Origin: Alphaproteobacteria bacterium
GTDB taxonomy: Bacteria > Pseudomonadota > Alphaproteobacteria > Reyranellales > Reyranellaceae
DNA length: 64,000 bases
Assembly: GCA_017308235.1 (NCBI GenBank)
Contig: JAFKFL010000007.1
Location: 124,001-188,000 of the forward strand
Direction of reading: 5' to 3'
Shown: piece after piece, positions 1-64,000 of the stretch
How the letters are laid out: each line of letters begins with the position of its first letter
Numbering within the stretch: the stretch's first letter is position 1
Program-made: the position numbers and the translations under genes
The notes under the pieces: model-generated
Databases searched by the model: none
Told to the model about the DNA's origin: nothing
The model's input: only the letters and a program-made list of their open reading frames with translations

Positions 1-627
1 GCCTTGCAGAATATGCGCCTGCTCGGCGACGGCGGCGGCGACGCCGATATTCTGCTCGACCAGCAGGATGGTGAGGCCGCGCTTGTTGAGCGCCAGTATC
101 GTGTCGACCATGTCGCCCACGATGGCAGGCGCGAGGCCGGCCGAGGGCTCGTCCATCAGGAGGCAGCGCGGCCGCGCCATCAGGGCGCGGGCAATCGCCA
201 CCATCTGCTGCTCGCCACCGCTCAGGCTGCCGGCACGGCGCTTGCGGGCCATCGCGAGCTTGGGAAACATCGAAAGGACGTCGTCGATGTCGGACCGGAT
301 GCCGGCCCAATCCCGCCGCGTCGCCGCCCCCAGCTCGAGGTTGTCCTGCACCGACATGCTGGGCCAGACCTCGCGTCCCTGCGGAACCTGCGCGATGCCG
401 CTGCGGACGACATTATCGGCAGAGAGGCCCGCGCATTCCTTGCCCTCGAACAGGATCGAGCCGCCGCTTGGACGAACCATCCCGGACAATGTGTTCAGCA
501 TCGTCGTCTTGCCCGAGCCGTTGCCGCCCAGCAGCGCCACGATCTTCCCGGTCGGCACCTCGAACGTCACATCGCGCAGGACCTGCGTGATACCGTAGGA
601 AACCTTAAGATGCTGGATGACGAGCAC
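1..627 (-). CDS. Branched-chain amino acid-type ABC transporter ATPase, LivF-like (partial, C-terminus beyond left edge)
   Basis: This is the second cytoplasmic ATPase of a Liv-type importer. About 209 residues are visible. The Walker A motif is GGNGSGKTT (about residue 35), the signature is LSGGEQQ, and Walker B is CLLMDEPSAGLAP, followed by the switch region LLVEQN. The GTG start at 627 lies inside the end of the LivG gene (23-nt overlap) and gives the usual LivF N-terminus (MLVIQHLKVSYG). The reading frame stays open to base 1, so the last roughly 25-30 residues are missing. It is the last visible gene of a five-gene minus-strand operon (binding protein, LivH, LivM, LivG, LivF). The substrate cannot be read from the sequence; Liv-type systems in such organisms also import amides and aromatic acids. 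Confidence 0.93.
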   Translation of the reverse strand, partial: MLVIQHLKVSYGITQVLRDVTFEVPTGKIVALLGGNGSGKTTMLNTLSGMVRPSGGSILFEGKECAGLSADNVVRSGIAQVPQGREVWPSMSVQDNLELGAATRRDWAGIRSDIDDVLSMFPKLAMARKRRAGSLSGGEQQMVAIARALMARPRCLLMDEPSAGLAPAIVGDMVDTILALNKRGLTILLVEQNIGVAAAVAEQAHILQG

Positions 628-1396
628 GGAGTTCTTTCCCGAGATAGGCCTCGATGACCTGGGCATCGTTGCGCACCGTATCGGGCGATCCCTCGGCGAT
701 GCGCCGGCCCGAGCTCAGCACCGTCACCTGATCGCAGACATCCATGACCAGGCGGATGACATGCTCGATGAGGATGAGCGTGACGCCCTTCTCGTCGCGG
801 ATGCGGCGCAAGAGGAGGTCGAACTCGGCCAGCCGGTTGAGGCTGAGACCGACGGCGGGCTCGTCGAGCAGGACGACCTTCGGCGAGCCGATCAGGGTGC
901 GCGCGATTTCGATCACGCGCTGCTGGCCGAAGGACAGTGCCGAACCCGGCCGATCGGCGAACGCCGACATGCCGATGAACTCCAGCGCCTGCCGCGCTTC
1001 CTCCTTGGTGGCTTCCTCTTCCTCCTGGTGGCGCCGCGTATTGAAACAGGCGGCAAGAAGACCGGACGAGGTGCGGTGGTGGAGGCCCGTCATCAGGTTC
1101 TCGAGCACCGTCATGCCGCGGAACAATTGCGAGGTTTGGAAAGTCCGGCCGAGCCCGAGGCGGGCGATATCGCTGGGCTTGCGTCCGACGATCGAGGCCC
1201 CGTCGAGCAGCACGTCTCCGTGATGGGGCGGGTGGATGCCGGAGATCACGTTGAGCATCGTCGTCTTGCCGGCACCGTTGGGGCCGATCAGGCCGCGGAT
1301 CTCACCCGGCTTGACGTCGAGGTTAATGCCATCCAGCACCTTGACGCCGCCGAAGCTCACCGAGACGTCGCGCACGGAAAGCAGCGGCGCGGTCAT
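605..1396 (-). CDS. Branched-chain amino acid-type ABC transporter ATPase, LivG-like
   Basis: This is a 263-residue cytoplasmic ATPase of the HAAT family. Walker A is GPNGAGKTT (about residues 37-45). The LivG-specific N-terminal stretch GLGRTFQTSQLF follows, then a degenerate signature ALSFGQQR in place of LSGGQ, Walker B VVLLDEPAVGLS, and the switch histidine in LILIEHVI. The C-terminal EAYLG is typical of LivG. Its ATG overlaps the LivM stop codon by 4 nt (ATGA) and its end overlaps the LivF start, so the three are translationally coupled. The length matches the family (about 250-260). It presumably works with LivF, LivM and LivH of the same operon. Confidence 0.94.
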   Translation of the reverse strand: MTAPLLSVRDVSVSFGGVKVLDGINLDVKPGEIRGLIGPNGAGKTTMLNVISGIHPPHHGDVLLDGASIVGRKPSDIARLGLGRTFQTSQLFRGMTVLENLMTGLHHRTSSGLLAACFNTRRHQEEEEATKEEARQALEFIGMSAFADRPGSALSFGQQRVIEIARTLIGSPKVVLLDEPAVGLSLNRLAEFDLLLRRIRDEKGVTLILIEHVIRLVMDVCDQVTVLSSGRRIAEGSPDTVRNDAQVIEAYLGKELRARHPAS

Positions 1397-2406
1397 GACC
1401 GGACCTCGCTTTTCTCCGAGGGCGTCACCAGGGTCGACGGCGGCGGCCTGCCGCCCTGCGTCCGGTGCAAGGGCTCCTCCCAGCCACGCAGCTTCGCCTT
1501 GAGGAAGCCCGCGATCCCGCCTGGCATGAACAGCACGAAGCCGACGAGGATCGCGCCAAAGGCAATCTCCTGGACCCCTTTCACTGCGCGCAGGGCTTCC
1601 AGGATCACGACGATGGCGCCGGCGCCCAGGATCGAGCCGACGATGGACCCCAGGCCACCGACCACGATCATCGACTTTTGCAGGACCATCTGGAACAGAT
1701 CGTACCCCTCGGGCGACACGAAGTTCAGAAGCGCCGAATAGAGGCCGCCGGCAATGCCGGCATAAAAGCCGCTGATGCCGAAGGCGAGGGCCTTGTAACG
1801 TAGCAGATCGACGCCGAGCGACTGGGCCGCGATCTCGCTGTCGCGCACCGCGACAAAGGCGCGGCCAAAGCGCGAGCGCACCGCATTCTGCGCCAGGACG
1901 AACAGGACGACCACGAACAGCAGGCTGAGATAGTAGAGGCCGATCTCCTTCGAAAAGGGCAGGGGCGCGAAGGAGATGGGCGGAGTCTTGAAGCCGCCGG
2001 CGCCATAGGTCACCGTTTCCCAGTTCAGGAACGCCCATTGCGTGAACTGCGCGAAGGCGAGGGTGGAGACGGCGAGATAGAGGCCCTTGAGCCGCAGTGC
2101 CGGCAGGGAAATCGCAAGGCCGACGGCTGTCGCGATGACCGCGCCTGAGGGAAAGGCGAGCCAGAACGGCCAACCCAAACGGACCTGGAGCAGGCCGGTC
2201 GTGTAGGCACCGATACCGAACATGGCGGCGTTGGCGAAGGCAAGCTGGCCAGTATAGCCCACCAGAACATTGAGCCCGATCGACAGCAGCACGTAGATCA
2301 GGATCGTGTTTGCGATGAAGAGATAGTAGTCGTTGACGAGGAACGGGGTGACCGCCGCGACCACGAACATCGCCAGCAGGACATTTCGTCGGCCAAACAG
2401 CGTCAT
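1393..2406 (-). CDS. Branched-chain amino acid-type ABC transporter permease, LivM-like
   Basis: This 337-residue inner-membrane permease has 8-10 hydrophobic segments. It shows the LivM hallmarks: LNVLVGYTGQLAFANAAMFGIGAY near the N-terminus (read in two parts, LNVLVGYTGQ and FGIGAYTTG), the cytoplasmic loop RDSEIAAQSLGVD, and VVGGLGSIVGSILGA near the C-terminus. The ATG start at 2406 lies 2 nt from the LivH stop and gives the normal N-terminus; open frame upstream belongs to a shadow of other genes. The C-terminal 30 residues are hydrophilic (ending SEKSEVRS). It pairs with LivH to form the transmembrane channel. Confidence 0.93.
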   Translation of the reverse strand: MTLFGRRNVLLAMFVVAAVTPFLVNDYYLFIANTILIYVLLSIGLNVLVGYTGQLAFANAAMFGIGAYTTGLLQVRLGWPFWLAFPSGAVIATAVGLAISLPALRLKGLYLAVSTLAFAQFTQWAFLNWETVTYGAGGFKTPPISFAPLPFSKEIGLYYLSLLFVVVLFVLAQNAVRSRFGRAFVAVRDSEIAAQSLGVDLLRYKALAFGISGFYAGIAGGLYSALLNFVSPEGYDLFQMVLQKSMIVVGGLGSIVGSILGAGAIVVILEALRAVKGVQEIAFGAILVGFVLFMPGGIAGFLKAKLRGWEEPLHRTQGGRPPPSTLVTPSEKSEVRS

Positions 2407-2408
2407 GC

Positions 2409-3290
2409 TCAAACCTGCCGCAGCTTGCCGAAGCTCAGCAATCCGGTCGGACGCAACACCAGCACGAACATGATGACGATGAACGCCGAGACTTCCATGA
2501 AGCTCGAGCTGATGTAGCCACCGGCCAGCGCCTCGATGACGCCGATGCAGAAGCCGCCCAATACGGCGCCGGGAAGGCTCGTGAGACCGCCCAGGACGGC
2601 AGCAGCGAATCCCTTGATGAAGAACGAGAAGCCCATGTCCGGATAAAGCAGCGTCAGCGGCGCCATCAGTACGGCCGCTGCCGCCGCGATGGCGGCGCCG
2701 GTCCCGAAGGAAAGCATGTAGATGCGATCGATGCGGATGCCGACCAGCCGCGAGGCCTTGGCGTTGTCCGCCGTGGCCTGCATCATCTTGCCGGCACGCG
2801 TCAGGCGAAAGAACGCCGCGAACACCAGCATGATGACAATCGCGCCGGCAAGGACGGCGATCTGCTGCGGGATCACCATGATGCCAGCGATGGTCACGGG
2901 GTCGGGTGACGTGATGGGCGGGAAGGACAGGTAATCGCCCTTGCCGCCCCAGATGACGCGCGCCGCGCCGCGGAACACGAAAGCCAGGCCGATTGTCGCG
3001 AGCACGAGGCCGACGACGTCGGCGTTCCTCATCGGCCGTGCGGCGATCAGGTTCGTGACGGCGCCCAGTAAGAAGCCGACCGCCACCGCGATCGCGAACG
3101 AGGGCAGGTATCCCATGCCCATCTGCACATGCAGCATCCAGGCCACGAAGCCCGAGAACATGAACAACTCGCCATGGGCGAAGTTGATCATGCCCGTCGA
3201 CTTGTTCACGACCACAATGCCGAGTGCGATCAGGGCATAGAGCGACCCCGTCGTCAGTCCGCTCAGCAGCAGATAGGTGAAAAGCTCCAA
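2409..3290 (-). CDS. Branched-chain amino acid-type ABC transporter permease, LivH-like
   Basis: This 293-residue permease opens with the LivH pattern LLLSGLTTGSLYALIALG, followed by VNKSTGMINFAHGELFMF. Near the end it has AAVLGGLTSLPGAVLGG and the typical tail VLVLRPTGLLSFG. The start is TTG at 3290 because no ATG fits the conserved N-terminus. The Shine-Dalgarno is poor, and the start lies only 6 nt from the stop of the binding-protein gene, so translational coupling is likely. It forms the membrane channel with LivM. Confidence 0.93.
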   Translation of the reverse strand: MELFTYLLLSGLTTGSLYALIALGIVVVNKSTGMINFAHGELFMFSGFVAWMLHVQMGMGYLPSFAIAVAVGFLLGAVTNLIAARPMRNADVVGLVLATIGLAFVFRGAARVIWGGKGDYLSFPPITSPDPVTIAGIMVIPQQIAVLAGAIVIMLVFAAFFRLTRAGKMMQATADNAKASRLVGIRIDRIYMLSFGTGAAIAAAAAVLMAPLTLLYPDMGFSFFIKGFAAAVLGGLTSLPGAVLGGFCIGVIEALAGGYISSSFMEVSAFIVIMFVLVLRPTGLLSFGKLRQV

Positions 3291-3296
3291 GGACCG

Positions 3297-4478
3297 CTAC
3301 TCGACCTTGGTGACTCCCAGGACGCGCACCGGTTTGCCCGGCTCCTTGGCGATCCAGACCGGCGCCTTGTTGCAGCGATGATCGCCTGTCGTGCAGGTGA
3401 TGCCTGCGCCATAGACATCGGTCTGGAAGTCGGTGAGCTTGTCGAGAGCCGCCACGAGACCGTCGCGCGTGAGGTCCTTGCCGGCGCGCTTGAGTCCTTC
3501 GACCATGACCTCGGCGCTGCCGATACCGAAGAGATTGAAGACCGAGAGCCGGTCGCCCGGGAACTTCGCCTCGATCGCCTTGCGCCACTTGTCGACGGCG
3601 GGATCTTCGGGCGTGTAGCGGACCATCGAGATGGTGCGGAACTGTGTCGTGGCGCCAGGAGAGCCCACCTGGTCCTCGAAGGCGGCGGGATCGGCGATGC
3701 CGCTTTGTCCGATCGCCAGCGGCTTGAAGCCGAGCTTCTGGGCGTCACGCATGAAGATCGCCGCGGGCTTGGGATAGAGCACGATCAGCACCGCATCGGC
3801 GTTGGCGGCCTTGAGGCGGAGCACCTGTGCTGTTGCGTCGTTGGCATCGGGCGCCATTTCCTCGTCCGCCACTGGCTTGATGTTCTTCTTCTTGAACGCC
3901 TCCATCAACGGCGTGTATCGGGCGCGACCCCAGGCGTCGCGCATGGAAACGACGGCGATGCGCTTGGCATTCTGGGCAAGAGCGTATTCGAGCTGCGCCT
4001 GGCTCTCGATCGTGGAGGTGAGCGCGGTGCTGAAGATCGCAGGCGCCACCGGCGTGGTGATGCCGTCATGGACCGAGGCCATCACGATCAGCGGGATCTT
4101 CGCCTGGTCGAGGGCCTCGCGCGCGGCAAAGGTCGCGTTGCTGCAGCCGCCGCCGATCAGGGCGAACACATTGTCCTCTGACACCAGCTTCTTCACCGCG
4201 CCGATTGCCGCCGCCGGGTCACATCGATCGTCCTCGCGCACCAGCTGCAGCTTGCGGCCGTTGATGCCGCCCGCCGCATTGACCTGGTCGAACACGACTT
4301 CGATGCCGTTCATCGGCAGCTTGCCATAGAGGTAGCCGGGGCCCGTCAAGGCGCCGAACGAACCGATCCTGATCGTGTCGGCTGTGACGCCGGGCACCTG
4401 CGCCTGGACTGCTTGCATGGCTGCGACTGTCATCAAGAGACCGATCGCTGCGCCTTTGACTCCCTGACCTGTTGCCAT
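3297..4478 (-). CDS. Periplasmic solute-binding protein of Liv-type ABC transporter
   Basis: This 393-residue type I periplasmic binding protein is first in its operon. Residues 1-27 form a Sec signal peptide ending AVQAQ. The mature protein begins VTADTIRIGSFGALTGP, the Peripla_BP_6 start, and later shows GGINGRKLQLVREDD and ALIGGGCSNATFAA. The ATG at 4478 is preceded by a GGGAGGGGG run (about 4482-4490 on the plus strand as its complement), a good ribosome site. Longer open frame upstream is not coding. The C-terminus contains a Cys pair around CTTGDHRC, plausibly a disulfide in the periplasm. The ligand is unknown. The divergent operon of enoyl-CoA hydratase and HyuAB suggests a carboxylic acid, amide or cyclic-imide compound. 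Confidence 0.92.
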   Translation of the reverse strand: MATGQGVKGAAIGLLMTVAAMQAVQAQVPGVTADTIRIGSFGALTGPGYLYGKLPMNGIEVVFDQVNAAGGINGRKLQLVREDDRCDPAAAIGAVKKLVSEDNVFALIGGGCSNATFAAREALDQAKIPLIVMASVHDGITTPVAPAIFSTALTSTIESQAQLEYALAQNAKRIAVVSMRDAWGRARYTPLMEAFKKKNIKPVADEEMAPDANDATAQVLRLKAANADAVLIVLYPKPAAIFMRDAQKLGFKPLAIGQSGIADPAAFEDQVGSPGATTQFRTISMVRYTPEDPAVDKWRKAIEAKFPGDRLSVFNLFGIGSAEVMVEGLKRAGKDLTRDGLVAALDKLTDFQTDVYGAGITCTTGDHRCNKAPVWIAKEPGKPVRVLGVTKVE

Positions 4479-4566
4479 AACCCCCTCCCGAATACCCGCT
4501 GGGCTCTTACAGAAGCTGTGAGTGCAACTTCCGTTCCCTTTGCCATTCCCCTGGCGCGGTGCTGTC

Positions 4567-4581
4567 GTGTATACAGTACAC
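4567..4581. promoter_or_regulatory. Palindromic operator candidate in divergent promoter
   Basis: An inverted repeat GTGTA-N5-TACAC surrounds an internal GTATAC in the 144-bp gap between the binding-protein gene (minus) and the enoyl-CoA hydratase operon (plus). FadR/FCD-type GntR proteins typically bind short GT..AC palindromes, and the plus operon ends with such a regulator (10249-11022). The assignment is inference; the palindrome itself is read directly. Confidence 0.5.
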
Positions 4582-4622
4582 AAGTTTGACGTCCTATCAA
4601 CCGTTGAACCGGGGGTGAATGC

Positions 4623-5414
4623 GTGGCGGCCATCGTCGAGGACATCGTTGTCGAAGAGGCGGGGGGACTTGCCACCGTCACGCTCAACCGGCCAGCAAAA
4701 CGCAATGCCGTGTCGTTTGCGATGTGGCGGCGCTTGGCGGAAATCTTCTCCGGCTTCACGTCGGGCAGCGGGCCGCGCGCAGTGATCCTCACCGGCGCGG
4801 GCGGCCATTTCTGTGCCGGCGCCGACATCTCCGAATTCCCCACCGTCCGCGCCAATGCGGCGATGGGCAAGGTCTACGAGGAGGCGGCCGACGGCGCGAC
4901 CCGCGCCGTGCGCGATTGCCCGCTGCCCACCATCGCCGCCATCTCGGGATATGCCATGGGCGGCGGCTGCGGCCTCGCCCTCGCCTGCGACTTCCGCGTC
5001 GGCGATGCCAGCACGCAGATGGGCATTCCCGCCGCACGGCTTGGCATCATCTATGGCCCGCTCGATTGCTCGCTGCTGCTGCGGCAGGTGGGGCTCGCGA
5101 ATGCCAAGCGCGTGCTTTTCTCCGGTCGCGCGTTCGGCCTGGCCGACTGCCGGCAGCTCGGCCTCGTCGACATGGTGGCCGAGAAGGGCAGCGCGTTGGA
5201 GGCGGCACAGTCCTTCGCCGCGGATCTGTCGAACAATGCGCCGTTGTCGATTGCCGGCGCCAAGCTGGTGCTGGATGCGCTTGTATCGGGACACGCCGAG
5301 GCACGCGCCAGCGAGATCGAGGCCACGATCGCACGCGCGATGGACAGCGCCGATTATCGCGAAGGCGGCGCCGCTTTCGCGGCCAAGCGGTCCCCTCGTT
5401 TCATCGGGCGCTGA
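4623..5414 (+). CDS. Enoyl-CoA hydratase/isomerase family protein
   Basis: This 263-residue crotonase-fold enzyme probably hydrates or isomerises an acyl-CoA in the cytoplasm. It shows VTLNRPAKRNAVS near residue 20, the oxyanion-hole segment GHFCAGADISEF (about 60-75), and YAMGGGCGLALACDFRVG (about 103-120). The start is GTG at 4623, preceded by a GGGGGTG run. It is the first gene of the plus-strand operon with HyuA (35-nt gap), HyuB, SDR and GntR. With these partners it may process the acid released by the HyuAB-type enzyme, but the precise substrate is not readable. Confidence 0.9.
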   Translation: MAAIVEDIVVEEAGGLATVTLNRPAKRNAVSFAMWRRLAEIFSGFTSGSGPRAVILTGAGGHFCAGADISEFPTVRANAAMGKVYEEAADGATRAVRDCPLPTIAAISGYAMGGGCGLALACDFRVGDASTQMGIPAARLGIIYGPLDCSLLLRQVGLANAKRVLFSGRAFGLADCRQLGLVDMVAEKGSALEAAQSFAADLSNNAPLSIAGAKLVLDALVSGHAEARASEIEATIARAMDSADYREGGAAFAAKRSPRFIGR

Positions 5415-5449
5415 TCCGCAGAGATATCGAGAACAGGAGAATTGGACGA

Positions 5450-7480
5450 ATGAGCTGGTTGGGCGTCGATGTGGGGGGAACGTTCACCGATCTGGTCTTT
5501 CTCGACCGCGAGGGGGGCCGCTTGCAGGTTCTGAAGACACCCTCGACGCCGAGCGACCAGTCGGAGGGAATCCTTGTGGGCATCGGTCGGTTGTCGCTTG
5601 AGGCGAAGAGCCTGGAGCGCATCGTCCACGGAACGACCGTTGCGACCAACACCGCGCTCGAGGCCGACGGGGCTCGGCTTGCTGTGCTGGCGACCGAGGG
5701 CCATCGCGACGTGCTGGTGGTCGGCCGCGGCAATCGCATGGCGATCTACAATATCAAGGCGCGACCCAACCGACCGCTGGTGCCGCGCTCGCGGTGCGTC
5801 GAGGTACGTGAACGGCTGGGCGTCGACGGCGCCGTCGCGATCCCGCTCGATGAGGAGAACGTGGCCGCGGTCGGCCGCCACCTCGCCGAGGAGAATGTCG
5901 AAGCCGTCGCCGTCTGCTTCCTCCATTCCTATGCCAATGGCGATCACGAACGCCGTGCCGCGGAGATCCTGTCGCGCTTCCTGCCCAAGGCCGTGATCAC
6001 CACCTCGTCGGAGGTCCTGCCGGAATATCGCGAGTACGAGCGCTTCTCGACGACCGCGCTCAATGCCTATGTCGCGCCGCGCATGCGCCGTTATCTCGGC
6101 GAGCTGCGCAACCGGCTGGGATCGGCCGGCATCTCGGCATCGTTGTCGATCATGACCTCGAACGGTGGAACCCTGCCGGCCGAGCGCGTCGAGGCGATGC
6201 CGGTGCTGTCGATGCTGTCGGGTCCGGCGGCCGGCGTCATCGCCGCGAGCTTCGTCGGCCATGCGGCCAATTTTCCCGACATCGTTACCTGCGACATGGG
6301 CGGCACATCGACCGACGTTTGCCTGGTGCGAGGCGGCGAGTTCAGCATGACGACCGACGGCAAGGTCGCGGCCTTTCCAGTCAAGATCCGCCAGATCGAC
6401 ATCAACACCGTGGGCGCCGGCGGCGGCAGCATTGCCGCCGTGTCGGGCGGCTTCCTGACGGTCGGGCCGCGTTCGGCGAAGGCCTATCCCGGCCCGGCTT
6501 GCTTCGGCCGCGGCGGCACCGAACCCACCGTGACCGACGCCAACGTGGCGCTGGGACGGCTGGGCACGGACCAACTATTAGGCGGCGAGATCAGGCTCGA
6601 TCACGCGGCGGCGACAGCGGCCGTGGCGCGTCTCGGCCACGAACTCGGGCTCTCCACCGAACGGATGGCCGAGGGCATCCTGCGCATCGCCGTGGTGTCG
6701 ATGGCTGGCGCAATCAAGGAAGTGTCGGTGTTGCGCGGCATCGATCCGCGCGACTTCGCGCTCCTGTCCTATGGCGGCGCGGGACCGCTGCAGGCGGCGG
6801 CGATCGCCGACGAGCTCGGCATGCGCACCGTCGTCGTGCCGCCGATGCCCGGCAATTTCTCGGCCTTTGGGCTTCTGGTGGCCGATGTGCGCCGCGATTT
6901 CGTGCGCACCCGGGTCGCGACCGTCGATACGCTTTCGCCGGCCGATGTGCAGGCGATGCTGGCTGAATTGATCGAAGTGGGCGAGGCCGAATTGGAGGCC
7001 GCAGGGTTCCCACCCGACCGTCGCCGCTTCGCCGCCTCGCTCGACATGCGTTACTCAGGCCAGTCCTTCGAGCTTTCCGTTCCGGTCGAGTCCGATCTCG
7101 CCGACATGGCGAAGCTCGTAAATGGTTTCGAGACGGTCTACCGGACGCGGTACGGCGGAACGACGACCGCACCGATCGAGATCGTGAGCTATCGCGTCGC
7201 CGCTTGGGGCCTGTCCGACAAGCCCGCCCTGCCGAGTGTCGATACCGCCGGTCATACGATGGAAGCCGCCCAGCGCGGCCAACGGTCGATCGTCTTTGAC
7301 GGCACGTCGCACCCGACGCCGATCCTCGATCGCGAACGGATGCCCATAAACGCCGCTGCCTTCGGGCCCGTCGTCATCGAAGAGGCCGGCTCCTCGACTA
7401 TCGTGCCGCCGAGCTGGTCGGTCGAGCGCGACCGGATCGGTTGCCTGGTGCTGCGTCGTCGAGAGGAAAGCAATCAATGA
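5450..7480 (+). CDS. Hydantoinase/oxoprolinase subunit A (HyuA-like, N-methylhydantoinase/acetone carboxylase beta family)
   Basis: This is a 676-residue ATP-dependent subunit. The N-terminal phosphate-binding motif is DVGGTFTDLVFLD (residues 7-19), with TVATNTALE at about 65 and the second actin-like phosphate motif CDMGGTSTDVCLV near residue 282. TVGAGGGSIAAV and GPACFGRGG follow. The ATG at 5450 has a clear CAGGAGA site 9 nt upstream; the longer open frame before it overlaps the hydratase gene in another frame and is not used. Its stop overlaps the HyuB start (ATGA). HyuA/HyuB pairs use ATP to open cyclic amides (hydantoins, 5-oxoproline) or to carboxylate ketones; the reaction cannot be told from sequence alone. 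Confidence 0.94.
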   Translation: MSWLGVDVGGTFTDLVFLDREGGRLQVLKTPSTPSDQSEGILVGIGRLSLEAKSLERIVHGTTVATNTALEADGARLAVLATEGHRDVLVVGRGNRMAIYNIKARPNRPLVPRSRCVEVRERLGVDGAVAIPLDEENVAAVGRHLAEENVEAVAVCFLHSYANGDHERRAAEILSRFLPKAVITTSSEVLPEYREYERFSTTALNAYVAPRMRRYLGELRNRLGSAGISASLSIMTSNGGTLPAERVEAMPVLSMLSGPAAGVIAASFVGHAANFPDIVTCDMGGTSTDVCLVRGGEFSMTTDGKVAAFPVKIRQIDINTVGAGGGSIAAVSGGFLTVGPRSAKAYPGPACFGRGGTEPTVTDANVALGRLGTDQLLGGEIRLDHAAATAAVARLGHELGLSTERMAEGILRIAVVSMAGAIKEVSVLRGIDPRDFALLSYGGAGPLQAAAIADELGMRTVVVPPMPGNFSAFGLLVADVRRDFVRTRVATVDTLSPADVQAMLAELIEVGEAELEAAGFPPDRRRFAASLDMRYSGQSFELSVPVESDLADMAKLVNGFETVYRTRYGGTTTAPIEIVSYRVAAWGLSDKPALPSVDTAGHTMEAAQRGQRSIVFDGTSHPTPILDRERMPINAAAFGPVVIEEAGSSTIVPPSWSVERDRIGCLVLRRREESNQ

Positions 7481-9531
7481 GCATCGATCCCATCACGCTC
7501 GAGGTCCTGACCCAGGGACTGATCTCCATCGTCCGCGAGATGCGCGCGACGGTCTGCCGGACGGCGAGCTCGGTCGCGATCTACGACGCCAAGGATTTTT
7601 CCTGCGGCCTGTTCGCGCCGGACAGCCAGGTGGTGGCGCAATCGGAGGATATCGGCTCGCACGTCGTGCCGCTGCCGTGGTCGGTGCGTTCGGCGATGGA
7701 GAAATTCGGCAACGATCTCGCGCCCGGCGACGTCATCCTGTCCAACGATCCCTACACCGGCGGCACGCATCTCAACGACGTCACCGTCATCTTCCCGGTC
7801 TTCGAGGGGGGCAGGCTGATCTTCTTCCCGGCGGTGCGCGCCCATTGGGCCGACGTCGGCGGCATGGTGCCGGGCAGCATGTCGGGCAAGGCGACCGAGA
7901 TCTACCAGGAAGGCGTGCGCATCCCGCCGGTCAAGATCCAGGAGGCCGGCCGCTTCAACCAGGCGGCGCTCGACATCCTTCTGTCCAACATGCGCGTGCC
8001 CGAGGAGCGGTTGGGCGATCTCGAGGCCAGCCTCGCGTCGTGCCGGGTGGCGCAGAAACGCATCCATGAGATCTGCGCCCGCTACGGTGTCGACACACTC
8101 CTGGAAGCAGTGCGCCTCGATCTCGACCGCTCGGAAGCGCGGATGCGGGCCTGCATCGCTGGCTTGCCCGACGGCGTCTATCGGTTCGAGGACTACCTCG
8201 AGACCTACATGGGCGGCCGCTTCGAGCCGCTGTTGATGCCGCTTGCGCTGACGGTGGCGGGCGATCGCATGATCGCGGACTTCACCGGCGCTTCGCCGCA
8301 AGTACCGTTCCCGGTCAACTCGACGGCGGCGGTGACGGCGGCTTCGGTCTTCATCGCGGTCAAGTCGATCTTCGATCCTGCCGCACCGCTCAACCAAGGT
8401 TCGTTCCGGCCGATCGAGGTGATCGCGCCGCCGGCCTCGATCGTCAACGTGCAGCGACCGGCGCCCGCCGGATCCCACGGCGAGATCCGCAAGCGCGTGA
8501 TTGCGACCATGGTCGGCGCCCTCTCGCAGGTCGTTCCCGACCTGGTCGCGGGCGATCTCTGCCGGACCTCGTTCCACAACCTGATCGGCGGCTACGATGC
8601 CAAGCGCGGCCGCGAATGGGTCCACTACGAATGGTCGGCCGGCGGCAACGGCGCATTTCGAGAGAGCGACGGACCGAGCGCCATGGCGACCATCGATTGG
8701 GGCGATCTCGTCACTGTGCAGTCGACCGAAGTCATCGAGACTCGCATGCCCCTGGTGGTGGAGACCTCGCGGCTTGCCGTCGATTCCGGCGGCGCCGGCA
8801 CGACCCGGGGCGGCCTGTCGATGCAGCGCTCCATGCGGGTGCTGGCGGCTGATTCGCGCTATTCGCTGCTGTCGGATGGCGCGGTTGTCCCGGCGTTCGG
8901 CGTCATGGGCGGCCTCTCCGGCGTGCAGGTCGGGTCGTGGGTCGAGAGCGACGGCGCCATCGAAAGCTTTGACACGCCCGGCAAGGTCGCCGGCCATCCG
9001 GTCGGCGACGGCGGCATCGTTGTCGTGCGCTCGGCCGGCGGCGGCGGCTACGGCGATCCTCTGCTGCGTGATCCGGCCGAGGTCGCGGAGGATGTTCGCG
9101 AAGGCTACGTCTCGCGCCAGGCGGCGCATGATCTCTACGGTGTGGCTCTCGACACCCGGAGCGCCGTCGATCCTGTGGCAACCGAGACGCTGCGCCGGCG
9201 TCTGCGCGAGGCACGGTTCGCCTTGCCGACCGTGCTGGTCGAGGAATCGTACGAGCGCGGCGCGGTCAGCAAGCGGCGGATCTGTCGCCTGCATCCCAGG
9301 GACGCCGCTGCGGCGCATCTGCAGGCCGACGACCTCGTCGAGATCGATTCGCGCCGCGCCGCGCCGTTGCGCGCATGGTTGCGGATCGACCCCACGATCG
9401 CGCTGGGCACATTGCCGATCGATCATGCTGGCCTCGAGATCCTGAGGGCCTCTGCCGGGGAGCGCCTGGAGGTGCGACGGATCGCGACCGTCGTCATGCC
9501 CCAGGCGCGGCTGGCCGAAGCGGCTGAATGA
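7477..9531 (+). CDS. Hydantoinase subunit B (HyuB-like) with C-terminal extension
   Basis: This 684-residue partner subunit of HyuA starts MSIDPITLEVLTQGL, the standard HyuB opening. It contains SNDPYTGGTHLNDV (about residue 86), RAHWADVGGMVPGS (about 120), and the C-terminal glycine-rich VRSAGGGGYGDPL (about 510). Homologues usually end soon after the segment DGSAVDxxAT. Here about 130 further residues follow, including a stretch resembling a small beta-barrel (LQADDLVEIDSR, LRAWLRIDP). The ATG overlaps the HyuA stop by 4 nt, and the next gene starts in the same way at 9528, so strict co-translation is expected. Confidence 0.93.
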   Translation: MSIDPITLEVLTQGLISIVREMRATVCRTASSVAIYDAKDFSCGLFAPDSQVVAQSEDIGSHVVPLPWSVRSAMEKFGNDLAPGDVILSNDPYTGGTHLNDVTVIFPVFEGGRLIFFPAVRAHWADVGGMVPGSMSGKATEIYQEGVRIPPVKIQEAGRFNQAALDILLSNMRVPEERLGDLEASLASCRVAQKRIHEICARYGVDTLLEAVRLDLDRSEARMRACIAGLPDGVYRFEDYLETYMGGRFEPLLMPLALTVAGDRMIADFTGASPQVPFPVNSTAAVTAASVFIAVKSIFDPAAPLNQGSFRPIEVIAPPASIVNVQRPAPAGSHGEIRKRVIATMVGALSQVVPDLVAGDLCRTSFHNLIGGYDAKRGREWVHYEWSAGGNGAFRESDGPSAMATIDWGDLVTVQSTEVIETRMPLVVETSRLAVDSGGAGTTRGGLSMQRSMRVLAADSRYSLLSDGAVVPAFGVMGGLSGVQVGSWVESDGAIESFDTPGKVAGHPVGDGGIVVVRSAGGGGYGDPLLRDPAEVAEDVREGYVSRQAAHDLYGVALDTRSAVDPVATETLRRRLREARFALPTVLVEESYERGAVSKRRICRLHPRDAAAAHLQADDLVEIDSRRAAPLRAWLRIDPTIALGTLPIDHAGLEILRASAGERLEVRRIATVVMPQARLAEAAE

Positions 9532-10271
9532 CCTTCGCCGAGGATCTCGACTTCACCGGCCGCCGCATCCTGGTGACGGGTGCGGCGAATGGTTTTGGCG
9601 CGGCCATGGCCGATCTTCTCAGTGCGGCGGGCGCGCGACTGGTTTTGGCCGACATCGAGAAGGAGCCGCTCGCCGAGGTCGCGGCCCGTTGCCGCGACGC
9701 CGAGGCCCATGTCTACGACCAGGCCGACCCGGCATCTGTTGCGCGCCTCGCTGAGGCGGCAGGCCCGGTCGATACGCTGATCAACAACGCCGGCATGCTG
9801 CTCGCCAAGCCGTTGCTGCAAACCAGCTTCGAGGAGATGCGCCGGATCATCGATGTCGATTTCGTCGGCGCGTTGCGGCTGATGCAGCTCGTCGCGGCCG
9901 GCATGGTCGAGCGCCGCCGCGGCGTCATCCTGTCGATCGGCTCGCAGACTGCGTTCTCGGGCGGCGAGAACCGGGCCGTCTACGCCGCCGCCAAGGCCGC
10001 GATCTCGCAACTCACCCGGTCCGCAGCGGTGGAATGGGGGCCGTATGGCGTGCGCGTTCTCTGTCTTGCCCCCGGCCGGTCGCTGACACGGATGACGCGC
10101 GAGGTCGTGAAGGAAGGACAGTCGGGCGATCGCGGCCTGGCGCGCGTGCCGCTCGGCCGCTGGGGAACGGCGGAGGAGATCGCGAAGATGGCCATGTTCC
10201 TCGTCTCGGATGCTGCGTCCTACGTGACCGGAGAGACCGTTATCGCGGATGGCGGCTATGTCGTCGGCTAA
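9528..10271 (+). CDS. Short-chain dehydrogenase/reductase (SDR)
   Basis: This 247-residue classical SDR has the nucleotide-binding motif TGAANGFG (about residue 17), LINNAGML (about 85), a catalytic serine in SIGSQTAF, and YAAAK (about 154). It ends with SYVTGETVIADGGY, the usual cofactor-lid and C-terminal region. Its start overlaps the HyuB stop by 4 nt and its end overlaps the regulator gene. It probably oxidises or reduces an intermediate of the HyuAB/enoyl-CoA hydratase pathway. An aspartate after the second strand (VLADIE) suggests NAD rather than NADP preference. Confidence 0.92.
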   Translation: MTFAEDLDFTGRRILVTGAANGFGAAMADLLSAAGARLVLADIEKEPLAEVAARCRDAEAHVYDQADPASVARLAEAAGPVDTLINNAGMLLAKPLLQTSFEEMRRIIDVDFVGALRLMQLVAAGMVERRRGVILSIGSQTAFSGGENRAVYAAAKAAISQLTRSAAVEWGPYGVRVLCLAPGRSLTRMTREVVKEGQSGDRGLARVPLGRWGTAEEIAKMAMFLVSDAASYVTGETVIADGGYVVG

Positions 10272-11022
10272 GGCCACGGCGACATCGGCATCCTGGAGCC
10301 TCAATCCGGGCGTTTCGTCCAGGGACTTCTCTTTGCCTTCGGTGATCGCCACCGAGGTGGCGCGCGTCCTTTCTGATCGCATTGTCTTCCTCGAGCTGGC
10401 GCCGGGCGCGCGCATTCTGGAGGAGGAAGTCGGCGCAAGCTTCGGCGTCAGCCGGTCGCCCATCCGCGAGGTGTTCCGGATGCTGGAGGCGGACGGCCTC
10501 GTCGTCCGCGCGGCGCGCAAGGGCGTGAGTGTCGCGCCGATGAGCCGGCGCGATCTCGATGAGGTCTATGCCTGCCGCGTGGGACTGGAGGGGCTGGCCG
10601 CCGCTGAAGCAACGCGACGCCTCGATGCCAAGGACAAGAAGGGCATCGAGGCCATCATGGCCGGCATGAGCAAGGCCTACAAAGCGAAGGATGTGCCGAC
10701 TTTCTTCAAGCACAACGTCGCTTTCACGCGGGCGATCTATACGGCCTCGCAGAACCGGACGCTCATCCGCATTGCTGCCGGCATCGAGAAGCAGGCGATG
10801 CGCTATCGTTATCTGGCGCACCTGCAATCGAGCGAGATGCTGTCAATGACGCTCGAAGGCCACGGCGGCGTGGCCGATGCCATTCTGGCCGGCGACGTCC
10901 CGCTCGCGCGGCGTCGGGCGGAGCAGCTCATGCGCCGCGCCCACGGCGTGATTGCCAAGGCTCTTGCCGCGTCGGCCTATGCCTTGCCCGAAGACAGCGA
11001 CTTGCCGTTTGAGGAGCTGTGA
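10249..11022 (+). CDS. GntR family transcriptional regulator, FCD (FadR) subgroup
   Basis: This 257-residue regulator has an N-terminal winged helix with LELAPGARILEEEVGASFGVSR followed by SPIREVFRMLEADGLV, the characteristic GntR recognition segment. It is followed by an all-helical FCD ligand domain with the pattern R..LE (YACRVGLEG) and conserved acidic and histidine residues (FFKHNVAFTRAIY). The start overlaps the SDR gene; ATG at 10249 or 10258 are both possible and neither has a strong ribosome site. As last gene of the operon it probably controls it in response to the substrate or an intermediate, with the GTGTA-N5-TACAC palindrome at 4567 as candidate binding site. Confidence 0.9.
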   Translation: MAAMSSAKATATSASWSLNPGVSSRDFSLPSVIATEVARVLSDRIVFLELAPGARILEEEVGASFGVSRSPIREVFRMLEADGLVVRAARKGVSVAPMSRRDLDEVYACRVGLEGLAAAEATRRLDAKDKKGIEAIMAGMSKAYKAKDVPTFFKHNVAFTRAIYTASQNRTLIRIAAGIEKQAMRYRYLAHLQSSEMLSMTLEGHGGVADAILAGDVPLARRRAEQLMRRAHGVIAKALAASAYALPEDSDLPFEEL

Positions 11023-11053
11023 GAGGACGTCTGCGACTGCGTGACTTGATGAC

Positions 11054-11584
11054 TCAGGCTTTGGACTTGACGGTTCTTTCCAGGCGGTGCGCTTCCTGAA
11101 ATTTGCGCACGAAGTCGCTTTTGGGCATCGCCCGCAGGGCCGTCACGGTCTCGGCAGGAAGCTTTAGCGAATACATATCGATCGGCGTGGCGGCTGGATG
11201 GTGCAAGCAAAACCATGTCCAATAGGCGGCCTGCAGGCCATTGCATGTGTGGCCCATGCGCCGCAGCCCACGCAAGGAGAACATCAGCAACGCCTCTGTG
11301 AGCTCGGGATCAACTTCCACGTCGTCGTTCTGATCGTTGTCGGCATGCTTGAGGGGATTGGTGTCGGAACGAGTCATATCGTTCCATTGCTTGTGAAACT
11401 CGCGCTCGATCAAATTGGCGCTGAGCGACAACCCGGTGACGCCCCTGCGTTTTGCGAGCCCACGAACGATGTCGTGAGACGCTGCAGCAATCGTGTGAAT
11501 AGCGACTGGGTCGTAACCAAAGAAGAACATCTCGATCGCGGCATCGATCAGCCGGCCAGCCGCATCGATCTTCGCGATTTTCAT
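11054..11584 (-). CDS. Uncharacterised protein
   Basis: A 176-residue protein without a motif I can name. It begins with a helical segment (IDAAGRLIDAAIEMFFFGYDPVAI, read as IDAAGRLIDAAIEMF then FGYDPVAIHTIAAA). I associate this with a family of uncharacterised alphaproteobacterial proteins, but cannot confirm it. A central acidic stretch (DNDQNDDVEVDPE) separates two helical parts. The start is uncertain: ATG at 11584 gives a sensible N-terminus, while ATG at 11611 and GTG at 11650 are also in frame, none with a good ribosome site. It lies convergent to the GntR gene. Base composition looks lower in GC than its neighbours, which may mean separate origin. Confidence 0.7.
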   Translation of the reverse strand: MKIAKIDAAGRLIDAAIEMFFFGYDPVAIHTIAAASHDIVRGLAKRRGVTGLSLSANLIEREFHKQWNDMTRSDTNPLKHADNDQNDDVEVDPELTEALLMFSLRGLRRMGHTCNGLQAAYWTWFCLHHPAATPIDMYSLKLPAETVTALRAMPKSDFVRKFQEAHRLERTVKSKA

Positions 11585-11864
11585 GCAATCCAAACGTGCG
11601 GCAGCACTCATGACACCGGGCCCGCCATGGTCACGATGTCTTGAGCACACTCGCTGACGCGCAACGCTTTACCCAACGCTTGGTTCCATCCAAGTCGTGA
11701 CCTGTGCCTTAAACATCTTCCCTTAGATCAAGGCACCTCGTCCCACACCCAGTCCAACAATGACGACTTCGTTCCGAGAGTAAAGGTTGAACTGCGCGCC
11801 GCGACGTTCTGAGTCAGGCTGTCACCTTCTCTTCACGTTCGTGACAGGTGTGGATTTGTGATGC
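11585..11864. other. Intergenic region, 280 bp
   Basis: I see no credible gene here. It separates the uncharacterised gene from the end of the Pot-type transporter operon and presumably holds the promoter of the former. No convincing terminator hairpin was found by eye. Confidence 0.5.
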
Positions 11865-12677
11865 TCAGGTCTTGGAGCCCGGCCGCAGGAACTGGCTCGC
11901 CCCGACAAGAACGATCGAAAACAGGATCAGCAGAGTGGAGATGGCCGCGATGGTGGGATCGATCTCATCGCGCAGCGCCAGGAACATCCGGCGGGTCAGT
12001 GTCGCCTTGTCGCCGCCGGCCACGAACAGCGAGATCACGACCTCGTCGAAGGAGGTGACGAAGGCCAGCAGGGCGCCCGACACGACCGAATTGGCGATCT
12101 GCGGCAAGGTCACCGTCAGGAAGGCGCGGATGCGCGAGGCGCCGAGGCTGCGCGCCACCATCTCCTGGTTGGCGTCGAAATTCCGCAATCCCGCCGACAC
12201 CGAGATCATCACCAGCGGGATCGCGAGCGTCGAATGCGCCAGCACCAGGCCCGTGATCGTATTGTTGAGGCCAAGCGGCGCAAACAGCATGAACACGCCG
12301 ACCGCGATCAGGATCACCGGAATCATCATCGGTAGCGCAAGGGCGATCTGCACGCTGCGTCGTAGTGAGAGTCGGCAATAGTGCAGGCCGTAGGCAGCCA
12401 TCGTCCCGGTGACGGTCGAGACGAGCATGGTCCAGATCGCGACCTGCAGCGAAATGAATGTCGCGTCACGCCATTCGATCGAGTTGAAGTACGCCCGATA
12501 CCAGCGCAGCGACCAGTCCGGCGGCGGAAACTGGAGAAAGCGCGAACTCGAAAAGCTCATCGGCACGACGAGCAGGGTCGGCGCCACAAGGAACACAACG
12601 ACAAGGCCGCATAGCAGGTAGAGCCAGAGGCGCTGCAGGTGCGTGATTTGCGTCGAGGTGGCTGATTTGCGAAGCAT
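11865..12677 (-). CDS. Spermidine/putrescine-type ABC transporter permease (PotC-like)
   Basis: A 270-residue inner-membrane permease with six hydrophobic segments. The BPD_transp_1 coupling loop reads EMVARSLGASRIRAFLTVTLPQI (key EAA-like residues A and G in RSLGAS). The N-terminus LWLYLLCGLVVVFLVAPTLLVVP and the following MSFSSSRFLQFPP match the PotC class. The ATG at 12677 overlaps the stop of the upstream permease. It forms the channel with the PotB-like permease. The substrate could be a polyamine, opine or other amine; sequence does not decide. Confidence 0.92.
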   Translation of the reverse strand: MLRKSATSTQITHLQRLWLYLLCGLVVVFLVAPTLLVVPMSFSSSRFLQFPPPDWSLRWYRAYFNSIEWRDATFISLQVAIWTMLVSTVTGTMAAYGLHYCRLSLRRSVQIALALPMMIPVILIAVGVFMLFAPLGLNNTITGLVLAHSTLAIPLVMISVSAGLRNFDANQEMVARSLGASRIRAFLTVTLPQIANSVVSGALLAFVTSFDEVVISLFVAGGDKATLTRRMFLALRDEIDPTIAAISTLLILFSIVLVGASQFLRPGSKT

Positions 12678-13570
12678 CAGTCGCGCTCGATCAGGGAGCC
12701 GATGCCGACCAGTCGCGAGATGAGCCACAGCACGCCGATCGTCATCACGAGGAGCACGACGCCCAGCGCGCTGGCGGCACCCCAATCGGCGTAGACCTCC
12801 ATGGCGCGCTCGACCTGCATCGACCACATCATGACCTTGCCGCCGCCGAGGAGCGCCGGCGTCACATAGAAGCCCAGCGACAGGACAAAGACCACGATCA
12901 GACCTGCGATCACGCCGGGGATCGATTGCGGAACGAACACCTGCCAGAAGGCTTTTACGGGCGGCGCCCCCAGGCTCGCGGCAGCCTGCAGATAGTCGGG
13001 ACTGATGGATTTCATGGCTGCATAGAGCGGCAGCACCATGAATGGCAGCATGACATGCACCATGCCGATCGTGGTGCCGGTGAAGTTGTAGACGAGCCGC
13101 AGCGGCTCATCGATCAGGCCGAGGTTCTCCAGCCAGGTGTTCACGATCCCTTTGCGTTGCAGGATCACCAGCCACGCATAGGTGCGTACCAGGAGCGACG
13201 TCCAGAACGGGAAAAGCACGCAAAGCAGGACCAGGCCCGCCGCACGCGGGCGCATCTGCGCCGTGAGATAGGCGAGCGGGTAACCGAGCGCCAGGCAGAT
13301 CGCCGTCACCACGAACGCGAGCTGGAAGGTCGACATCAGCGTCAGCTGATAAGAGGGATGGAGCAGTCGCTCGTAGTTGGCAAACGTCAGGCCGTCCTTT
13401 CCGACAAAGGAGAGGCCGGACAGCCAACCCATAGGCGCGAGCGCCACGATTCCGATCAGCAGCAGCGCGGGCGCACAAAGGGAGAGCAGTCGCAGCTGCT
13501 CGTTCCGCGCGCTGCGCTCCAGCGCCGTGGCGTTCAGGTCCGTGCCGGCTTCGGAGTGCGCCATCGTCAT
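12677..13570 (-). CDS. Spermidine/putrescine-type ABC transporter permease (PotB-like)
   Basis: A 297-residue permease with an N-terminal cytoplasmic segment of about 28 residues and then six membrane helices. Family features are CVLFPFWTSLLVRTYAW (about residue 110), VMLPFMVLPLYAAMKSI, and the coupling loop LQAAASLGAPPVKAFWQVFVPQ. Start at 13570 (ATG, overlapping the ATPase stop as ATGA); a second ATG two codons later is equally possible. Downstream it overlaps the PotC-like gene, so the operon is ATPase, PotB, PotC after the binding protein. Confidence 0.92.
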   Translation of the reverse strand: MTMAHSEAGTDLNATALERSARNEQLRLLSLCAPALLLIGIVALAPMGWLSGLSFVGKDGLTFANYERLLHPSYQLTLMSTFQLAFVVTAICLALGYPLAYLTAQMRPRAAGLVLLCVLFPFWTSLLVRTYAWLVILQRKGIVNTWLENLGLIDEPLRLVYNFTGTTIGMVHVMLPFMVLPLYAAMKSISPDYLQAAASLGAPPVKAFWQVFVPQSIPGVIAGLIVVFVLSLGFYVTPALLGGGKVMMWSMQVERAMEVYADWGAASALGVVLLVMTIGVLWLISRLVGIGSLIERD

Positions 13571-14676
13571 GTCGGCGCGGTCGGTTCGTCGTCCGGCACG
13601 ATGATCGTGTCGCGCGGGGCGATGCCGATTCGCACCTTGTCGCCCGGTTCGGGCGTGCGTTCGCCGAAGCCCTGGGAGCGCCGCACGGCGATCTCGCGAC
13701 CATCGGCGAGGGTGACGTAGCTCACGATGCTGTCGCCCTGGAAGACATGCTGCCTCAGCTTGCCCTCGATCACGTTGAGCTGCGGCGGCACATCGCACCC
13801 GAGCAGATGCAGTTTCTCCGGCCGCAACGCCAGCGACTGGGCGGGCGCCGTGCTGCGCAATGGCCGGTCAAGTTGCAGGGTTTTGCCGAACAGCAGCGCC
13901 TGGCCCTCGCGCACCTCGACCGGAACGCAATGGGTCTCGCCGATGAAATCGGCAATGAAGCGGGACGTCGGCTGTTCATAGAGATCGCGGGGCTGATCGA
14001 GCTGGACCAGGCGGCCACGATTGAGCACCGCGATCCGGTCAGACATGGTCAGTGCCTCGCGCTGGTCGTGGGTCACATAGACGCTCGTGAGGCCAAGGCG
14101 GTCGTGCAGCCGCCGGATCTCGAGCTGCATCTTCTCACGAAGATTCTTGTCGAGGGCGGAGAGCGGTTCGTCCATCAGGAGGATGCGGGGTTCGAAAATG
14201 ATGGCCCGCGCCAGCGCCACGCGTTGCTTCTGTCCGCCCGACAGTTGGTGCACGCCGCGCTCGCCGTATCCTGCGAGTTCCACGAGCTCGAGCGCCTTCG
14301 CGACCCGATCCGCGATCTCGTCGCGCCGGCAGCCGCGCAGCTTGAGCGGATAGGCGAGGTTGGCCGCCACGTTCATGTGGGGGAACAGGGCGTAGTTCTG
14401 GAAAACCATGCCGATCCCGCGCTTGTGCGGTGGCAGGAGCACGACTTCCTGGTCGCCGAACCGGATGCTGCCGGCGTCCGGTTGCACGAAGCCCCCGAGC
14501 ATCATCAGGAGCGTCGTCTTGCCGGACCCTGAGGGGCCGAGCAGCGTGATGAACTCGCCGCTCTTGATCTCGAGGTCGATATGGTCGAGCGCCGTGAACT
14601 TGCCGTAGTGCTTGGTCAGGCGGCGGATGGTGATCGGCAGCGATGCAGCCCCGCCGCGCCCCGCCTCAGATGTCAC
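13567..14676 (-). CDS. Spermidine/putrescine-type ABC transporter ATPase (PotA-like)
   Basis: A 369-residue ATPase. Walker A is GPSGSGKTT (about residue 47), Q-loop VFQNYALFPHM, signature QLSGGQKQR, Walker B ILLMDEPLSALD, and switch VYVTHDQ. The C-terminal roughly 130 residues form the TOBE-type regulatory domain seen in PotA. I chose GTG at 14676, which follows the binding-protein stop by 8 nt. No in-frame ATG exists near the N-terminus, and the ribosome site is weak, so coupling to the upstream gene is likely. Confidence 0.92.
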   Translation of the reverse strand: MTSEAGRGGAASLPITIRRLTKHYGKFTALDHIDLEIKSGEFITLLGPSGSGKTTLLMMLGGFVQPDAGSIRFGDQEVVLLPPHKRGIGMVFQNYALFPHMNVAANLAYPLKLRGCRRDEIADRVAKALELVELAGYGERGVHQLSGGQKQRVALARAIIFEPRILLMDEPLSALDKNLREKMQLEIRRLHDRLGLTSVYVTHDQREALTMSDRIAVLNRGRLVQLDQPRDLYEQPTSRFIADFIGETHCVPVEVREGQALLFGKTLQLDRPLRSTAPAQSLALRPEKLHLLGCDVPPQLNVIEGKLRQHVFQGDSIVSYVTLADGREIAVRRSQGFGERTPEPGDKVRIGIAPRDTIIVPDDEPTAPT

Positions 14677-14684
14677 GTGAAAAC

Positions 14685-15740
14685 CTATTCTTGCGTGAAT
14701 AGATCGAATTTCTCCGTCAGCTTGTCGAGATTTGCCGCCCAGTAGTTGGCGTCGAGCACGAAGCCTTTCTTGGCGTTCTCCGGCGAGCTTGGCAGGGCGG
14801 CTGCAATCTCCGGCTTGATGACCCCGGTATCGAAGGCTTTCGCATTCGCCGGCCCGTAGTTGATGTAGAGCGCGATCCGTGCCTGAACCTCCGGGCGGCT
14901 CATGATCTCGATCGCCTTCATCGCCAGGTCTTTTTTCGGGGAGCCCTTCGGGATGATCCAGCAATCCGTCAGCAGAATTTGCTGATTGAAGGTGAGCCCG
15001 ACCTTGGCGCCGTCCTTCATGAGATCCTGGGCGCGGCCGTTCCAGATGAGGGCCATGTCGACATCGCCGTCCTTGAGGACCTGCGCGGATTGCGCGCCCG
15101 ATGCCCACCAGACCGCGACATTGCGCTTGATCTCCTTGAGCTTCTTGAAGGCGCGCTCGGTGTCCAGCGGATAGAGCTTGTCCATCGGCACGCCGTCGGC
15201 AATGAGCGCGGCCTCGAGGTTATAGACAGGGCTTCGCCGCATGGTGCGGCTGCCGGGGAAGGATTTCAGATCCCACATATCCGCCCATTTCTCGGGCTTC
15301 TTGTCCTTGTACTTCGCGTCGTTCCAGGCAAGCGTCGCTGCGTAGACCAGATTGGAAATCCAGGCCTCGCCCTTCATGCTGGCCGGAATGCCCTCGATCT
15401 TGAGGATCGCCGGATCGAGCTTTTCGAGCTTGCCTTCCTTTTCCAGGATCGCGCCGCCGTAGTTGCCTTGCTGCACGAGATCCCAGGTCGGCCGGCCGGA
15501 GGCGACCTGGGCGCGGACGTCCGCAATGCCCGATGTCGTCTCCTCCTTGATCGTGATGCCGAGCTCCTTTTCGACCACGTCGAACCAGGCCTGGCGCTGC
15601 GCCTTCCGATAGGCGCCACCCCAGGAGGAGATCGTAAGGGTCTGCTGTTGAGCCAGTGCGGACGTGGAGCCGATCACTGCTGGCGCTGCCAGCGCGCCGG
15701 CGCCAACCGCCAATGCTTTGCGGCGCGTAAGGTGTTTCAT
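14685..15740 (-). CDS. Spermidine/putrescine-type periplasmic binding protein (PotD-like)
   Basis: A 351-residue binding protein of the SBP_bac_8 type. The N-terminus MKHLTRRKALAVGAGALAAP is a twin-arginine-style signal (TRRKAL) ending near SALAQQQ. The mature part starts LTISSWGGAYRKAQ, typical of PotD/AttC-like proteins. I use ATG at 15740, which has a GGGGG ribosome site; an ATG 8 codons earlier is less likely. First gene of the minus-strand transporter operon. Divergent from the M24 hydrolase gene, so the ligand may be the substrate of the hydrolases at 15.9-19.9 kb. Confidence 0.92.
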   Translation of the reverse strand: MKHLTRRKALAVGAGALAAPAVIGSTSALAQQQTLTISSWGGAYRKAQRQAWFDVVEKELGITIKEETTSGIADVRAQVASGRPTWDLVQQGNYGGAILEKEGKLEKLDPAILKIEGIPASMKGEAWISNLVYAATLAWNDAKYKDKKPEKWADMWDLKSFPGSRTMRRSPVYNLEAALIADGVPMDKLYPLDTERAFKKLKEIKRNVAVWWASGAQSAQVLKDGDVDMALIWNGRAQDLMKDGAKVGLTFNQQILLTDCWIIPKGSPKKDLAMKAIEIMSRPEVQARIALYINYGPANAKAFDTGVIKPEIAAALPSSPENAKKGFVLDANYWAANLDKLTEKFDLFTQE

Positions 15741-15910
15741 CGATATGCCCCCAGGAAAATTCATGTGCCGCCTGTGACGGCCGGTCCAATGTAAATGTTG
15801 GGCCTCCCTTGTAAAGCGCTTCCATAAGGGGCGTTTTTGCGAAGCGTATTGTCGCCATCGCGTCAGTCGCTATTGTCCAACCACAAGTTCTAGTTAGGAG
15901 TGTCTAGTCG

Positions 15911-17071
15911 ATGGCGTTGCATTTCGAGCGGAGTGAATTCGACGGAAGAGTTGCGAAGGCGCGGGCCGCGCTTCGACGCAACAAGCTGGCGGCGATCCTG
16001 CTGTTCGCGCAAGAAAGCCATTTCTACCTTACCGGCTTCGACACCAGTGGCTTCGTCTTTTTCCAGTGTGCGGTACTTACGGCGGATGACGGACCGGTCA
16101 CGTTGCTCACCCGCCGACCGGATCTCGAACAGGCCCGCCGCACCTCGACCATGGAAGACATCCGTCTGTGGTACGACACCGAAGGGGCCGATCCGTCACG
16201 CGAGCTGCGCGCCATCCTGGAGGAGAAGGGGCTGAAGGGCGCGCGCATCGGTATCGAGATGCGAACCTTCGGTCTTACCGCCAACAACTACGAATTGGTC
16301 CGACGCCAGCTCGAGGGATGGTGCGAGCTCGTCGATACGTCCAACCTGGTGCGCGAGCTCCGGGTCGTGAAGTCGCCGGCCGAGGTCGCCTATGTGAGGC
16401 GCGCAGCGGAACTTGCCGACGATTCCCTTGTCGCAATGCTGGAGGCCGCCGGGCCCGGTGTCTTCGAAGGCAGGATCGCGGCGGCAGGCGCGGCGGTCAT
16501 GCTCGAAGGTGGCGGCGATCCGCCACCTTCCGGGCCGGTGCTGGGGTCGGGCGATCGCGCGCTTCTGGTGCGCAGCGCGACCGGTTATCGCCATCTCGAT
16601 CCGGTCGACCAGCTCACCATGGAATTCGCGGCGAGCTACTGCCACTACTGCGCTTGCCTGATGCGCACTGTGGCGATCGGGCAGGGGAACGACGTCCAGC
16701 GCCGCATGTTCGAAGTCACGTGGGACGCCTTGCAGGCGATGACGGAAGCGGCGAAGCCCGGACGTCCCCTCGGCGAGATCGACGATGCGCACCGGCGCGT
16801 CTACGACAAGGCAGGCTATGGCGAGTTCCGCATGTCGGCGTGCGGCTATTCCCTGGGCGCGACCTACCGGCCTTCGTGGATGGACGTGCCGCCGATGCTC
16901 TATTCCGGCAATCCCATGCCGGCCGAGCCCGGCATGGTGCTGTTCCTGCACGCCATCCTGGTCGATGCGCCGAAGAACCTCGCCATGTCGCTCGGCCACA
17001 CCATCCTGATCACGGCAGATGGCCGCGACGTGCTGAGCCGCCTCACGCCCAGCTACGACATCCGCAAATAG
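15911..17071 (+). CDS. M24 family (creatinase/ectoine-hydrolase-like) protein lacking canonical metal ligands
   Basis: A 386-residue pita-bread hydrolase with an N-terminal creatinase-type domain (about 1-150; AAILLFAQESHFYLTGFD) and a C-terminal M24 domain. In metal-dependent M24 peptidases five ligands (D, D, H, E, E) are conserved. Here the matching places read E238 (TMEFAAS), C249 (CACLMRT), Y313 (CGYSLG), H347 (LFLHAI) and G362 (SLGHTI). This fits metal-free relatives such as creatinase and DoeA-like amidohydrolases, which cleave C-N bonds of small compounds. ATG at 15911 follows TTAGGAG. It is divergent from the Pot-type transporter and overlaps the M20 gene tail-to-tail by 19 nt. Confidence 0.88.
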   Translation: MALHFERSEFDGRVAKARAALRRNKLAAILLFAQESHFYLTGFDTSGFVFFQCAVLTADDGPVTLLTRRPDLEQARRTSTMEDIRLWYDTEGADPSRELRAILEEKGLKGARIGIEMRTFGLTANNYELVRRQLEGWCELVDTSNLVRELRVVKSPAEVAYVRRAAELADDSLVAMLEAAGPGVFEGRIAAAGAAVMLEGGGDPPPSGPVLGSGDRALLVRSATGYRHLDPVDQLTMEFAASYCHYCACLMRTVAIGQGNDVQRRMFEVTWDALQAMTEAAKPGRPLGEIDDAHRRVYDKAGYGEFRMSACGYSLGATYRPSWMDVPPMLYSGNPMPAEPGMVLFLHAILVDAPKNLAMSLGHTILITADGRDVLSRLTPSYDIRK

Positions 17072-18315
17072 TCGTAGGCGGAGAGGACGTGGGTGCGCAC
17101 GACGTGGAGGAATTCCTCCACGTCGACGTGCTCGTCGTGGGAGCCCATGCCGTGCGGGTAGGGGCCATAGACATAGGCCGGCACGCCGCGATGGCGCCAT
17201 AGCCGCGCGTCCGTTCCGCCGAGGCTCACGATCGGTGTCGGCCGAGGCTTGCCGAGCGCGGTCACGTTGGCCTGGATGATCCCGACCATCTCGTGGTCGG
17301 GGTCGCACCAGGACGGTTCCGATCCACCGATTTCCTTCCAGGTCGCTTCGGGATAGCGCTCGGCGATCTCGGCGATCTTCGGCAGGAGCTGCGCCTTGCC
17401 CATGCCGATCGGCAAGCGGAAATCCGCCTCGAAGGTGCAGCTTGACGGCACCATGTTGACCTTGGCGCCGCCCTTCATCGTGCCGATGTTCAGGGTGACC
17501 TTGGAGACGATGTCGCCTGCGCCTTTGCCCATCATGCGATCCATCACCGGCCGGCCAAGGTCGACGGCACGCTGAACATTGTCCGACATGACATGCTCGA
17601 TCTCGGCGAGCTTCTCGAGCTCGCCGGCGAGCTGCATCGCCACCTTGGTGGCACTCTTGGTCGCGTGCACATAGGCGCCATGGGCGCCCTGCGTGTGGAC
17701 CGTGAACTCGACCCACAAGGGGCCGCGCTCGCCGAACCGGATCGATTCCGGTCCGCTCGGCTCGCCATTGAGCAGGCAGTCGCCCAGCACCTCCGGGTGA
17801 TGTTCCATGAGATAGCGAGCGCCCCAGGGGCCGAACGTCTCCTCGTCGGAGACGGCCGTCAGCGTCAGGCGGCCGGGAAGCTCGTCACGCAGACGCGACA
17901 GCATCCAGTAGGTCATGATCGACGCGGTCGTGCCGGCCTTCATGTCGGCCGCGCCGCGTCCGTAGACACGGCCATCCGCCATCTCCGCGGCCCAAGGCTC
18001 TCGAGTCCAGCCCTTGCCATCGTCGGCGACCGGGAAGACGTCGATATGGCCGTTGAGCACCAGATGCCGGCCGGGTTTCGCGCCCTCGAACGTCGCCACG
18101 ATGTTCGGCATTGCAGGATTGGGCGCGATCTTGCGATGGACCAATCCCTTGGCGTCGAGAAAGCCGGTCACGTGAGCTGCCGCGTCGCCGGTATCGCCTG
18201 GCGGGTTGGGGCTGCGGGCGCGGATGAACCCTCGCAGGAACGCAACGATGTCGTCGCGCTCCTCATCGATCCATTTCAAAAGTTTGTCGCGTCCGCTCGT
18301 CATCGCGTTCCTCAT
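17053..18315 (-). CDS. M20 family metallo-amidase/peptidase (ArgE/DapE-like)
   Basis: A 420-residue cytoplasmic zinc hydrolase with all expected M20 ligands: H and D in LNGHIDVFPV (about residue 90), D in GRGAADMKAG (about 126), the catalytic and ligand glutamates in VSDEETFG (about 160), and a late H in GSHDEHVDVEE. The dimerisation domain lies between about 200 and 320. ATG at 18315 overlaps the amidohydrolase stop (ATGA), so the two form one operon; a second ATG four codons in is possible. Such enzymes remove acyl groups from amino compounds, consistent with a neighbouring amine importer and M24 hydrolase. Confidence 0.92.
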   Translation of the reverse strand: MRNAMTSGRDKLLKWIDEERDDIVAFLRGFIRARSPNPPGDTGDAAAHVTGFLDAKGLVHRKIAPNPAMPNIVATFEGAKPGRHLVLNGHIDVFPVADDGKGWTREPWAAEMADGRVYGRGAADMKAGTTASIMTYWMLSRLRDELPGRLTLTAVSDEETFGPWGARYLMEHHPEVLGDCLLNGEPSGPESIRFGERGPLWVEFTVHTQGAHGAYVHATKSATKVAMQLAGELEKLAEIEHVMSDNVQRAVDLGRPVMDRMMGKGAGDIVSKVTLNIGTMKGGAKVNMVPSSCTFEADFRLPIGMGKAQLLPKIAEIAERYPEATWKEIGGSEPSWCDPDHEMVGIIQANVTALGKPRPTPIVSLGGTDARLWRHRGVPAYVYGPYPHGMGSHDEHVDVEEFLHVVRTHVLSAYDYLRMS

Positions 18316-19934
18316 GCCTGGTAGTGCAACTTTCCGCCGACGAAAGTCATCACCGGCCTGATATCACGAATCTTCTGAGGGTCGATGGCAAACAAATCGC
18401 GGTCGAGCACGACGAAATCGGCAAGCTTGCCGACCTCGAGGCTTCCCTTGTCGCCTTCCTCGAAACCCGACCAGGCGCCGAGCCGTGTATAGGCCTTGAG
18501 GGCCTCGAGGGGGCTGACCGCCTGGCTTGCGCCGAGATCGGTGCCCGTGCCGCTGCGGCGATTGACCATCGACCACATCGCTGTCCACGGATTGAACCGG
18601 CAGACCGCCGCATCCGAGTGGCCAGGCGCTGGAACGCCGGCATCGACAAGCGCTCGGTGCGGCCACATGTGATCCATCGCGGCGCTGCCGCGGCCCGCCA
18701 CATAGGCGTCGCCGAGATCGTACATGAAGCCGGTGGCCGAGGAGTCGACGGCGCCGAGCTTGCGCAAGCGCTCGAGGATGGGCGGCGTGACGTAGCAGCA
18801 ATGCTCGACCCGCATACGATGGTCGGCGACCGGATGGGCTTCGAGAGCGGCTTCGATGGCATCGAGCGCAAAATCGATGCCGCGGTCGCCGACGCCTTCG
18901 ATGCAGACCAGGAGGCCGGCGCGGTGCGCGGCGATCGCCCGCTGCTTGAGGTCCTCGGCCTCGTAGAGGAGCATGCCGCGATTCTGCTCCGGCTCTCCAG
19001 GTACCGGCTTGCCGAGATAGGGCTCGTAGTAAGCGGCGGTGCGTCCGCTCGTGCTGCAATCGGGACACCATTCCACTCCGATCAGCCGCAGCTCGTCATT
19101 GCCGAAGCCGGTGCGGAGGCCGGCGGCGACCAGCGCTTCGATCAGCCCCGGCTCGCGGCCGCTTGCGATGATGCCCATGCGCACGCGCATGCGGCCGGCT
19201 CGCTGCATCTCCTGATAGGCCCTGATGGCGCGTGACGGTGTAAGCGAATTGTAGATGGAGGTGATGCCAAGACTGAGCGCCTCATCAAAGACCTGCTCCA
19301 TGCCTTGTGCGATCTCCGCCTCCGTGTCGTTCTCGTGGATATGCGAGAGGAAGATGTGGGCCGCGGTCTCGCGCACGAGGCCGGTCAGCTTGCCGCTTTC
19401 TGGCAGGCGGTCGAAGCGGCCGAACGCCGGATCAGGTGTGTCGTGACCGATCCCGCACTTGGCAAAGGCAGCCGAGTTGGCAAGACCGAGATGCCCATCG
19501 GTGCGCAGGATGAAGAGTGGATGGCCATGGCTCGCCGCATCGAGCTCATCGAGCGTCGGATATCCGCCGCTGTGGCGCTCGTTGAAGCGATAGCCGACGA
19601 ACCACTGTCCGGGCTCCATATCATCCGCTGCCGACGAGATGGCGGCCAGGAGCGCTTCCTTGGTGGCGACACGATCGGGGCCGAGATCGTGCCACTTCAC
19701 AAGCCTGACCGCGTAGCTGTCCGGATGGCAGTGGGAGTCGACGATGCCCGGAACAACAGTGCGACCCTCGAGGTCGATGACGCGGGTCGCCGGTCCGATC
19801 AGATCGTTAATGTCCCGACGAGATCCGCGTCCGACGATCCGTCCGGAACGGACGGCAAGGCAGGCGACGACGCTGTTGCGATCGTCGAGCGTGTGGATTC
19901 GCCCGTCGACGGCAACCAAATCTGCAAACAACAT
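18312..19934 (-). CDS. Amidohydrolase, YtcJ-like (amidohydrolase_3 family)
   Basis: A 540-residue metal-dependent hydrolase. The N-terminal strand-rich part (DGRIHTLDDRNSVV) and C-terminal segment (GKLADFVVLDRDLF) form the composite beta domain of the superfamily. The metal motif is DSHCHPD (about residue 66), RVEHCCYV holds a later histidine (about 360), and GHSDAAVCRFNPW stands near residue 420, where YtcJ relatives have a conserved aspartate. The start ATG at 19934 follows GAGGAAAG. Relatives hydrolyse N-substituted formamides or similar amides. With the M20 gene it forms a two-gene operon facing the M24 gene. Confidence 0.9.
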   Translation of the reverse strand: MLFADLVAVDGRIHTLDDRNSVVACLAVRSGRIVGRGSRRDINDLIGPATRVIDLEGRTVVPGIVDSHCHPDSYAVRLVKWHDLGPDRVATKEALLAAISSAADDMEPGQWFVGYRFNERHSGGYPTLDELDAASHGHPLFILRTDGHLGLANSAAFAKCGIGHDTPDPAFGRFDRLPESGKLTGLVRETAAHIFLSHIHENDTEAEIAQGMEQVFDEALSLGITSIYNSLTPSRAIRAYQEMQRAGRMRVRMGIIASGREPGLIEALVAAGLRTGFGNDELRLIGVEWCPDCSTSGRTAAYYEPYLGKPVPGEPEQNRGMLLYEAEDLKQRAIAAHRAGLLVCIEGVGDRGIDFALDAIEAALEAHPVADHRMRVEHCCYVTPPILERLRKLGAVDSSATGFMYDLGDAYVAGRGSAAMDHMWPHRALVDAGVPAPGHSDAAVCRFNPWTAMWSMVNRRSGTGTDLGASQAVSPLEALKAYTRLGAWSGFEEGDKGSLEVGKLADFVVLDRDLFAIDPQKIRDIRPVMTFVGGKLHYQA

Positions 19935-20232
19935 TTTCTTTGTTCTTTCCTCAAGCCCAACCGCAGATCATCTGGTCGCACGGCTTGTACCACGCTCCCC
20001 AGAGAGCGCGACGTGTCATTGCAGATGATTTCGCTTGGAAAAGGCGCCTCATGGCAGCGGCGCAATGTCTCCGATTGGCGCCGACGACGTTTGAGAGATA
20101 AGCGCCGATCCGCTCTAACTCCGAGTTGATTATACGTGCTTACGGTCATGCTGTACTGACGTTGCAAGACGGGGCAGGCGTATTGCCCAAGGATTCCTCT
20201 CTCACTTCCAGACGACCTTTTGGGAGCGCCCA
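19935..20232. other. Intergenic region, about 300 bp (divergent promoters)
   Basis: This region lies between the amidohydrolase operon (minus) and the RibD-like gene (plus) and must hold both promoters. A short palindrome CAGA-TCA-TCTG occurs near 19963-19973. I see no credible coding region. Confidence 0.5.
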
Positions 20233-21027
20233 TTGCCTGCAACTCGCATCCACTCGGAACGGACTCTTGTCGTCGACACGACCCAAGGCTGGGGCGAGGT
20301 CCCGAGCCTGCTTCGGTCCGGCAAGAAGCTTTCCGAACCCTGGGAAAGCCTCTTCGGCGGGCTGCGGCCGGTGTCAGCCAGCAGGCCAATTGTCGTCGGC
20401 CAGATCGGACAATCGCTCGACGGGCGTATCGCGACGTTGTCGGGCCATTCCCGTTACATCAACGGCCCGGAAGGGATCGCGCACCTGCATCGCTTGCGAG
20501 CCCTTGTCGATGCAGTCGTGGTCGGCGCCGGCACTGTCCGTGCCGATGACCCGCAACTCACGGTCCGGAACGTGAGCGGCCCGAACCCGGTGCGCGTGGT
20601 CATTGATCCCCGCGGGACACTCCCCGCTACGGCGCGCCCGTTCACGTCGGACGGCGTCCGCCGGATCGTCGTGACGTGTGAGAATGCCCAACTGAATACG
20701 TCTAACGGTATCGAGACGATCGTCTTGCCGGATGTGGCGGGTCGGATCGCCCCCGGAGCCATACTCGATGCCTTGAATGAACGAGGCATGGGCCGAATTC
20801 TGATCGAGGGAGGCGCGCAGACGGTTTCGTCCTTCTTATCGGCGGGCTGCCTTGATCGGCTGCATGTCGTCGTTGCCCCCATGATCCTGGGATCGGGAAT
20901 AACCGGTCTGGATCTGCCTCCGATCGCCGACATGACGGGGGCCATGCGCGTGCCAATGCGCGCCTATTCGCTGGGAACCGAGGTCTTGTTCGACTGCGAC
21001 CTGTCGGCCCAACGCGCCTGCAAGTAG
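20233..21027 (+). CDS. Stand-alone RibD C-terminal (reductase) domain protein
   Basis: A 264-residue protein of the dihydrofolate-reductase-like RibD_C fold, which in riboflavin synthesis reduces a ribosylaminopyrimidine with NADPH. Matches are GQSLDGRIATLSG (about residue 58), VGAGTVRADDPQLTVR (about 97-112), VRVVIDPRG, and ILIEGGAQTVSSFL (about 195). The deaminase domain of true RibD is absent; the first 50 residues are unrelated. TTG at 20233 is supported by GGGAG six bases upstream. It lies convergent to a glycosyltransferase and close to a PTPS homologue. This suggests reduction of a pterin or other pyrimidine-derived ring rather than housekeeping riboflavin synthesis. Confidence 0.88.
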   Translation: MPATRIHSERTLVVDTTQGWGEVPSLLRSGKKLSEPWESLFGGLRPVSASRPIVVGQIGQSLDGRIATLSGHSRYINGPEGIAHLHRLRALVDAVVVGAGTVRADDPQLTVRNVSGPNPVRVVIDPRGTLPATARPFTSDGVRRIVVTCENAQLNTSNGIETIVLPDVAGRIAPGAILDALNERGMGRILIEGGAQTVSSFLSAGCLDRLHVVVAPMILGSGITGLDLPPIADMTGAMRVPMRAYSLGTEVLFDCDLSAQRACK

Positions 21028-21055
21028 GACACGAAGCCGATCCTGCACGGCGCAT

Positions 21056-22126
21056 TCAGGTCAAGGTTGCGAGCAGGTCACTGAACCTGATTCCCGAAGC
21101 CGACCAGGACGGCAGTTTTGCCGCCTCCTTTTGTGCGCCAACGGCCAGCTTCTGTCGATGACCGTCATCCTTGATGAGCTCGCTCAACGCATCCGCGAGA
21201 GCAGCCGCGTTGCCGGGAGGAACGAGCCGGCCCGCGGATGAGGGCACGGTCCACGGAATCGCCCCGCCTGTTGTCCCGACGATGGGCAGGCCACTGGCCA
21301 TCGCTTCGGCAAAGGCCATGCCGTACCCTTCAAAGTGGGTCGCTGAGACGAAGAGATCCGCATCACGGTAAAGGGCCTGAAGATGATCGGGCGACACCTT
21401 ACCCAGCACCTCGACACGTGCGCTGAGATTGTGGCGGGAGATGATGCTGCCCAGTCGAGCCGCCTCTGCTTCGTGGCGGCTATGGTCGCCCGCAATTTTC
21501 AGATGCCAAGGCAGATTTGCAAGCTGTGCGACAGCCTCGACGAGAATATCGAAACCTTTGCGAGGAACGATCGTGCCGACCGACAGCAGGCGCAGCGCTT
21601 CACCTCGACATCTGATCGCTGCCGTCGGCCGATCGACACCCGGCAGGACCACCGAGATTCGGTCGGTCGGCACGTCGAACTGATCGGCCAGAACGGCTGC
21701 TGTCCATTCGCTGGTTACGATGACTTTTCGCGTCGCCATCAGGGCGGCGCGCTCGCTGGAGAAGAGCTCTGCGGAAACATCAGGCGTCAGCCCGGTCTCG
21801 AGGGACAAAGGGTGATGGACCAAGGCCACCACCGGCCGCGTTCGATGCAGGGCTGCGGCGATTTCTGGCAATGCCCCGAAGGCCAGACCGTCCAGGACGA
21901 TCGGACGATCGTTCGCCGTCGACATCAGAAGGGCTTCGGCGCTCGCCTTTTGAGCGGCATTTGGCCGGGGAAATCCGTCTCCCAGGCTAACAAGCTCGAC
22001 CTCCCAGCCCAGGCGACCGAGCTCCGCGATGATCCGGCGGTCGTAGGCATAACCTCCGGAGACGGTTTCGATGTCGCCGGGAATTGCCCACGTTAGTCGT
22101 TTGGCCACAAGGATGCCTCGTACCAT
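21056..22126 (-). CDS. Glycosyltransferase family 4 (GT-B fold)
   Basis: A 356-residue cytoplasmic glycosyltransferase. The donor-binding half shows LLSVGTIVPRKGFDILVEA (about residue 186), then EVLGKVSP, and the GT4 signature FVSATHFEGYGMAFAEAMASGLPIV (key residues E and E in HFEGYGMAFAEA), ending with GTTGGAIPWTVP. The N-terminal acceptor half has VSGGYAYDRRI. ATG at 22126 overlaps the PTPS-like gene by 34 nt; GTG at 22108 would reduce the overlap to 16. Last gene of the minus-strand set MDR, PTPS, GT4. A small-molecule acceptor such as a pterin is my inference from the neighbours. Confidence 0.9.
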   Translation of the reverse strand: MVRGILVAKRLTWAIPGDIETVSGGYAYDRRIIAELGRLGWEVELVSLGDGFPRPNAAQKASAEALLMSTANDRPIVLDGLAFGALPEIAAALHRTRPVVALVHHPLSLETGLTPDVSAELFSSERAALMATRKVIVTSEWTAAVLADQFDVPTDRISVVLPGVDRPTAAIRCRGEALRLLSVGTIVPRKGFDILVEAVAQLANLPWHLKIAGDHSRHEAEAARLGSIISRHNLSARVEVLGKVSPDHLQALYRDADLFVSATHFEGYGMAFAEAMASGLPIVGTTGGAIPWTVPSSAGRLVPPGNAAALADALSELIKDDGHRQKLAVGAQKEAAKLPSWSASGIRFSDLLATLT

Positions 22127-22503
22127 GCTCGTGCAACATGCGACTCCGAGATCGTTACGCGAATGGATTTCAGGTCCTTGCCGTTGCGGCCCAATCCCCC
22201 CATTCGCGCTGCCTCCGCGAGACGAGCATGGATGTAGTGCGTAAGGAATTCGGTTGTCGTGTTCTGTCCCTTGAAGTCTGGAATCGAATCGAGATTTTTG
22301 TAGTTGAGGGGACTGAGCGTCGCCTTCAGCGCCTCAGCCGCGCGGCCGATGTCGATCACGATGCCATTCTCGTCCAATGTGTCGGCGATGAAGGCGGCAT
22401 CGACAACGAATGTGGCGCCATGCAACTCCTGGGCAGGGCCGAACACTTCACCTTTGAACGAATGGGCGATCATGATGTGATCGCGAACTTCCACAGAATA
22501 CAC
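22093..22503 (-). CDS. 6-pyruvoyl-tetrahydropterin synthase/QueD-like protein with altered active site
   Basis: A 136-residue T-fold protein. The first zinc histidine (H14 in IMIAHSF) and the histidine of LHGATF (H28) are present. The third ligand of the family motif CxxxHGH is alanine (A30) and the catalytic cysteine is alanine (A24). The catalytic Asp-His pair, found in QueD within LDHHYLND, is N67-Y68 here (LNYKNLD). The glutamate near the C-terminus is kept (E120, ISESH). GTG at 22503 lies six bases after AGAGAGG; the TTG two codons before would abut that site. It follows the MDR gene after 15 bp. The fold suggests binding of a pterin-like ligand, but the normal synthase chemistry is unlikely. 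Confidence 0.88.
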   Translation of the reverse strand: MYSVEVRDHIMIAHSFKGEVFGPAQELHGATFVVDAAFIADTLDENGIVIDIGRAAEALKATLSPLNYKNLDSIPDFKGQNTTTEFLTHYIHARLAEAARMGGLGRNGKDLKSIRVTISESHVARAWYEASLWPND

Positions 22504-22518
22504 GCGCAACCTCTCTGG

Positions 22519-23493
22519 TCAGGGATAGTCAATACGCTGGCACAGAATGGAACTACCGTTCTTCAGAATGGCCGGCAATCTCGCGGGCAGTTCCTCGAAC
22601 AAAACAGGCGACTCTATAACGATGTCGAGCCGATCGTCCGCGAGCAATCCAATGGCATGTTCCAGTCGTCGGCGATGCGTCCAGGTCGGACGATGCGACG
22701 GCGCGACCCTGCCGACCTGACTGGCGACCAGCTTGAGACGCCGACTGTGGAACGCACCTCCAAGCAGTACTGACACCGGCGTATTGCCGTACCAACTCAA
22801 TTCGAGAACCGTGGCTTCGTCGGCCGCCGCCGCCAATGCCGTTGCGAGGCCATCGCTGCTCGCACTTGCATGAAAAACCAAGCTGCAATCGGTCAGGGCC
22901 GCATCAGGCGTTGCGAATCGCAGGCCCAATGCCATCGCAACAGAGGCGCGTGCGGGATTGATGTCGACCAGGGTGACATCAGCGGACATGAGCTCTCGGC
23001 AGAGGAACCCCGTCAGCGTCCCGACCACGCCCGCCCCCACGACGGCAACCTGCTCGAAAGGGCCGGGCCCGGCATCCCATACCGCGTTCAGGGCGGTCTC
23101 CATGTTGGCGGCCAGGATCGCGCGATGGGCAGGTATGCCTGCCGGTACCGCAACCGCAGCATCGCTGGGGAGGTTGAACGCAGTCTGATGCGGATGCAGG
23201 GCGAACACCGTGCGGCCGAGAAGAGGAGAGGGGCCAAGCTCGACGGTCCCGACGGTTGCGTACCCGTATTTTACGGGGAACGGAAAGCGACCTGCCATGA
23301 ATGGCGCGCGCATTCGCTCGAACTCCGAAGGCGGGACCCGTCCTTCGGCAACCAACGACTCGGTGCCTCGGCTGATCGCACCGTGCGTGGCCCGAATTCG
23401 CACGGATCCCGTCGTCGGTAATTCCAGGTTCTCTTCCCTGATCTGAGCTTCGCGCGCCCCTATGTACCAAAGTGCCCGAGCCGTGTCGGTCAT
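22519..23493 (-). CDS. MDR-superfamily dehydrogenase without zinc ligands
   Basis: A 324-residue medium-chain dehydrogenase-like protein. The N-terminal GroES-like half contains ATHGAISRGTESLV, where zinc alcohol dehydrogenases have the catalytic cysteine. No structural four-cysteine lobe is present either. The Rossmann motif is VAVVGAGVVGTLTG (about residue 148), with an acidic strand end (VTLVDINPA) favouring NAD. The layout resembles the BchC-type branch of the superfamily. ATG at 23493 is preceded by GAGG; a TTG eight codons earlier is less likely. First gene of MDR, PTPS-like and GT4. It probably carries out an NAD(P)-dependent redox step on the shared product. Confidence 0.87.
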   Translation of the reverse strand: MTDTARALWYIGAREAQIREENLELPTTGSVRIRATHGAISRGTESLVAEGRVPPSEFERMRAPFMAGRFPFPVKYGYATVGTVELGPSPLLGRTVFALHPHQTAFNLPSDAAVAVPAGIPAHRAILAANMETALNAVWDAGPGPFEQVAVVGAGVVGTLTGFLCRELMSADVTLVDINPARASVAMALGLRFATPDAALTDCSLVFHASASSDGLATALAAAADEATVLELSWYGNTPVSVLLGGAFHSRRLKLVASQVGRVAPSHRPTWTHRRRLEHAIGLLADDRLDIVIESPVLFEELPARLPAILKNGSSILCQRIDYP

Positions 23494-23564
23494 CACAGGC
23501 CTCGTTTGCCGCTTCAATTCAATTTGATCTTCGACCGCATTCTTTACGCTATGATGCGTCGATC

Positions 23565-23600
23565 AAGGAGGCCACTCGTTTGCCAAGCATCTCTCTGTGA
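23565..23600 (+). promoter_or_regulatory. Strong ribosome site with seven-codon leader frame overlapping the next start
   Basis: AAGGAGG at 23565-23571 is ideally placed for TTG at 23580. That frame reads six codons and stops with TGA at 23598-23600, overlapping the GTG at 23597 that opens the OpgH-like gene (GTGA). The OpgH-like gene has no good ribosome site of its own. Translational coupling through this mini-frame, or a one-base sequence error joining the two, would each explain it. Confidence 0.45.
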
Positions 23601-25348
23601 GACGCACGCAATTTCCGACCGACGCACACGTCCGGTGGCGCCGTCTTGTGTTCCTGACGCTTGTAATGGGTTCGATGGCGGGGCTGATCGTCCTGGCCTT
23701 CTTTGCACTCGATGTGCCGGGAAAGACCGCGAATAATGTTGCGCTGCTGCTTCTCTTCAGTTTGACGACGCCCTGGCTGGCGTTGGGATTCTGGAACGCC
23801 ATCATCGGTCTTGTCATCATGCAAACCGGTCGCGATCCAGTTCGGGGGCCCAGGCGTGGCACGGCTGTCCCATCGACGGCGATCTTGATGTGCGTGCGCA
23901 ACGAACCGCCGGAGCGGGTGGTTCTGAACCTCGACTCAATGATGGCCGAGATCGAAGCGGCCGGCTGTTCTAAGAATTTCCACCTCTACGTCCTTAGCGA
24001 CACCAGCCGAGCCGACATGATCGTCGATGAGGAGGAGGCGTTTGAGGGTTTGTCCCGGAAATGGGACGGCCGATTCCTTGTCACCTACCGTCGACGGGAA
24101 ACCAACACGGGATTCAAGGCCGGCAACATTCGGGATTTTCTGGAACGTTGGGGCGACGATCATGAGCTGATGGTGACGCTCGATGCCGACAGCTTCATGC
24201 CGGCGTCGGGTATGTTGCGGATGATCGACATTATGCAGAGCGAGCCACGCCTCGGCATTCTGCAGAGCCTCGTCATCGGCATGCCCACATCAAGCGCTTT
24301 TGCCAGGCTGTTTCAATTCGGCATGAGGCTTGGCTTGCGTTCGTGGACGATCGGCAGTGCATGGTGGCAAGCCGATTGTGGTCCCTACTGGGGCCACAAC
24401 GCCGTTATTCGCGTCGAGCCGTTCAAGAGGCACTGCGCGATTCCGCCTTTGCCCGGCAAAGGCATTCTGAGCGGGCACATTCTCAGCCACGATCAGATCG
24501 AGGCCGCCCTCATGCGGCGCGCCGGTTACGAGGTCCGCGTCTTGGCCGAAGAGGATCTGGGCTGGGAGGAGAATCCGCCGACCCTGATCGAATTCATCCG
24601 GCGTGACCGCCGGTGGCTGCGAGGAACGCTGCAGTATTTGTTCTTCATCGGATTGCCCGGCCTGCGGCCTGTCAGCCGTGTTCAGCTCGTCCTTGCGATG
24701 CTCATGTTCACGGGCTCTCCCGCCTGGGTCGCCCTGCTGCTGGTGGGCGCAGTGGCGCTGGCAACAGATCCAACTGGCACGCTCGTTAACGCAGAGTATG
24801 GCGTGCCGTTGTTGGAGATCATCCTGACGATGTGGTTCGCGCCCAAGATCGCAACGGTTATCGACGTCCTGAGCCGGCCGACGTTCCGGATTGGATATGG
24901 GGGAGGCTTGCGATTCTTAAGTAGCGTTGTCGCTGAAACGATCTTCTCGCTATTGCTTTCGCCGATCATGTGGGTCTGCCACACGACATCGCTGTTGGGG
25001 TTGCTGACCGGCCGGACCATTGGCTGGACAGGCCAGGTGCGTAACGACCACGTTATTTCTTGGTCGGCGGCCTTGCGTGAATTGTGGCCGCAAACGGCCC
25101 TCGGCCTTGCCAGTCTGACGATTGTTGCTGCAACCCTGCCTCGAGCCCTGCCTTATGTGTTCGTCCTGATGGTGGGAGGACTTGTCCTGTCCGTACCCTT
25201 TTGCGTCGTCACGTCGTGGCCGAGTACCGGTCGTGTGCTGAAGCGCCTCGGCATCGGGCGCCTGCCCGAGGAAACCGCTCCGCCCGTTGCCCTCCAGAGG
25301 CGAGCGGCAACGGTGTCGGGAGCGGAAGAGCCGGCTTCCGCCGACTGA
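23597..25348 (+). CDS. OpgH/MdoH-like membrane glycosyltransferase (GT2), short form
   Basis: A 583-residue inner-membrane glycosyltransferase. Two helices (about 18-38 and 46-75) precede the catalytic domain. The processive GT2 signature is complete: D135 (LSDTS), DADS at 196-199, HDQ at 298-300, and RRDRRW at 335-340. GHNAVIRV (about 266) is also typical of OpgH. Four or more helices follow, with a hydrophilic tail. E. coli OpgH is about 850 residues and works with OpgG. Here the N-terminal extension is shorter and no opgG is nearby; an FkbM methyltransferase follows after 3 bp. It may still make a periplasmic glucan or transfer sugar to another carrier. Confidence 0.88.
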   Translation: MRRTQFPTDAHVRWRRLVFLTLVMGSMAGLIVLAFFALDVPGKTANNVALLLLFSLTTPWLALGFWNAIIGLVIMQTGRDPVRGPRRGTAVPSTAILMCVRNEPPERVVLNLDSMMAEIEAAGCSKNFHLYVLSDTSRADMIVDEEEAFEGLSRKWDGRFLVTYRRRETNTGFKAGNIRDFLERWGDDHELMVTLDADSFMPASGMLRMIDIMQSEPRLGILQSLVIGMPTSSAFARLFQFGMRLGLRSWTIGSAWWQADCGPYWGHNAVIRVEPFKRHCAIPPLPGKGILSGHILSHDQIEAALMRRAGYEVRVLAEEDLGWEENPPTLIEFIRRDRRWLRGTLQYLFFIGLPGLRPVSRVQLVLAMLMFTGSPAWVALLLVGAVALATDPTGTLVNAEYGVPLLEIILTMWFAPKIATVIDVLSRPTFRIGYGGGLRFLSSVVAETIFSLLLSPIMWVCHTTSLLGLLTGRTIGWTGQVRNDHVISWSAALRELWPQTALGLASLTIVAATLPRALPYVFVLMVGGLVLSVPFCVVTSWPSTGRVLKRLGIGRLPEETAPPVALQRRAATVSGAEEPASAD

Positions 25349-25351
25349 GCC

Positions 25352-26095
25352 ATGCTGCAGGGTTTGCGCACGGCGGCCGGAATCCTCCGATCCTTTCGCA
25401 TCTACTATGGTCACCCGGCACGAGCGCGTGCCATGGATAAGCTTTATTCCCAGTTCATTCGGCCAGGCGATCTGGTCTTCGATGTCGGCGCACATGTCGG
25501 GGATCGTGTTGCCTCATTCCGTCGCCTTGGCGCTCGTGTGATCGCCGTCGAGCCGCAGCCGGCGCTCTGTCACACCTTGAAGCTGCTCTTTGGGCGCGAC
25601 GCGAACGTCACGCTCGTGCCCTCTGCGATCGGCGGCACGTGCGGAACGGCCGAAATGAAGATCAACCCGAAGAACCCCACCATTTCCACGTTGTCCGACG
25701 ATTTCATCGCGGCCAGCCGAAAGGCCGTCGGCTGGGAAGGGGAGTCGTGGTCCAGATCGCTCGAGGTTCCAGTGACGACGCTCGATACGTTGGTCGACGC
25801 GTATGGCAAGCCGACCTTCGTGAAAGTCGATGTCGAGGGCTTCGAAGCGAAGGCGCTGCAAGGCCTGTCGCAACCTCCACCGGCGCTCTCCTTCGAGTTT
25901 ACGACGATCCAACGAGCCGTTGGCATCGAATGCCTGCAGCGATGTGTCGTCCTTGGCTACACGCAATTCAACGCTGCAATCGGCGAATCCCAGACTCTGG
26001 GCGAATGGAGGTCGGCATCTGCGCTGGCCGACTGGCTCATTGGCCTGCCGCACAGCGCAAACTCCGGCGATATCTACGCTCGTATTCCTGCGTGA
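25352..26095 (+). CDS. FkbM family methyltransferase
   Basis: A 247-residue SAM-dependent methyltransferase. The SAM motif is VFDVGAHVGDR (about residue 42), followed by ARVIAVEPQPALC (about 60). The FkbM-specific middle segment TLDTLVDAYGKPTFVKVDVEGFEAKALQG (key VKVDVEG) is at about 150-170. FkbM enzymes O-methylate sugars or other hydroxyl groups. It starts 3 bp after the OpgH-like gene and surely shares its message, so methylation of a sugar product made by that enzyme is a reasonable inference. It meets the HyuA gene tail-to-tail with 5 bp between. Confidence 0.9.
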   Translation: MLQGLRTAAGILRSFRIYYGHPARARAMDKLYSQFIRPGDLVFDVGAHVGDRVASFRRLGARVIAVEPQPALCHTLKLLFGRDANVTLVPSAIGGTCGTAEMKINPKNPTISTLSDDFIAASRKAVGWEGESWSRSLEVPVTTLDTLVDAYGKPTFVKVDVEGFEAKALQGLSQPPPALSFEFTTIQRAVGIECLQRCVVLGYTQFNAAIGESQTLGEWRSASALADWLIGLPHSANSGDIYARIPA

Positions 26096-26100
26096 CGACG

Positions 26101-28161
26101 TTAAACGCCGAGCTTGCTGTGTAACGTCGGGCGGTGCGTGAGCAGGATCGCGCCCGAGGGATGAACCTCGCCGGTCCAGTCGGGCAGAACCAGAGTCGTC
26201 GCGTCGAGCTGCGTGATGATCGCAGGCCCGGCGATCTTGTCGCCCGCTCCCAGGGAAGCGCGGTCGTAAAGCGGCACACCCGTCTTGCCCGAGGCGAGAT
26301 GGATCGCCACCTGCTCGTGCGGCGCCGCGCCCCGGCCAGCGGCCAGTTGCGGCTTGGGTGGCGGCGGCATGCGGCCGGTCGCCTCGACACGCAAGGTCAC
26401 GAGCTCGACAGCCGAGTCGAGCTTGAAGCCGTAGAGCCCCTGGTGCGCATTGCCGAACGCCGTCTCGACGCCCTTGGCGTCATCGACCCATGCGACCGAC
26501 ACCTCGCCGCCCTGGCCGTGGTAGCGCATCAGCGCCACACGCCGGAACTGGCGGTCGGCTGGCGCCACCTTCTCGTTGGCGAGCCAGTCGTTTGCCTGCG
26601 CCTCAAGCTCCGCATAGCTTGCGCGCGCCGCGGCGACGTCGACGGCGCCCGCCTTGGGCAGGGTCCGGCTGAAGTCGGCCTTGAGATCGGCGGCAAGCAG
26701 GCCGTCGGCGCAGAGCACGCCGGGCGCGGCCGGGATCAGCACGCGCGAGATGCCGAGCAACTCGGCAAGCGAGCAGCCATGCAGCGGGCCCGCGCCGCCG
26801 AACGGCACGAGCGTGAAGTCACGCGGATCGTGACCACGCTCGACCGAGACGATGCGCAGTGCGCCCACCATGTTGTTGTCGATGATGGCGAGCACGCCGC
26901 GCGCGGCGGCCTCGAGCTCTAGGCCGAGCGGCCTGGCGACCTCGCGTTCGACGGCGGCTCGCGCGGCGGCCGTGTCGAGCGCCATACGCCCACCCAGGAG
27001 CTTTGCCTGCAGATGGCCCAGCACGATATGCGCGTCGGTGACGGTGGCGTAGGGGCTGCTCTTGCCGTAGGCGGCGGGACCCGGATCGGCGCCTGCGCTT
27101 TGGGGACCGACGGTCAGCGTGCCGTCCTCGACCTTGGCGATGGAGCCGCCGCCCGCGCCGATGGTCACCATGTCGACCATGGGGAGCGGCAACGGCCACT
27201 CGCCGACATGGCCGCTCTGCGTGAGGTCGATGCGGCCATCCTTGATGAGGCAGATGTCGGCGCTGGTGCCGCCGATGTCGACGGTGAGGATGTCCTTGAT
27301 GCCGCACGCCGCTGCGACGTCGCGTGCACCGACGACGCCGGCGGCGGGACCGGAGAGCGCGGTGAGGGCGGGGGCGCGGCGAATGGTGCTGCCGCCCGCC
27401 ACACCGCCATTGGATTGCATCAGCAGCAACGGCGCCGTGACCTTCTCGCCCTCGAGCCGGTCTTCGAGCCGCGAGACATAGGTCGACACGCCCGGCATCA
27501 CTATGGCGTTCAGCACCGTGGCGAGCGACCGCTCGTACTCGCGCACAACAGGCAGAACGTCGGACGACGCCGTCACGGCAACACCCGGCAACTTCTCCCG
27601 CAGGATCTCGGCGACGCGACGCTCATGCGCGGGATTGGCGAAGGAATGCAGCAGGCAGACGGCCACCGCATCCACCTTCAGCGCGCGGCAGGCTTCCGCC
27701 ACTTCGCTGACGCTCGCTTCGTCCAGCGGCTCGATCACGATGCCGCCCGAACCGATGCGTTCCTTCACTTCGAGCACGCGCGAAGCAGGAACCGGCCGCG
27801 CGGGCTTCACCCAGGCAAGATAGTTCGCGCGGCGCGGGATATCCTGGCGGCCGATGGTGAGCACATGGCGGAAGCCGGCCGTGGTCACCAACGCCGCGCG
27901 CGCACCTTTACCCTCCAGGATCATGTTGGTGGCGACGGTCGTGCCGTGCAGCACGCGCTCGAGCGATGTCGCAGCATGGCCGGCATCACCCAATGCCAGC
28001 TTCACCCCGGTCAGGAAGGCCTGGCTGGGATCGGTCGGCACCGAGGGCGTCTTGGCACGCCAGATGCGCCCGCTCCTGGCGTCATGCAGCGCGATATCGG
28101 TGAAGGTGCCACCGATATCGATGGCAATGGCGAGAGATGTTTCAGGCGAGGGTGTCGACAT
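26101..28161 (-). CDS. Hydantoinase/oxoprolinase subunit A (HyuA-like), second copy
   Basis: A 686-residue ATP-dependent subunit. The phosphate-binding motif is DIGGTFTDIALHD (about residue 14), TVATNMILEGKG follows, and the second motif TVDIGGTSADICLI is near residue 285, then TIGAGGGSIAKV. It differs clearly from the HyuA at 5.4 kb and is not a recent duplicate. ATG at 28161 lies within the end of the HyuB gene (20-nt overlap); open frame farther upstream is not used. Order on the minus strand is transporter, HyuB, HyuA, the reverse of the first locus. Likely reaction is ATP-driven opening of an imported cyclic amide. Confidence 0.94.
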   Translation of the reverse strand: MSTPSPETSLAIAIDIGGTFTDIALHDARSGRIWRAKTPSVPTDPSQAFLTGVKLALGDAGHAATSLERVLHGTTVATNMILEGKGARAALVTTAGFRHVLTIGRQDIPRRANYLAWVKPARPVPASRVLEVKERIGSGGIVIEPLDEASVSEVAEACRALKVDAVAVCLLHSFANPAHERRVAEILREKLPGVAVTASSDVLPVVREYERSLATVLNAIVMPGVSTYVSRLEDRLEGEKVTAPLLLMQSNGGVAGGSTIRRAPALTALSGPAAGVVGARDVAAACGIKDILTVDIGGTSADICLIKDGRIDLTQSGHVGEWPLPLPMVDMVTIGAGGGSIAKVEDGTLTVGPQSAGADPGPAAYGKSSPYATVTDAHIVLGHLQAKLLGGRMALDTAAARAAVEREVARPLGLELEAAARGVLAIIDNNMVGALRIVSVERGHDPRDFTLVPFGGAGPLHGCSLAELLGISRVLIPAAPGVLCADGLLAADLKADFSRTLPKAGAVDVAAARASYAELEAQANDWLANEKVAPADRQFRRVALMRYHGQGGEVSVAWVDDAKGVETAFGNAHQGLYGFKLDSAVELVTLRVEATGRMPPPPKPQLAAGRGAAPHEQVAIHLASGKTGVPLYDRASLGAGDKIAGPAIITQLDATTLVLPDWTGEVHPSGAILLTHRPTLHSKLGV

Positions 28162-29992
28162 ACGCGTGACGATGGAACGCTTTGGTTGCGGGACGCTTGG
28201 CGCGAAGCCTGGCGGTGGCGGCCTGGTCGATGCTGTCGCCGTCGATGGCGACGCCATAGAGGCGCTTGGCGCCATCGATGCTGACGAAACCGCCGAGCAC
28301 GTCTTCCAGCACCTTGTCGGCCGGACGATCGAACGGATGGCCATGGCCGCCGCCGCCGCCGGTCTCGATACGCAGCACATCGCCCTTCTTCAGGACGTTG
28401 CCGTCGGAGAGCGGCTGGAGCTGGCGCTCGTGGTTGGTGCCGGGATTGACGACGATGCGGCCCGTGCCGCCCGCCATGCCGCCATCGATGCCCCACGGCG
28501 GGTTCTTCACGCTGTCGATGCGGATGGCCATCATCGCTTCCTCGGCCTGCACCTCGTACTCACGCACGATGCCACAGCCGCCGCGATAACGGCCGGCGCC
28601 GCAGGAATCGGTCAGGATGCCGTAGGTGCGCAGCCGCACCGGGTAGCCATTCTCGAGGAACTCCACTGGGTAGTTTTCCTGCGCGACGAAATAGACCGCG
28701 TCGGAGCCGTCGGCGAAGGCGCGCGCGCCCCAGCCGACGCCGATGCCGTCGGACATCAGGAAGGGCTCGAGCTTGCCCTCCAGGGTACGATAGGTGCCGC
28801 GCATGAAACCGATGACATAGGCCGAATGCGCCGCCGGTGCCTTGCCGCCCGCGACGTTGATGAGGCCGTTCACGGCGGCGAGGAAGCGCATCAGGGTGAG
28901 GCCGCGCATGCCGAGCGGTGCGGGGAACCTGGGCCACAGCAGCGAACCCTCACGCAGCCGCACCTCGTCCAGCGCCTGCGGGCCACCCGCATTGCAGACC
29001 TGCGCGGCATCGCCGCCGAGATAGAACATCGACAGGGCCGTGCCCGGCACATCGGGATTCATCAGCAGGTTCACCGGGCCTGGCGACTGGTCATCGGTTG
29101 CGGTGGCGTCGAAGATGAAGCGGTCCTCGCCGTCCGGGCCCTTCTCGCGGGTCAACGCCAGGCGGAGATGGAACGGGCCGTTGCCGTGACCGTCCGAATC
29201 GATCGCATCGGTGAAGCGATGTGTGCCGTAGTCGAAGGTTTCGGCGAGCTTGGTGCGCACGAGGTTGCGGGTGCGGGCAAGGAGCTGGCGGAAGGCGTCC
29301 GCCACGACGTCGTGGCCAAACCGCGCCACGATCTCTTCGATGCGGTTCACGCCCAGCGCCGCGCTCGCCATCAGCGCGCGCATATCGCCCACGTTCTGCT
29401 CGGGGAACCGCGAATTGCGGAAGAAGATTTTTAGCGCAGCTTCGTTGGTGACGCCGGCATCGACCAGCTTGGTCGGCGGCACGATGATGCCTTCCTGGAA
29501 GATGTCGGACGTGTCGGGGCTGATCGAGCCTGCGCGCATGCCGCCGATGTCGGAAAAATGCGCCCAGCCCATCACGAAGCCGCAACGGCGGCCGTCGTGG
29601 AAGATCGGCGCTACCAGGACCTGGTCATTGGAGTGCGAAACAGCGCCGCGCGAGCCGTAGCAGTCGTTGTACCAGTAGAGATCGCCCACGCGCATGGTGT
29701 CGGGCGGGAAGTCGCGAAACACCGGCCCGCAGACGTCGCCGAACACCGGCAGGTTGGAACCCACCGCCATCACGCCGTCGGCGTCGAACACGGCGGTGTA
29801 GAAGTCCTTCTTCTCGCGGATGAAGGCGGAGATCGCGGTACGCTCGATCAGCGCTTCCATCTCGGCCTGCGCGGCCCGGATGGCGCCGCGCACGATCTCG
29901 AGCGTCACCGGATCGCAGGCGCGCGGTTTCTCCCTGTCCTTCACAGCCGGGCCATTCGCAGCCGATCGTTCCGTCTCAGTCGAGGGGAGCAT
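28142..29992 (-). CDS. Hydantoinase subunit B (HyuB-like), second copy
   Basis: A 616-residue partner subunit. After about 25 variable residues it reads DPVTLEIVRGAIRAAQAEM, then WYNDCYGSRGAVSHSNDQ (the place of the usual SNDPY), GWAHFSDIGGMRAGS (about 144), and near the end ETGGGGGHGHPFDRP. It lacks the long C-terminal extension of the 7.5-kb copy. ATG at 29992 overlaps the transporter stop by 17 nt and has AAGGA upstream. It forms the complex with the HyuA encoded just downstream. Confidence 0.93.
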   Translation of the reverse strand: MLPSTETERSAANGPAVKDREKPRACDPVTLEIVRGAIRAAQAEMEALIERTAISAFIREKKDFYTAVFDADGVMAVGSNLPVFGDVCGPVFRDFPPDTMRVGDLYWYNDCYGSRGAVSHSNDQVLVAPIFHDGRRCGFVMGWAHFSDIGGMRAGSISPDTSDIFQEGIIVPPTKLVDAGVTNEAALKIFFRNSRFPEQNVGDMRALMASAALGVNRIEEIVARFGHDVVADAFRQLLARTRNLVRTKLAETFDYGTHRFTDAIDSDGHGNGPFHLRLALTREKGPDGEDRFIFDATATDDQSPGPVNLLMNPDVPGTALSMFYLGGDAAQVCNAGGPQALDEVRLREGSLLWPRFPAPLGMRGLTLMRFLAAVNGLINVAGGKAPAAHSAYVIGFMRGTYRTLEGKLEPFLMSDGIGVGWGARAFADGSDAVYFVAQENYPVEFLENGYPVRLRTYGILTDSCGAGRYRGGCGIVREYEVQAEEAMMAIRIDSVKNPPWGIDGGMAGGTGRIVVNPGTNHERQLQPLSDGNVLKKGDVLRIETGGGGGHGHPFDRPADKVLEDVLGGFVSIDGAKRLYGVAIDGDSIDQAATARLRAKRPATKAFHRHAYVDTLA

Positions 29993-31289
29993 TCGTGCGG
30001 TCCTTCATGACGAACAGGGTAATGGTGCTGACGATCGCGGCGAAAATCAGGAAGAAGGCCGGCGAGACCGGGTTCTTCGTTGCGCCGATCAGGTACTCCG
30101 AAATGAACGGCGCAAAGCCGCCGAACAGGGTCACCGACATGCCGTAGCCGATGGAGAGCGCGGTGAAGCGCACCTTGGTCGGGAACAGCTCCGCCAGGAT
30201 GGCGCAGAGCGGACCGGCATACATGGCGAGCAGGATCGCCGAGAGCGATTGCACGACCATCAGGCTGGTACCGCTATGGGCTCCGGAGAGCCACATGAAG
30301 GCTGGATACGACAGCACGCCGTAGAATATCGCCGAAGCGATCAGCAATGGCTTGCGGCCGAGCTTGTCCGACAGAGCGCCCATGACCGGCGTCAAGATGG
30401 TGAGCACGACCGCGGCGATAGTGGCCGAGGTGAAGGCGGTGCTGGCCGCGATGCCCATCGTCTTGGAAGCGTAGGTCGGCAGGTAGATGTTGAAGATGTA
30501 GTTGCCCACCGTGCCGATCGCCGAGAGGCCGAACGCGGCCAACACCGGCAGGCGATGGGTGGTGAGCGACTCCACGAACGGGTTACGAGCCACCTGCTTT
30601 TTCTCGACGGTGCGGCTGAAGGCCGGCGTCTCGGCCACGCGGCTGCGCAGGTAGAGGCCGACGGGCGCCAGCACGAAGCCGATCAGGAAGGGAATGCGCC
30701 AGCCCCAGGAGACCATCTGCTCCTTGGTGAGCCAGCCGTTCAGCACGGCGGCGGTCAAGGTGGCCGCGATCAGGGCGAGGCCGACGCTGAACTGCTGCAC
30801 CGAGCCGATCAGGCCGCGCTTGCCAGGCGGGGAGAACTCTACGAGGAACGCTGCGGCACCGCCCCATTCGCCGCCGGTCGAGAAGCCTTGGGCGAGACGG
30901 CAGAGCAGCAACAGCAAGGGAGCGGCAATGCCGATCTGGCTGTGGGAGGGGATCAGGCCGGTCAGCGCTGTGGCGGCGGCCATGAGGCCGACCGTCAGCA
31001 CCAGCGCATTCTTGCGGCCATGCTTGTCACCGTAGGCGCCGATCACGACGGCGCCGATGGGCCGCATGAAGAAGCCCACGCCGTAGATCGCGAAAGCCTT
31101 CAGGAGGTCCGCGGTCTCATTGCCGGCCGGAAAGAAATTGGCCGCGATCTGCGCGGCGAAAAGCCCGTAGATGAGAAAGTCGTAGAGCTCGACGAAATTG
31201 CCGACGGCGCTCGAAACGATGGCGCGCCGGCGCGTCGCTACATCGAGCTGGGGTATCGCGCCCGATACCCCCATGGTTGCTTGCGACAT
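29976..31289 (-). CDS. MFS transporter, metabolite:H+ symporter (MHS/ProP-like) type
   Basis: A 437-residue inner-membrane transporter with twelve predicted helices. Family motifs are GNFVELYDFLIYG (about residue 31), RPIGAVVIGAYGDKHGRKNAL (key GDKHGRK, about 80-90), QGFSTGGEWGGAA (about 133), and a second GRK motif in SDKLGRKPLL. MHS members import dicarboxylates, betaines and similar compounds by proton symport. ATG at 31289 has a GGGGGGAACAAGG leader. First gene of an operon with HyuB and HyuA, so it is likely the importer of their substrate. Confidence 0.92.
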   Translation of the reverse strand: MSQATMGVSGAIPQLDVATRRRAIVSSAVGNFVELYDFLIYGLFAAQIAANFFPAGNETADLLKAFAIYGVGFFMRPIGAVVIGAYGDKHGRKNALVLTVGLMAAATALTGLIPSHSQIGIAAPLLLLLCRLAQGFSTGGEWGGAAAFLVEFSPPGKRGLIGSVQQFSVGLALIAATLTAAVLNGWLTKEQMVSWGWRIPFLIGFVLAPVGLYLRSRVAETPAFSRTVEKKQVARNPFVESLTTHRLPVLAAFGLSAIGTVGNYIFNIYLPTYASKTMGIAASTAFTSATIAAVVLTILTPVMGALSDKLGRKPLLIASAIFYGVLSYPAFMWLSGAHSGTSLMVVQSLSAILLAMYAGPLCAILAELFPTKVRFTALSIGYGMSVTLFGGFAPFISEYLIGATKNPVSPAFFLIFAAIVSTITLFVMKDRTNAPLD

Positions 31290-31447
31290 CCTTGTTCCCC
31301 CCGACGACGTTGCAGCCCGCTTGCAGTAGCACAGCTGGGCAGCAGCAACCAAACAGCGCTCTGCTTGTAACCAGCATGCGAACGCGGGTTTTGCCCTTCA
31401 ATCGGAAGCCGGGGGAAAGAGACGAAGCGTACTAGCAGACAGAACGT

Positions 31448-32353
31448 TCACACGGTCACATGGCGTTGCACGAAGGCCACCATGCGATCGAACAAGTCGC
31501 CGCTCTTCGACAAGTCCGGTGACTGGCCGACGCCGCGCTCCATCTCGAGATATTCCAACGCGATCGACCCGCCCGCTTTGCGGTAACGGGCACAGAAGCG
31601 CTGGGGCTCGTTGCCGCCGAAATCCGACTCGACGTCCTTGTAATCGTGCAGCGCGTCATTGCGACCTTGGAACCAGACCGCCGGCGGCATCTGCACCGTC
31701 TCGCCGCGCTCGAGCGCCAGCATCGGATTGCCTTCGGCCATGTTGGCCTCGTTGACCCAGTAGGAGTTCTGTCGCGCAATGATCGACTTCGGCCACTCTG
31801 GCGGATTGGCGCCGGCGAGGTTGCGCTTGGCATGGCGATAGCGGCTGAAGGGGTTGATCACCGGCCACGACATGACAACGCAACGCACGCTCGCATCCTG
31901 CGCGGGCGATCCGGCCGGCAGCGGGATCGCGGCATAGCGCGGATCGTGCGGCCTCATGGCGACCAGCATCGCAAGATGTCCGCCGCTCGACTGTCCCGAT
32001 ATGCTGATCAGGTCGGGGCGGGTCTTGAGCTCCCGCGCATGCAACTTGGCCCAGCGTACTGCGTAATTGATGTCCTGCACCGAGGCCGGATAGGGCGCTT
32101 CGTCGCCCGAGCGGAAATCGAGTGCGATCGACACGATGCCGTGGCTGGCCATGGCCTCGTGGCGCAGCTTTTCGGTCATGCGGTCGCTCATGCACCAGGC
32201 GCCGCCGTGGCATTCGACCATGGCCGGAAACGGCCCCGCGCCCTTCGGCTTGTAGATCCGCGCCAGCAATGGCTTGTCGCCATGGCGCAGATACTCGACG
32301 TCCTCGACGTCATACTGGGTGGTGGTTTTGCTTTCGAGAACGGCTGTCGTCAT
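31448..32353 (-). CDS. Alpha/beta hydrolase (HSL/BD-FAE-like) with unusual C-terminus
   Basis: A 301-residue cytoplasmic esterase-like protein. Oxyanion motif HGGAW is at about residue 50, and the nucleophile elbow is GQSSGG (about 120). The acid is probably D in GRNDALH. In relatives the catalytic histidine sits in a GxGH turn shortly before the last helix; here the matching place reads GVGQ, and no other histidine follows except in the final RHVTV. ATG at 32353 is eight bases after GGAGGGG and is preferred over the ATG five codons earlier. It stands alone between the transporter operon and glmS. Confidence 0.87.
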   Translation of the reverse strand: MTTAVLESKTTTQYDVEDVEYLRHGDKPLLARIYKPKGAGPFPAMVECHGGAWCMSDRMTEKLRHEAMASHGIVSIALDFRSGDEAPYPASVQDINYAVRWAKLHARELKTRPDLISISGQSSGGHLAMLVAMRPHDPRYAAIPLPAGSPAQDASVRCVVMSWPVINPFSRYRHAKRNLAGANPPEWPKSIIARQNSYWVNEANMAEGNPMLALERGETVQMPPAVWFQGRNDALHDYKDVESDFGGNEPQRFCARYRKAGGSIALEYLEMERGVGQSPDLSKSGDLFDRMVAFVQRHVTV

Positions 32354-32478
32354 GGCGTGCCCCTCCATGCAATCTGGCGTGCGATCTGTCTGAGATCGCC
32401 GGTCAGGCTAGCGCAAGCCAGGCCGCCCGTGAAACCTCTCAGGTCCCTCGCCGGATGGCCGATGATCAATTTTTCGCG

Positions 32479-34299
32479 TCATTCGACCGTGACGGATTTC
32501 GCCAGGTTGCGCGGTTGGTCGATATCGCATCCTCGCTGCAAGGCGACATGGTAGGCGAGCAGTTGGAGCGGAATATTCAGCAGCAGGGGATCGAGCTCCG
32601 GCTCGAGCATCGGCACCTCGAACGACCGATCGAAGGCGACATGCGCTTCACCGGGATGGGTGATGGCGATGACGGGGCCGCCGCGCGCCTTGATCTCCTC
32701 GATCGTCGAGACGTTCTTCCGGTAAAGATCGTCTCGCGGCAGGACGATGACCGTCGGCGTCTCCGATGTCACCAGCGCGAGCGGTCCGTGCTTGAGCTCG
32801 GAGGCGGGATAGGCCTCGGCATGGAGGTAGCTCACCTCCTTGAGCTTCAGCGCGCCTTCCATCGCGATGGCGTAGCCCGCGGCCCGGCCGATATAGAAAG
32901 CATGCTCGGCCTTCTGGAAGCACTCGGCGAGCTGGGCGATCTCGTCCTCGCGTTTGAGGATGGCTGCGATGTGGTCGGGCAGGGCCTCCAGGCCTTTGAT
33001 CAGCCGCGCGCCGTTGGCATTGGAGAGATCGCGCAGCCGCCCGAGATGGATGGCGAGCAGCGCCAGGGCGACGACGCTGCAGGTGAAGGTCTTGGTCGAG
33101 ACGACCGCGATCTCCGGGCCGGCATGCAGGTAGATCCCGTGGCCGCATTCGCGCGCGATGGTGCTGCCGACGACGTTCACGATGCCGATGATACGGCCGC
33201 CGCGGCGTTTGATCTCCTGTACCGCCGCGAGGGTGTCGAACGTCTCCCCCGACTGGCTCACGGCGATATAGAGCGTATCCATCTCGATGACCGGATTGCG
33301 ATAGCGGAACTCCGAGGCCGGCTCCGCCTGGGTAGGGAGGCGCGCGAGCTGCTCGATTAGATGGCTTGCCGTGGCGCCGGCAATGTAGGCCGCGCCGCAG
33401 CCCAGGAGCTTGATGCGGCGCACGTCCAGCAAGTCACGCGCGGCGAGCTCGATGCCGCCGAGATGCGTGGTCTGGAATCGAGCATCGAGGCGGCCACCCA
33501 GTGTCCGCCGCACCGCCTCGGGTTGGTCGCCGATCTCCTTGCGCATGTAATGGTCGAACGCGCCCTTCTCATAGGCCTCGTCTTTCCAGACGAGTGCCGA
33601 CGGGGTCTTGACGGTGCTGGTGCCATCGAGCTTGCGCGTTTCGTAGCCGTCGGCGCGGACGACGGCGATCTCGCCGTCGTCGAGGTGCACCATGCTGGTC
33701 GCGTGACGCACGAAGGCGGCGGAGTCCGAGCCAAACAGCATCTCCTTGTCGCCGATCCCGAGGACGATGGGGCTGCCGTTGCGCGCGACGACCAGCACGT
33801 CCGGCCGCGCCGCATCGATGACCGCGAGACCATAAGTGCCAACCACGAGCCGCAGCGCCGCACTCACGACATTCTCCAGCGGCGAGCCGTCGTCCATCAT
33901 GGCGATCAGGTGGGCGAATACTTCGGTATCGGTGTCGGAGCTGAAGGTGACGCCGCGTGCCGTGAGTTGCTCCTTGAGCGCGGCGGCATTCTCGATGATG
34001 CCGTTGTGCACCACGGCGAACCGGCCGGCGCTGTCGCAGTGGGGATGGGCGTTGCGATCGCTCGGCTCGCCATTGGTTGCCCAACGTGTGTGGGCGATAC
34101 CCATCATGCCCTTGAAGCGCTGCGGCTTCAGCTCATCGAGCTCGCGGACGCGCCCCTTGCATTTGGCGACCTTGAGCGTGCCCTTGTTGCCGACGGCGAT
34201 GCCGGCGGAATCGTAGCCGCGATATTCGAGTCTATGCAGGCCTGCCATCAGGATGGGGGCCGCCTGACGCTTGCCGATGTAGCCAACGATGCCGCACAT
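32479..34299 (-). CDS. glmS: Glutamine--fructose-6-phosphate aminotransferase (isomerising)
   Basis: A 606-residue cytoplasmic enzyme making glucosamine-6-phosphate, the first step to UDP-GlcNAc. The N-terminal nucleophile is C2 in MCGIVGYIG; the glutaminase domain has HRLEYRGYDSAG and HTRWATNG (about 86). Two SIS isomerase domains follow (SQSGETFDT at about 350; STKTFTCSV about 400), ending DQPRNLAKSVTVE, the standard GlmS C-terminus. Length equals E. coli GlmS. It starts 8 bp after a small uncharacterised gene and shares its message. No glmS ribozyme is expected or seen. Confidence 0.97.
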   Translation of the reverse strand: MCGIVGYIGKRQAAPILMAGLHRLEYRGYDSAGIAVGNKGTLKVAKCKGRVRELDELKPQRFKGMMGIAHTRWATNGEPSDRNAHPHCDSAGRFAVVHNGIIENAAALKEQLTARGVTFSSDTDTEVFAHLIAMMDDGSPLENVVSAALRLVVGTYGLAVIDAARPDVLVVARNGSPIVLGIGDKEMLFGSDSAAFVRHATSMVHLDDGEIAVVRADGYETRKLDGTSTVKTPSALVWKDEAYEKGAFDHYMRKEIGDQPEAVRRTLGGRLDARFQTTHLGGIELAARDLLDVRRIKLLGCGAAYIAGATASHLIEQLARLPTQAEPASEFRYRNPVIEMDTLYIAVSQSGETFDTLAAVQEIKRRGGRIIGIVNVVGSTIARECGHGIYLHAGPEIAVVSTKTFTCSVVALALLAIHLGRLRDLSNANGARLIKGLEALPDHIAAILKREDEIAQLAECFQKAEHAFYIGRAAGYAIAMEGALKLKEVSYLHAEAYPASELKHGPLALVTSETPTVIVLPRDDLYRKNVSTIEEIKARGGPVIAITHPGEAHVAFDRSFEVPMLEPELDPLLLNIPLQLLAYHVALQRGCDIDQPRNLAKSVTVE

Positions 34300-34307
34300 G
34301 AAGGATC

Positions 34308-34622
34308 CTAGCCGTAGATGATGCGGCGCAGTTGCCGCGTGGTGTAAGCCGGCGCCGGAAAGCGCCGCTGCGCGAGCTCCGCCTGGAGCTGAGTGAAGAT
34401 CGCCGCGTTGGCGAGACCCTGGCGTTGCAACGCCAGGTGGCGTCTTCGGACGAACTCCTCCGGCTGCTCGATCAAGAACGACAGAACCTCATCGACGACC
34501 CGGCGAGCCTCGCTGCGGTCCAACCTCGATGTTCGGGCGAGGTATTCCAGAAGCTCTTCCAAATCGTCCGATCCGGCGTCGTTCAAGCAAGACCCTATCA
34601 GTTGGCCACTAGAACTGTACAT
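34308..34622 (-). CDS. Small uncharacterised protein upstream of glmS
   Basis: A 104-residue, arginine-rich, helical protein ending in PAYTTRQLRRIIYG. It contains LEELLEYLARTSRLDRSEARRVV and RRHLALQRQGLANAAIF (each a probable helix). I do not recognise the family. The ATG at 34622 may not be the real start, since it lies beside a 20-bp palindrome; TTG at 34586, after AGGGTCTTGC, would give 92 residues. It is followed after 8 bp by glmS, so the two are co-transcribed. A role in regulating GlmS or cell-wall precursor supply would be guesswork. Confidence 0.7.
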   Translation of the reverse strand: MYSSSGQLIGSCLNDAGSDDLEELLEYLARTSRLDRSEARRVVDEVLSFLIEQPEEFVRRRHLALQRQGLANAAIFTQLQAELAQRRFPAPAYTTRQLRRIIYG

Positions 34623-34623
34623 T

Positions 34624-34643
34624 TTTGCCTGAATTCGGGCAAA
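34624..34643. promoter_or_regulatory. 20-bp near-perfect palindrome upstream of the glmS operon
   Basis: TTTGCC and GGCAAA flank a central GAATTC, with one mismatched pair. It lies in the 142-bp divergent gap between the glmS operon and the Rid gene, almost touching the annotated start of the small upstream gene. A dimeric repressor site is plausible; no regulator can be named. Confidence 0.45.
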
Positions 34644-34764
34644 TTAGCCCAAAATCGATTACAGGCGGCTGGTGGCGTCGTCGCGCGAAGGTGAGCGTCG
34701 AGACCTCCCCGCTGTGTCACGTTCGCCGGCTATCAGACATGGATCTGCAGGAGGACGCTGAGAC

Positions 34765-35178
34765 ATGGCCAAGATCGAATATCTCAATCCCGAGGGCACA
34801 TGCCCGGCTCAGGGACTCTACTCACACGTGACGCGGGTGCCCGCGGGACCCTTGTTTTTCGTCGCCGGTCAGCTCGCCGTCGATCTCGACGGCAACGTCG
34901 TCGGCAAGAACGACTTCGACCGCCAGTTCCATCAAGTCTTCGACAATCTGGGGGCCGTCCTGAAGGGGATCGGCGCCGACTTCAACGACGTCGTGAAATT
35001 CACGACCTATCTAGTGCACTCGCAAGATCTCGAGAAATTCATGCGGCTGCGGGCCGCGCTCTTCCCGAAGATCTTCAAGGGACCGCTCTATCCGCCCAAC
35101 ACGCTGCTGACCCTCGATCGTCTGGTGAAGGAAGACTTCCTTTTTGAAGTCGAGGCCGTCGTCCGAGGCAGAGAATAG
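34765..35178 (+). CDS. Rid family (YjgF/YER057c) protein lacking the conserved arginine
   Basis: A 137-residue trimeric-barrel protein. Fold motifs are LFFVAGQLAVDLDGNVV (about residue 32), NLGAVLKGIGADFNDVVKFTTYL (about 63-85), and FLFEVEAVV at the end. In RidA the imine/enamine deaminase activity needs an arginine (R105 of E. coli, in PARSCVEVARL); the corresponding segment here is PPNTLLTLDRL, so asparagine replaces it. Non-RidA Rid subgroups often lack that arginine. ATG at 34765. It is divergent from the glmS operon and convergent with the aldolase gene. Confidence 0.88.
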   Translation: MAKIEYLNPEGTCPAQGLYSHVTRVPAGPLFFVAGQLAVDLDGNVVGKNDFDRQFHQVFDNLGAVLKGIGADFNDVVKFTTYLVHSQDLEKFMRLRAALFPKIFKGPLYPPNTLLTLDRLVKEDFLFEVEAVVRGRE

Positions 35179-35180
35179 GA

Positions 35181-36080
35181 TCAAGCCTTGACGCTGGATG
35201 CGCGGTAGATTTCGTCGATCGAGGCCGCCAGCTCAGCGTCGAACTCGGCGTCGCTCTTTGACTGCGTGAGGCCTTCCGTCAGGGCGCGCGAGAAGCTTGC
35301 GATCATGCCGCGATTAGTGGCCAGGCGGCGGCAGGCCTCGGCACGCGTATAGCCACCGGACAGCGCCACGACGCGCGCGACACCAGCATGCTTGATCAGC
35401 GGTACATAGAAGTCGGCGGTCTCGGGCAGGGTGAGCTTGAGCATCACCTGCGTGCCCTTCGGCAGGGCGTCGAGCCGGGCGAGGAGTGCGGCACGCAGTA
35501 GGGCCTCGCAGCCGGCCTTGTCGGGACTCTTGATCGAAATCTCCGGCTCGATGATGGGCATCAGTCCGTGCGCAGAGATCTGATCGGCAACCTCGAACTG
35601 CTGGGCAACGATGGCTGCGATGCCCGGCTTCGATGCGAGATTGATCACCGAGCGCATCTTGGTGCCGAAGATGCCAAGCTTGACGGCGCGCTCGAGAAGG
35701 GCGTCGAGGCCGGAAATCGGCTTCATCAAGGAAACGCCGTCCTTCTCGGTCTCCAGCCCCTTGTCGACCTTGAGGAACGGCACGACATCGCGATCCTGCC
35801 ACAGAAAGGTCGGCACCGGCTTGCCCTTCGCTTCGCCATCCATAGTGCGCTCGAACAGAATGGCGGCAATCACCTTGGCGCCGGTGAAGGATGGCGACGT
35901 CATGATGCGCACGCGCATCTCGTGCATCAGCCTGAACATCTCGGCTTCGTCGCCGTGCCAGGCGCTATCCGGGATGCCGTAGGCGCGCAGCGCGCCCGGC
36001 GTCGAGCCACCGCTCTGGTCGAGCGCAGCGATGAAGCCTGGCTTGGTGGACATCTGCTTGTACATCTCGTCATTGGCCAT
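35181..36080 (-). CDS. Fructose-bisphosphate aldolase, class I
   Basis: A 299-residue Schiff-base aldolase. It has FIAALDQSGGSTPGAL (about residue 16), the class I hallmark near the N-terminus, IIEPEISI (about 178), and the lysine segment VMLKLTLPE (about 216) in the position of the Schiff-base lysine. The phosphate-binding VVALSGGYTR follows. ATG at 36080 lies six bases after GGGAGG, so it is preferred to the ATG at 36086. It stands alone, with an acyl-CoA ligase gene upstream on the same strand at 100 bp. Role: cleavage or formation of fructose-1,6-bisphosphate. Confidence 0.9.
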   Translation of the reverse strand: MANDEMYKQMSTKPGFIAALDQSGGSTPGALRAYGIPDSAWHGDEAEMFRLMHEMRVRIMTSPSFTGAKVIAAILFERTMDGEAKGKPVPTFLWQDRDVVPFLKVDKGLETEKDGVSLMKPISGLDALLERAVKLGIFGTKMRSVINLASKPGIAAIVAQQFEVADQISAHGLMPIIEPEISIKSPDKAGCEALLRAALLARLDALPKGTQVMLKLTLPETADFYVPLIKHAGVARVVALSGGYTRAEACRRLATNRGMIASFSRALTEGLTQSKSDAEFDAELAASIDEIYRASSVKA

Positions 36081-36180
36081 GTTCATCCTCCCGCAGGCTG
36101 GCATCGGCAGGCAGTCTCTGTCGTAGCTGACTTTCCATTGTGTGACACGACTCTAGCCAACCCGACCTCTATTAATATCC

Positions 36181-37839
36181 CTATATTTCGCGGGTTTCGT
36201 TCGCCATCGCAGGGGCCGGTAAGAAACGCTTCCGGGCGTCCTCGCGCAGGTCGGTCTTCTTGATCTTGCCCGACTCGGTCATCGGAAAAGCCTCGAGGAA
36301 CACGACGTGCCGCGGCAGCTTGAAGCTCGCGATCTTGCCGCGGCAGTGGCCCAGGACGTCCTCGGCGTCGATCGTCGCATCTTCCTTGCATTGGACATAG
36401 GCGACGGCGACTTCGCCCAGGCGCGTATCCGGCAGACCGACCACGGCGACCTGCTGCACGGCGGGGTGTTCCAGCAACAACGCCTCGGTCTCCATCGGGT
36501 CGACGTTCTCGCCGCCGACTTTCAGCATGTCCTTGTAGCGGCCGAGGAAGCGAAGGGCGCCATCGGTCAACCACAGCGCCGCATCGCCGGTGCGGAACCA
36601 ACCGTCCTTGGTGAAGGTGGCCGACGTCTCAGCCGGCTTACGATAATACTCCTTCATCACCGCCCAGCCGCGCACCTGCAGCTCGCCCGTCACGCCTGGC
36701 CCGAGGATTTCACCGCTGGCCTCATCGACGATTCGCAGCTCGTAGCCCGGCCCCGGCCAGCCAGACGCCTCGCTGCGATGCGTTTCATCGTCGTCGAGCG
36801 ACGACAGCGAGACGCCCAGCCACACCTCGGTCATGCCGAAGCCCGACAGATTCTTCAGTGGCGCGAGCGCCTCCATGCCGCGGCGTACGACGGGCGTGGC
36901 GCTCAGCATGCCGGCCGCGAAGATGCCGGTGCGCAGGCTCGATAGATTGCGCGGCCGCGCCTCCTGGGCTTCCGTCAGGCCTTTCATGTGGGCCTCGAAG
37001 CCGTGGATGATCGTCGCGTGTTCCTTTTCGATCAGGTCGAGAGTTTCATCGGCATCGAAGCCTCGGGTCACGACTTGCCGCGCGCCCGTGATCATCGACA
37101 TCCATGCCCCCTCGGAAAGGCCGAAGGCGTGGAAGAGCGGCAGGTAGTTCAGGATCGTGTCGCTCGACGTGATCGCCATTAGTTCGGCCCGCTCCTCGAC
37201 ATTGCGGATCAGCTCGTGCGTGCGCACCACGCCTTTGGGGAATCCGGTCGTGCCCGAGGTGTACATGATGAAAGCGGGTGCCGTGGCCGTAACCTCACAA
37301 GCGCGGTCGGACAGATGATCGGCGGAAATGTCTCGCGCCGGCCTGGCGAGCGAGGCCCAGTCGAGGGTTCCCGCCTGCGGTGCGTCACCGAGCAGGATCA
37401 CGTGGCGCAGCAGCGGATAGCGAGAATCCCGCACCTCGTCGCCGATGGCCGGCAGGGCGACGGCTTCGCGCACCATGCCGCCATAGTCGACGGGGCCGGA
37501 GCGATCGTGCGTGATCAGGAAGTTGCTGTCGGATTGCGTCAGGACATACGAAAGATCGCGCGTCCGGAACCGCGTGTTGATCGGCACGAGCACTGCGCCG
37601 ATCTTCTGCACGGCGAAGGAGATAAAAATCCAGTCGTCGCTGTTGTTGAGCCACAGCGCGACGTGTTCGCCGTGCTTAACGCCGGCGGCCATCAGCCGTC
37701 GCGCGGCCTCGTCGATGCGCGCCGCAACTTCACGAAATGTATAGCGCGATGAGCCGAACACCAGCCCTTCGCGATCCGGCAGGCGGGCCGCGACATCATC
37801 CGCAAGGTCGCCGAAGCGACGGGGGCGGTCGGCTGTCAT
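36181..37839 (-). CDS. Acyl-CoA synthetase / AMP-dependent ligase
   Basis: A 552-residue ANL-superfamily enzyme that activates a carboxylic acid as acyl-AMP and then acyl-CoA. The P-loop is MYTSGTTGFPKGVV (about residue 190), the A5-type motif GFGMTEVWLG is near 320, GWFRTGDAALW near 415, GRYKDMLKVGG near 432, and the catalytic lysine in ESGKIKKTDLRE near the C-terminus. Its ATG at 37839 lies 70 bp from the divergent YghU-type gene. The acid substrate cannot be deduced. Confidence 0.92.
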   Translation of the reverse strand: MTADRPRRFGDLADDVAARLPDREGLVFGSSRYTFREVAARIDEAARRLMAAGVKHGEHVALWLNNSDDWIFISFAVQKIGAVLVPINTRFRTRDLSYVLTQSDSNFLITHDRSGPVDYGGMVREAVALPAIGDEVRDSRYPLLRHVILLGDAPQAGTLDWASLARPARDISADHLSDRACEVTATAPAFIMYTSGTTGFPKGVVRTHELIRNVEERAELMAITSSDTILNYLPLFHAFGLSEGAWMSMITGARQVVTRGFDADETLDLIEKEHATIIHGFEAHMKGLTEAQEARPRNLSSLRTGIFAAGMLSATPVVRRGMEALAPLKNLSGFGMTEVWLGVSLSSLDDDETHRSEASGWPGPGYELRIVDEASGEILGPGVTGELQVRGWAVMKEYYRKPAETSATFTKDGWFRTGDAALWLTDGALRFLGRYKDMLKVGGENVDPMETEALLLEHPAVQQVAVVGLPDTRLGEVAVAYVQCKEDATIDAEDVLGHCRGKIASFKLPRHVVFLEAFPMTESGKIKKTDLREDARKRFLPAPAMANETREI

Positions 37840-37909
37840 GGTACGCGATCCTAGATCAGATAGAATGGCGCGACTATCGAAGCCATCAGTAATCAGTAGA
37901 GGACCTGGT

Positions 37910-38794
37910 ATGAGCAGTTCATCCGATTATGCGCCGCCGAAAGTCTGGGCCTGGAACAAGGCGAGCGGGGGCCAGTTTGCCAGTATCAACCGCCCGATCG
38001 CGGGCCCGACTCACGACAAGGAGTTGCCGGTCGGCCGCCATCCCCTGCAGCTCTATTCGCTGGGCACGCCAAACGGCCAGAAGGTAACCATCCTTCTGGA
38101 GGAGCTGCTGGCGCTTGGCCATCGCGGCGCGGAATACGATGCCTGGGTGATCCGGATCGGCCAGGGCGAGCAGTTCGGCAGCGGGTTCGTGGCGGCAAAC
38201 CCCAACTCCAAGATTCCTGCGCTGGTCGATCGCAGCGGCTCCAAGCCCATCCGCGTGTTCGAATCAGGCGCAATCCTGCTCTATCTCGCCGAGAAGTTCG
38301 GTGCCTTCGTGCCGAAAGCGAGCGCCAGCGAAGCGCGTGCCGAATGCCTGTCCTGGCTGTTCTGGCAGATGGGCAGCGCGCCCTACCTCGGGGGCGGGTT
38401 CGGGCACTTCTATGTCTATGCGCCGAGCAAGATCGAATATGCCATCGACCGGTTTGCGATGGAGACCAAACGGCAGCTCGACGTCCTCGACCGGCGTCTT
38501 GCCGAGAGCAAGTATCTGGCCGGCGACGACTACACGATCGCCGACATGGCGGTGTGGCCGTGGTACGGCGGGTTGGCCAAGGGCGTGCTGTACGGCACGG
38601 CGGCGGAATTCCTGTCCGCCCAGGACTACAAGAACGTCCAGCGCTGGGCTGATGCCATCGCGGCGCGGCCGTCCGTCCGGCGCGGTCGGATCGTCAATCG
38701 CCTGCAGGGCGATCCGGCACAGCAGCTACATGAACGCCCCGACGCCAGCGACTTCGAGCTTCGGACGCAGGACAAGCTGGCGGCCGGGAGCTAG
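37910..38794 (+). CDS. yghU: Glutathione S-transferase family disulfide reductase, YghU-like
   Basis: A 294-residue protein, close to the 288 of E. coli YghU. The long N-terminus PPKVWAWNKASGGQFASINRPIAGPTHDKELPVG (key INRPIAG) is diagnostic of the YghU group. The thioredoxin-like part has LYSLGTPNGQKVTILLEE, and the glutathione site includes NPNSKIPALVD and FESGAILLYLAEK. The helical domain carries YTIADMAVWPWYG. ATG at 37910 follows TAGAGGACC. Expected role: glutathione-dependent disulfide or peroxide reduction in the cytoplasm. A palindromic repeat begins 8 bp after its stop. Confidence 0.92.
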   Translation: MSSSSDYAPPKVWAWNKASGGQFASINRPIAGPTHDKELPVGRHPLQLYSLGTPNGQKVTILLEELLALGHRGAEYDAWVIRIGQGEQFGSGFVAANPNSKIPALVDRSGSKPIRVFESGAILLYLAEKFGAFVPKASASEARAECLSWLFWQMGSAPYLGGGFGHFYVYAPSKIEYAIDRFAMETKRQLDVLDRRLAESKYLAGDDYTIADMAVWPWYGGLAKGVLYGTAAEFLSAQDYKNVQRWADAIAARPSVRRGRIVNRLQGDPAQQLHERPDASDFELRTQDKLAAGS

Positions 38795-38801
38795 AGCATC
38801 A

Positions 38802-38909
38802 CCTCACCCTGAGGAGCGCGCGTGAGCGCGCGTCTCGAAGGGTGGCACCAACACTTTGTGCGCTGCCCACCCTTCGAGACGCGGCCTGCGGCCGCTCCTC
38901 AGGGTGAGG
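38802..38909. repeat. Nested palindromic repeat element, copy 1
   Basis: The outer arms CCTCACCCTGAGGAGC (38802-38817) and GCTCCTCAGGGTGAGG (38894-38909) are exact inverse complements. Inner arms CGTCTCGAAGGGTGG (38831-38845) and CCACCCTTCGAGACG (38867-38881) are too. A second copy stands at 62387-62489. The element lies just after the yghU stop and ends 14 bp before the TctC-type start codon. As RNA it folds into a long double hairpin that could end or stabilise the upstream transcript. Confidence 0.9.
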
Positions 38910-38923
38910 GGAGAGACTTCACC

Positions 38924-39898
38924 ATGTCCTGTACACGGCGCGCTGTTGTCGCGACTCTTTTGTTGAGCCTTGGCGCACGGCGCGTCTTGGCCCAGAGCAG
39001 CTACCCGAACAAACTCATCAGACTCATCGTGCCGTTCGCGCCGGGCGGCAATGCGGACCTGACGGGACGACTCTTCGGCGACGCTCTGTCGAAACGCCTC
39101 GGTCAGCAGGTCGTGGTCGACAATCGAGGTGGCGCCGGCGGTGCCATCGGTGCGGAAGTCGCAGCCAAGTCGCCGGCCGATGGCTATACGATCGTTCTTG
39201 GATCGACCGGTACGTTCCTGGTGAGCCCGCGCATGACGGGTGGCGAGCCGCCTTACACGCTCGCGAGCTTCGCGCCAGTTGCTTTGCTCAGCACCTCGCC
39301 GATGGACATCGTCGTCAATGCGGCGAGCCCGATCAAGGACTGGGCGGGCATGCTGGCGCAGCTGCGTGCCAAGCCGGGCACGGTCACGATCGGTCATCCC
39401 GGAAACGGCAGCACCAACCATCTCGCCATACTGCGGCTGCAGAAGGCGCTGGGTGTGACGTTCAACGTCATTCCCTACAAGAGTAACGGGCCTGCGCTGA
39501 ACGATCTGCTGGCGGGCCAGATCGATTCGGTGATGGACCAGATTCCGGCGTCGATCGGCCATGTGCGCAACGGCCGGCTCCGCGCCATCGCCGTCACGAC
39601 GTCACAGCGGGCGGCGCAACTTCCCGATACGCCGACGCTCGCCGAAACAGGCGTCAAGGATTTCTCGGCCACCACGCCGCTGGTGCTGATGGCGCCGGCA
39701 GGAACGCCAACGGAGATCGTGAAGAAGCTCAATGAAGCCGTCGCCGATTCCCTGGCCGATCCTGCGGTGAAGGACAGGCTTTCCGAGCTTGGGTCGGAAA
39801 CCCAGGCCCTGACGCCGGATGCTTTGGCGGCGTTCTTGCAGAACGAAAATACGACGATCGAGGAGCTCAGCCGCAGCGGGCTGTTGAAAGTCGAGTAG
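38924..39898 (+). CDS. Tripartite tricarboxylate transporter-type binding protein (Bug/TctC family)
   Basis: A 324-residue periplasmic binding protein. The signal peptide (about 1-22, with TRRAVVATLLLS) ends near VLAQSS. The mature part begins YPNKLIRLIVPFAPGGNADLTGR (key PFAPGG), then VVVDNRGGAGGAIGAEVAAKSPADGYT, all Bug hallmarks. No TctA or TctB membrane gene is present, as is common for this expanded family. The ATG at 38924 follows GGGGAGAG, which partly lies in the end of the palindromic repeat. Ligand unknown, probably a carboxylate. Confidence 0.92.
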   Translation: MSCTRRAVVATLLLSLGARRVLAQSSYPNKLIRLIVPFAPGGNADLTGRLFGDALSKRLGQQVVVDNRGGAGGAIGAEVAAKSPADGYTIVLGSTGTFLVSPRMTGGEPPYTLASFAPVALLSTSPMDIVVNAASPIKDWAGMLAQLRAKPGTVTIGHPGNGSTNHLAILRLQKALGVTFNVIPYKSNGPALNDLLAGQIDSVMDQIPASIGHVRNGRLRAIAVTTSQRAAQLPDTPTLAETGVKDFSATTPLVLMAPAGTPTEIVKKLNEAVADSLADPAVKDRLSELGSETQALTPDALAAFLQNENTTIEELSRSGLLKVE

Positions 39899-41047
39899 TC
39901 ACGCCTGCCAGCGCTGAGGTGAGAAAAGCTCGGCCAGTGTCGTGACCGCACCGTCCGCTTCGGCACGATCGATCGTCTCGTTGGTGTCGCCAAAGCCCTT
40001 CATGTCGCCGCCCTCGACGGCCTGGACCACGATGCCGTCACGCCGCGGCACGACGTAAACCTGGCGGTACGACAGCCCGTAGTGCACCCCCGACTGCGGG
40101 ATCAGCCGGGCGATCTGTCCCCGCACCGGTGTGACGGTTTCGTCCTTCCACAACGCGCGGGCGCCATAGCCGGTGCAATTGATCACCGCTCTCATGCCCA
40201 GCGACGCGATCTGCTGGGGCGCCTGGAAGTTTGCATATTTGAACTGGCCGCCGGCGGCGAAGAAGTCAGCCAGCAGCGTGTGTCCATAGTCGGAGATGTT
40301 GAAGATCATGTTCTCGCTGCGATAGACGGCATTGGCGCGAAACGGCGCCATTTCGGCCGACAGCCGCCGCGCCCTCGGGACCAGGTCGGCGATGCGACGA
40401 TGATAATCTGCGAAATCCAGGCTTTGTGTCGGAGGAGGACTGCCGCTTCGCGGTTGGCCGTCAGCCGAGACGGAATAGAAGTCGGTCCATTCCACGGGAT
40501 CGCCGGGCAGGCCGAGATAGTCGCGGTGCGTCTTGAAGGACGTCCGCGCCATCTCTTCCCATAGGCTCGCGAACCCCGCCGGCGCCGCATCGGCGAGCGC
40601 GATGCGCGAGTCAGGTGTCCACGCTCCGGTGGCGCGCGCCGACCGCGTCTGCGGCAGTTGCTCGCGCGCGTAGATCGTCACCTTCGCGCCGGCGCGCTGG
40701 GCCAGGATCGCCGAGGTGAGTCCGAGAATGCCGCAGCCGATCACCGCGACCTCGCGCGGCTGGACCGACATCGCCTTGCGTACCACGATCTCGCTGGAGC
40801 CCCAGGAGAGCGACCAGCCGCTGCCGCCATGGCCGTAGTTGTGCACCACGAGGGTATTGCCGACGCGTTCGGCATCGAGTCTCGGTCCGGCGGCGCGGAA
40901 CGGCCTGAGGCAGACCGCGATGTCGAAGATGCGGTCCGTCTGCGCGCGGATGGGCACAAGCTGCTCGCCGCGGTAGCCGGACGCGGTCGTGCATCCGGCC
41001 AGCGATCCTCCGCCCAACACCAACGCCCGGCGACTCAGCATCCGCAT
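39899..41047 (-). CDS. Exported FAD-dependent D-amino-acid-oxidase-like protein, circularly permuted
   Basis: A 382-residue oxidoreductase. Residues 1-19 (SRRALVLGGGSLAGC) form a twin-arginine-like signal with lipobox LAGC, the lipid-bearing residue being C19. Segments normally at the end of D-amino-acid oxidases come first: RPFRAAGPR at 48-56 (substrate arginine region) and HNYGHGG at 69-75. The FAD motif GCGILG, normally at the N-terminus, is at 104-109. The chain then continues in the usual order through NCTGYGARAL and VRGQIARL to YVVPRRDG and stops where the normal C-terminal part would start. Start ATG at 41047 or 41041. It is convergent, with no gap, to the TctC gene. Confidence 0.85.
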   Translation of the reverse strand: MRMLSRRALVLGGGSLAGCTTASGYRGEQLVPIRAQTDRIFDIAVCLRPFRAAGPRLDAERVGNTLVVHNYGHGGSGWSLSWGSSEIVVRKAMSVQPREVAVIGCGILGLTSAILAQRAGAKVTIYAREQLPQTRSARATGAWTPDSRIALADAAPAGFASLWEEMARTSFKTHRDYLGLPGDPVEWTDFYSVSADGQPRSGSPPPTQSLDFADYHRRIADLVPRARRLSAEMAPFRANAVYRSENMIFNISDYGHTLLADFFAAGGQFKYANFQAPQQIASLGMRAVINCTGYGARALWKDETVTPVRGQIARLIPQSGVHYGLSYRQVYVVPRRDGIVVQAVEGGDMKGFGDTNETIDRAEADGAVTTLAELFSPQRWQA

Positions 41048-41159
41048 ATCTCCGCGCTTCGTTCCTCAGCCAATCCGATCCCGACGCGATCGTCGATGTG
41101 GCAGATATACCCGATGCACGTCAGGATGGCGCGGCCCGCCCCGAACCGGAGTCCCTGTG

Positions 41160-42104
41160 ATGCGTTATGGTTTTTATCTTCCTACCCGAGGTCCCATGGC
41201 CACGCGCGACGGCGTCCTCTCGCTGGCGCGCGAGGGCGAGCGGCTGGGCCTGCACTCGGCCATGATCGCCGATCACATCGTCTTTCCGGTGACGAGCGAG
41301 TCGGAATATCCCTATACGCTCGACCGCAGGCATCCGAGCGGCGGTGATGCGCTGGAGACCTTCTCCATCCTGGGCGTGGTGGCGGGCGCGACGGAGAAGC
41401 TGCGCCTCGTCACCTCGGTGCTGGTGCTGCCCTATCGCAATCCGGTGCTGACGGCGAAGATCGTCGCCTCGCTCGACGTGCTTTCCGGCGGGCGTGTCAC
41501 GCTGGGCGTCGGTGTCGGCTGGCTGAAGGAGGAGTTCGAGGCGTTGCAGAGCCCCGACTACGAGCGGCGCGGCGCCGTGGCGGACGAATGGCTCGCGATC
41601 TTCAAACGGCTCTGGACGCAATCGCCCACAAGCTTCGCCGGCCAGTTCTACAGCTTCGCCAATATCCGCGCCGAGCCTTTTCCCGTGCAGAAGCCGCATC
41701 CGCCGATCTGGGTCGGCGGCCATTCGCGCGCGGCCTTGCGTCGAACGGCGCGACACGCCGATGGCTGGCATCCGGTCGGCGCTGTCGCCGCCTCGCCGCT
41801 GCCGCCCGAGGAGATGCGCGCGCACATCGAGACCCTGAAGCGGTTGACCGCGGAGGAGGGGCGGGACTTCGGCGCGCTCACCGTCTCCTACAAGGCGCCG
41901 CTCTACGATACCGCCATCTCCGATCGTGACGGCAGCCGCCGCAGCTTCTCCGGCAGTGCGCAGGAGATCGCGGGCGACATCCGCTCGTTCGGCAAGATCG
42001 GCGTGCACGAACTGATCTTCGACTTCCGCGGCCGGACGATCGCCGAAAGCATCGAAGGCCTGCAGCGCTTCGCCGCGGAAGTGAGACCGCTGGTCGGCGA
42101 TTAA
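41160..42104 (+). CDS. LLM class flavin-dependent oxidoreductase (luciferase-like)
   Basis: A 314-residue TIM-barrel flavoprotein. It starts MRYGFYLPTRGP and shows IADHIVFP (about residue 38), LVTSVLVLPYRNPVLTAKIVASLDVLSGGRV (key PYRNP and DVLSGGR), LGVGVGWLKEEFEAL (about 118) and PPIWVGGHS (about 180). This layout matches the Rv2161c-like subgroup, but whether it uses FMN or F420 cannot be seen. ATG at 41160 follows GGAG. It stands between the oxidase gene (divergent) and the ATC-hydrolase-like gene (convergent). Confidence 0.9.
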   Translation: MRYGFYLPTRGPMATRDGVLSLAREGERLGLHSAMIADHIVFPVTSESEYPYTLDRRHPSGGDALETFSILGVVAGATEKLRLVTSVLVLPYRNPVLTAKIVASLDVLSGGRVTLGVGVGWLKEEFEALQSPDYERRGAVADEWLAIFKRLWTQSPTSFAGQFYSFANIRAEPFPVQKPHPPIWVGGHSRAALRRTARHADGWHPVGAVAASPLPPEEMRAHIETLKRLTAEEGRDFGALTVSYKAPLYDTAISDRDGSRRSFSGSAQEIAGDIRSFGKIGVHELIFDFRGRTIAESIEGLQRFAAEVRPLVGD

Positions 42105-42124
42105 GCCTGGCCGAAGGCGAGCGT

Positions 42125-42625
42125 TTACCGGCGAGGCGCGAACTTGTAGCGGAAGGTGCAGCTCGGCGCGCCCTGCATGATGGTCTGCTCGCGCGTGAAG
42201 CTCACCTCGTCGCCACCTGCGGCGGCGATATCGATATCGGTCGAACAGAGCAGCAGCGCGCCCAGATCCGGTTCGTCGAGCTCCCGGAAGAACTCTGCGA
42301 AGCGGCAACTGGTGATGTCGAACTCCAGCGCCTCCTTGTCCTGCCGGCGCATTTCGACCGTCACCTCGCGTTCGCTGATTTCCCCCATGGCGGTGTGCAG
42401 GGCGGCCCATTTGCGCCGCGGGCTGCCGTCGACGCTGTCGCCCACGGCGGCGAACAGCTCCTTCGACCAGTCGCGCAACGCCTGCTTGACGATCGCGTCG
42501 GCCTTTTCCTTGCCGAGCTCGGCCCGCAGCGCTCGCAGCACCGGCACGAGCACCTGGGCCTGGATGCGGACCTTGCCCAGGAGCGAAAGCTTGGGATCAA
42601 CCAGATAGTCGTCGAGCACGGTCAT
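42125..42625 (-). CDS. L-2-amino-thiazoline-4-carboxylic acid hydrolase-like protein
   Basis: A 166-residue protein resembling ATC hydrolases, which convert the cyclic thiazoline to S-carbamoyl-cysteine. Recognisable segments are helical KADAIVKQALRDWSKEL and the C-terminal FDITSCRFAEFFRELDEPDLGALLLCSTD (key cysteines in TSC and LLC). ATG at 42625 follows GGGGAGGAA at ideal spacing. The family is broad and many members act on other substrates, so the name is only a similarity. Convergent to the LLM gene and divergent from the VOC gene. Confidence 0.8.
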   Translation of the reverse strand: MTVLDDYLVDPKLSLLGKVRIQAQVLVPVLRALRAELGKEKADAIVKQALRDWSKELFAAVGDSVDGSPRRKWAALHTAMGEISEREVTVEMRRQDKEALEFDITSCRFAEFFRELDEPDLGALLLCSTDIDIAAAGGDEVSFTREQTIMQGAPSCTFRYKFAPRR

Positions 42626-42753
42626 CGTTGTTCCTCCCCGGGAAGAGCCTTCGTCTTGGCCCACTGTGATGGATGATGCCGGCGTGCACCATGGCAACGA
42701 TTGGCAATCCGAATCATTTCTTCGGGGAGGCTGAGTAGCGTCATGGAGGAACC

Positions 42754-43158
42754 GTGTTCGATCATCTGGGTATCGTTGTTCGCGATTTGCACACGGCGAG
42801 TGCGTTCTATGATGCGGTGCTGCCGCCGATCGGCATCGTGCTGATGGAGAACAACGCCCGACCCGATGGGACAGGATGGCTGGTCTTCTCCGCCGGCGCG
42901 CCTGAGTCGCCTTTCTTCGTCGTCGCGGCCGGCCGGCCCACTTTCTGGACAGACGAGCATGAGACGGGGCGCAGTCCCGCGCACGTCGCTTTCAAGGCGC
43001 CGTCGCGCGCCGCGGTGGACGCCTTCCATCGTGCGGGCCTTCTGGCCGGGGCAACGAACAACGGCGATCCCGGCGTCAGGCGCGGCCGCTACTACTGTGC
43101 CTTCTTGATCGATCCCGACGGCAACAACATCGAGGCCGGCGTCTACGCCGACACCTAA
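42754..43158 (+). CDS. VOC family (glyoxalase-like) protein
   Basis: A 134-residue protein of two beta-alpha-beta-beta-beta modules. The first metal-site histidine is in FDHLGIVVRDLHTA, the C-terminal module has HVAFKAPSRAAVDAFH, and the last strands read CAFLIDPDGNNIEAGVY with the usual glutamate. GTG at 42754, after GGAGGAACC. Function within the superfamily (isomerase, dioxygenase or resistance protein) cannot be told. Single gene, convergent with a deacetylase gene. Confidence 0.85.
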   Translation: MFDHLGIVVRDLHTASAFYDAVLPPIGIVLMENNARPDGTGWLVFSAGAPESPFFVVAAGRPTFWTDEHETGRSPAHVAFKAPSRAAVDAFHRAGLLAGATNNGDPGVRRGRYYCAFLIDPDGNNIEAGVYADT

Positions 43159-43192
43159 ATGGAAGGCGGATTCCTGATGGCCGCGTTCTATG

Positions 43193-44131
43193 TCAGCTCA
43201 AGCTGCCCGGATAGTCCTGCCAGATCGACGGTTCGAGCTTGAGATAGGTCGCGGCCGGGAAGGTCGTCATCCAGTGGCGCGCGCACTCGGCGCTGGTCGC
43301 ATGCCACAGGTCGGGCAGGCCACGCGCATGGTCGAGGAACTGCTCGAGCATGTGCAGGCGGTTCGGCCAGGCGATGGCATGCGGATGCAGCACCATGGAG
43401 AACTGGCGACCGCGCTTGTACTGCGCATCGAGCTCGGCCTTCCAGTTGCGGAAGAGTCCGTCAGGATTCTCCAGTCCCGTGCCCTTGCGCGGGAACAGCA
43501 GGAAGAACTGGTCGTCGAAGTGATAGTAATAAGGTAGCGCCAGGATGGCGCGACGGGTGGCGAAGTCGCTGACCCACCAGTGCGGCAGGTCATCGGCGAG
43601 CCCGTTGCCGAAATAGGCGTAGCCGTCCTCGATCAGCAAATCGATCGTATGCGGGCTCACCGCGCCGCCGGCAAACTTGTCGCCTTGCCGCGCCAGCGAG
43701 AACCAGCCCTCGGGACGCTGGCCCGCGACCTTGGCAAGGATCTCGGTGGTGCGTTTCAGCCGCGCCTGCTCCTCGTCGCGCGCTAGCAGGCTCACGTCCT
43801 CGTGCTTGAAGCCGTGGGCGGCGATCTCGTGGCCCTCGTCGGCAAGCGCGCGGATCGTGCCAGCATGGATGTCCGCCATCACGGCGGGCACCGCGAAGGT
43901 CGCCTTGAGATGATGGTTGTCGAGCACTGCCTTGAGCGCCGCAAGTCCGCCGTTCATGCCGTAGAAGGCCTCGGGGGTCGTGAGGTCGCCGCTCTTGATG
44001 CCGTCGGGCCCGCACACCGGGCTGAGGTCTACAACGACGCGAAAGCAGCAGCGCTTGCGCTCCGGCCATTTCACTTCGGCGTCGTCGAGCGTGCGCTCGT
44101 CGCTGATCGTGTAGCGGTCCTTCCACGGCAT
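43193..44131 (-). CDS. Polysaccharide deacetylase-fold protein (first of a pair)
   Basis: A 312-residue NodB-fold protein, probably a cytoplasmic C-N hydrolase acting on a small compound rather than a polysaccharide, since there is no signal peptide. It has RVVVDLSPVCGPDG where NodB enzymes carry the catalytic aspartates, then ALKAVLDNHHLKATFAVPAVMAD, and the metal motif HGFKH (about residue 108). HPHAIAWPNR holds the later histidine. ATG at 44131. It follows the second deacetylase gene by 12 bp and forms an operon SDR, deacetylase 2, deacetylase 1. Confidence 0.88.
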   Translation of the reverse strand: MPWKDRYTISDERTLDDAEVKWPERKRCCFRVVVDLSPVCGPDGIKSGDLTTPEAFYGMNGGLAALKAVLDNHHLKATFAVPAVMADIHAGTIRALADEGHEIAAHGFKHEDVSLLARDEEQARLKRTTEILAKVAGQRPEGWFSLARQGDKFAGGAVSPHTIDLLIEDGYAYFGNGLADDLPHWWVSDFATRRAILALPYYYHFDDQFFLLFPRKGTGLENPDGLFRNWKAELDAQYKRGRQFSMVLHPHAIAWPNRLHMLEQFLDHARGLPDLWHATSAECARHWMTTFPAATYLKLEPSIWQDYPGSLS

Positions 44132-44143
44132 GGTCGTCTCCCG

Positions 44144-45037
44144 TCAGTGGGCCGGATGGGCGGCGAGGATATGGCGCGCCACCTGCTCACAGGTCGGGAA
44201 CCAGACGCCGGGCAGCGTCTTCATGCGCGTGATCAGCCGGTCGAGCATGGCGATGCGCAAGGCGCGGCCCGAGACGAAGGGATGCATGCAGACATTGAGA
44301 TAGCCGCCCTTCTGGTATTGCTGCAGGAAGGCCTGCCACCAGATCTCCTCGACATGGTCGGGGTCCATCATGCGCTGGGCACTGTTCTCGCTATTGAGCC
44401 AGGCGAAGCTGAAGAACATCGCGTCGTCAATGGCGTAGTGGAAGGGCAGGTTGAGGAGCGGCCGCGCGCCGTCGGGATCGCCGGTGTAGTTCGGGCGATG
44501 GTCGAGCGAATCCTCTGACGTATAGATGTAACCTTCCTCGAGGAGCAGCGGCCGCGAGTGCGAGCTGCGCGTGCCGATCGGCCGGCGCCCGACCAGCTTC
44601 TCGATCGCCGCGATCGTCTTGCGCAGATGGTCCCGCTCCAGCTCGGGATCCTTCGGCACCTGATGCTCCCACATATGGTCGGCGATCTCGTGGCCGCTCC
44701 TGGCTGCCGCCTTCACCGCCTGCGGGTAGAGTTCGCAGATGCGGCCGGGCGTGAAGATCGTGGCCTTGATGTCGTGGCTGTCGAACAGCTCGATCAGCCG
44801 CCAGATGCCGACCCGGCCGCCGAACTCGCCCTTGGCGAGCTGCGACGGCGGCTCGTTCAACAGGCGGCGCAGCAGCATCGTGTCGAAATCGGCCGTGAAG
44901 TTCACCGCCATCCGTGTGCCCTGCGGCCAGGTGCAGTTCTCGATCACGCGGTGCCGCGCGTTGTAATCGACGGCCTTGGCCTTGAGGGCGGCGATCTCGC
45001 GATCCAGGCCGCCGGCCAGCTCGGTCGAGGTATCCAT
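44144..45037 (-). CDS. Polysaccharide deacetylase-fold protein (second of a pair)
   Basis: A 297-residue NodB-fold protein without signal peptide. The aspartate motif is FTADFDTM (about residue 50), SHDIKATIFTPGRI precedes, and the metal pair is in DHMWEHQ (HxxxH, about 117-121). The later CMHPFVSGR carries the conserved histidine. Its motifs are better kept than those of the downstream paralogue. ATG at 45037 lies 2 bp before the stop of the SDR gene, so the genes are coupled. A PuuE-like or imidase-type hydrolase is the closest functional guess. Confidence 0.88.
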   Translation of the reverse strand: MDTSTELAGGLDREIAALKAKAVDYNARHRVIENCTWPQGTRMAVNFTADFDTMLLRRLLNEPPSQLAKGEFGGRVGIWRLIELFDSHDIKATIFTPGRICELYPQAVKAAARSGHEIADHMWEHQVPKDPELERDHLRKTIAAIEKLVGRRPIGTRSSHSRPLLLEEGYIYTSEDSLDHRPNYTGDPDGARPLLNLPFHYAIDDAMFFSFAWLNSENSAQRMMDPDHVEEIWWQAFLQQYQKGGYLNVCMHPFVSGRALRIAMLDRLITRMKTLPGVWFPTCEQVARHILAAHPAH

Positions 45038-45039
45038 GG

Positions 45040-45828
45040 CTAGCGTCCTCCTGCAACGGACAGCGTCGTGCCCGTGATGTAGTTGGCTTCGTCGGAGGCG
45101 AGGTAGAGCACGGCGTTGGCGATATCGGCCGGGACCCCGATCCGACGCAAAGGCGTGGCGCGGATGGGACCGTACTCCAGTTGCTCGATCTTGCGAAAGC
45201 CAGGCCCGGTGCGCTCGGTCTCGATCGGACCCGGTGCCACGGCATTCACCGTGACGCCGTACTCCGCAAGTTCCAGCGCAACGCCGCGAGTGAAGCCATG
45301 GATGCCTGCCTTCGCCGCCGAGTAGGCAGAGTTGCCAATGTAATAGGCGGTCCACGGCGTGCCCTCGCGGGCGCCCGATGACAAATTGATGATCCGGCCC
45401 GATCGGCGCTCGCGCATGTGCGCCGCGGCCTCGCGCGTGCACAGGAAGGCCGAGCGCAGGTTCAACCGGATGATGTGGTCCCAGTCCTCGACCTTGGCCT
45501 CCCAGATGTGGCCGGACGTTCCGCCGCCCACATCGTTCACCAGGATGTCGATGCGTCCGCGCGCGGCGAAGGCCGACGCAAACAACGCCTTCACGGCCGG
45601 CTCGTCGGTGACGTCGGCGGCGATCGCGAGCGGAGGCTGGTTGGCACCGCCGTTGCCGGCCTTGATCATCTGCTCGGTCTCGGCGAGCCCGGCCGCGTCG
45701 ATGTCGGTGATGACCAGCGATGCGCCTTCCTCGGCCAGGCGCAAAGCGATGGCGCGGCCGATCCCCGCCGCGGCGCCCGTCACGAGGGCAACCTTGCCCG
45801 CGACTCGATCCCCTGCACGCTCCGTCAC
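45040..45828 (-). CDS. Short-chain dehydrogenase/reductase (SDR)
   Basis: A 262-residue classical SDR. Nucleotide motif TGAAAGIGRA (about residue 16), acidic strand end LVITDIDAAG for NAD, VNDVGGG in place of the usual NNAG, serine in INLSSGAREG, and YSAAK. The C-terminus ends NYITGTTLSVAGG. GTG at 45828 follows GGGGAGGAA; the frame upstream is open but not coding. First gene of an operon with the two deacetylase-fold genes; it may handle the alcohol or keto product of the same pathway. Confidence 0.9.
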   Translation of the reverse strand: MTERAGDRVAGKVALVTGAAAGIGRAIALRLAEEGASLVITDIDAAGLAETEQMIKAGNGGANQPPLAIAADVTDEPAVKALFASAFAARGRIDILVNDVGGGTSGHIWEAKVEDWDHIIRLNLRSAFLCTREAAAHMRERRSGRIINLSSGAREGTPWTAYYIGNSAYSAAKAGIHGFTRGVALELAEYGVTVNAVAPGPIETERTGPGFRKIEQLEYGPIRATPLRRIGVPADIANAVLYLASDEANYITGTTLSVAGGR

Positions 45829-45994
45829 TTGATTCCTCCCCAACTCGCGCCCCAATTCGTGCAGGCCAGTTCGTTGTGATGCCGTGCCGTGTTGCGATGG
45901 TTCGATCTTCCTATTCGCGTCCGAATTCGGCCAGAAAGAGCGGCGCATACCCGCTATGACCGGTGGTCCGTTCGATCCTGAGGAACGCCGACCG

Positions 45995-46798
45995 ATGAAG
46001 AACAGCGAGCTTGCGAAGCAATTCGCCGAACGCCATCGCCAATCGAAGCCGCTCATACTCCCCAATGTTTGGGACGCAGGCAGCGCCCGGCTCATGCGCA
46101 GCCTTGGCGCCGAGGCGATCGCCACGACGAGCTCGGGGCTTGCGTGGGCGCATGGCTATCCGGACGGCGACAAGCTGCCGATCGAGGTACATGTGATTGC
46201 CGTCATGCAGATCGCACGGGTTGTCGACTGCCCGATCAGCGTCGATGCGGAAGGTGGCTATAGCGATGATGGGACGCCGGTCGGTGAGAACGTCGCTCGC
46301 CTGATCGATGCGGGTGCCGTCGGCTTCAATCTGGAAGACGGACAAAGCCCACCCGATGTCTTTTGCCGCAAGATCGAGGCCGCCAAGGCGGCGGGTGCGC
46401 GCAGTGGCGTCGACGTCTTCGTCAATGCGCGTACCGACGTCTATTTGATGGAACTGGCGCCGGGCAGGGAAGTCGAGGAGACGCTGCATCGCGCGAACCT
46501 GTATGTCGGGGCAGGGGCGGATGGGCTTTTCGTTCCGTCGGCGATCGCCGCCGCCGACATCGACCGGCTGGTGAGAGGCCAGCCGCTGCCGGTCAATGTC
46601 ATGGCGCTGCCCGGTCTTCCGTCTCTGGACGAGCTCACCCGGCTCGGCGTTCGGAGGATCAGCGCGGGGGCGGCGATCGCCCAACGCACCTGGGCCCTTG
46701 CCCAGCATCTCGGCGAGGCCTTCCTTGCCCATGGAAGCACCGACGACTTGTTCGCCGGGGCCGCCGCCTACGGCACCGTCAATTCGCTTATGTCGTAG
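45995..46798 (+). CDS. Isocitrate lyase/PEP mutase superfamily lyase
   Basis: A 267-residue TIM-barrel enzyme. Typical segments are LILPNVWDAGSARL (about residue 20), ATTSSGLAWAHGYPDGD, the metal motif SVDAEGGYSD (about 85), VGFNLEDGQ (about 113) and VFVNARTDVYL. The KKCGH motif of true isocitrate lyases is absent, as in the oxaloacetate-decarboxylase/carboxyphosphonate-mutase-like branch. ATG at 45995 lies nine bases after GAGGAA; an in-frame ATG at 45956 is less likely. Substrate unknown. Single gene, divergent from the SDR operon. Confidence 0.88.
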   Translation: MKNSELAKQFAERHRQSKPLILPNVWDAGSARLMRSLGAEAIATTSSGLAWAHGYPDGDKLPIEVHVIAVMQIARVVDCPISVDAEGGYSDDGTPVGENVARLIDAGAVGFNLEDGQSPPDVFCRKIEAAKAAGARSGVDVFVNARTDVYLMELAPGREVEETLHRANLYVGAGADGLFVPSAIAAADIDRLVRGQPLPVNVMALPGLPSLDELTRLGVRRISAGAAIAQRTWALAQHLGEAFLAHGSTDDLFAGAAAYGTVNSLMS

Positions 46799-46951
46799 TG
46801 GACGCCAATCAAAGCACTATGAATAGCGGAAAGGCGACCATGTAGCCGGCTGCCTTCGAGGCCGCCAAGCGATCCAGTGTTTCGCCTGCAACAAAGTCCA
46901 TATCGACAATCTGGCTATCGCGGATCATATCGTTCGACAACCATTCCGTGT

Positions 46952-46981
46952 TGGTCACAGCCAGCACAGTCTGGTCACAGC
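46952..46981. repeat. Tandem direct repeats upstream of a glycosyltransferase gene
   Basis: TGGTCACAGC occurs at 46952-46961 and 46972-46981, exactly 20 bp apart, in the 226-bp gap before the glycosyltransferase. Spacing of two helical turns would suit a regulator site. Nothing else stands out in this gap. Confidence 0.4.
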
Positions 46982-47024
46982 TATTCGCTGGCTGATTGGG
47001 TTATCTCCGATTCAGTTCAAGTGT

Positions 47025-48326
47025 ATGGAGACTGGGTTGCCCTATCTGTGGCTGACGCTTTGCGATCCCGATCCGCAGACCAACGGGCAATTCATCTATT
47101 CCGGCGGGTTGATCAGAGCGGTGGCGAAAGCCGGTGCCGAACTGACGGTGCTCGGCCTCAGCCGCAAGCCGGGCCGTTCCTATCGTCGTAGCGAGCCGAA
47201 CATCGATTGGCAGTTCGTCGAGGATCGGCAGGCGAGCCGATGGATTCGGGTGGCTTCCTCCTTCCCGTTGACGGCGCTGCGCACGCGCGTTCCCGAAATG
47301 CGCGCGGCTCTCGCAGCTCATCTGGCGTCGGGGAATTGGGACGCCGTGGTGCTGGACAGCATCAATGTCGGCTGGGCGCTGCCGCACGTGCTGCGTTACC
47401 GCCGCCGACATCCGAGAACCAGGGTCGTCTACCTCGCCCAGAACCAGGAGACGACGGCCATGCGGATGCTCGCGCAGGCTGAAAGAGGCTGGCGCCGTGT
47501 CGTCCGGTTCATGGATGCAGCCAAGACCGATCGGATGGAGCGGCGCCTGGTGCGGGTGGCCGACCTTGTGACGGCCGACTCGCCGGACGACTGCAAGGCT
47601 CTCGCGGCCTTGTCGCCCGGCAAGCCTGTCGTTTTCGTACCGCCCGGCTATGACGGACCACGGATCGCCCGACGGACCATTGATTCGAGCCTGCCGCGGC
47701 GGGCGGTCGTGGTCGGCAGCTTCGACTGGGCCGCCAAGCGGTTGAGCCTTGAAGCTTTCCTCACGATCGCCGCGCCGCTGTTTGCAACCAAAGGGATCGC
47801 GCTGCAGCTCGTCGGCCGTACCGAGGCCTCGCATGTGGCGGCATTGCGCCGCCGCTTTCCTTCGGTCGAGATCGTGGGCACGGTGCCCGACGTGCGCCCC
47901 TACATGGCGAAGGCACGGCTTGCACTGGTGCCGGACACGTTGGGTGGCTTCAAGCTGAAATCGCTGGACTACGTCTTCAATCGGCTGCCGATCTTTGCCT
48001 TGGACGGCGCCGTGCCCGGCACACCGCTCGATGATCGCCGCGGCATTCGGCTGTTCAAGAGCCACGCCGAGCTGGCGCGCGGCGTTGTCGACACCATTGA
48101 TGATACTGCTGCGCTGAACGAACAGCAGGAAACCGCCTTTGCCCTTGCGGCCGATTGCTTTGATTGGGCGGCGATTGGCCAGAGCCTCATGAGGCAGATC
48201 CGCAAGGCTCCGATCGCGGGCAGTGCTGAAGCAAGCGAGGACTACTTTACGGCGGCACCCGCCCATGTGCGCCGCAACTCCGGACTTCTGCCAGAGCGAT
48301 GCACATCGGCTCTCAAGTCTGACTGA
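47025..48326 (+). CDS. Glycosyltransferase (GT4-like, GT-B fold)
   Basis: A 433-residue cytoplasmic protein. The N-terminal half has NGQFIYSGGLIRAVAKAGAELTVLGL, a typical acceptor-domain opening. The C-terminal half has VVVGSFDWAAKRLSLEAFL (about 227), LQLVGRTE, VEIVGTVPDVRPYMAKARLALVPDTLGGFKLKSLDYVFNRLPIFA (key LVPDTLGGFKLKSLDY), which matches the nucleotide-sugar-binding part of GT4 enzymes in a divergent form. ATG at 47025 has no good ribosome site. No other sugar gene is adjacent. Acceptor and donor are unknown. Confidence 0.83.
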   Translation: METGLPYLWLTLCDPDPQTNGQFIYSGGLIRAVAKAGAELTVLGLSRKPGRSYRRSEPNIDWQFVEDRQASRWIRVASSFPLTALRTRVPEMRAALAAHLASGNWDAVVLDSINVGWALPHVLRYRRRHPRTRVVYLAQNQETTAMRMLAQAERGWRRVVRFMDAAKTDRMERRLVRVADLVTADSPDDCKALAALSPGKPVVFVPPGYDGPRIARRTIDSSLPRRAVVVGSFDWAAKRLSLEAFLTIAAPLFATKGIALQLVGRTEASHVAALRRRFPSVEIVGTVPDVRPYMAKARLALVPDTLGGFKLKSLDYVFNRLPIFALDGAVPGTPLDDRRGIRLFKSHAELARGVVDTIDDTAALNEQQETAFALAADCFDWAAIGQSLMRQIRKAPIAGSAEASEDYFTAAPAHVRRNSGLLPERCTSALKSD

Positions 48327-48442
48327 CTGCAATCGCCTCGCCGTTAGGAATCCGCGACTGGCGAACGTAGTCGCGCATTGCCTTCTGCTGCGAAGCCGGG
48401 CAAAAGCTTGCCATCAGTTCACGTGTTCAACATTGCGTTTCC

Positions 48443-48880
48443 ATGACCAAGTCGAAGTGGAGCAAGGCTCTCGTCTACCTGCATGCTTCCGCAATCCACG
48501 GCATCGGATGTTTTGCCGATGTCGCCATTCGCAAAGGCGAATGCGTGCGGGTATGGGATCCCGACGACAGCAAGTGGGTGCCGGTGAAGGAAGCCCACGC
48601 CTCCCGTTACAAGGATCTCTACAAGCGTTACGGCATCCGGAGCGCGGGTGGCTACTGGGCGCCGATCGACTTTCTGCGCATGTCGGCGGGCTGGTACATG
48701 AACCACTCGGAGACACCCAACCTGCGGTCCGATGACGGCGAGGTGACATACTTCGCCGTCAAGGACATCCCGGTGGGCGAGGAACTCACGATCGACTACC
48801 GGCGGATGGACGAGCAGTTCGACAATCTGAGCCGCGACGTCGTCATCCAGAATGAACGGCCTCTCAAGAAGGCATCATAG
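48443..48880 (+). CDS. SET domain-containing protein (putative protein lysine methyltransferase)
   Basis: A 145-residue protein that is almost only a SET domain. It shows SAIHGIGCFADVAIRKGE (about residue 16-33), the cofactor/knot motif MNHSETPNL (about 91), TYFAVKDIPVGEELTIDYR (about 107-125). These are the standard SET motifs NHSxxPN and GEELxxDY. The pre-SET and cysteine-rich post-SET parts of eukaryotic enzymes are lacking. The target is unknown; it could be a ribosomal or nucleoid protein. The ATG at 48443 lacks a clear ribosome site. It meets a DUF488 gene tail-to-tail. Confidence 0.88.
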   Translation: MTKSKWSKALVYLHASAIHGIGCFADVAIRKGECVRVWDPDDSKWVPVKEAHASRYKDLYKRYGIRSAGGYWAPIDFLRMSAGWYMNHSETPNLRSDDGEVTYFAVKDIPVGEELTIDYRRMDEQFDNLSRDVVIQNERPLKKAS

Positions 48881-48885
48881 CGTTC

Positions 48886-49458
48886 TTACAGAAGATTGGG
48901 CTGCTCCGGCGGGTAGGTGATGGTCTGGCCATCGACCCGGGCGAAGGGCGTGAGCTTGTGCGGCCGCCAGCTCGTTTCGGAGAGGATTTCGATCACGGGA
49001 ATGCCGCGGACACCCAGCGCATCAGCGACCAGCGAGCGATGGCAGCGCCAGGGTACTGCTTCGGCGCACATGATGGCGACCCGTCGATTGGCGGCGAGCT
49101 GCATCAGGGTTTCGAGCCCGTCGCGGAAGACCGGTGTCTGCATATAGTCGGCGTAGCCGCGGAAGCTTCTGTTGCGCCAGCCTGTATTCGGCGAGTCCTT
49201 AAGCGGATGGCGCAAACCGCCCAGCGCCGGCAGTGGCCGATAGTCGATGTGCGCTTGGCGCAGTGACGGGCCGAGCGTGTCGGCATTGAATTGCGGGTTG
49301 TGGCGCGAGCGCGGCACGGTGCGGATGTCGACCAGGCATTCGATGCCATAGGCATGCAGCAGGCTGGCGAATCGCTCGACGGGAAGCGTCGAGTGTCCGA
49401 CCGTGAACAGGGCACCCGGCGGCCAGTCAACCTCCTGTGGAACGGGTAGACGTGTCAT
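48886..49458 (-). CDS. DUF488 family protein
   Basis: A 190-residue protein of the DUF488 family, whose function is unknown. Diagnostic parts are LFTVGHSTLPVERFASLL (about residue 17), VDIRTVPRSRHNPQFN (about 42), and CAEAVPWRCHRSLVAD (about 136), where the cysteine and RCHR are conserved. Residues past about 150 (IPVIEI, WRPHKLTPFARV) match the usual end. ATG at 49458 with a weak TGAGAA site. Confidence 0.87.
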   Translation of the reverse strand: MTRLPVPQEVDWPPGALFTVGHSTLPVERFASLLHAYGIECLVDIRTVPRSRHNPQFNADTLGPSLRQAHIDYRPLPALGGLRHPLKDSPNTGWRNRSFRGYADYMQTPVFRDGLETLMQLAANRRVAIMCAEAVPWRCHRSLVADALGVRGIPVIEILSETSWRPHKLTPFARVDGQTITYPPEQPNLL

Positions 49459-49699
49459 GTTCTCAGCAACGCCCGCCGGGTCCGATTGGCGTCGGGGCAG
49501 CGGAAATCTGGGCCTGAAGGGCAAACTGATCAACCAAATCGATCTCCCTGAAAAAACATACAATTTCGGGACTGGATGCCCCTTGCATGGGCACCGGGAA
49601 AGGTGCATCTGTAGTGAACGTGGCGTCATTTTGCGCCACGGTCGGTCGTTGCCGCATCGGGGTCATTTTGCCGATGTCGGGACGAAAGAGAGGCCCGCC

Positions 49700-50341
49700 A
49701 TGCAGATCGTCGGAAAAGGGGACAACCGCGTCCTCGCCGCGATTTTGTGTGCTCGCGCGCTGGCGGCCGGCCTGTTTGCGACCGTCGTTGTTGTGACCAC
49801 CGCCTACGCCGGGACGTCGGCCTTCGAGGCGGTTGCCTGGAAGCTCGAACCGGGGGACCAGCCGGCACACCATGCGGTGGCGGCGCCGTCGCGCACCAAC
49901 GTCAATCTCGCGAATATCGTGCTGGCCTGCGAGAGGGCCGGCGACCGCCACGTCCTGCAGGTGCAACTCTACCTGACTGACGAGGGGCCGCTGCTGCCCA
50001 AGGGTGCCGTGGCCTCGCAACTCAGGGATGAACCGAGCGTCGAGATCGGGATCGACGGCCGGATCTTTCCGGCGAGCCTTTTGTTCGGTGACGACCATGC
50101 CGTTGTCGCCAACGCCCAAGTCGGAAACGTCGCCGGCGTGTCCGACGCCCTGATCGATGCCATGGCCGTCGGCCGGACCATGACCTTGCGCTTCGCTCTT
50201 CTGACCAGGCCGCCAGGAACGCCGGCCGCGTTCGATGGCGAAGCTGTGATCGACCTGCAAGCGGACGGCGGACGTGCTGCTGTGGAGGCGGTGCGGCGCT
50301 GCATCGCGCCGTCGGTCGATCGCACCGCCGACAACCGCTAA
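49700..50341 (+). CDS. Exported uncharacterised protein
   Basis: A 213-residue protein with a signal peptide (residues about 1-37, hydrophobic stretch LAAGLFATVVVVTTAYAG, probable cleavage after AYA). The mature part is mostly beta-strand (VLQVQLYLTDEGPLLPKGA, SVEIGIDGRIFPASLLFG). I do not recognise it. ATG at 49700 follows GAGAGG. The 241-bp gap upstream to the DUF488 gene holds its promoter and nothing else I can name. Confidence 0.72.
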   Translation: MQIVGKGDNRVLAAILCARALAAGLFATVVVVTTAYAGTSAFEAVAWKLEPGDQPAHHAVAAPSRTNVNLANIVLACERAGDRHVLQVQLYLTDEGPLLPKGAVASQLRDEPSVEIGIDGRIFPASLLFGDDHAVVANAQVGNVAGVSDALIDAMAVGRTMTLRFALLTRPPGTPAAFDGEAVIDLQADGGRAAVEAVRRCIAPSVDRTADNR

Positions 50342-50358
50342 GGACGATCGAGCCGGCC

Positions 50359-50802
50359 TCAGGCTTTCACGCGATTGCTCGCCCGGCAGTTGCATTTATC
50401 GATCTGATGAAGCTCGATCATGTTGCCGCACGGATCGTTCAGGAAAACCTGCAATGACTCCGGGTTGGTCAACCCCTCGATCTGCCAATAGGGAACGCCC
50501 ATCCGGTCGAGCTCGGCGCGGGTTTCGACAATATCGGCCACGGCGAGCGCGACGTGCGGAAGGGTGGGGTCCTGGCCCGGGCCCTTGGCGACGGGCGAGG
50601 GCTGCGCGCCGCCGAACAGATGGATCTGGCCCACCTCGCCGACATTGATCCAGAAGCCCGGAATGCCGGGAATGGTGGGCCGTCCTTGATCGCGCTCGAG
50701 CCCCAGCACGCCGGTGTAGAAATTCTCGAGCGCCGTCATCTTCTGCGCTTCGGTATCGATGCGGAAACCCGTGTGATGGATCTCCAGAACCTTGATCGCC
50801 AT
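50359..50802 (-). CDS. VOC family (glyoxalase/dioxygenase-like) protein
   Basis: A 147-residue two-module VOC protein. Putative metal-site residues are the histidine in IHHTGFRI, the histidine in LPHVALAVADI (about residue 83), and the glutamate of NMIELHQ near the C-terminus, together the usual H-H-E facial set. FYTGVLGLERDQGRP and VGQIHLFGG match the family. ATG at 50802. It follows the acyl-CoA-dehydrogenase-like gene by 34 bp on the same strand, so the two may act together. Confidence 0.88.
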   Translation of the reverse strand: MAIKVLEIHHTGFRIDTEAQKMTALENFYTGVLGLERDQGRPTIPGIPGFWINVGEVGQIHLFGGAQPSPVAKGPGQDPTLPHVALAVADIVETRAELDRMGVPYWQIEGLTNPESLQVFLNDPCGNMIELHQIDKCNCRASNRVKA

Positions 50803-50836
50803 GGTTCGATGTCCTTCGCTCGATCGTGATGAACGC

Positions 50837-52021
50837 TCAGCCCATGAAGCTGCCGTCGGGATCGCCCTTCAGCATGACGCGGCCCACCATCTCGAAGTGG
50901 GCGTCGCGCGACTGGATTTGCTGGGAGAGCGTGTGGATGTCGCGGAAGCGGCGCTCGAACGGCGTGCCGAGGAAGATCGCCGAGGTGCCGGCCGCCTTGT
51001 AGATGCGGTCGGCGACCTCGAGCGCGTTCTGGATAGCATGGCTGCAGGCCAGTCGCACCCGGGCACGCTGCAAGGACTCGAGCGGCTCGATATCGTCGGC
51101 GCTCTCCCAAGCTTCCTTCAGTACCTCGATCAGATAGGCGCGCGATGCACCGAGCGCTGCCTCGTGCCGTGCGACGTCGGATTGCACCGACGGCGTGTCG
51201 GCGAGGAGCGTTTGGTTGCGCGGCGCTTTTTCGACCGCGAGGGTCATGAAAGCCTCGAGCATGGCGCGAGCGATGCCCATCGCCACGCCCGCCACGCCCA
51301 CGGCATAGAGGCCCTGCTGGGTGAAGGCATAGAGCGGGCCGCGGTCGCGCCGGAGCGTCGGATCCTCGCGCGTGCCGGAAAAGCCCTCGGGCACGAACAC
51401 GTCGCGCACGCTGTAGCCTTCCGAGGCGGTGCCGCGCATGCCGAGCGTGCGCCAGTCGTGGATCGCGGTCGTTTCTGATTTGGGCATCAGGAGCGTGCGC
51501 ACCGTCGGGCGGCCGAAGCGGTTGAGCCGCAGGGAGCCGTCGGGCTCGATCACCTGGCAATGTACGCCGATCCAGTTGGCCTGCCGCCGGCCGCTGGAGA
51601 AATGCCACTCGCCCGTCACGCGATAGCCGCCGGGCGCGGCGATGGCGCGGTGCTGGTTGGGTGGTCCCCAGGAGATGAGGCCGCGCGGATCGCCATAGAT
51701 CGTGCGCGCCGCTTCGAGCGGAATGAAAGGCGCGATCAATGCCGAGCTGTTGGAGACAAAGACGTTCCAGCCCACCGAGCCGTCGTGGCGCGCAATCTCT
51801 TCGACCGCACGCAGGTAGGTCCACGGCTCGATCTGGTCGCCGCCCGCCGAGCGCGGCAGCAGCATGCGGAAGAGCCGCGACTCGTGCAGCGCCGTCAGCA
51901 CCGGTTCGGGAATTTCCTGCGTCGCTTCGATCTCATCGGCGACGTTGGCGATCGCGGGCCCGATCTTGCGCGCCTGCGCCAAAGGATCGGCTTTGCGCGG
52001 CAACACGGCGACGTCGGTCAT
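50837..52021 (-). CDS. Acyl-CoA dehydrogenase-fold flavoprotein, DszC/HpaH-like
   Basis: A 394-residue flavoprotein of the acyl-CoA-dehydrogenase fold. IARHDGSVGWNVF (about residue 80), GGYRVTGEWHFSSGRRQANW (key GEWHFSSG, about 135), and LGMRGTASEGYSVRDVFVP (about 195) are typical of the two-component flavin-monooxygenase branch (HpaB/HsaA/DszC), which uses reduced FMN from a separate reductase. The catalytic glutamate of true acyl-CoA dehydrogenases is not obvious. ATG at 52021; the open frame upstream is not coding. Divergent from a Liv-type importer, and upstream of a VOC gene in the same operon, suggesting oxidative attack on an imported ring compound. Confidence 0.87.
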   Translation of the reverse strand: MTDVAVLPRKADPLAQARKIGPAIANVADEIEATQEIPEPVLTALHESRLFRMLLPRSAGGDQIEPWTYLRAVEEIARHDGSVGWNVFVSNSSALIAPFIPLEAARTIYGDPRGLISWGPPNQHRAIAAPGGYRVTGEWHFSSGRRQANWIGVHCQVIEPDGSLRLNRFGRPTVRTLLMPKSETTAIHDWRTLGMRGTASEGYSVRDVFVPEGFSGTREDPTLRRDRGPLYAFTQQGLYAVGVAGVAMGIARAMLEAFMTLAVEKAPRNQTLLADTPSVQSDVARHEAALGASRAYLIEVLKEAWESADDIEPLESLQRARVRLACSHAIQNALEVADRIYKAAGTSAIFLGTPFERRFRDIHTLSQQIQSRDAHFEMVGRVMLKGDPDGSFMG

Positions 52022-52204
52022 GAGCAACCTCGCGTTTGGCTCGCGACGATTGGGGGCGTGCCGCTTGTCCTTGTCAATCGAGGTTGGTCGAGCCGTTTCG
52101 CGGAATTGGGATGAAGAGCGATATTCGCTGCGCGGGTTTATCGTTAAGATGATCACACAGAAAATTGATATCGGGTCAAACCGGCGTCACAGGAGGAACG
52201 ACAA

Positions 52205-53440
52205 ATGAGAACACGTGGGATCGGGCGCCGCAGCATTCTGGGAGGTACGGCAGGTCTTCTGGCGGCGCCGTGGGTGGCGCGCGCGCAGGCCAAGACGCTG
52301 CGCATCGGCATGCAGAGCATCTTCTCCGGGCCGATTGCCCTGGTCGGGACGTCGTCGCGGGCGGGCGTGCAGATGGAGGTCGAGCGCATCAACTCTGCCG
52401 GCGGCCTGCTCGGCCGGCAGATCGAGATCGTCTATCGCGATTCCAAGGGCCAGCCGCAGGAAGCGGCCCGCGTGGCGCGCGAGCTGGTGAACAGCGCGGG
52501 CTGCGAATTGCTGCTCGATGCAGAAGCCTCCTCCGGCGCTTTCGCCGTACAGGAGGTGGTACGCGACCTCGGCGTCGCCTGCATCCATTGCAACAGCGAG
52601 ACGTCCTCGCTGACGGCCGATCCCAAGATCCGCGTGCCGACGGCGTTCCGGGTGGCGCGTCAGGGCGTTCACGACGCGATCGCCGGCAGCGCCTATCTCG
52701 CCGAATTCGCCAACGCCAACAAGATCACGAAGTGGGCGACCTGCTCGCCTGACTACGCCTACGGCCGCGATACTACGGCGCAGTACCTGCAGTTCTTCAA
52801 GAAGTTCAAGTCGGACATCGAGGTTGTTACCGAGGCCTGGCCCAAGCTCGGCCAGCCTGATCTCACCGAGGTCATCACCAAGCTGATCCAGGCCAAGCCG
52901 CAAGCCCTGTTCACGCTGCTTTACGCCGGCGATCTCTCGGCCTTCGTCAACCAGGGCAACGTCTATGCGCTGTTCTCGCAGATGAAGGTGGCCTGCCCCA
53001 ATTTCGACTACCCGGTGCTGACCACGATCAAGAACCTGCCCGCCGGCATCCAGGCCGCGACGCGCTACATCGAGACCTTCCCGGATACGGCTGCCAACAA
53101 GGCGTGGGGCGAGTCCTATCGCAAGAAGTACAACGAGTTCCCGACCAACTGGTCGTGGGAGAACAGCCTCGCGGTCCAGTTCATGGAAGCAGCCGTGAAG
53201 AAGGCGAACTCCACCGACGGCAAGGCGGTCGCGGCCGCGCTGGTTGGCATGAAGGTGAATTCGCCGTTCGGCGTCGATGGCACGATCACCATGCGCGACG
53301 ACCACACCACGATCGGCTACGCGATCGGCTGGGGCCAGACGGTGCCCCAGCCGCCCTACATCACCTCGGTGAAGCCGGCCGACTGGGGCAAGATCCTCGA
53401 GCTCGAAACGGAGTGGAAGAAGCAGCAGCACTACATCTGA
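52205..53440 (+). CDS. Periplasmic solute-binding protein of second Liv-type ABC transporter
   Basis: A 411-residue type I binding protein. A twin-arginine-like signal (GRRSILGGTAGLLAAP) ends near ARAQA. Then KTLRIGMQSIFSGP, NSAGGLLGRQIEIVYRDSKGQP (about residue 62) and CELLLDAEASSGAFAVQE follow, standard for the family. ATG at 52205 has an excellent AGGAGGAACG site. First gene of the operon with LivH, LivM, LivG, LivF and a PuuE-like gene. Two cysteines around CIHCNSE could form a disulfide. Confidence 0.93.
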   Translation: MRTRGIGRRSILGGTAGLLAAPWVARAQAKTLRIGMQSIFSGPIALVGTSSRAGVQMEVERINSAGGLLGRQIEIVYRDSKGQPQEAARVARELVNSAGCELLLDAEASSGAFAVQEVVRDLGVACIHCNSETSSLTADPKIRVPTAFRVARQGVHDAIAGSAYLAEFANANKITKWATCSPDYAYGRDTTAQYLQFFKKFKSDIEVVTEAWPKLGQPDLTEVITKLIQAKPQALFTLLYAGDLSAFVNQGNVYALFSQMKVACPNFDYPVLTTIKNLPAGIQAATRYIETFPDTAANKAWGESYRKKYNEFPTNWSWENSLAVQFMEAAVKKANSTDGKAVAAALVGMKVNSPFGVDGTITMRDDHTTIGYAIGWGQTVPQPPYITSVKPADWGKILELETEWKKQQHYI

Positions 53441-53452
53441 CGCTGCTGCACG

Positions 53453-54355
53453 ATGGATCTCGACGCTCTCGGACATTGCCTTGCGACAGCCGCCTGCGTG
53501 GTCACCCAGACCACCAGCGGCCTGATCGTGGGCATGCTCCTGTTCCTGGTCGCCGCGGGGCTGACGCTGATCTTCGGCGTGCTGAAGGTCGTCAACTTCG
53601 CCCATGGCACCTTCTATATGCTGGGCGGCTACGTCGCCTTCACGACGCTGGCCGTGACCTCCAGCTATACCCTGGCGGTGCTGGCGGCCGCGGCGGCGAT
53701 GGCGTTGTTCGGCGTGCTGTTCGAGCGGCTGCTGATCGCGCGCGTCTACGGCAGCAACGTCCTGATGCAGCTCCTGATCTGCTACGCTGTCGTGCTGATC
53801 TTCGATGACGTGGTGAAGATCGTGTGGGGGCCGGACTTCCACGCGATGGGCATGCCGCCCGCCTTCCAGGTGCCGCCGCTGTTCATCGCGGGCGGTGTGG
53901 TGCCGCCTTTTTACGCGGTGCTGATCGGCATTGCCGCCGTGATCGCGCTGGCGCTCGGGCTTGGCCTTGCGATGACGCGCCTCGGCAAGACGGTTCGGGC
54001 GGCGGCGATCAATGCGCCGATGGTGGGCGTGCTGGGGATCAACACTACGCTCCTGTTCGCGGTCGTCTTCGCCGTGGGCGGCGCGCTCGCGGGCCTTGCC
54101 GGCGCGCTCGCCGCGCCGGTGCGTTCGCTGTCGCCCGGCATGGGCTTTTCGATCCTTATCGAAAGCTTCATCGTCACGGTGATCGGCGGCATGGGATCGA
54201 TCGCGGGCGCGCTGGTGGCGGCGCTGGTGGTCGGGCTCCTGCGCGGCTTCGGCACGATCGGCTTTCCCAACTTCACCGACGGCATGATCTACGCCGCCAT
54301 GATCCTGATCCTGGTGTTCCGGCCGCAGGGCCTGTTCGGTCGCCGCACGGCATGA
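53453..54355 (+). CDS. LivH-like permease of second Liv system
   Basis: A 300-residue inner-membrane permease. VVTQTTSGLIVGMLLFLVAAGLTLIFG is the first helix, then LKVVNFAHGTFYMLGGYV, and near the C-terminus VIGGMGSIAGALVAALVVGLL and LVFRPQGLFGRR, the usual LivH end. Start ATG at 53453, 12 bp after the binding-protein stop. Its stop overlaps the LivM start (ATGA). Confidence 0.93.
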   Translation: MDLDALGHCLATAACVVTQTTSGLIVGMLLFLVAAGLTLIFGVLKVVNFAHGTFYMLGGYVAFTTLAVTSSYTLAVLAAAAAMALFGVLFERLLIARVYGSNVLMQLLICYAVVLIFDDVVKIVWGPDFHAMGMPPAFQVPPLFIAGGVVPPFYAVLIGIAAVIALALGLGLAMTRLGKTVRAAAINAPMVGVLGINTTLLFAVVFAVGGALAGLAGALAAPVRSLSPGMGFSILIESFIVTVIGGMGSIAGALVAALVVGLLRGFGTIGFPNFTDGMIYAAMILILVFRPQGLFGRRTA

Positions 54356-55317
54356 AGAGCCGTCCTGCCTTGCGCGACACGCTGATCGCCGTCGTCGCGC
54401 TCGCCGTCATCCTGGTGATCCCGGCGTTCCATCGCAGCCCCGCCTTCGAGGATTACATCATTCGGCTGAGCGCCATGGCGTTGTTCGCCACGTCGCTCAA
54501 CCTCCTGGTCGGCAGCACCGGCATGGTGTCGTTCGGCCACGGCATGTTCTACGGGCTCGGCGCCTATTCCTTCGCGCTGACCATGCAACTCACCGACCTG
54601 TCGCTGCCGGTCGCCGCGATCCTGGCGGTGCTGCTTACGGTCGTTGCCGCATTCCTCGTCGGTGCGGTCTGCGTGCGGTTGGGCTCGGACTATTTCGCTT
54701 TCGTCACCCTTGCCATGCAGATGCTGTTCTTCAGCGTCATCATCTCGTGGCAAAGCCTCACCGGCGGCGACCAGGGCCTGCGCGGCGGCATCCCGCGGCG
54801 CGAGATCTTCGGCTTTGACTTGAGCTCTCAGCTCCATCTCTACCAGTTCTCCGCCATCGTGGCGGTGCTGGGCCTGCTGGCGCTGCGCCACGTCTCGGCG
54901 AGCCCATTCGGCGCCACCCTGCGCATGATCCGCGACAACGAGACCCGCGCCGCCTTCCTGGGTGTCGTGCTGTGGCGGGCGCGACTCATCGCGTTCGTGA
55001 TTGCGGGCGGCTTCGCGGGCCTCGGCGGCGTGCTGGCGGCGCTGTTCGTGTCGGGCGCCTATCCCGAGCTGGCCGACTGGCCGAATTCGGGTCAGGCAAT
55101 CTTTGCCGTCATGCTGGGCGGCATCGAAAGCTTCCTGGGTCCGCTGGTGGGCGCCATGATCCTGCTGGCGTTGAACGACGTGGTGACACGCACGACCGAA
55201 TACTACGGTCTGGTGCTCGGCATCGTGATCCTGGCCTTTGCGCTGGGCCTACGCCGGGGCGTGCTCGACTACCTGCGCCGATGGTGGGCCCAGGGGCGAA
55301 CAGGCAGGGCGCGATGA
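54352..55317 (+). CDS. LivM-like permease of second Liv system
   Basis: A 321-residue permease. LNLLVGSTGMVSFGHGMFYGLGAY (key SFGHGMFYGLGA, about residue 57), the loop MIRDNETRAAFLGV (about 190) and VMLGGIESFLGPLVGA (about 255) are LivM hallmarks. Eight or nine helices are expected. Starts within the LivH stop and its own stop overlaps the LivG start, so the four transporter genes are strictly coupled. Confidence 0.93.
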   Translation: MKSRPALRDTLIAVVALAVILVIPAFHRSPAFEDYIIRLSAMALFATSLNLLVGSTGMVSFGHGMFYGLGAYSFALTMQLTDLSLPVAAILAVLLTVVAAFLVGAVCVRLGSDYFAFVTLAMQMLFFSVIISWQSLTGGDQGLRGGIPRREIFGFDLSSQLHLYQFSAIVAVLGLLALRHVSASPFGATLRMIRDNETRAAFLGVVLWRARLIAFVIAGGFAGLGGVLAALFVSGAYPELADWPNSGQAIFAVMLGGIESFLGPLVGAMILLALNDVVTRTTEYYGLVLGIVILAFALGLRRGVLDYLRRWWAQGRTGRAR

Positions 55318-56090
55318 GTCTCGAAGTCCGCAATCTCACCAAGGCGTTCGGCGGCCTGCGCGCCATCGATGACGTGTCGCTGCAATTCCCGTCGGGCTCG
55401 CTGTCGGCGGTGATCGGCCCCAACGGCGCGGGCAAGAGCACCTTCTTCAACCTGATCTGCGGCGCCTTTCCTGCCGACACCGGTCAGGTGCTGCTGGAGG
55501 GACGAGACGTCTCAGGGCTCTCGCGCACGGCACGGGTGCGCGAAGGCATCGGCCGCGCCTTCCAAGTGGCGAGCTGTTTTCCCAGCATGACCGTAGCCGA
55601 GAACCTGATGGCCGCTGCCACGAGCCACGTCGGTCAATGGGGCGATCTGCGCGGCCGCTTCCCATCGCCCGAGGTGCGGCGGCGCGCGATGGAAATCGCT
55701 GAGCTGGCGGGCCTTGAGCAGGTAGCGAATACGCAGGCCGCGATCCTCTCGCACGGCGACCAGAAGCTGCTCGATATCGCGCTGGCATTGGCACTCGAGC
55801 CGCGCGTGCTGCTGCTCGACGAGCCGACGGCCGGCATGGGGCCGGAGGAACGCTGGCGCATGATCGAGCGCGTGCGTGGGCTGTGGGAACGCCAGAAGCT
55901 CACGTTGGTCTTCATCGAGCACGACATGGACATCGTGTTCGCGGTGGCCAGCACCATCCGCGTGCTGTGCTACGGCCGTGTGCTGGCCGAGGGGACGCCC
56001 GACGAGATCCGCGCCAACCAGGCGGTGATCGACGCCTATCTCGGCACCGAAGAGCATGCCGCCTCCGGCAGCGGGGGGCACGCGGCATGA
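55314..56090 (+). CDS. LivG-like ATPase of second Liv system
   Basis: A 258-residue ATPase. Walker A GPNGAGKST (about residue 36), the LivG helix GIGRAFQVASCFPSMTV, signature ILSHGDQK, Walker B VLLLDEPTAGMGP, switch LVFIEHDM, and the tail IDAYLGTEE. The signature replaces LSGGQ by LSHGD, as is common in LivG of urea- or amide-type systems. ATGA overlaps at both ends. Confidence 0.93.
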   Translation: MSLEVRNLTKAFGGLRAIDDVSLQFPSGSLSAVIGPNGAGKSTFFNLICGAFPADTGQVLLEGRDVSGLSRTARVREGIGRAFQVASCFPSMTVAENLMAAATSHVGQWGDLRGRFPSPEVRRRAMEIAELAGLEQVANTQAAILSHGDQKLLDIALALALEPRVLLLDEPTAGMGPEERWRMIERVRGLWERQKLTLVFIEHDMDIVFAVASTIRVLCYGRVLAEGTPDEIRANQAVIDAYLGTEEHAASGSGGHAA

Positions 56091-56797
56091 CCGAGCTCCT
56101 GCGCGTCGAGAAGCTCTCGGCCTTCTATGGCGCGAGTCAGATCCTGTTCGACGTCGATCTCGCGCTGGAGGAGGGCCGCACGCTCGCCCTGCTGGGCCGC
56201 AACGGTGCCGGCAAGAGCACCACCATGAAGACCCTGGCCGGCGTCGTGCCGGCGCGCCGAGGACGGGTCTTCTTCGCCGGCCGAGACATCACCCACGCGC
56301 CCGCGCATGCGCGGGCCAAGCTCGGTCTCGCCTACGTGCCCGAGGACCGCCAGGTCTTCCCCGAGCATACGGTCGAGGACAATCTTCTGATCGCCGCAAA
56401 GGCCGGACCTGGCGGCCGTCGCGATTGGACCCTGTCGCGCATCTGGGAAACCTTCCCGCTGCTCGCCAAGCTGCGCAAGCGCGGGGCCGGTCGCCTGTCG
56501 GGTGGCGAGCAGCAGCTTCTTGCCATCGCCCGCGCGCTGATGGGCAATCCGCTGGTGCTGCTGCTCGACGAGCCGAGCGAAGGGCTGGCGCCGATCATCG
56601 TCGCGGAGATCGGCAAGCTGGTGCGCGAACTGGGTGCGGGCGGCGCCACCATCCTGCTGGCCGAGCAGAACATGCACTTCTGCCTGCGCATCGCCTCGCA
56701 TGCCGCGGTGATCGACAAGGGCCATATCGTGCATCGAGATGATATCGCGGGGCTCAGTGCCAATTCGGATATCCGCCGCCGCTATCTCGCGATGTAG
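56087..56797 (+). CDS. LivF-like ATPase of second Liv system
   Basis: A 236-residue ATPase. LSAFYGASQILFDVDL, Walker A GRNGAGKSTT (about residue 38), LAYVPEDRQVFPEHTVEDNL, signature RLSGGEQQ, Walker B VLLLDEPSEGLAP, and LLAEQN. Ends RRRYLAM, the usual LivF C-terminus. It follows LivG with a 4-nt overlap and is followed after 29 bp by a PuuE-like gene. Confidence 0.94.
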   Translation: MTELLRVEKLSAFYGASQILFDVDLALEEGRTLALLGRNGAGKSTTMKTLAGVVPARRGRVFFAGRDITHAPAHARAKLGLAYVPEDRQVFPEHTVEDNLLIAAKAGPGGRRDWTLSRIWETFPLLAKLRKRGAGRLSGGEQQLLAIARALMGNPLVLLLDEPSEGLAPIIVAEIGKLVRELGAGGATILLAEQNMHFCLRIASHAAVIDKGHIVHRDDIAGLSANSDIRRRYLAM

Positions 56798-56826
56798 CGC
56801 TATGATCGTCGTCGGAGGAACCGACG

Positions 56827-57735
56827 ATGACGGACCAGACGAGTATCGACCAGACCGGCCACAGCCTGCGCCGGCGCCTCGACTACGTGCCCATCACGCA
56901 GCGTCCGCCACTCAAATTGCCCGGCAATGCCCGCGTGGCAGTGTGGACCATCGTCAATGTCGAGAACTGGAGTCCCGCGGGCGCAATGCCGCGCGCCGTG
57001 CTGCCGCCGCCGATGGGCCAGCCGTTGTTGCCCGATGTGCCGAACTGGGCGTGGCACGAATACGGCATGCGCGTTGGCTTCTGGCGTTTCCTCGAGGTGC
57101 TGGGCCAGCGCAAGCTCAAGGCGACCTTTGCCGTGAACGGCACCGCCTGCAGCCTTTATCGCGAAGCCTGCGCCGCCGCACGCGAGGCCGGCTGGGAATT
57201 CATGGGCCACGGCTTCATGCAGCGGCCCATGCACAAGGTCGACGACCAGCGCGCGGCGATCACCGAGACCATCCACGCCATCGAGGCCTTCACCGGCAGA
57301 AGGCCGCGCGGCTGGGAGAGTCCCGGTCTCACCGAAACCGACGAGACGCTCGACCTGCTGGCCGAGGCCGGCATCGAATATGTCGCCGACTGGGTGCTGG
57401 ACGAGCAGCCGGTGCCGCTCCGGACGAGGGCGGGCGAGATCATCTCGGTGCCCTACACGGTTGAGATCAACGACGTGGTGATGAGCGCCGTCCAGCAGCA
57501 GCCGTCGGATGAGATCTTTCGCCGCGGCCGCGACCAGTTCGACCGGCTCTATCTCGACGGCCGCACGACGCCACGGGTGATGGCGATCTCGATCCATCCC
57601 TATCTCACCGGCGTGCCGCACCGGATCAAGTATCTCGAGATGCTGTACGACCACATCCTCGGTCACGACGGCGTCGTGATGTGGACGGGCGCGGAGATCG
57701 TCGACTGGTATCGCAGCCAGCGCACGGCGCCGTAA
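56827..57735 (+). CDS. Polysaccharide deacetylase-fold protein, PuuE/allantoinase-like
   Basis: A 302-residue NodB-fold protein without signal peptide. Where metal-dependent enzymes have the aspartate pair it reads AVWTIVNVENWSPAG, and the HxxxH motif becomes GHGFMQRPM (H then Q). RPRGWESPGLTETDETLDLLAEAGIEYVADWVLDEQP (key RGWESPG and DWVLDEQP) matches PuuE-type allantoinases, which open cyclic ureides without bound metal. ATG at 56827 follows GGAGGAACCG. It lies 29 bp after the LivF gene, so the imported solute is probably its substrate or is derived from it. Confidence 0.88.
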   Translation: MTDQTSIDQTGHSLRRRLDYVPITQRPPLKLPGNARVAVWTIVNVENWSPAGAMPRAVLPPPMGQPLLPDVPNWAWHEYGMRVGFWRFLEVLGQRKLKATFAVNGTACSLYREACAAAREAGWEFMGHGFMQRPMHKVDDQRAAITETIHAIEAFTGRRPRGWESPGLTETDETLDLLAEAGIEYVADWVLDEQPVPLRTRAGEIISVPYTVEINDVVMSAVQQQPSDEIFRRGRDQFDRLYLDGRTTPRVMAISIHPYLTGVPHRIKYLEMLYDHILGHDGVVMWTGAEIVDWYRSQRTAP

Positions 57736-57797
57736 CGTCGCACGCGGTAACCCGGCGGGTGGCGCAGGTGTTGTCTCCTTGCAAGAGGAGACCAGTC

Positions 57798-57923
57798 ATG
57801 TCGAGTCAAGTGTTGGAGAGTGTCGGCTATCTTATGTGGGCGGCGGGGTTCGCCACCCTGATCATCGGCCTCGGCGCCGCGACGATCGGTTACCACAGGT
57901 TCACGCACCACGAGAAGCGATGA
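57798..57923 (+). CDS. Small single-pass membrane protein
   Basis: A 41-residue protein: a short N-terminal part, one hydrophobic helix (about residues 11-31, LMWAAGFATLIIGLGAATIG), then a charged tail with histidines ending HHEKR. ATG at 57798 is preceded by AAGAGGAG at good spacing, which strongly supports translation. No family is recognised. It sits between the Liv operon and the convergent LysR gene. Confidence 0.65.
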   Translation: MSSQVLESVGYLMWAAGFATLIIGLGAATIGYHRFTHHEKR

Positions 57924-57943
57924 TCGAGAAGCGCTGAGGCTGC

Positions 57944-58855
57944 TTAGGTGCGCTCCGCCGCTGTCGTCTTTCGACGCTGGCGCAGGAAGGAGATGAAGGC
58001 CCGGAGCGGCACCGGAAGCTGCCGGCGGCCTGAATAGTAGAGATAGTAGCTGTGCTGTATCGGCGACCAGTCGGTCAGCAGCGGCATCAGCCGGCCCTGC
58101 GCGATCTCGGTCGTCACATAGGATTCGATCGTGTAGCCCACGCCCACGCCATCGAGTGCTGCGCGCAGCACCAGCTCCATGCTGTTAGTGACCATCGTGC
58201 CGTTCACCGACAGATGCAGCACCTTCTTGCCGCGGGCGAACTCCCAGGGGTTGACCTGATCGTTGTAACGGAAACGGATGCAGTTGTGGTCCTGCAGATC
58301 CTGCGGTGTCGCGATCGGCGGTTTCTTTTGCAGATAGTCGGGAGAGGCGATCGCGATCAGTCGTGACGGCTCGCTGACGCGCACGATCTGCATGTCCTTG
58401 GCGACGGCCCGTCCCACCCGGATGCCGGCATCGAAGCGGCCGCTGGCGATGTCGCCCTGCCCGTTGTCGGTGGTGATGTCGAGCGAGATGCCGGGGTGGC
58501 TCGCGAGGAAGTCCTTGATGATGGGGGCCAGCACGACGTGCGTGGCGCCGATCGAGACGCTGAGCCGCAGCGTGCCGGTCGGGATGTTGCGGAACTCGTT
58601 CAGGTCCTCGACCGCCGCACCGAGTTCCATGATCGCGGGCCGGATGCGCGCCAGCAGGCGCTCGCCCGCATCCGTGAGCGACACGCTGCGCGTCGTGCGG
58701 TTCAGAAGCCGCACGCCAAGCCGCTCCTCCAGCGTGCGGATGGTCTGGCTGATGGTCGAGGGCACGACGCCGAGGTGGGCGGCCGCCCGCGCGAAGTTGC
58801 TGCGCTCGGCGACGGCGACGAAGGCGTTGAGCTCGGCGAATTCCGTACCATGCAT
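57944..58855 (-). CDS. LysR family transcriptional regulator
   Basis: A 303-residue regulator. The winged-helix N-terminus is ELNAFVAVAERSNFARAAAHLGVVPSTISQTIRTLEERLG (key SNFARAAAHLG and STISQTI). The effector domain begins near residue 90 with GTLRLSVSIGATHVVLAPI, and PDYLQKKPPIATPQDLQDHNCIRFR is typical of the group. ATG at 58855 gives the usual spacing to the helix-turn-helix; a TTG at 58867 is possible. It is divergent from the EmrA-like gene, with a T-N11-A palindrome between them, so it probably controls the efflux pair. Confidence 0.92.
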   Translation of the reverse strand: MHGTEFAELNAFVAVAERSNFARAAAHLGVVPSTISQTIRTLEERLGVRLLNRTTRSVSLTDAGERLLARIRPAIMELGAAVEDLNEFRNIPTGTLRLSVSIGATHVVLAPIIKDFLASHPGISLDITTDNGQGDIASGRFDAGIRVGRAVAKDMQIVRVSEPSRLIAIASPDYLQKKPPIATPQDLQDHNCIRFRYNDQVNPWEFARGKKVLHLSVNGTMVTNSMELVLRAALDGVGVGYTIESYVTTEIAQGRLMPLLTDWSPIQHSYYLYYSGRRQLPVPLRAFISFLRQRRKTTAAERT

Positions 58856-58884
58856 TATTCGATCCAACCCACTAATCTATTCAT

Positions 58885-58899
58885 ATTATATAGGATAAT
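58885..58899. promoter_or_regulatory. Candidate LysR-type box (T-N11-A palindrome)
   Basis: ATTAT-N5-ATAAT contains a T-N11-A core (T at 58886, A at 58898). It stands in a conspicuously AT-rich patch of the 99-bp gap between the LysR and EmrA-like starts. Position and symmetry fit LysR-type autoregulation and divergent control; binding is inferred. Confidence 0.5.
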
Positions 58900-58954
58900 G
58901 CGAAGAGGGACAGCCTGCTAGGGTCCGCCTCCCCTCGATCCGGACCCCAAGAAA

Positions 58955-60022
58955 ATGCCATTTGAAGCTCCTTTTGCTGCGTTGAATGCGAAGACCCGCC
59001 GGAATTGGGTCCGCACGGCCTTGCTGGCTGCAGGTCCGGTGATCGTCGTGCTGGGGGCGCTCACGTTCTATCTGCTGGGCGGCCGCTACGCCTCGACCGA
59101 CGACGCCTATATCCAGGCGGCGCGCGTGCACGTGAGCGCCAATGTCTCGGCCCGCGTGGTCGAGATCGACGTGCGCGACAACCAGACGGTCAAGAAGGGG
59201 CAGGTGCTGGTCAAGCTCGACCGGCGGCCGTTCGAAATCGACGTCGAATCGGCCGAGGCGAAGCTTGCGAGCGCGCGGCTGCGCATTGCCACCTTGCAGG
59301 CCGCCTATGCCCGGGCGCAGGCCGAGGAGAAGGCAGCCGAGGATACGCAGGCCTACCAGCAGCGCGAGTTCGACCGCCAGAGCAAGCTCTCCGTATTGGG
59401 CATCTCGGCGCGCGCCCAGTTCGACCAGGCCCAGCACAATCTCGAAAATGCGCGCCAGCGGCTGGTCATGGCAGCACAGCAGACCGCGAGCGCACTCGCC
59501 GACCTCGGCGGCAAGCCAGACGCGCCGGTCGACAGCCAGCCCGGCGTGCGCCAGGCGCAGGCCGCGCTCGATCAGGCGCGGCTCAATCTTTCCTACACCG
59601 AGATCGACGCGCCGATCGACGGCATCGTCACCAAGGTCGAGCAGCTCCAGGTCGGCGACTATGTCAACGCAGCGACGCCGCTCTTCGCGCTCGTCTCCAA
59701 CCACGATCTCTGGGTCGAGGCGAACTTCAAGGAGACCGACCTTACCTATATGCGGCCGGGCCAGACCGTCACCTTCGATGTCGATTCCTATCCCGGTGAA
59801 ACCTTCACCGGCAAGGTCGTGAGCCTCAGCCCCGGCACGGGCTCCAGCTTCTCGCTTCTGCCGCCGGAGAACGCCTCGGGCAACTGGGTCAAGGTCGTGC
59901 AGCGCCTGCCGGTGCGGCTCTCGATCGACGGCAACAGCAACCACGTGCCGCTCGCATCGGGCATGAGCGTCACGGCCGACGTCGATACCCGCCATCGTCG
60001 CTCGCTCGCCTTCTGGAAATAG
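58955..60022 (+). CDS. HlyD/EmrA-type membrane fusion protein
   Basis: A 355-residue periplasmic adaptor. One N-terminal helix (about residues 20-45, LLAAGPVIVVLGALTFYLLGG) anchors it. Next come the lipoyl half YIQAARVHVSANVSARVVEIDVRDNQTVKKGQVLVKLD (key VSARV and NQTVKKGQ), a long coiled-coil (about 85-180, rich in A, Q, E), and NYTEIDAPIDG-type return (LSYTEIDAPIDGIVTKV). It links the inner-membrane pump to an outer-membrane channel that is not encoded here. ATG at 58955. The pump gene starts 2 bp after its stop. Confidence 0.92.
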   Translation: MPFEAPFAALNAKTRRNWVRTALLAAGPVIVVLGALTFYLLGGRYASTDDAYIQAARVHVSANVSARVVEIDVRDNQTVKKGQVLVKLDRRPFEIDVESAEAKLASARLRIATLQAAYARAQAEEKAAEDTQAYQQREFDRQSKLSVLGISARAQFDQAQHNLENARQRLVMAAQQTASALADLGGKPDAPVDSQPGVRQAQAALDQARLNLSYTEIDAPIDGIVTKVEQLQVGDYVNAATPLFALVSNHDLWVEANFKETDLTYMRPGQTVTFDVDSYPGETFTGKVVSLSPGTGSSFSLLPPENASGNWVKVVQRLPVRLSIDGNSNHVPLASGMSVTADVDTRHRRSLAFWK

Positions 60023-60024
60023 CC

Positions 60025-61560
60025 ATGAGCGACGCGGGCCGACCGCCGCGGGTCGCCAACAAGGGGATCATCACCTTCCTGGTGATGTGCGCGACGGTCA
60101 TGCAGTCGCTGGACACGACCATCGCCAACGTGGCGCTGCCGCATATCCAGGGCACGGTCGCGGGAACGCAGGACGAGATGGGGTGGGTTCTGACCTCCTA
60201 TATCGTCGCCGCTGCGATCACGATCCCGCTCACCGGCTGGCTTGCCAATCGCTTTGGTCGCCGACCGATCTTCCTGATCTCCGTCGCCACCTTCACCTTC
60301 GCTTCGGCGCTCTGCGGCATGGCGCAGTCGGTGCCGGAGATCGTCGCGTTCCGCTTCCTGCAGGGGATCGGCGGTGCCGCGCTGGTGCCATTTTCGCAAG
60401 CAGTTCTGCTCGATATCAACGGGCCCAAGGAGTATCCCCGTGCGATGTCGGTGTGGAGCGTCGGCGTGATGGTCGGGCCCATCCTCGGGCCCGTCCTGGG
60501 AGGCTGGCTCACCGAAGACTTCAGCTGGCGCTGGGTGTTCTACATCAACCTGCCGATCGGCATTCTGGTCTTCTTCGGTCTCATGGCGACGCTGCGCAAA
60601 GGGCAGAGCGCCAAGATGCATTTCGACTTCTTCGGTTTTGCGACGCTTGCTCTGGCCGTGGGCGCGCTGCAGGTCATGCTCGACCGAGGCCAGGAGAAGA
60701 ACTGGTTTTCCTCGACCGAGATCATCATCGAGACCGTCGTAGCGGGCCTGGCCTTCTACCTGTTCGTCGTCCAGATGTTCACCAGCAACCGCCCCTTCAT
60801 CAATCCGGGGCTGTTCAGGAATCGCAACTTCATCGTCTGCATTTTTATCGGCACCGTCGGCAGCCTCGGCATGTACGCGACCCTCGCGCTGTTGCCGCCG
60901 ATGCTGCAGAGCCTGATGCAGTATCCCGTCATTCTCACGGGGATGGTGACGGCGCCGCGCGGGATGGGGATGCTGCTCACCCTGTTTCTGTCCGGCCGCC
61001 TGATCGGACGCTTCGATGCGCGGCTGCTGCTCACCATTGGCGTTGTCGTTTCGGCGTACGGGCTGTGGCTGATGACGCACTTCTCGCTGCAGATGGACTA
61101 CTGGCCGATCGTGATCTCCGGCGTCATCCAGGGGCTCGGGCTGGGGCTGGTCTTCGCGCTCGCCAATACGATGGCGTTTTCGACCATCCCCATGGGCCTG
61201 CGTAACGAGGCGACAGCCTTCTGGAGCCTGGTGCGCAACATGGGCAGCTCGATCGGCATTTCGGTCACGGCCTTCCTGCAGACGCAGAACACCCAGATCG
61301 TGCATTCGACGCTTGCCGAGCATCTGACGCACTACAACATCGCCTCGAATCCGGCGGTCTCGGCAGCCCATGTCGACGTCACGACGGCCAGCGGTCTCGC
61401 GGCGCTGAACGCCATGATCACCAAGCAGGCGTCGATGATCGCCTATATCGACAATTTCTGGATGGTGATGCTGCTGACGCTGGCAACCGCGCCTTTCATC
61501 CTGCTGCTCCGGCGCGGCAGAACATCAGCGGGCGGTGGCCACGCGGCTGCCATTGAATGA
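60025..61560 (+). CDS. DHA2 family MFS efflux transporter, EmrB-like
   Basis: A 511-residue, 14-helix drug/H+ antiporter. Early motif LDTTIANVALPHIQG (about residue 28), WVLTSYIVAAAITIPLTGWLANRFGRRP (key GWLANRFGRR), motif C region GVMVGPILGPVLGGWLTE (about 150), and WRWVFYINLPIG follow DHA2 pumps. With the adaptor just upstream it forms an EmrAB-type exporter of hydrophobic toxic compounds, presumably induced through the divergent LysR protein. Confidence 0.94.
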   Translation: MSDAGRPPRVANKGIITFLVMCATVMQSLDTTIANVALPHIQGTVAGTQDEMGWVLTSYIVAAAITIPLTGWLANRFGRRPIFLISVATFTFASALCGMAQSVPEIVAFRFLQGIGGAALVPFSQAVLLDINGPKEYPRAMSVWSVGVMVGPILGPVLGGWLTEDFSWRWVFYINLPIGILVFFGLMATLRKGQSAKMHFDFFGFATLALAVGALQVMLDRGQEKNWFSSTEIIIETVVAGLAFYLFVVQMFTSNRPFINPGLFRNRNFIVCIFIGTVGSLGMYATLALLPPMLQSLMQYPVILTGMVTAPRGMGMLLTLFLSGRLIGRFDARLLLTIGVVVSAYGLWLMTHFSLQMDYWPIVISGVIQGLGLGLVFALANTMAFSTIPMGLRNEATAFWSLVRNMGSSIGISVTAFLQTQNTQIVHSTLAEHLTHYNIASNPAVSAAHVDVTTASGLAALNAMITKQASMIAYIDNFWMVMLLTLATAPFILLLRRGRTSAGGGHAAAIE

Positions 61561-61613
61561 GCTGAAGACACGGCGGCTTGCCGTCTCCCGCGCGGCACGT
61601 TAGGACCGCGGCA

Positions 61614-62369
61614 ATGAAGAAGATCCTCATCATCGGCATCGGGGCCGGCGATCCGCGGCAGGTGACGGTCGAGGCGATCGAGGCGCTGAACCAGGTCGAT
61701 GTCTTCTTCCTGCTGGAGAAGGGGGCGGTGAAGCAGGACATGGTGGCGCTACGCCACGAGATCCTGCGCCGCTACATCAAGGACCGTTCCTATCGCGTCG
61801 TCGAGGCGCCAAGCCCGCCGCGCGAGCTTGCGCCGGCCGACTATCTCGCCGCGGTCGACGACCTCAATCGTGACAAGCAGGCGGCATTCGCCTGCATGAT
61901 CGACAGCGAGCTGGGCGAGGGCCAATGCGGTGGCATCCTGGCCTGGGGCGATCCCGCGCTCTACGACAGCACGATCCGCAATGTCGCGGCGATCTCGGCG
62001 CGGCCCGGCCAGGCCATCGACTATGCGGTCATTCCCGGCATCAGCAGCGTGCAGACGCTGGCGGCGCGCCATCGCATCACGCTCAACCGCATCGGCCAAT
62101 CGATCGAGATCACCACCGGCCGGCGGCTCAAGGAGGGATGGCCCGCCCATGCCGACAGCGTCGTGGTGATGCTCGATGGCGAGGAGACCTACAATCGCTT
62201 TGCCGACCATGAGATCGAGATCTTCTGGGGTGCCTATCTCGGCACGCCTGATGAGATCCTGATCGCCGGCCGCCTGAAGGACGTCGTGGCCGAGATCAAT
62301 CGCGCCAGACGCGGCGCGCGCGAAACACATGGCTGGATCATGGACACCTATCTGATGCGAAAGGTTTAG
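61614..62369 (+). CDS. cobF: Precorrin-6A synthase (deacetylating)
   Basis: A 251-residue SAM-dependent methyltransferase of aerobic cobalamin synthesis, methylating precorrin-5 at C1 with loss of acetate. The tetrapyrrole-methylase fold shows IIGIGAGDPRQVTVEAIEAL (key GIGAGDP), GGILAWGDPALYDSTIRN (about residue 103), and VIPGISSVQTLAARHRI (about 142). The CobF-specific parts DVFFLLEKG and EIFWGAYLGTPDEIL are also present. ATG at 61614 follows TAGGA. No other cob gene is near, so it is detached from the rest of the pathway. Confidence 0.92.
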   Translation: MKKILIIGIGAGDPRQVTVEAIEALNQVDVFFLLEKGAVKQDMVALRHEILRRYIKDRSYRVVEAPSPPRELAPADYLAAVDDLNRDKQAAFACMIDSELGEGQCGGILAWGDPALYDSTIRNVAAISARPGQAIDYAVIPGISSVQTLAARHRITLNRIGQSIEITTGRRLKEGWPAHADSVVVMLDGEETYNRFADHEIEIFWGAYLGTPDEILIAGRLKDVVAEINRARRGARETHGWIMDTYLMRKV

Positions 62370-62386
62370 CAGCGGCAAACCTACAA

Positions 62387-62489
62387 CCTCACCCTGAGGA
62401 GGCGCGCAGCGCCGTCTCGAAGGGTGGGCAAAGATATCGCTGTGTATCCACCCTTCGAGACGCGGCCCGGGCCGCTCCTCAGGGTGAGG
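62387..62489. repeat. Nested palindromic repeat element, copy 2
   Basis: The outer arms begin CCTCACCCTGAGGAG (62387) and end GCTCCTCAGGGTGAGG (62474-62489). Inner arms CGTCTCGAAGGGTGG (62413-62427) and CCACCCTTCGAGACG (62448-62462) are identical to those of the copy at 38802. Linkers and loop differ. It lies in the convergent gap between cobF and the XRE gene, starting 17 bp after the cobF stop, where it could end transcription from both sides. Confidence 0.9.
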
Positions 62490-62504
62490 GCGTGCTGTCG
62501 AAGC

Positions 62505-63308
62505 TCAACGCCCTCTTGGCAGCAGCATCACCAGCTTGAAGTCAGTGCGGCTGGCGAAGGTGAAGGCGACCTGCTCGTAGGCCAGCCGGCTGCCACCCGG
62601 ACGATCGAAGGTGCGCTCGCCGCCCTCGCGATCCACCACCTCGTGATCGTTCCAGCAGCGGGCGAAGAAGGCGTTGCGCGCCTTGAGGTCGTCCACCATC
62701 GCAATCAGCGCAGGATCGTCGAGATGGCGGCCCGATTCGGCGCGGAACTCGGCCAGCACGCGGCGGGCGCGGCGATTCCAGTCGGGAATGATCCGGCGCG
62801 CCATTGGGCTGAGGAAGGTGTAGCGCAACAGGTTCTTGTCGTTGTCGCGGTCGAGCCAGCCCACGAACAGGCGTGCCGCCGCGGTATTCCAGGCGCGCGC
62901 ATTCCACAGATGATCGAGGAGATAGGCGGGGGCCTTCACGGCGGCGACGGCATCGGCCAGCGATTGCGGCACATCCATACCGCCCGGGCCGGCGTCGTCC
63001 GCCGCGAGCGTGGGGTCGAGCTTGCCCGCGAGCTCGAAGAGATAGCCGCGCTCGGCCGGCGTCAGATGCAGCGTGCCGGCGAGGGCCGCCAGCGCCTGCG
63101 GCGAGGCGGAGACGTCGCGACCCTGCTCCAGCCAGGTGTACCAGGTGACGCTCATGCCGCATTGCTGTGCCACCTCCTCGCGCCGGAGACCGGGCGTGCG
63201 CCGCCGTCCTCCCGATGGAAGGCCGACGCCGGCCGGCGAGAGGCGGGCGCGCTGGGCGCGCAGGAAATCGCCGAGAACACGTCTTTGGGCAGCCGGGGAG
63301 CGGGCCAT
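62505..63308 (-). CDS. XRE family regulator with MmyB-like ligand domain
   Basis: A 267-residue regulator. The helix-turn-helix is RTPGLRREEVAQQCGMSVTWYTWLEQGRD (key GLRREEVA and YTWLEQGR, about residues 37-65). The C-terminal half (about 100-260) matches the MmyB-like domain: YLLDHLWNARAWNTAAARLF, then LRYTFLSPMARRIIPDW, and FDRPGGSRLAYEQVAFTF. This domain may bind a fatty-acid-like ligand. ATG at 63308. It is divergent from a VOC gene over 90 bp, which it probably controls. Confidence 0.92.
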   Translation of the reverse strand: MARSPAAQRRVLGDFLRAQRARLSPAGVGLPSGGRRRTPGLRREEVAQQCGMSVTWYTWLEQGRDVSASPQALAALAGTLHLTPAERGYLFELAGKLDPTLAADDAGPGGMDVPQSLADAVAAVKAPAYLLDHLWNARAWNTAAARLFVGWLDRDNDKNLLRYTFLSPMARRIIPDWNRRARRVLAEFRAESGRHLDDPALIAMVDDLKARNAFFARCWNDHEVVDREGGERTFDRPGGSRLAYEQVAFTFASRTDFKLVMLLPRGR

Positions 63309-63346
63309 GGTGGTGATGTTGATACCAGGATAACGACATCTCTTGT

Positions 63347-63366
63347 ACCAGCTTCAAAAGTCTGGT
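63347..63366. promoter_or_regulatory. Inverted repeat in XRE/VOC divergent promoter
   Basis: ACCAG-N10-CTGGT, with a further ACCAG at 63324-63328, lies between the two divergent starts. Such sites are common for XRE-type repressors near their own genes. Binding is inferred only. Confidence 0.35.
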
Positions 63367-63398
63367 GCCATGCACAGCGCCGTCGCCGGGAGGTTGCC

Positions 63399-63722
63399 AT
63401 GCGCCGTTTCCATATCGCTCTTGCTGTTGCCGATCTCGAGGCTTCGATTGCCGACTACACGCGCCGCCTCGGCACCAAGCCGACCGCAGTCGTGCCGCGC
63501 AAATATGCGCTGTTCCGTACCGATCAGCTCAACTTCTCGATCAACCAGATGCCTGAGCGCGCGGGCCAGCTGCGCCATCTCGGCTTTGAGGACGATGCGG
63601 CGCAGGGCTTTTCCTCGACCCATGACGTGAACGGCATCGAATGGGAGCTGTTCTCACCCGCCGAGCAGGACGCAAAGATCCCGGAAGTCTACGGCAACGA
63701 GGTCATCCGCGCCGCCGACTAG
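63399..63722 (+). CDS. Short VOC family protein
   Basis: A 107-residue VOC protein. FHIALAVADLEASIADYTRRLG opens the first module with a metal-type histidine. Then NFSINQMPERAGQLRHLGFED carries the second, and GIEWELFSPAEQD the acidic residue. The layout resembles ArsI/cadmium-type small VOC proteins. ATG at 63399 follows GGGAGG. Its divergent XRE neighbour is the likely regulator. Confidence 0.85.
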   Translation: MRRFHIALAVADLEASIADYTRRLGTKPTAVVPRKYALFRTDQLNFSINQMPERAGQLRHLGFEDDAAQGFSSTHDVNGIEWELFSPAEQDAKIPEVYGNEVIRAAD

Positions 63723-63820
63723 CGGTTGGCGTTGGTACAGGTGCCCTGAGAGGGGCTGGGCGGCTGCAACCTGCAGCCAGTCGGCTCGTTCGCTCCGCAT
63801 GGTTGTGCGGAGGGAGTCCC

Positions 63821-64000
63821 TTGCTGATCCAGGTCGTTCACTGCCACCCCCTCGTCGAAAGTTACGATCACGCGTTGTTCCGTACGATCGTCGACACACT
63901 CGAATCGACGGGACACGAGGTTGTTGCGACGGATCTCTATCGCGAGGGTTTTGATCCCGTGATGACCGCGTCCGAGCGGCAGAGCTATATGGGCAACCAG
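63821..64000 (+). CDS. Flavodoxin-fold NAD(P)H dehydrogenase (quinone), N-terminal part
   Basis: Sixty residues are visible, running off the right edge. The opening LLIQVVHCHPLVESYDHALF and LESTGHEVVATDLYREGFDPVM (key ATDLYREGFDPVM) match the Flavodoxin_2/KefF-type quinone reductases, which use FAD or FMN. The start is TTG at 63821, four bases after AGGGAG. Its function beyond the family is not determinable from this part. Confidence 0.82.
   Translation, partial: MLIQVVHCHPLVESYDHALFRTIVDTLESTGHEVVATDLYREGFDPVMTASERQSYMGNQ

Follow-up and report, generated by a model that had tools for sequence, protein, structure and literature searches.

A circularly permuted D-amino-acid oxidase fold in an alphaproteobacterial protein with a predicted export signal

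D-amino-acid oxidase (DAAO) is a textbook flavoenzyme, whose chain has the FAD motif first and the HNYGHGG segment last. An open reading frame (ORF) in the window analysed here, a 64,000-nt stretch of an alphaproteobacterial genome of the family Reyranellaceae, carries these parts in the opposite order. Does it encode a natural circular permutant of DAAO, or is it a rearranged pseudogene? The initial annotation, made from the sequence letters, had proposed a permutant. Here, we followed up this proposal by sequence comparison, structure prediction, a survey of homologues and an analysis of gene neighbourhoods.

Segment order and predicted fold of the window protein

The ORF and its parts are located in the window as follows.

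39899-41047, reverse strand: whole ORF, circularly permuted DAAO-fold protein of 382 aa with an ATG start; stop codon at 39899-39901
40991-41047, reverse strand: residues 1-19, putative twin-arginine signal (R6 R7) and lipobox LAGC (C19), from sequence patterns
40769-40933, reverse strand: residues 39-93, one-time DAAO C-terminal segment (substrate-arginine strand, FAD-binding HNYGHGG strand, last helix), from phmmer; pLDDT 97-99
40880-40906, reverse strand: residues 48-56, RPFRAAGPR, with R48 aligned to human DAAO Arg283, from the phmmer alignment
40823-40843, reverse strand: residues 69-75, HNYGHGG, from the phmmer alignment and conservation columns
40754-40768, reverse strand: residues 94-98, short linker between the one-time C-terminal helix (77-93) and Rossmann strand 1 (99-103), from predicted secondary structure
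39920-40759, reverse strand: residues 97-376, one-time DAAO N-terminal body (FAD Rossmann and substrate domains), from Pfam and VIA
40721-40738, reverse strand: residues 104-109, GCGILG, FAD dinucleotide motif, from the sequence and conservation columns
40055-40081, reverse strand: residues 323-331, substrate-side strip, with residue 331 at the human DAAO Tyr228 column, from the multiple alignment

The open frame reaches only 6 codons 5' of the ATG (388 codons in total), which rules out a hidden N-terminal body. The RPFRAAGPR, HNYGHGG and GCGILG motifs were found exactly where the initial annotation had placed them, and its claim that the C-terminal DAAO segment precedes the FAD motif was borne out by phmmer. 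The best match among PDB sequences was the DAAO 7ct4 (E = 9.8e-16), followed by human, pig and other DAAO chains and by D-aspartate oxidase chains. The match to 7ct4 consisted of two stretches in swapped order. Residues 44-96 corresponded to 7ct4 chain positions 324-379 (i-Evalue 2.1e-7), and residues 91-318 to positions 17-245 (i-Evalue 1.1e-4). An un-permuted copy of the window protein gave a single stretch, 3-349 of 353, on 7ct4 chain 26-376. The whole-sequence score did not gain from un-permuting (58.4 vs 61.1 bits); one collinear alignment replaced two.

The window protein combines the DAO fold and its GxGxxG FAD motif with an HNYGHGG-type FAD segment (H69 to G75) and a substrate arginine (R48), all of them features of the DAAO family. 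It departs from DAAO in the order of the chain. Pfam DAO (PF01266) matched with a whole-protein E of 1.5e-28 (100.8 bits, against a curated cut-off of 27.9), the best stretch being residues 100-378 on profile positions 2-299 of 353. The last part of the profile would correspond to residues 39-93. Names from NCBIfam were rejected, their matches being weak and far under the cut-offs (ThiO, 41.4 bits vs a cut-off of 250.8).

In a rotation test, the reference profile was built from six actinobacterial DAAO-like proteins of canonical order. The chains of eight permuted proteins, stripped of the signal region, were rotated to start at each position in turn, and for each protein the highest single-domain score was taken. 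Seven of the eight gained. The window protein rose from 48.8 to 98.0 bits, with an optimum start at residue 96 and a broad plateau at 88-222. Gains were also seen for L017 (125 to 178 bits), L110 (111 to 171), L186 (116 to 180), L127 (121 to 184) and L048 (69 to 109). The score of L109 went from 108 to 126 bits, with its optimum within the Rossmann part, and L112 showed no real gain (41.4 to 41.9 bits).

AlphaFold predicted the fold with high confidence from a 58-row alignment (pLDDT 92.9, pTM 0.89; all ten-residue blocks from 31 to 190 at 96-99), and with lower values from a 10-row alignment (pLDDT 81.4, pTM 0.82). The HNYGHGG segment had a pLDDT of 97-99. Along the chain, the model has a strand at 40-51, strands at 59-69, a helix at 77-93, the first Rossmann strand at 99-103 and a final helix at 361-374. 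In Foldseek, ranks 1-33 of the best 50 rows were all DAAO or D-aspartate oxidase (E from 2.8e-14 to 2.9e-9), and the next row had an E of 4.3e-6; sequential TM-scores were 0.53-0.57. In VIA, human D-aspartate oxidase 6rkf_A was matched with a Z of 20.7 (rmsd 2.9, 252 residues aligned) and DAAO chains with Z 18.8-19.8. Together these two families spanned Z 20.7-18.5; the next family reached 15.9, and no family in the VIA listing stood above them. The absence of other families from this listing carries no weight.

VIA aligned residues 98-377 of the model with human DAAO 1-269, leaving human DAAO chain 270-340 and model residues 30-96 as an unmatched pair. VIA is a sequential aligner and is blind to residues 30-96, so a chain 270-340 without a downstream partner is what a permutant is expected to give. 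That HNYGHGG occupies the FAD site, the other point on which the initial annotation could have been refuted, has indirect support from the pLDDT of this segment and from the unmatched pair. The order of elements in the model and the alignments place the cut in the loop between the last helix of the substrate domain and the arginine strand, at a predicted position of about 269-274 in human DAAO. A linker of about five residues bridges the former chain ends; the present ends are both in the loop that leads into the substrate-arginine strand.

Distribution and descent of the permuted order

A survey of homologues for the same motif order, suggested as a check by the initial annotation, yielded 123 distinct permuted proteins, including that of the window and with identical copies removed. 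Alphaproteobacteria and Acidobacteriota were the main sources. In 109 of the 123, 4 aa separated the two HMM envelopes. When repeat copies were included, 160 ORFs among 196 loci had both segments, 152 in permuted and 8 in normal order, the latter comprising L140, a weak match, and 7 DAAO-like controls of the canonical type. Most of the 196 loci were retrieved via permuted queries, and the ratio of 152/160 is therefore no census. A canonical query in Pseudomonadota retrieved 30 loci; 14 had both segments, and all 14 were permuted. The initial annotation would have been put in doubt by a second HNYGHGG-like segment at the C-terminus, and none of the 160 two-segment ORFs had two tail matches.

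Of 61 genomes searched, 17 had strong matches (E < 1e-40), counting the window's own; one of these matches is truncated by a contig end. The permuted gene was also found in Reyranella massiliensis (NZ_HE997181.1), of the same genus. A scan of named genomes gave at least 594 pattern matches, 573 of which were confirmed as relatives. The best 80 of these 573, from Alphaproteobacteria, Acidobacteriota and some unclassified records, were permuted without exception (80/80). Matches at 1e-25 or better occurred in 20 of 398 genomes of a Pseudomonadota sample (own included) and in 10 of 149 genomes of an Acidobacteriota sample. Four permuted copies were observed in a single Acidobacteriota genome, G497 (L186, L192-L194).

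The window gene and three homologues were compared by NG86, excluding the signal region. The dN/dS values were 0.17 (nearest homologue), 0.21 and 0.34. A rearranged pseudogene or an assembly artefact was rejected as an explanation and has a negligible probability, because 123 distinct ORFs, drawn from many assemblies, share the order, dN/dS is low and strong matches recur across genomes. Each segment occurs once, their order is swapped and conserved, and un-permuting restores one collinear alignment. The natural permutation of the DAAO order is almost certainly real. The proposal of a true circular permutation has thus held, on the shared order, the 4-aa linker, the dN/dS values and the confident fold prediction.

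A tree was calculated by a quick method in the canonical register (98 rows, 336 columns). Near-duplicates had been removed, keeping 102 of 130 rows, and four further rows were dropped, three for long branches (L180, L124, L179) and one as partial (L013). Three groups were obtained: 5 canonical rows (support 100), a smaller, mostly signal-less permuted group of 5 rows (support 99) and a large exported permuted group of 88 rows (support 95). Each group corresponds to one change of label.

The simplest history is one permutation in the common ancestor of the exported and the smaller branches. The permutation might instead have arisen several times from different canonical DAAOs, as the distance between the two permuted branches (stem lengths 1.6 and 0.82) and the small number of canonical rows at hand would allow. 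We consider this unlikely, since the cut point and linker length are similar and the order label changes once on the tree. The canonical rows were only 5, all actinobacterial, and the program warned of long branches meeting there; the root and the single origin are therefore not proven.

Predicted export signal, gene neighbourhoods and proposed function

The N-terminus of the window protein reads SRRALVL followed by LAGC, a twin-arginine motif and a lipobox by pattern match. An alignment of 10 rows showed no variation at R6, R7 and L16 and almost none at C19. By the same kind of pattern matching, a Tat-like RR motif was present in 117 of the 123 permuted proteins, and 78 of the 123 also had a lipobox. 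The six proteins without the motif were L109, L110, L113, L132, L124 and L065, the last with a frame truncated by a contig end. In the smaller branch, four of five rows had no motif, and the motif of L133 looks real. These patterns point to export and lipidation, giving a putative Tat lipoprotein held on the periplasmic side and probably anchored outside the inner membrane. The N-terminus, no longer tied to the first Rossmann strand in the permuted chain, would sit in the loop ahead of the arginine strand, a place that may accommodate a Tat lipoprotein signal.

The window gene is located between a convergent TctC receptor gene and a divergent gene for a luciferase-like monooxygenase. The TctC gene (tripartite tricarboxylate transporter receptor; 38822-39898, forward strand) has a stop codon directly abutting that of the ORF. 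Neither a cytochrome c nor a RidA gene neighbours the window gene. A downstream gene was called at 73 of the exported loci and lay on the same strand in 47. In 18 of the 73 its product had 133-208 aa and a single CxxCH motif, and the gene started at most 42 bp from the stop or overlapped it. A monohaem cytochrome c was directly downstream in 15/15 rows of one fully supported clade, which comprises Acetobacteraceae, sphingomonads and two unclassified alphaproteobacteria. The other 55 loci had no adjacent same-strand CxxCH gene of the counted kind, CxxCH being the only motif sought. Not counted as partners were the two-haem protein of L032, 815 bp away, and the opposite-strand CxxCH gene of L034. 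A Pfam scan of the downstream genes of 43 of 46 references (L053, L095 and L098 left out) found a cytochrome domain in 18 of the 43, which should be 17 of the 18 CxxCH partners plus L032. Upstream same-strand genes were mixed; 36 of 42 references were scanned, and 7 of these 36 had TonB receptor domains. No partner conserved across all members was found among the neighbours up- and downstream.

Several loci had other neighbours. In L078 (Bryobacterales F-183), a Rieske protein (6145-6615) is encoded next after the permuted gene, and then comes an ORF of 521 aa (6622-8187) that contains two CxxCH motifs; this may be a different route for electrons. A Kozakia plasmid cluster (L112, 1-11186) encodes serine hydrolases, an S9 peptidase, the permuted DAAO, cytochrome c, a CocE hydrolase and a TonB receptor, and looks like a peptide-use island. 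Also encoded in the cluster is a DAO-family enzyme of normal order, whose match spans almost all of the Pfam DAO profile. The next downstream gene encodes a hydantoinase/oxoprolinase in L071 (Sphingobium, 6307-9885) and L064 (a MAG, 1740-5306); in L092 (Asticcacaulis, 6290-8296), it encodes an S9 peptidase.

In the signal-less branch, a gene for a TPP-dependent enzyme was next downstream in 3/3 plasmid loci, from Bradyrhizobium, Rhizobium and Nonomuraea.

L110 1360-5687: signal-less permuted DAAO and TPP-dependent enzyme
L113 1473-5699: signal-less permuted DAAO and TPP-dependent enzyme
L109 2854-5673: signal-less permuted DAAO and TPP-dependent enzyme

In two rhizobia, on conjugative plasmids, a BBE-type FAD oxidase precedes the permuted gene. 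The signal-less loci possibly encode a route from amino acid to oxo acid to aldehyde, and the recurrent TPP-dependent enzyme supports oxo-acid chemistry.

Judging from sequence and gene context, the window protein is probably an exported FAD-dependent amino-compound dehydrogenase that came about by natural circular permutation of DAAO; we hold this reading with moderate confidence. The protein would fold with FAD in the cytoplasm, be exported by Tat and end up as a lipoprotein on the periplasmic side. Its substrate there would be an amine with a carboxylate group, a D-amino acid or a relative of one, held by R48 through the carboxylate and oxidised at the C-N bond. The imine formed would hydrolyse to a 2-oxo acid. 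Electrons would be handed to a periplasmic carrier, which would feed them from amino compounds into respiration. In the clade of acetic acid bacteria and sphingomonads, the carrier would be the dedicated cytochrome c. The neighbourhood of the window gene, where neither cytochrome c nor RidA is encoded, and the mixed upstream genes of other loci weigh against this reading.

The permuted and exported protein may instead have stayed a true oxidase that, like DAAO, uses O2 and would release hydrogen peroxide, here into the periplasm. Its nearest solved relatives are oxidases, and most exported loci (the 55 above, as judged by the CxxCH motif) have no adjacent same-strand cytochrome c of the counted kind. 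We find an oxidase rather improbable in view of the tight linkage to cytochrome c throughout one clade and the Rieske protein next to the permuted gene of L078, and we retain the dehydrogenase as the preferred reading.

The substrate was approached through the active-site columns, in human DAAO numbering obtained by counting along the phmmer alignment. Arg283 is taken by us to be the carboxylate-binding substrate arginine and Tyr228 the active-site tyrosine. The R48/Arg283 column was Arg in 101 of 102 rows, including 73/73 in branch A of the exported proteins, to which the window protein belongs. The Tyr228 column was Tyr in 5 of 7 canonical rows (2 gaps), 5/5 rows of the smaller branch, 9/17 rows of exported branch B and 4/73 rows of branch A. 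The window protein itself has Tyr at this position (Y331). Within branch A, W78 was invariant (73/73), Y323 was Tyr in 69/73 and Y327 in 66/73 rows, and the LGGT strip of the other branches was replaced by VVQ-type residues among the branch-A rows listed.

The loss of Tyr228 in most of branch A makes the substrate uncertain, and it may be no simple D-amino acid. The window's branch could have shifted to an L- or N-substituted amino acid, a peptide-linked amine or an opine. The tyrosine loss, the invariant W78 and the VVQ-type strip fit such a shift, as do the long stem branch (1.92) and the peptidase or hydantoinase neighbours in some genomes. Pulling the other way, the Arg283 equivalent is kept in every branch-A row. 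We regard the shift as a serious possibility that falls somewhat short of probable. Similarly tentative is the wider evolutionary scenario, in which a single ancient permutation may have founded a separate family whose exported branch became a periplasmic dehydrogenase linked to the respiratory chain; its active site would have been rebuilt, and one clade would have a cytochrome c of its own.

Comparison with known systems

Four features are new beyond the initial annotation: a predicted export signal, the breadth of the distribution, a cytochrome c partner that one clade has, and the absence of Tyr228 from most of branch A. No description of a natural DAAO permutant was found in the open-licence literature, among the matches listed. 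Passages of PMC3637537 and PMC4699246 do not describe a permuted DAAO, the string 'permut' is absent from the main text of PMC4699246, and a word search of PMC12667903 gave no match. All three annotated copies examined were named only 'FAD-dependent oxidoreductase'. With such generic annotation, and with a best Pfam stretch that starts at residue 100, the rotated order is easy to miss.

A precedent for the gene layout comes from Gluconacetobacter diazotrophicus, where a Tat-exported L-amino-acid oxidase is reported to share one cluster with cccA and ridA (PMC5053998). As in the cytochrome c clade, an exported FAD-dependent amino-acid oxidoreductase is combined with a cytochrome c. The G. diazotrophicus lao gene was rejected as a family member, since that paper gives its product 533 aa and an amine oxidase domain (pfam01593), and thus another family than that of the window protein.

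Glycine oxidase ThiO, sarcosine oxidase, opine dehydrogenase and other DAO-family enzymes are of the same fold class, with VIA Z values of about 14-16, below those of DAAO. The best matches in both sequence and fold are D-amino-acid oxidase and D-aspartate oxidase (PDB 7ct4, 2du8, 6rkf), which share with the window protein the two segments, the FAD motif, HNYGHGG and the substrate arginine. Compared with DAAO, the window protein has a rotated segment order and a predicted export signal, and its branch is mostly without Tyr228. The two form a natural pair, permuted and unpermuted, in which the bearing of chain order on folding, cofactor loading, export and oxygen reactivity can be addressed in a common flavoprotein fold.
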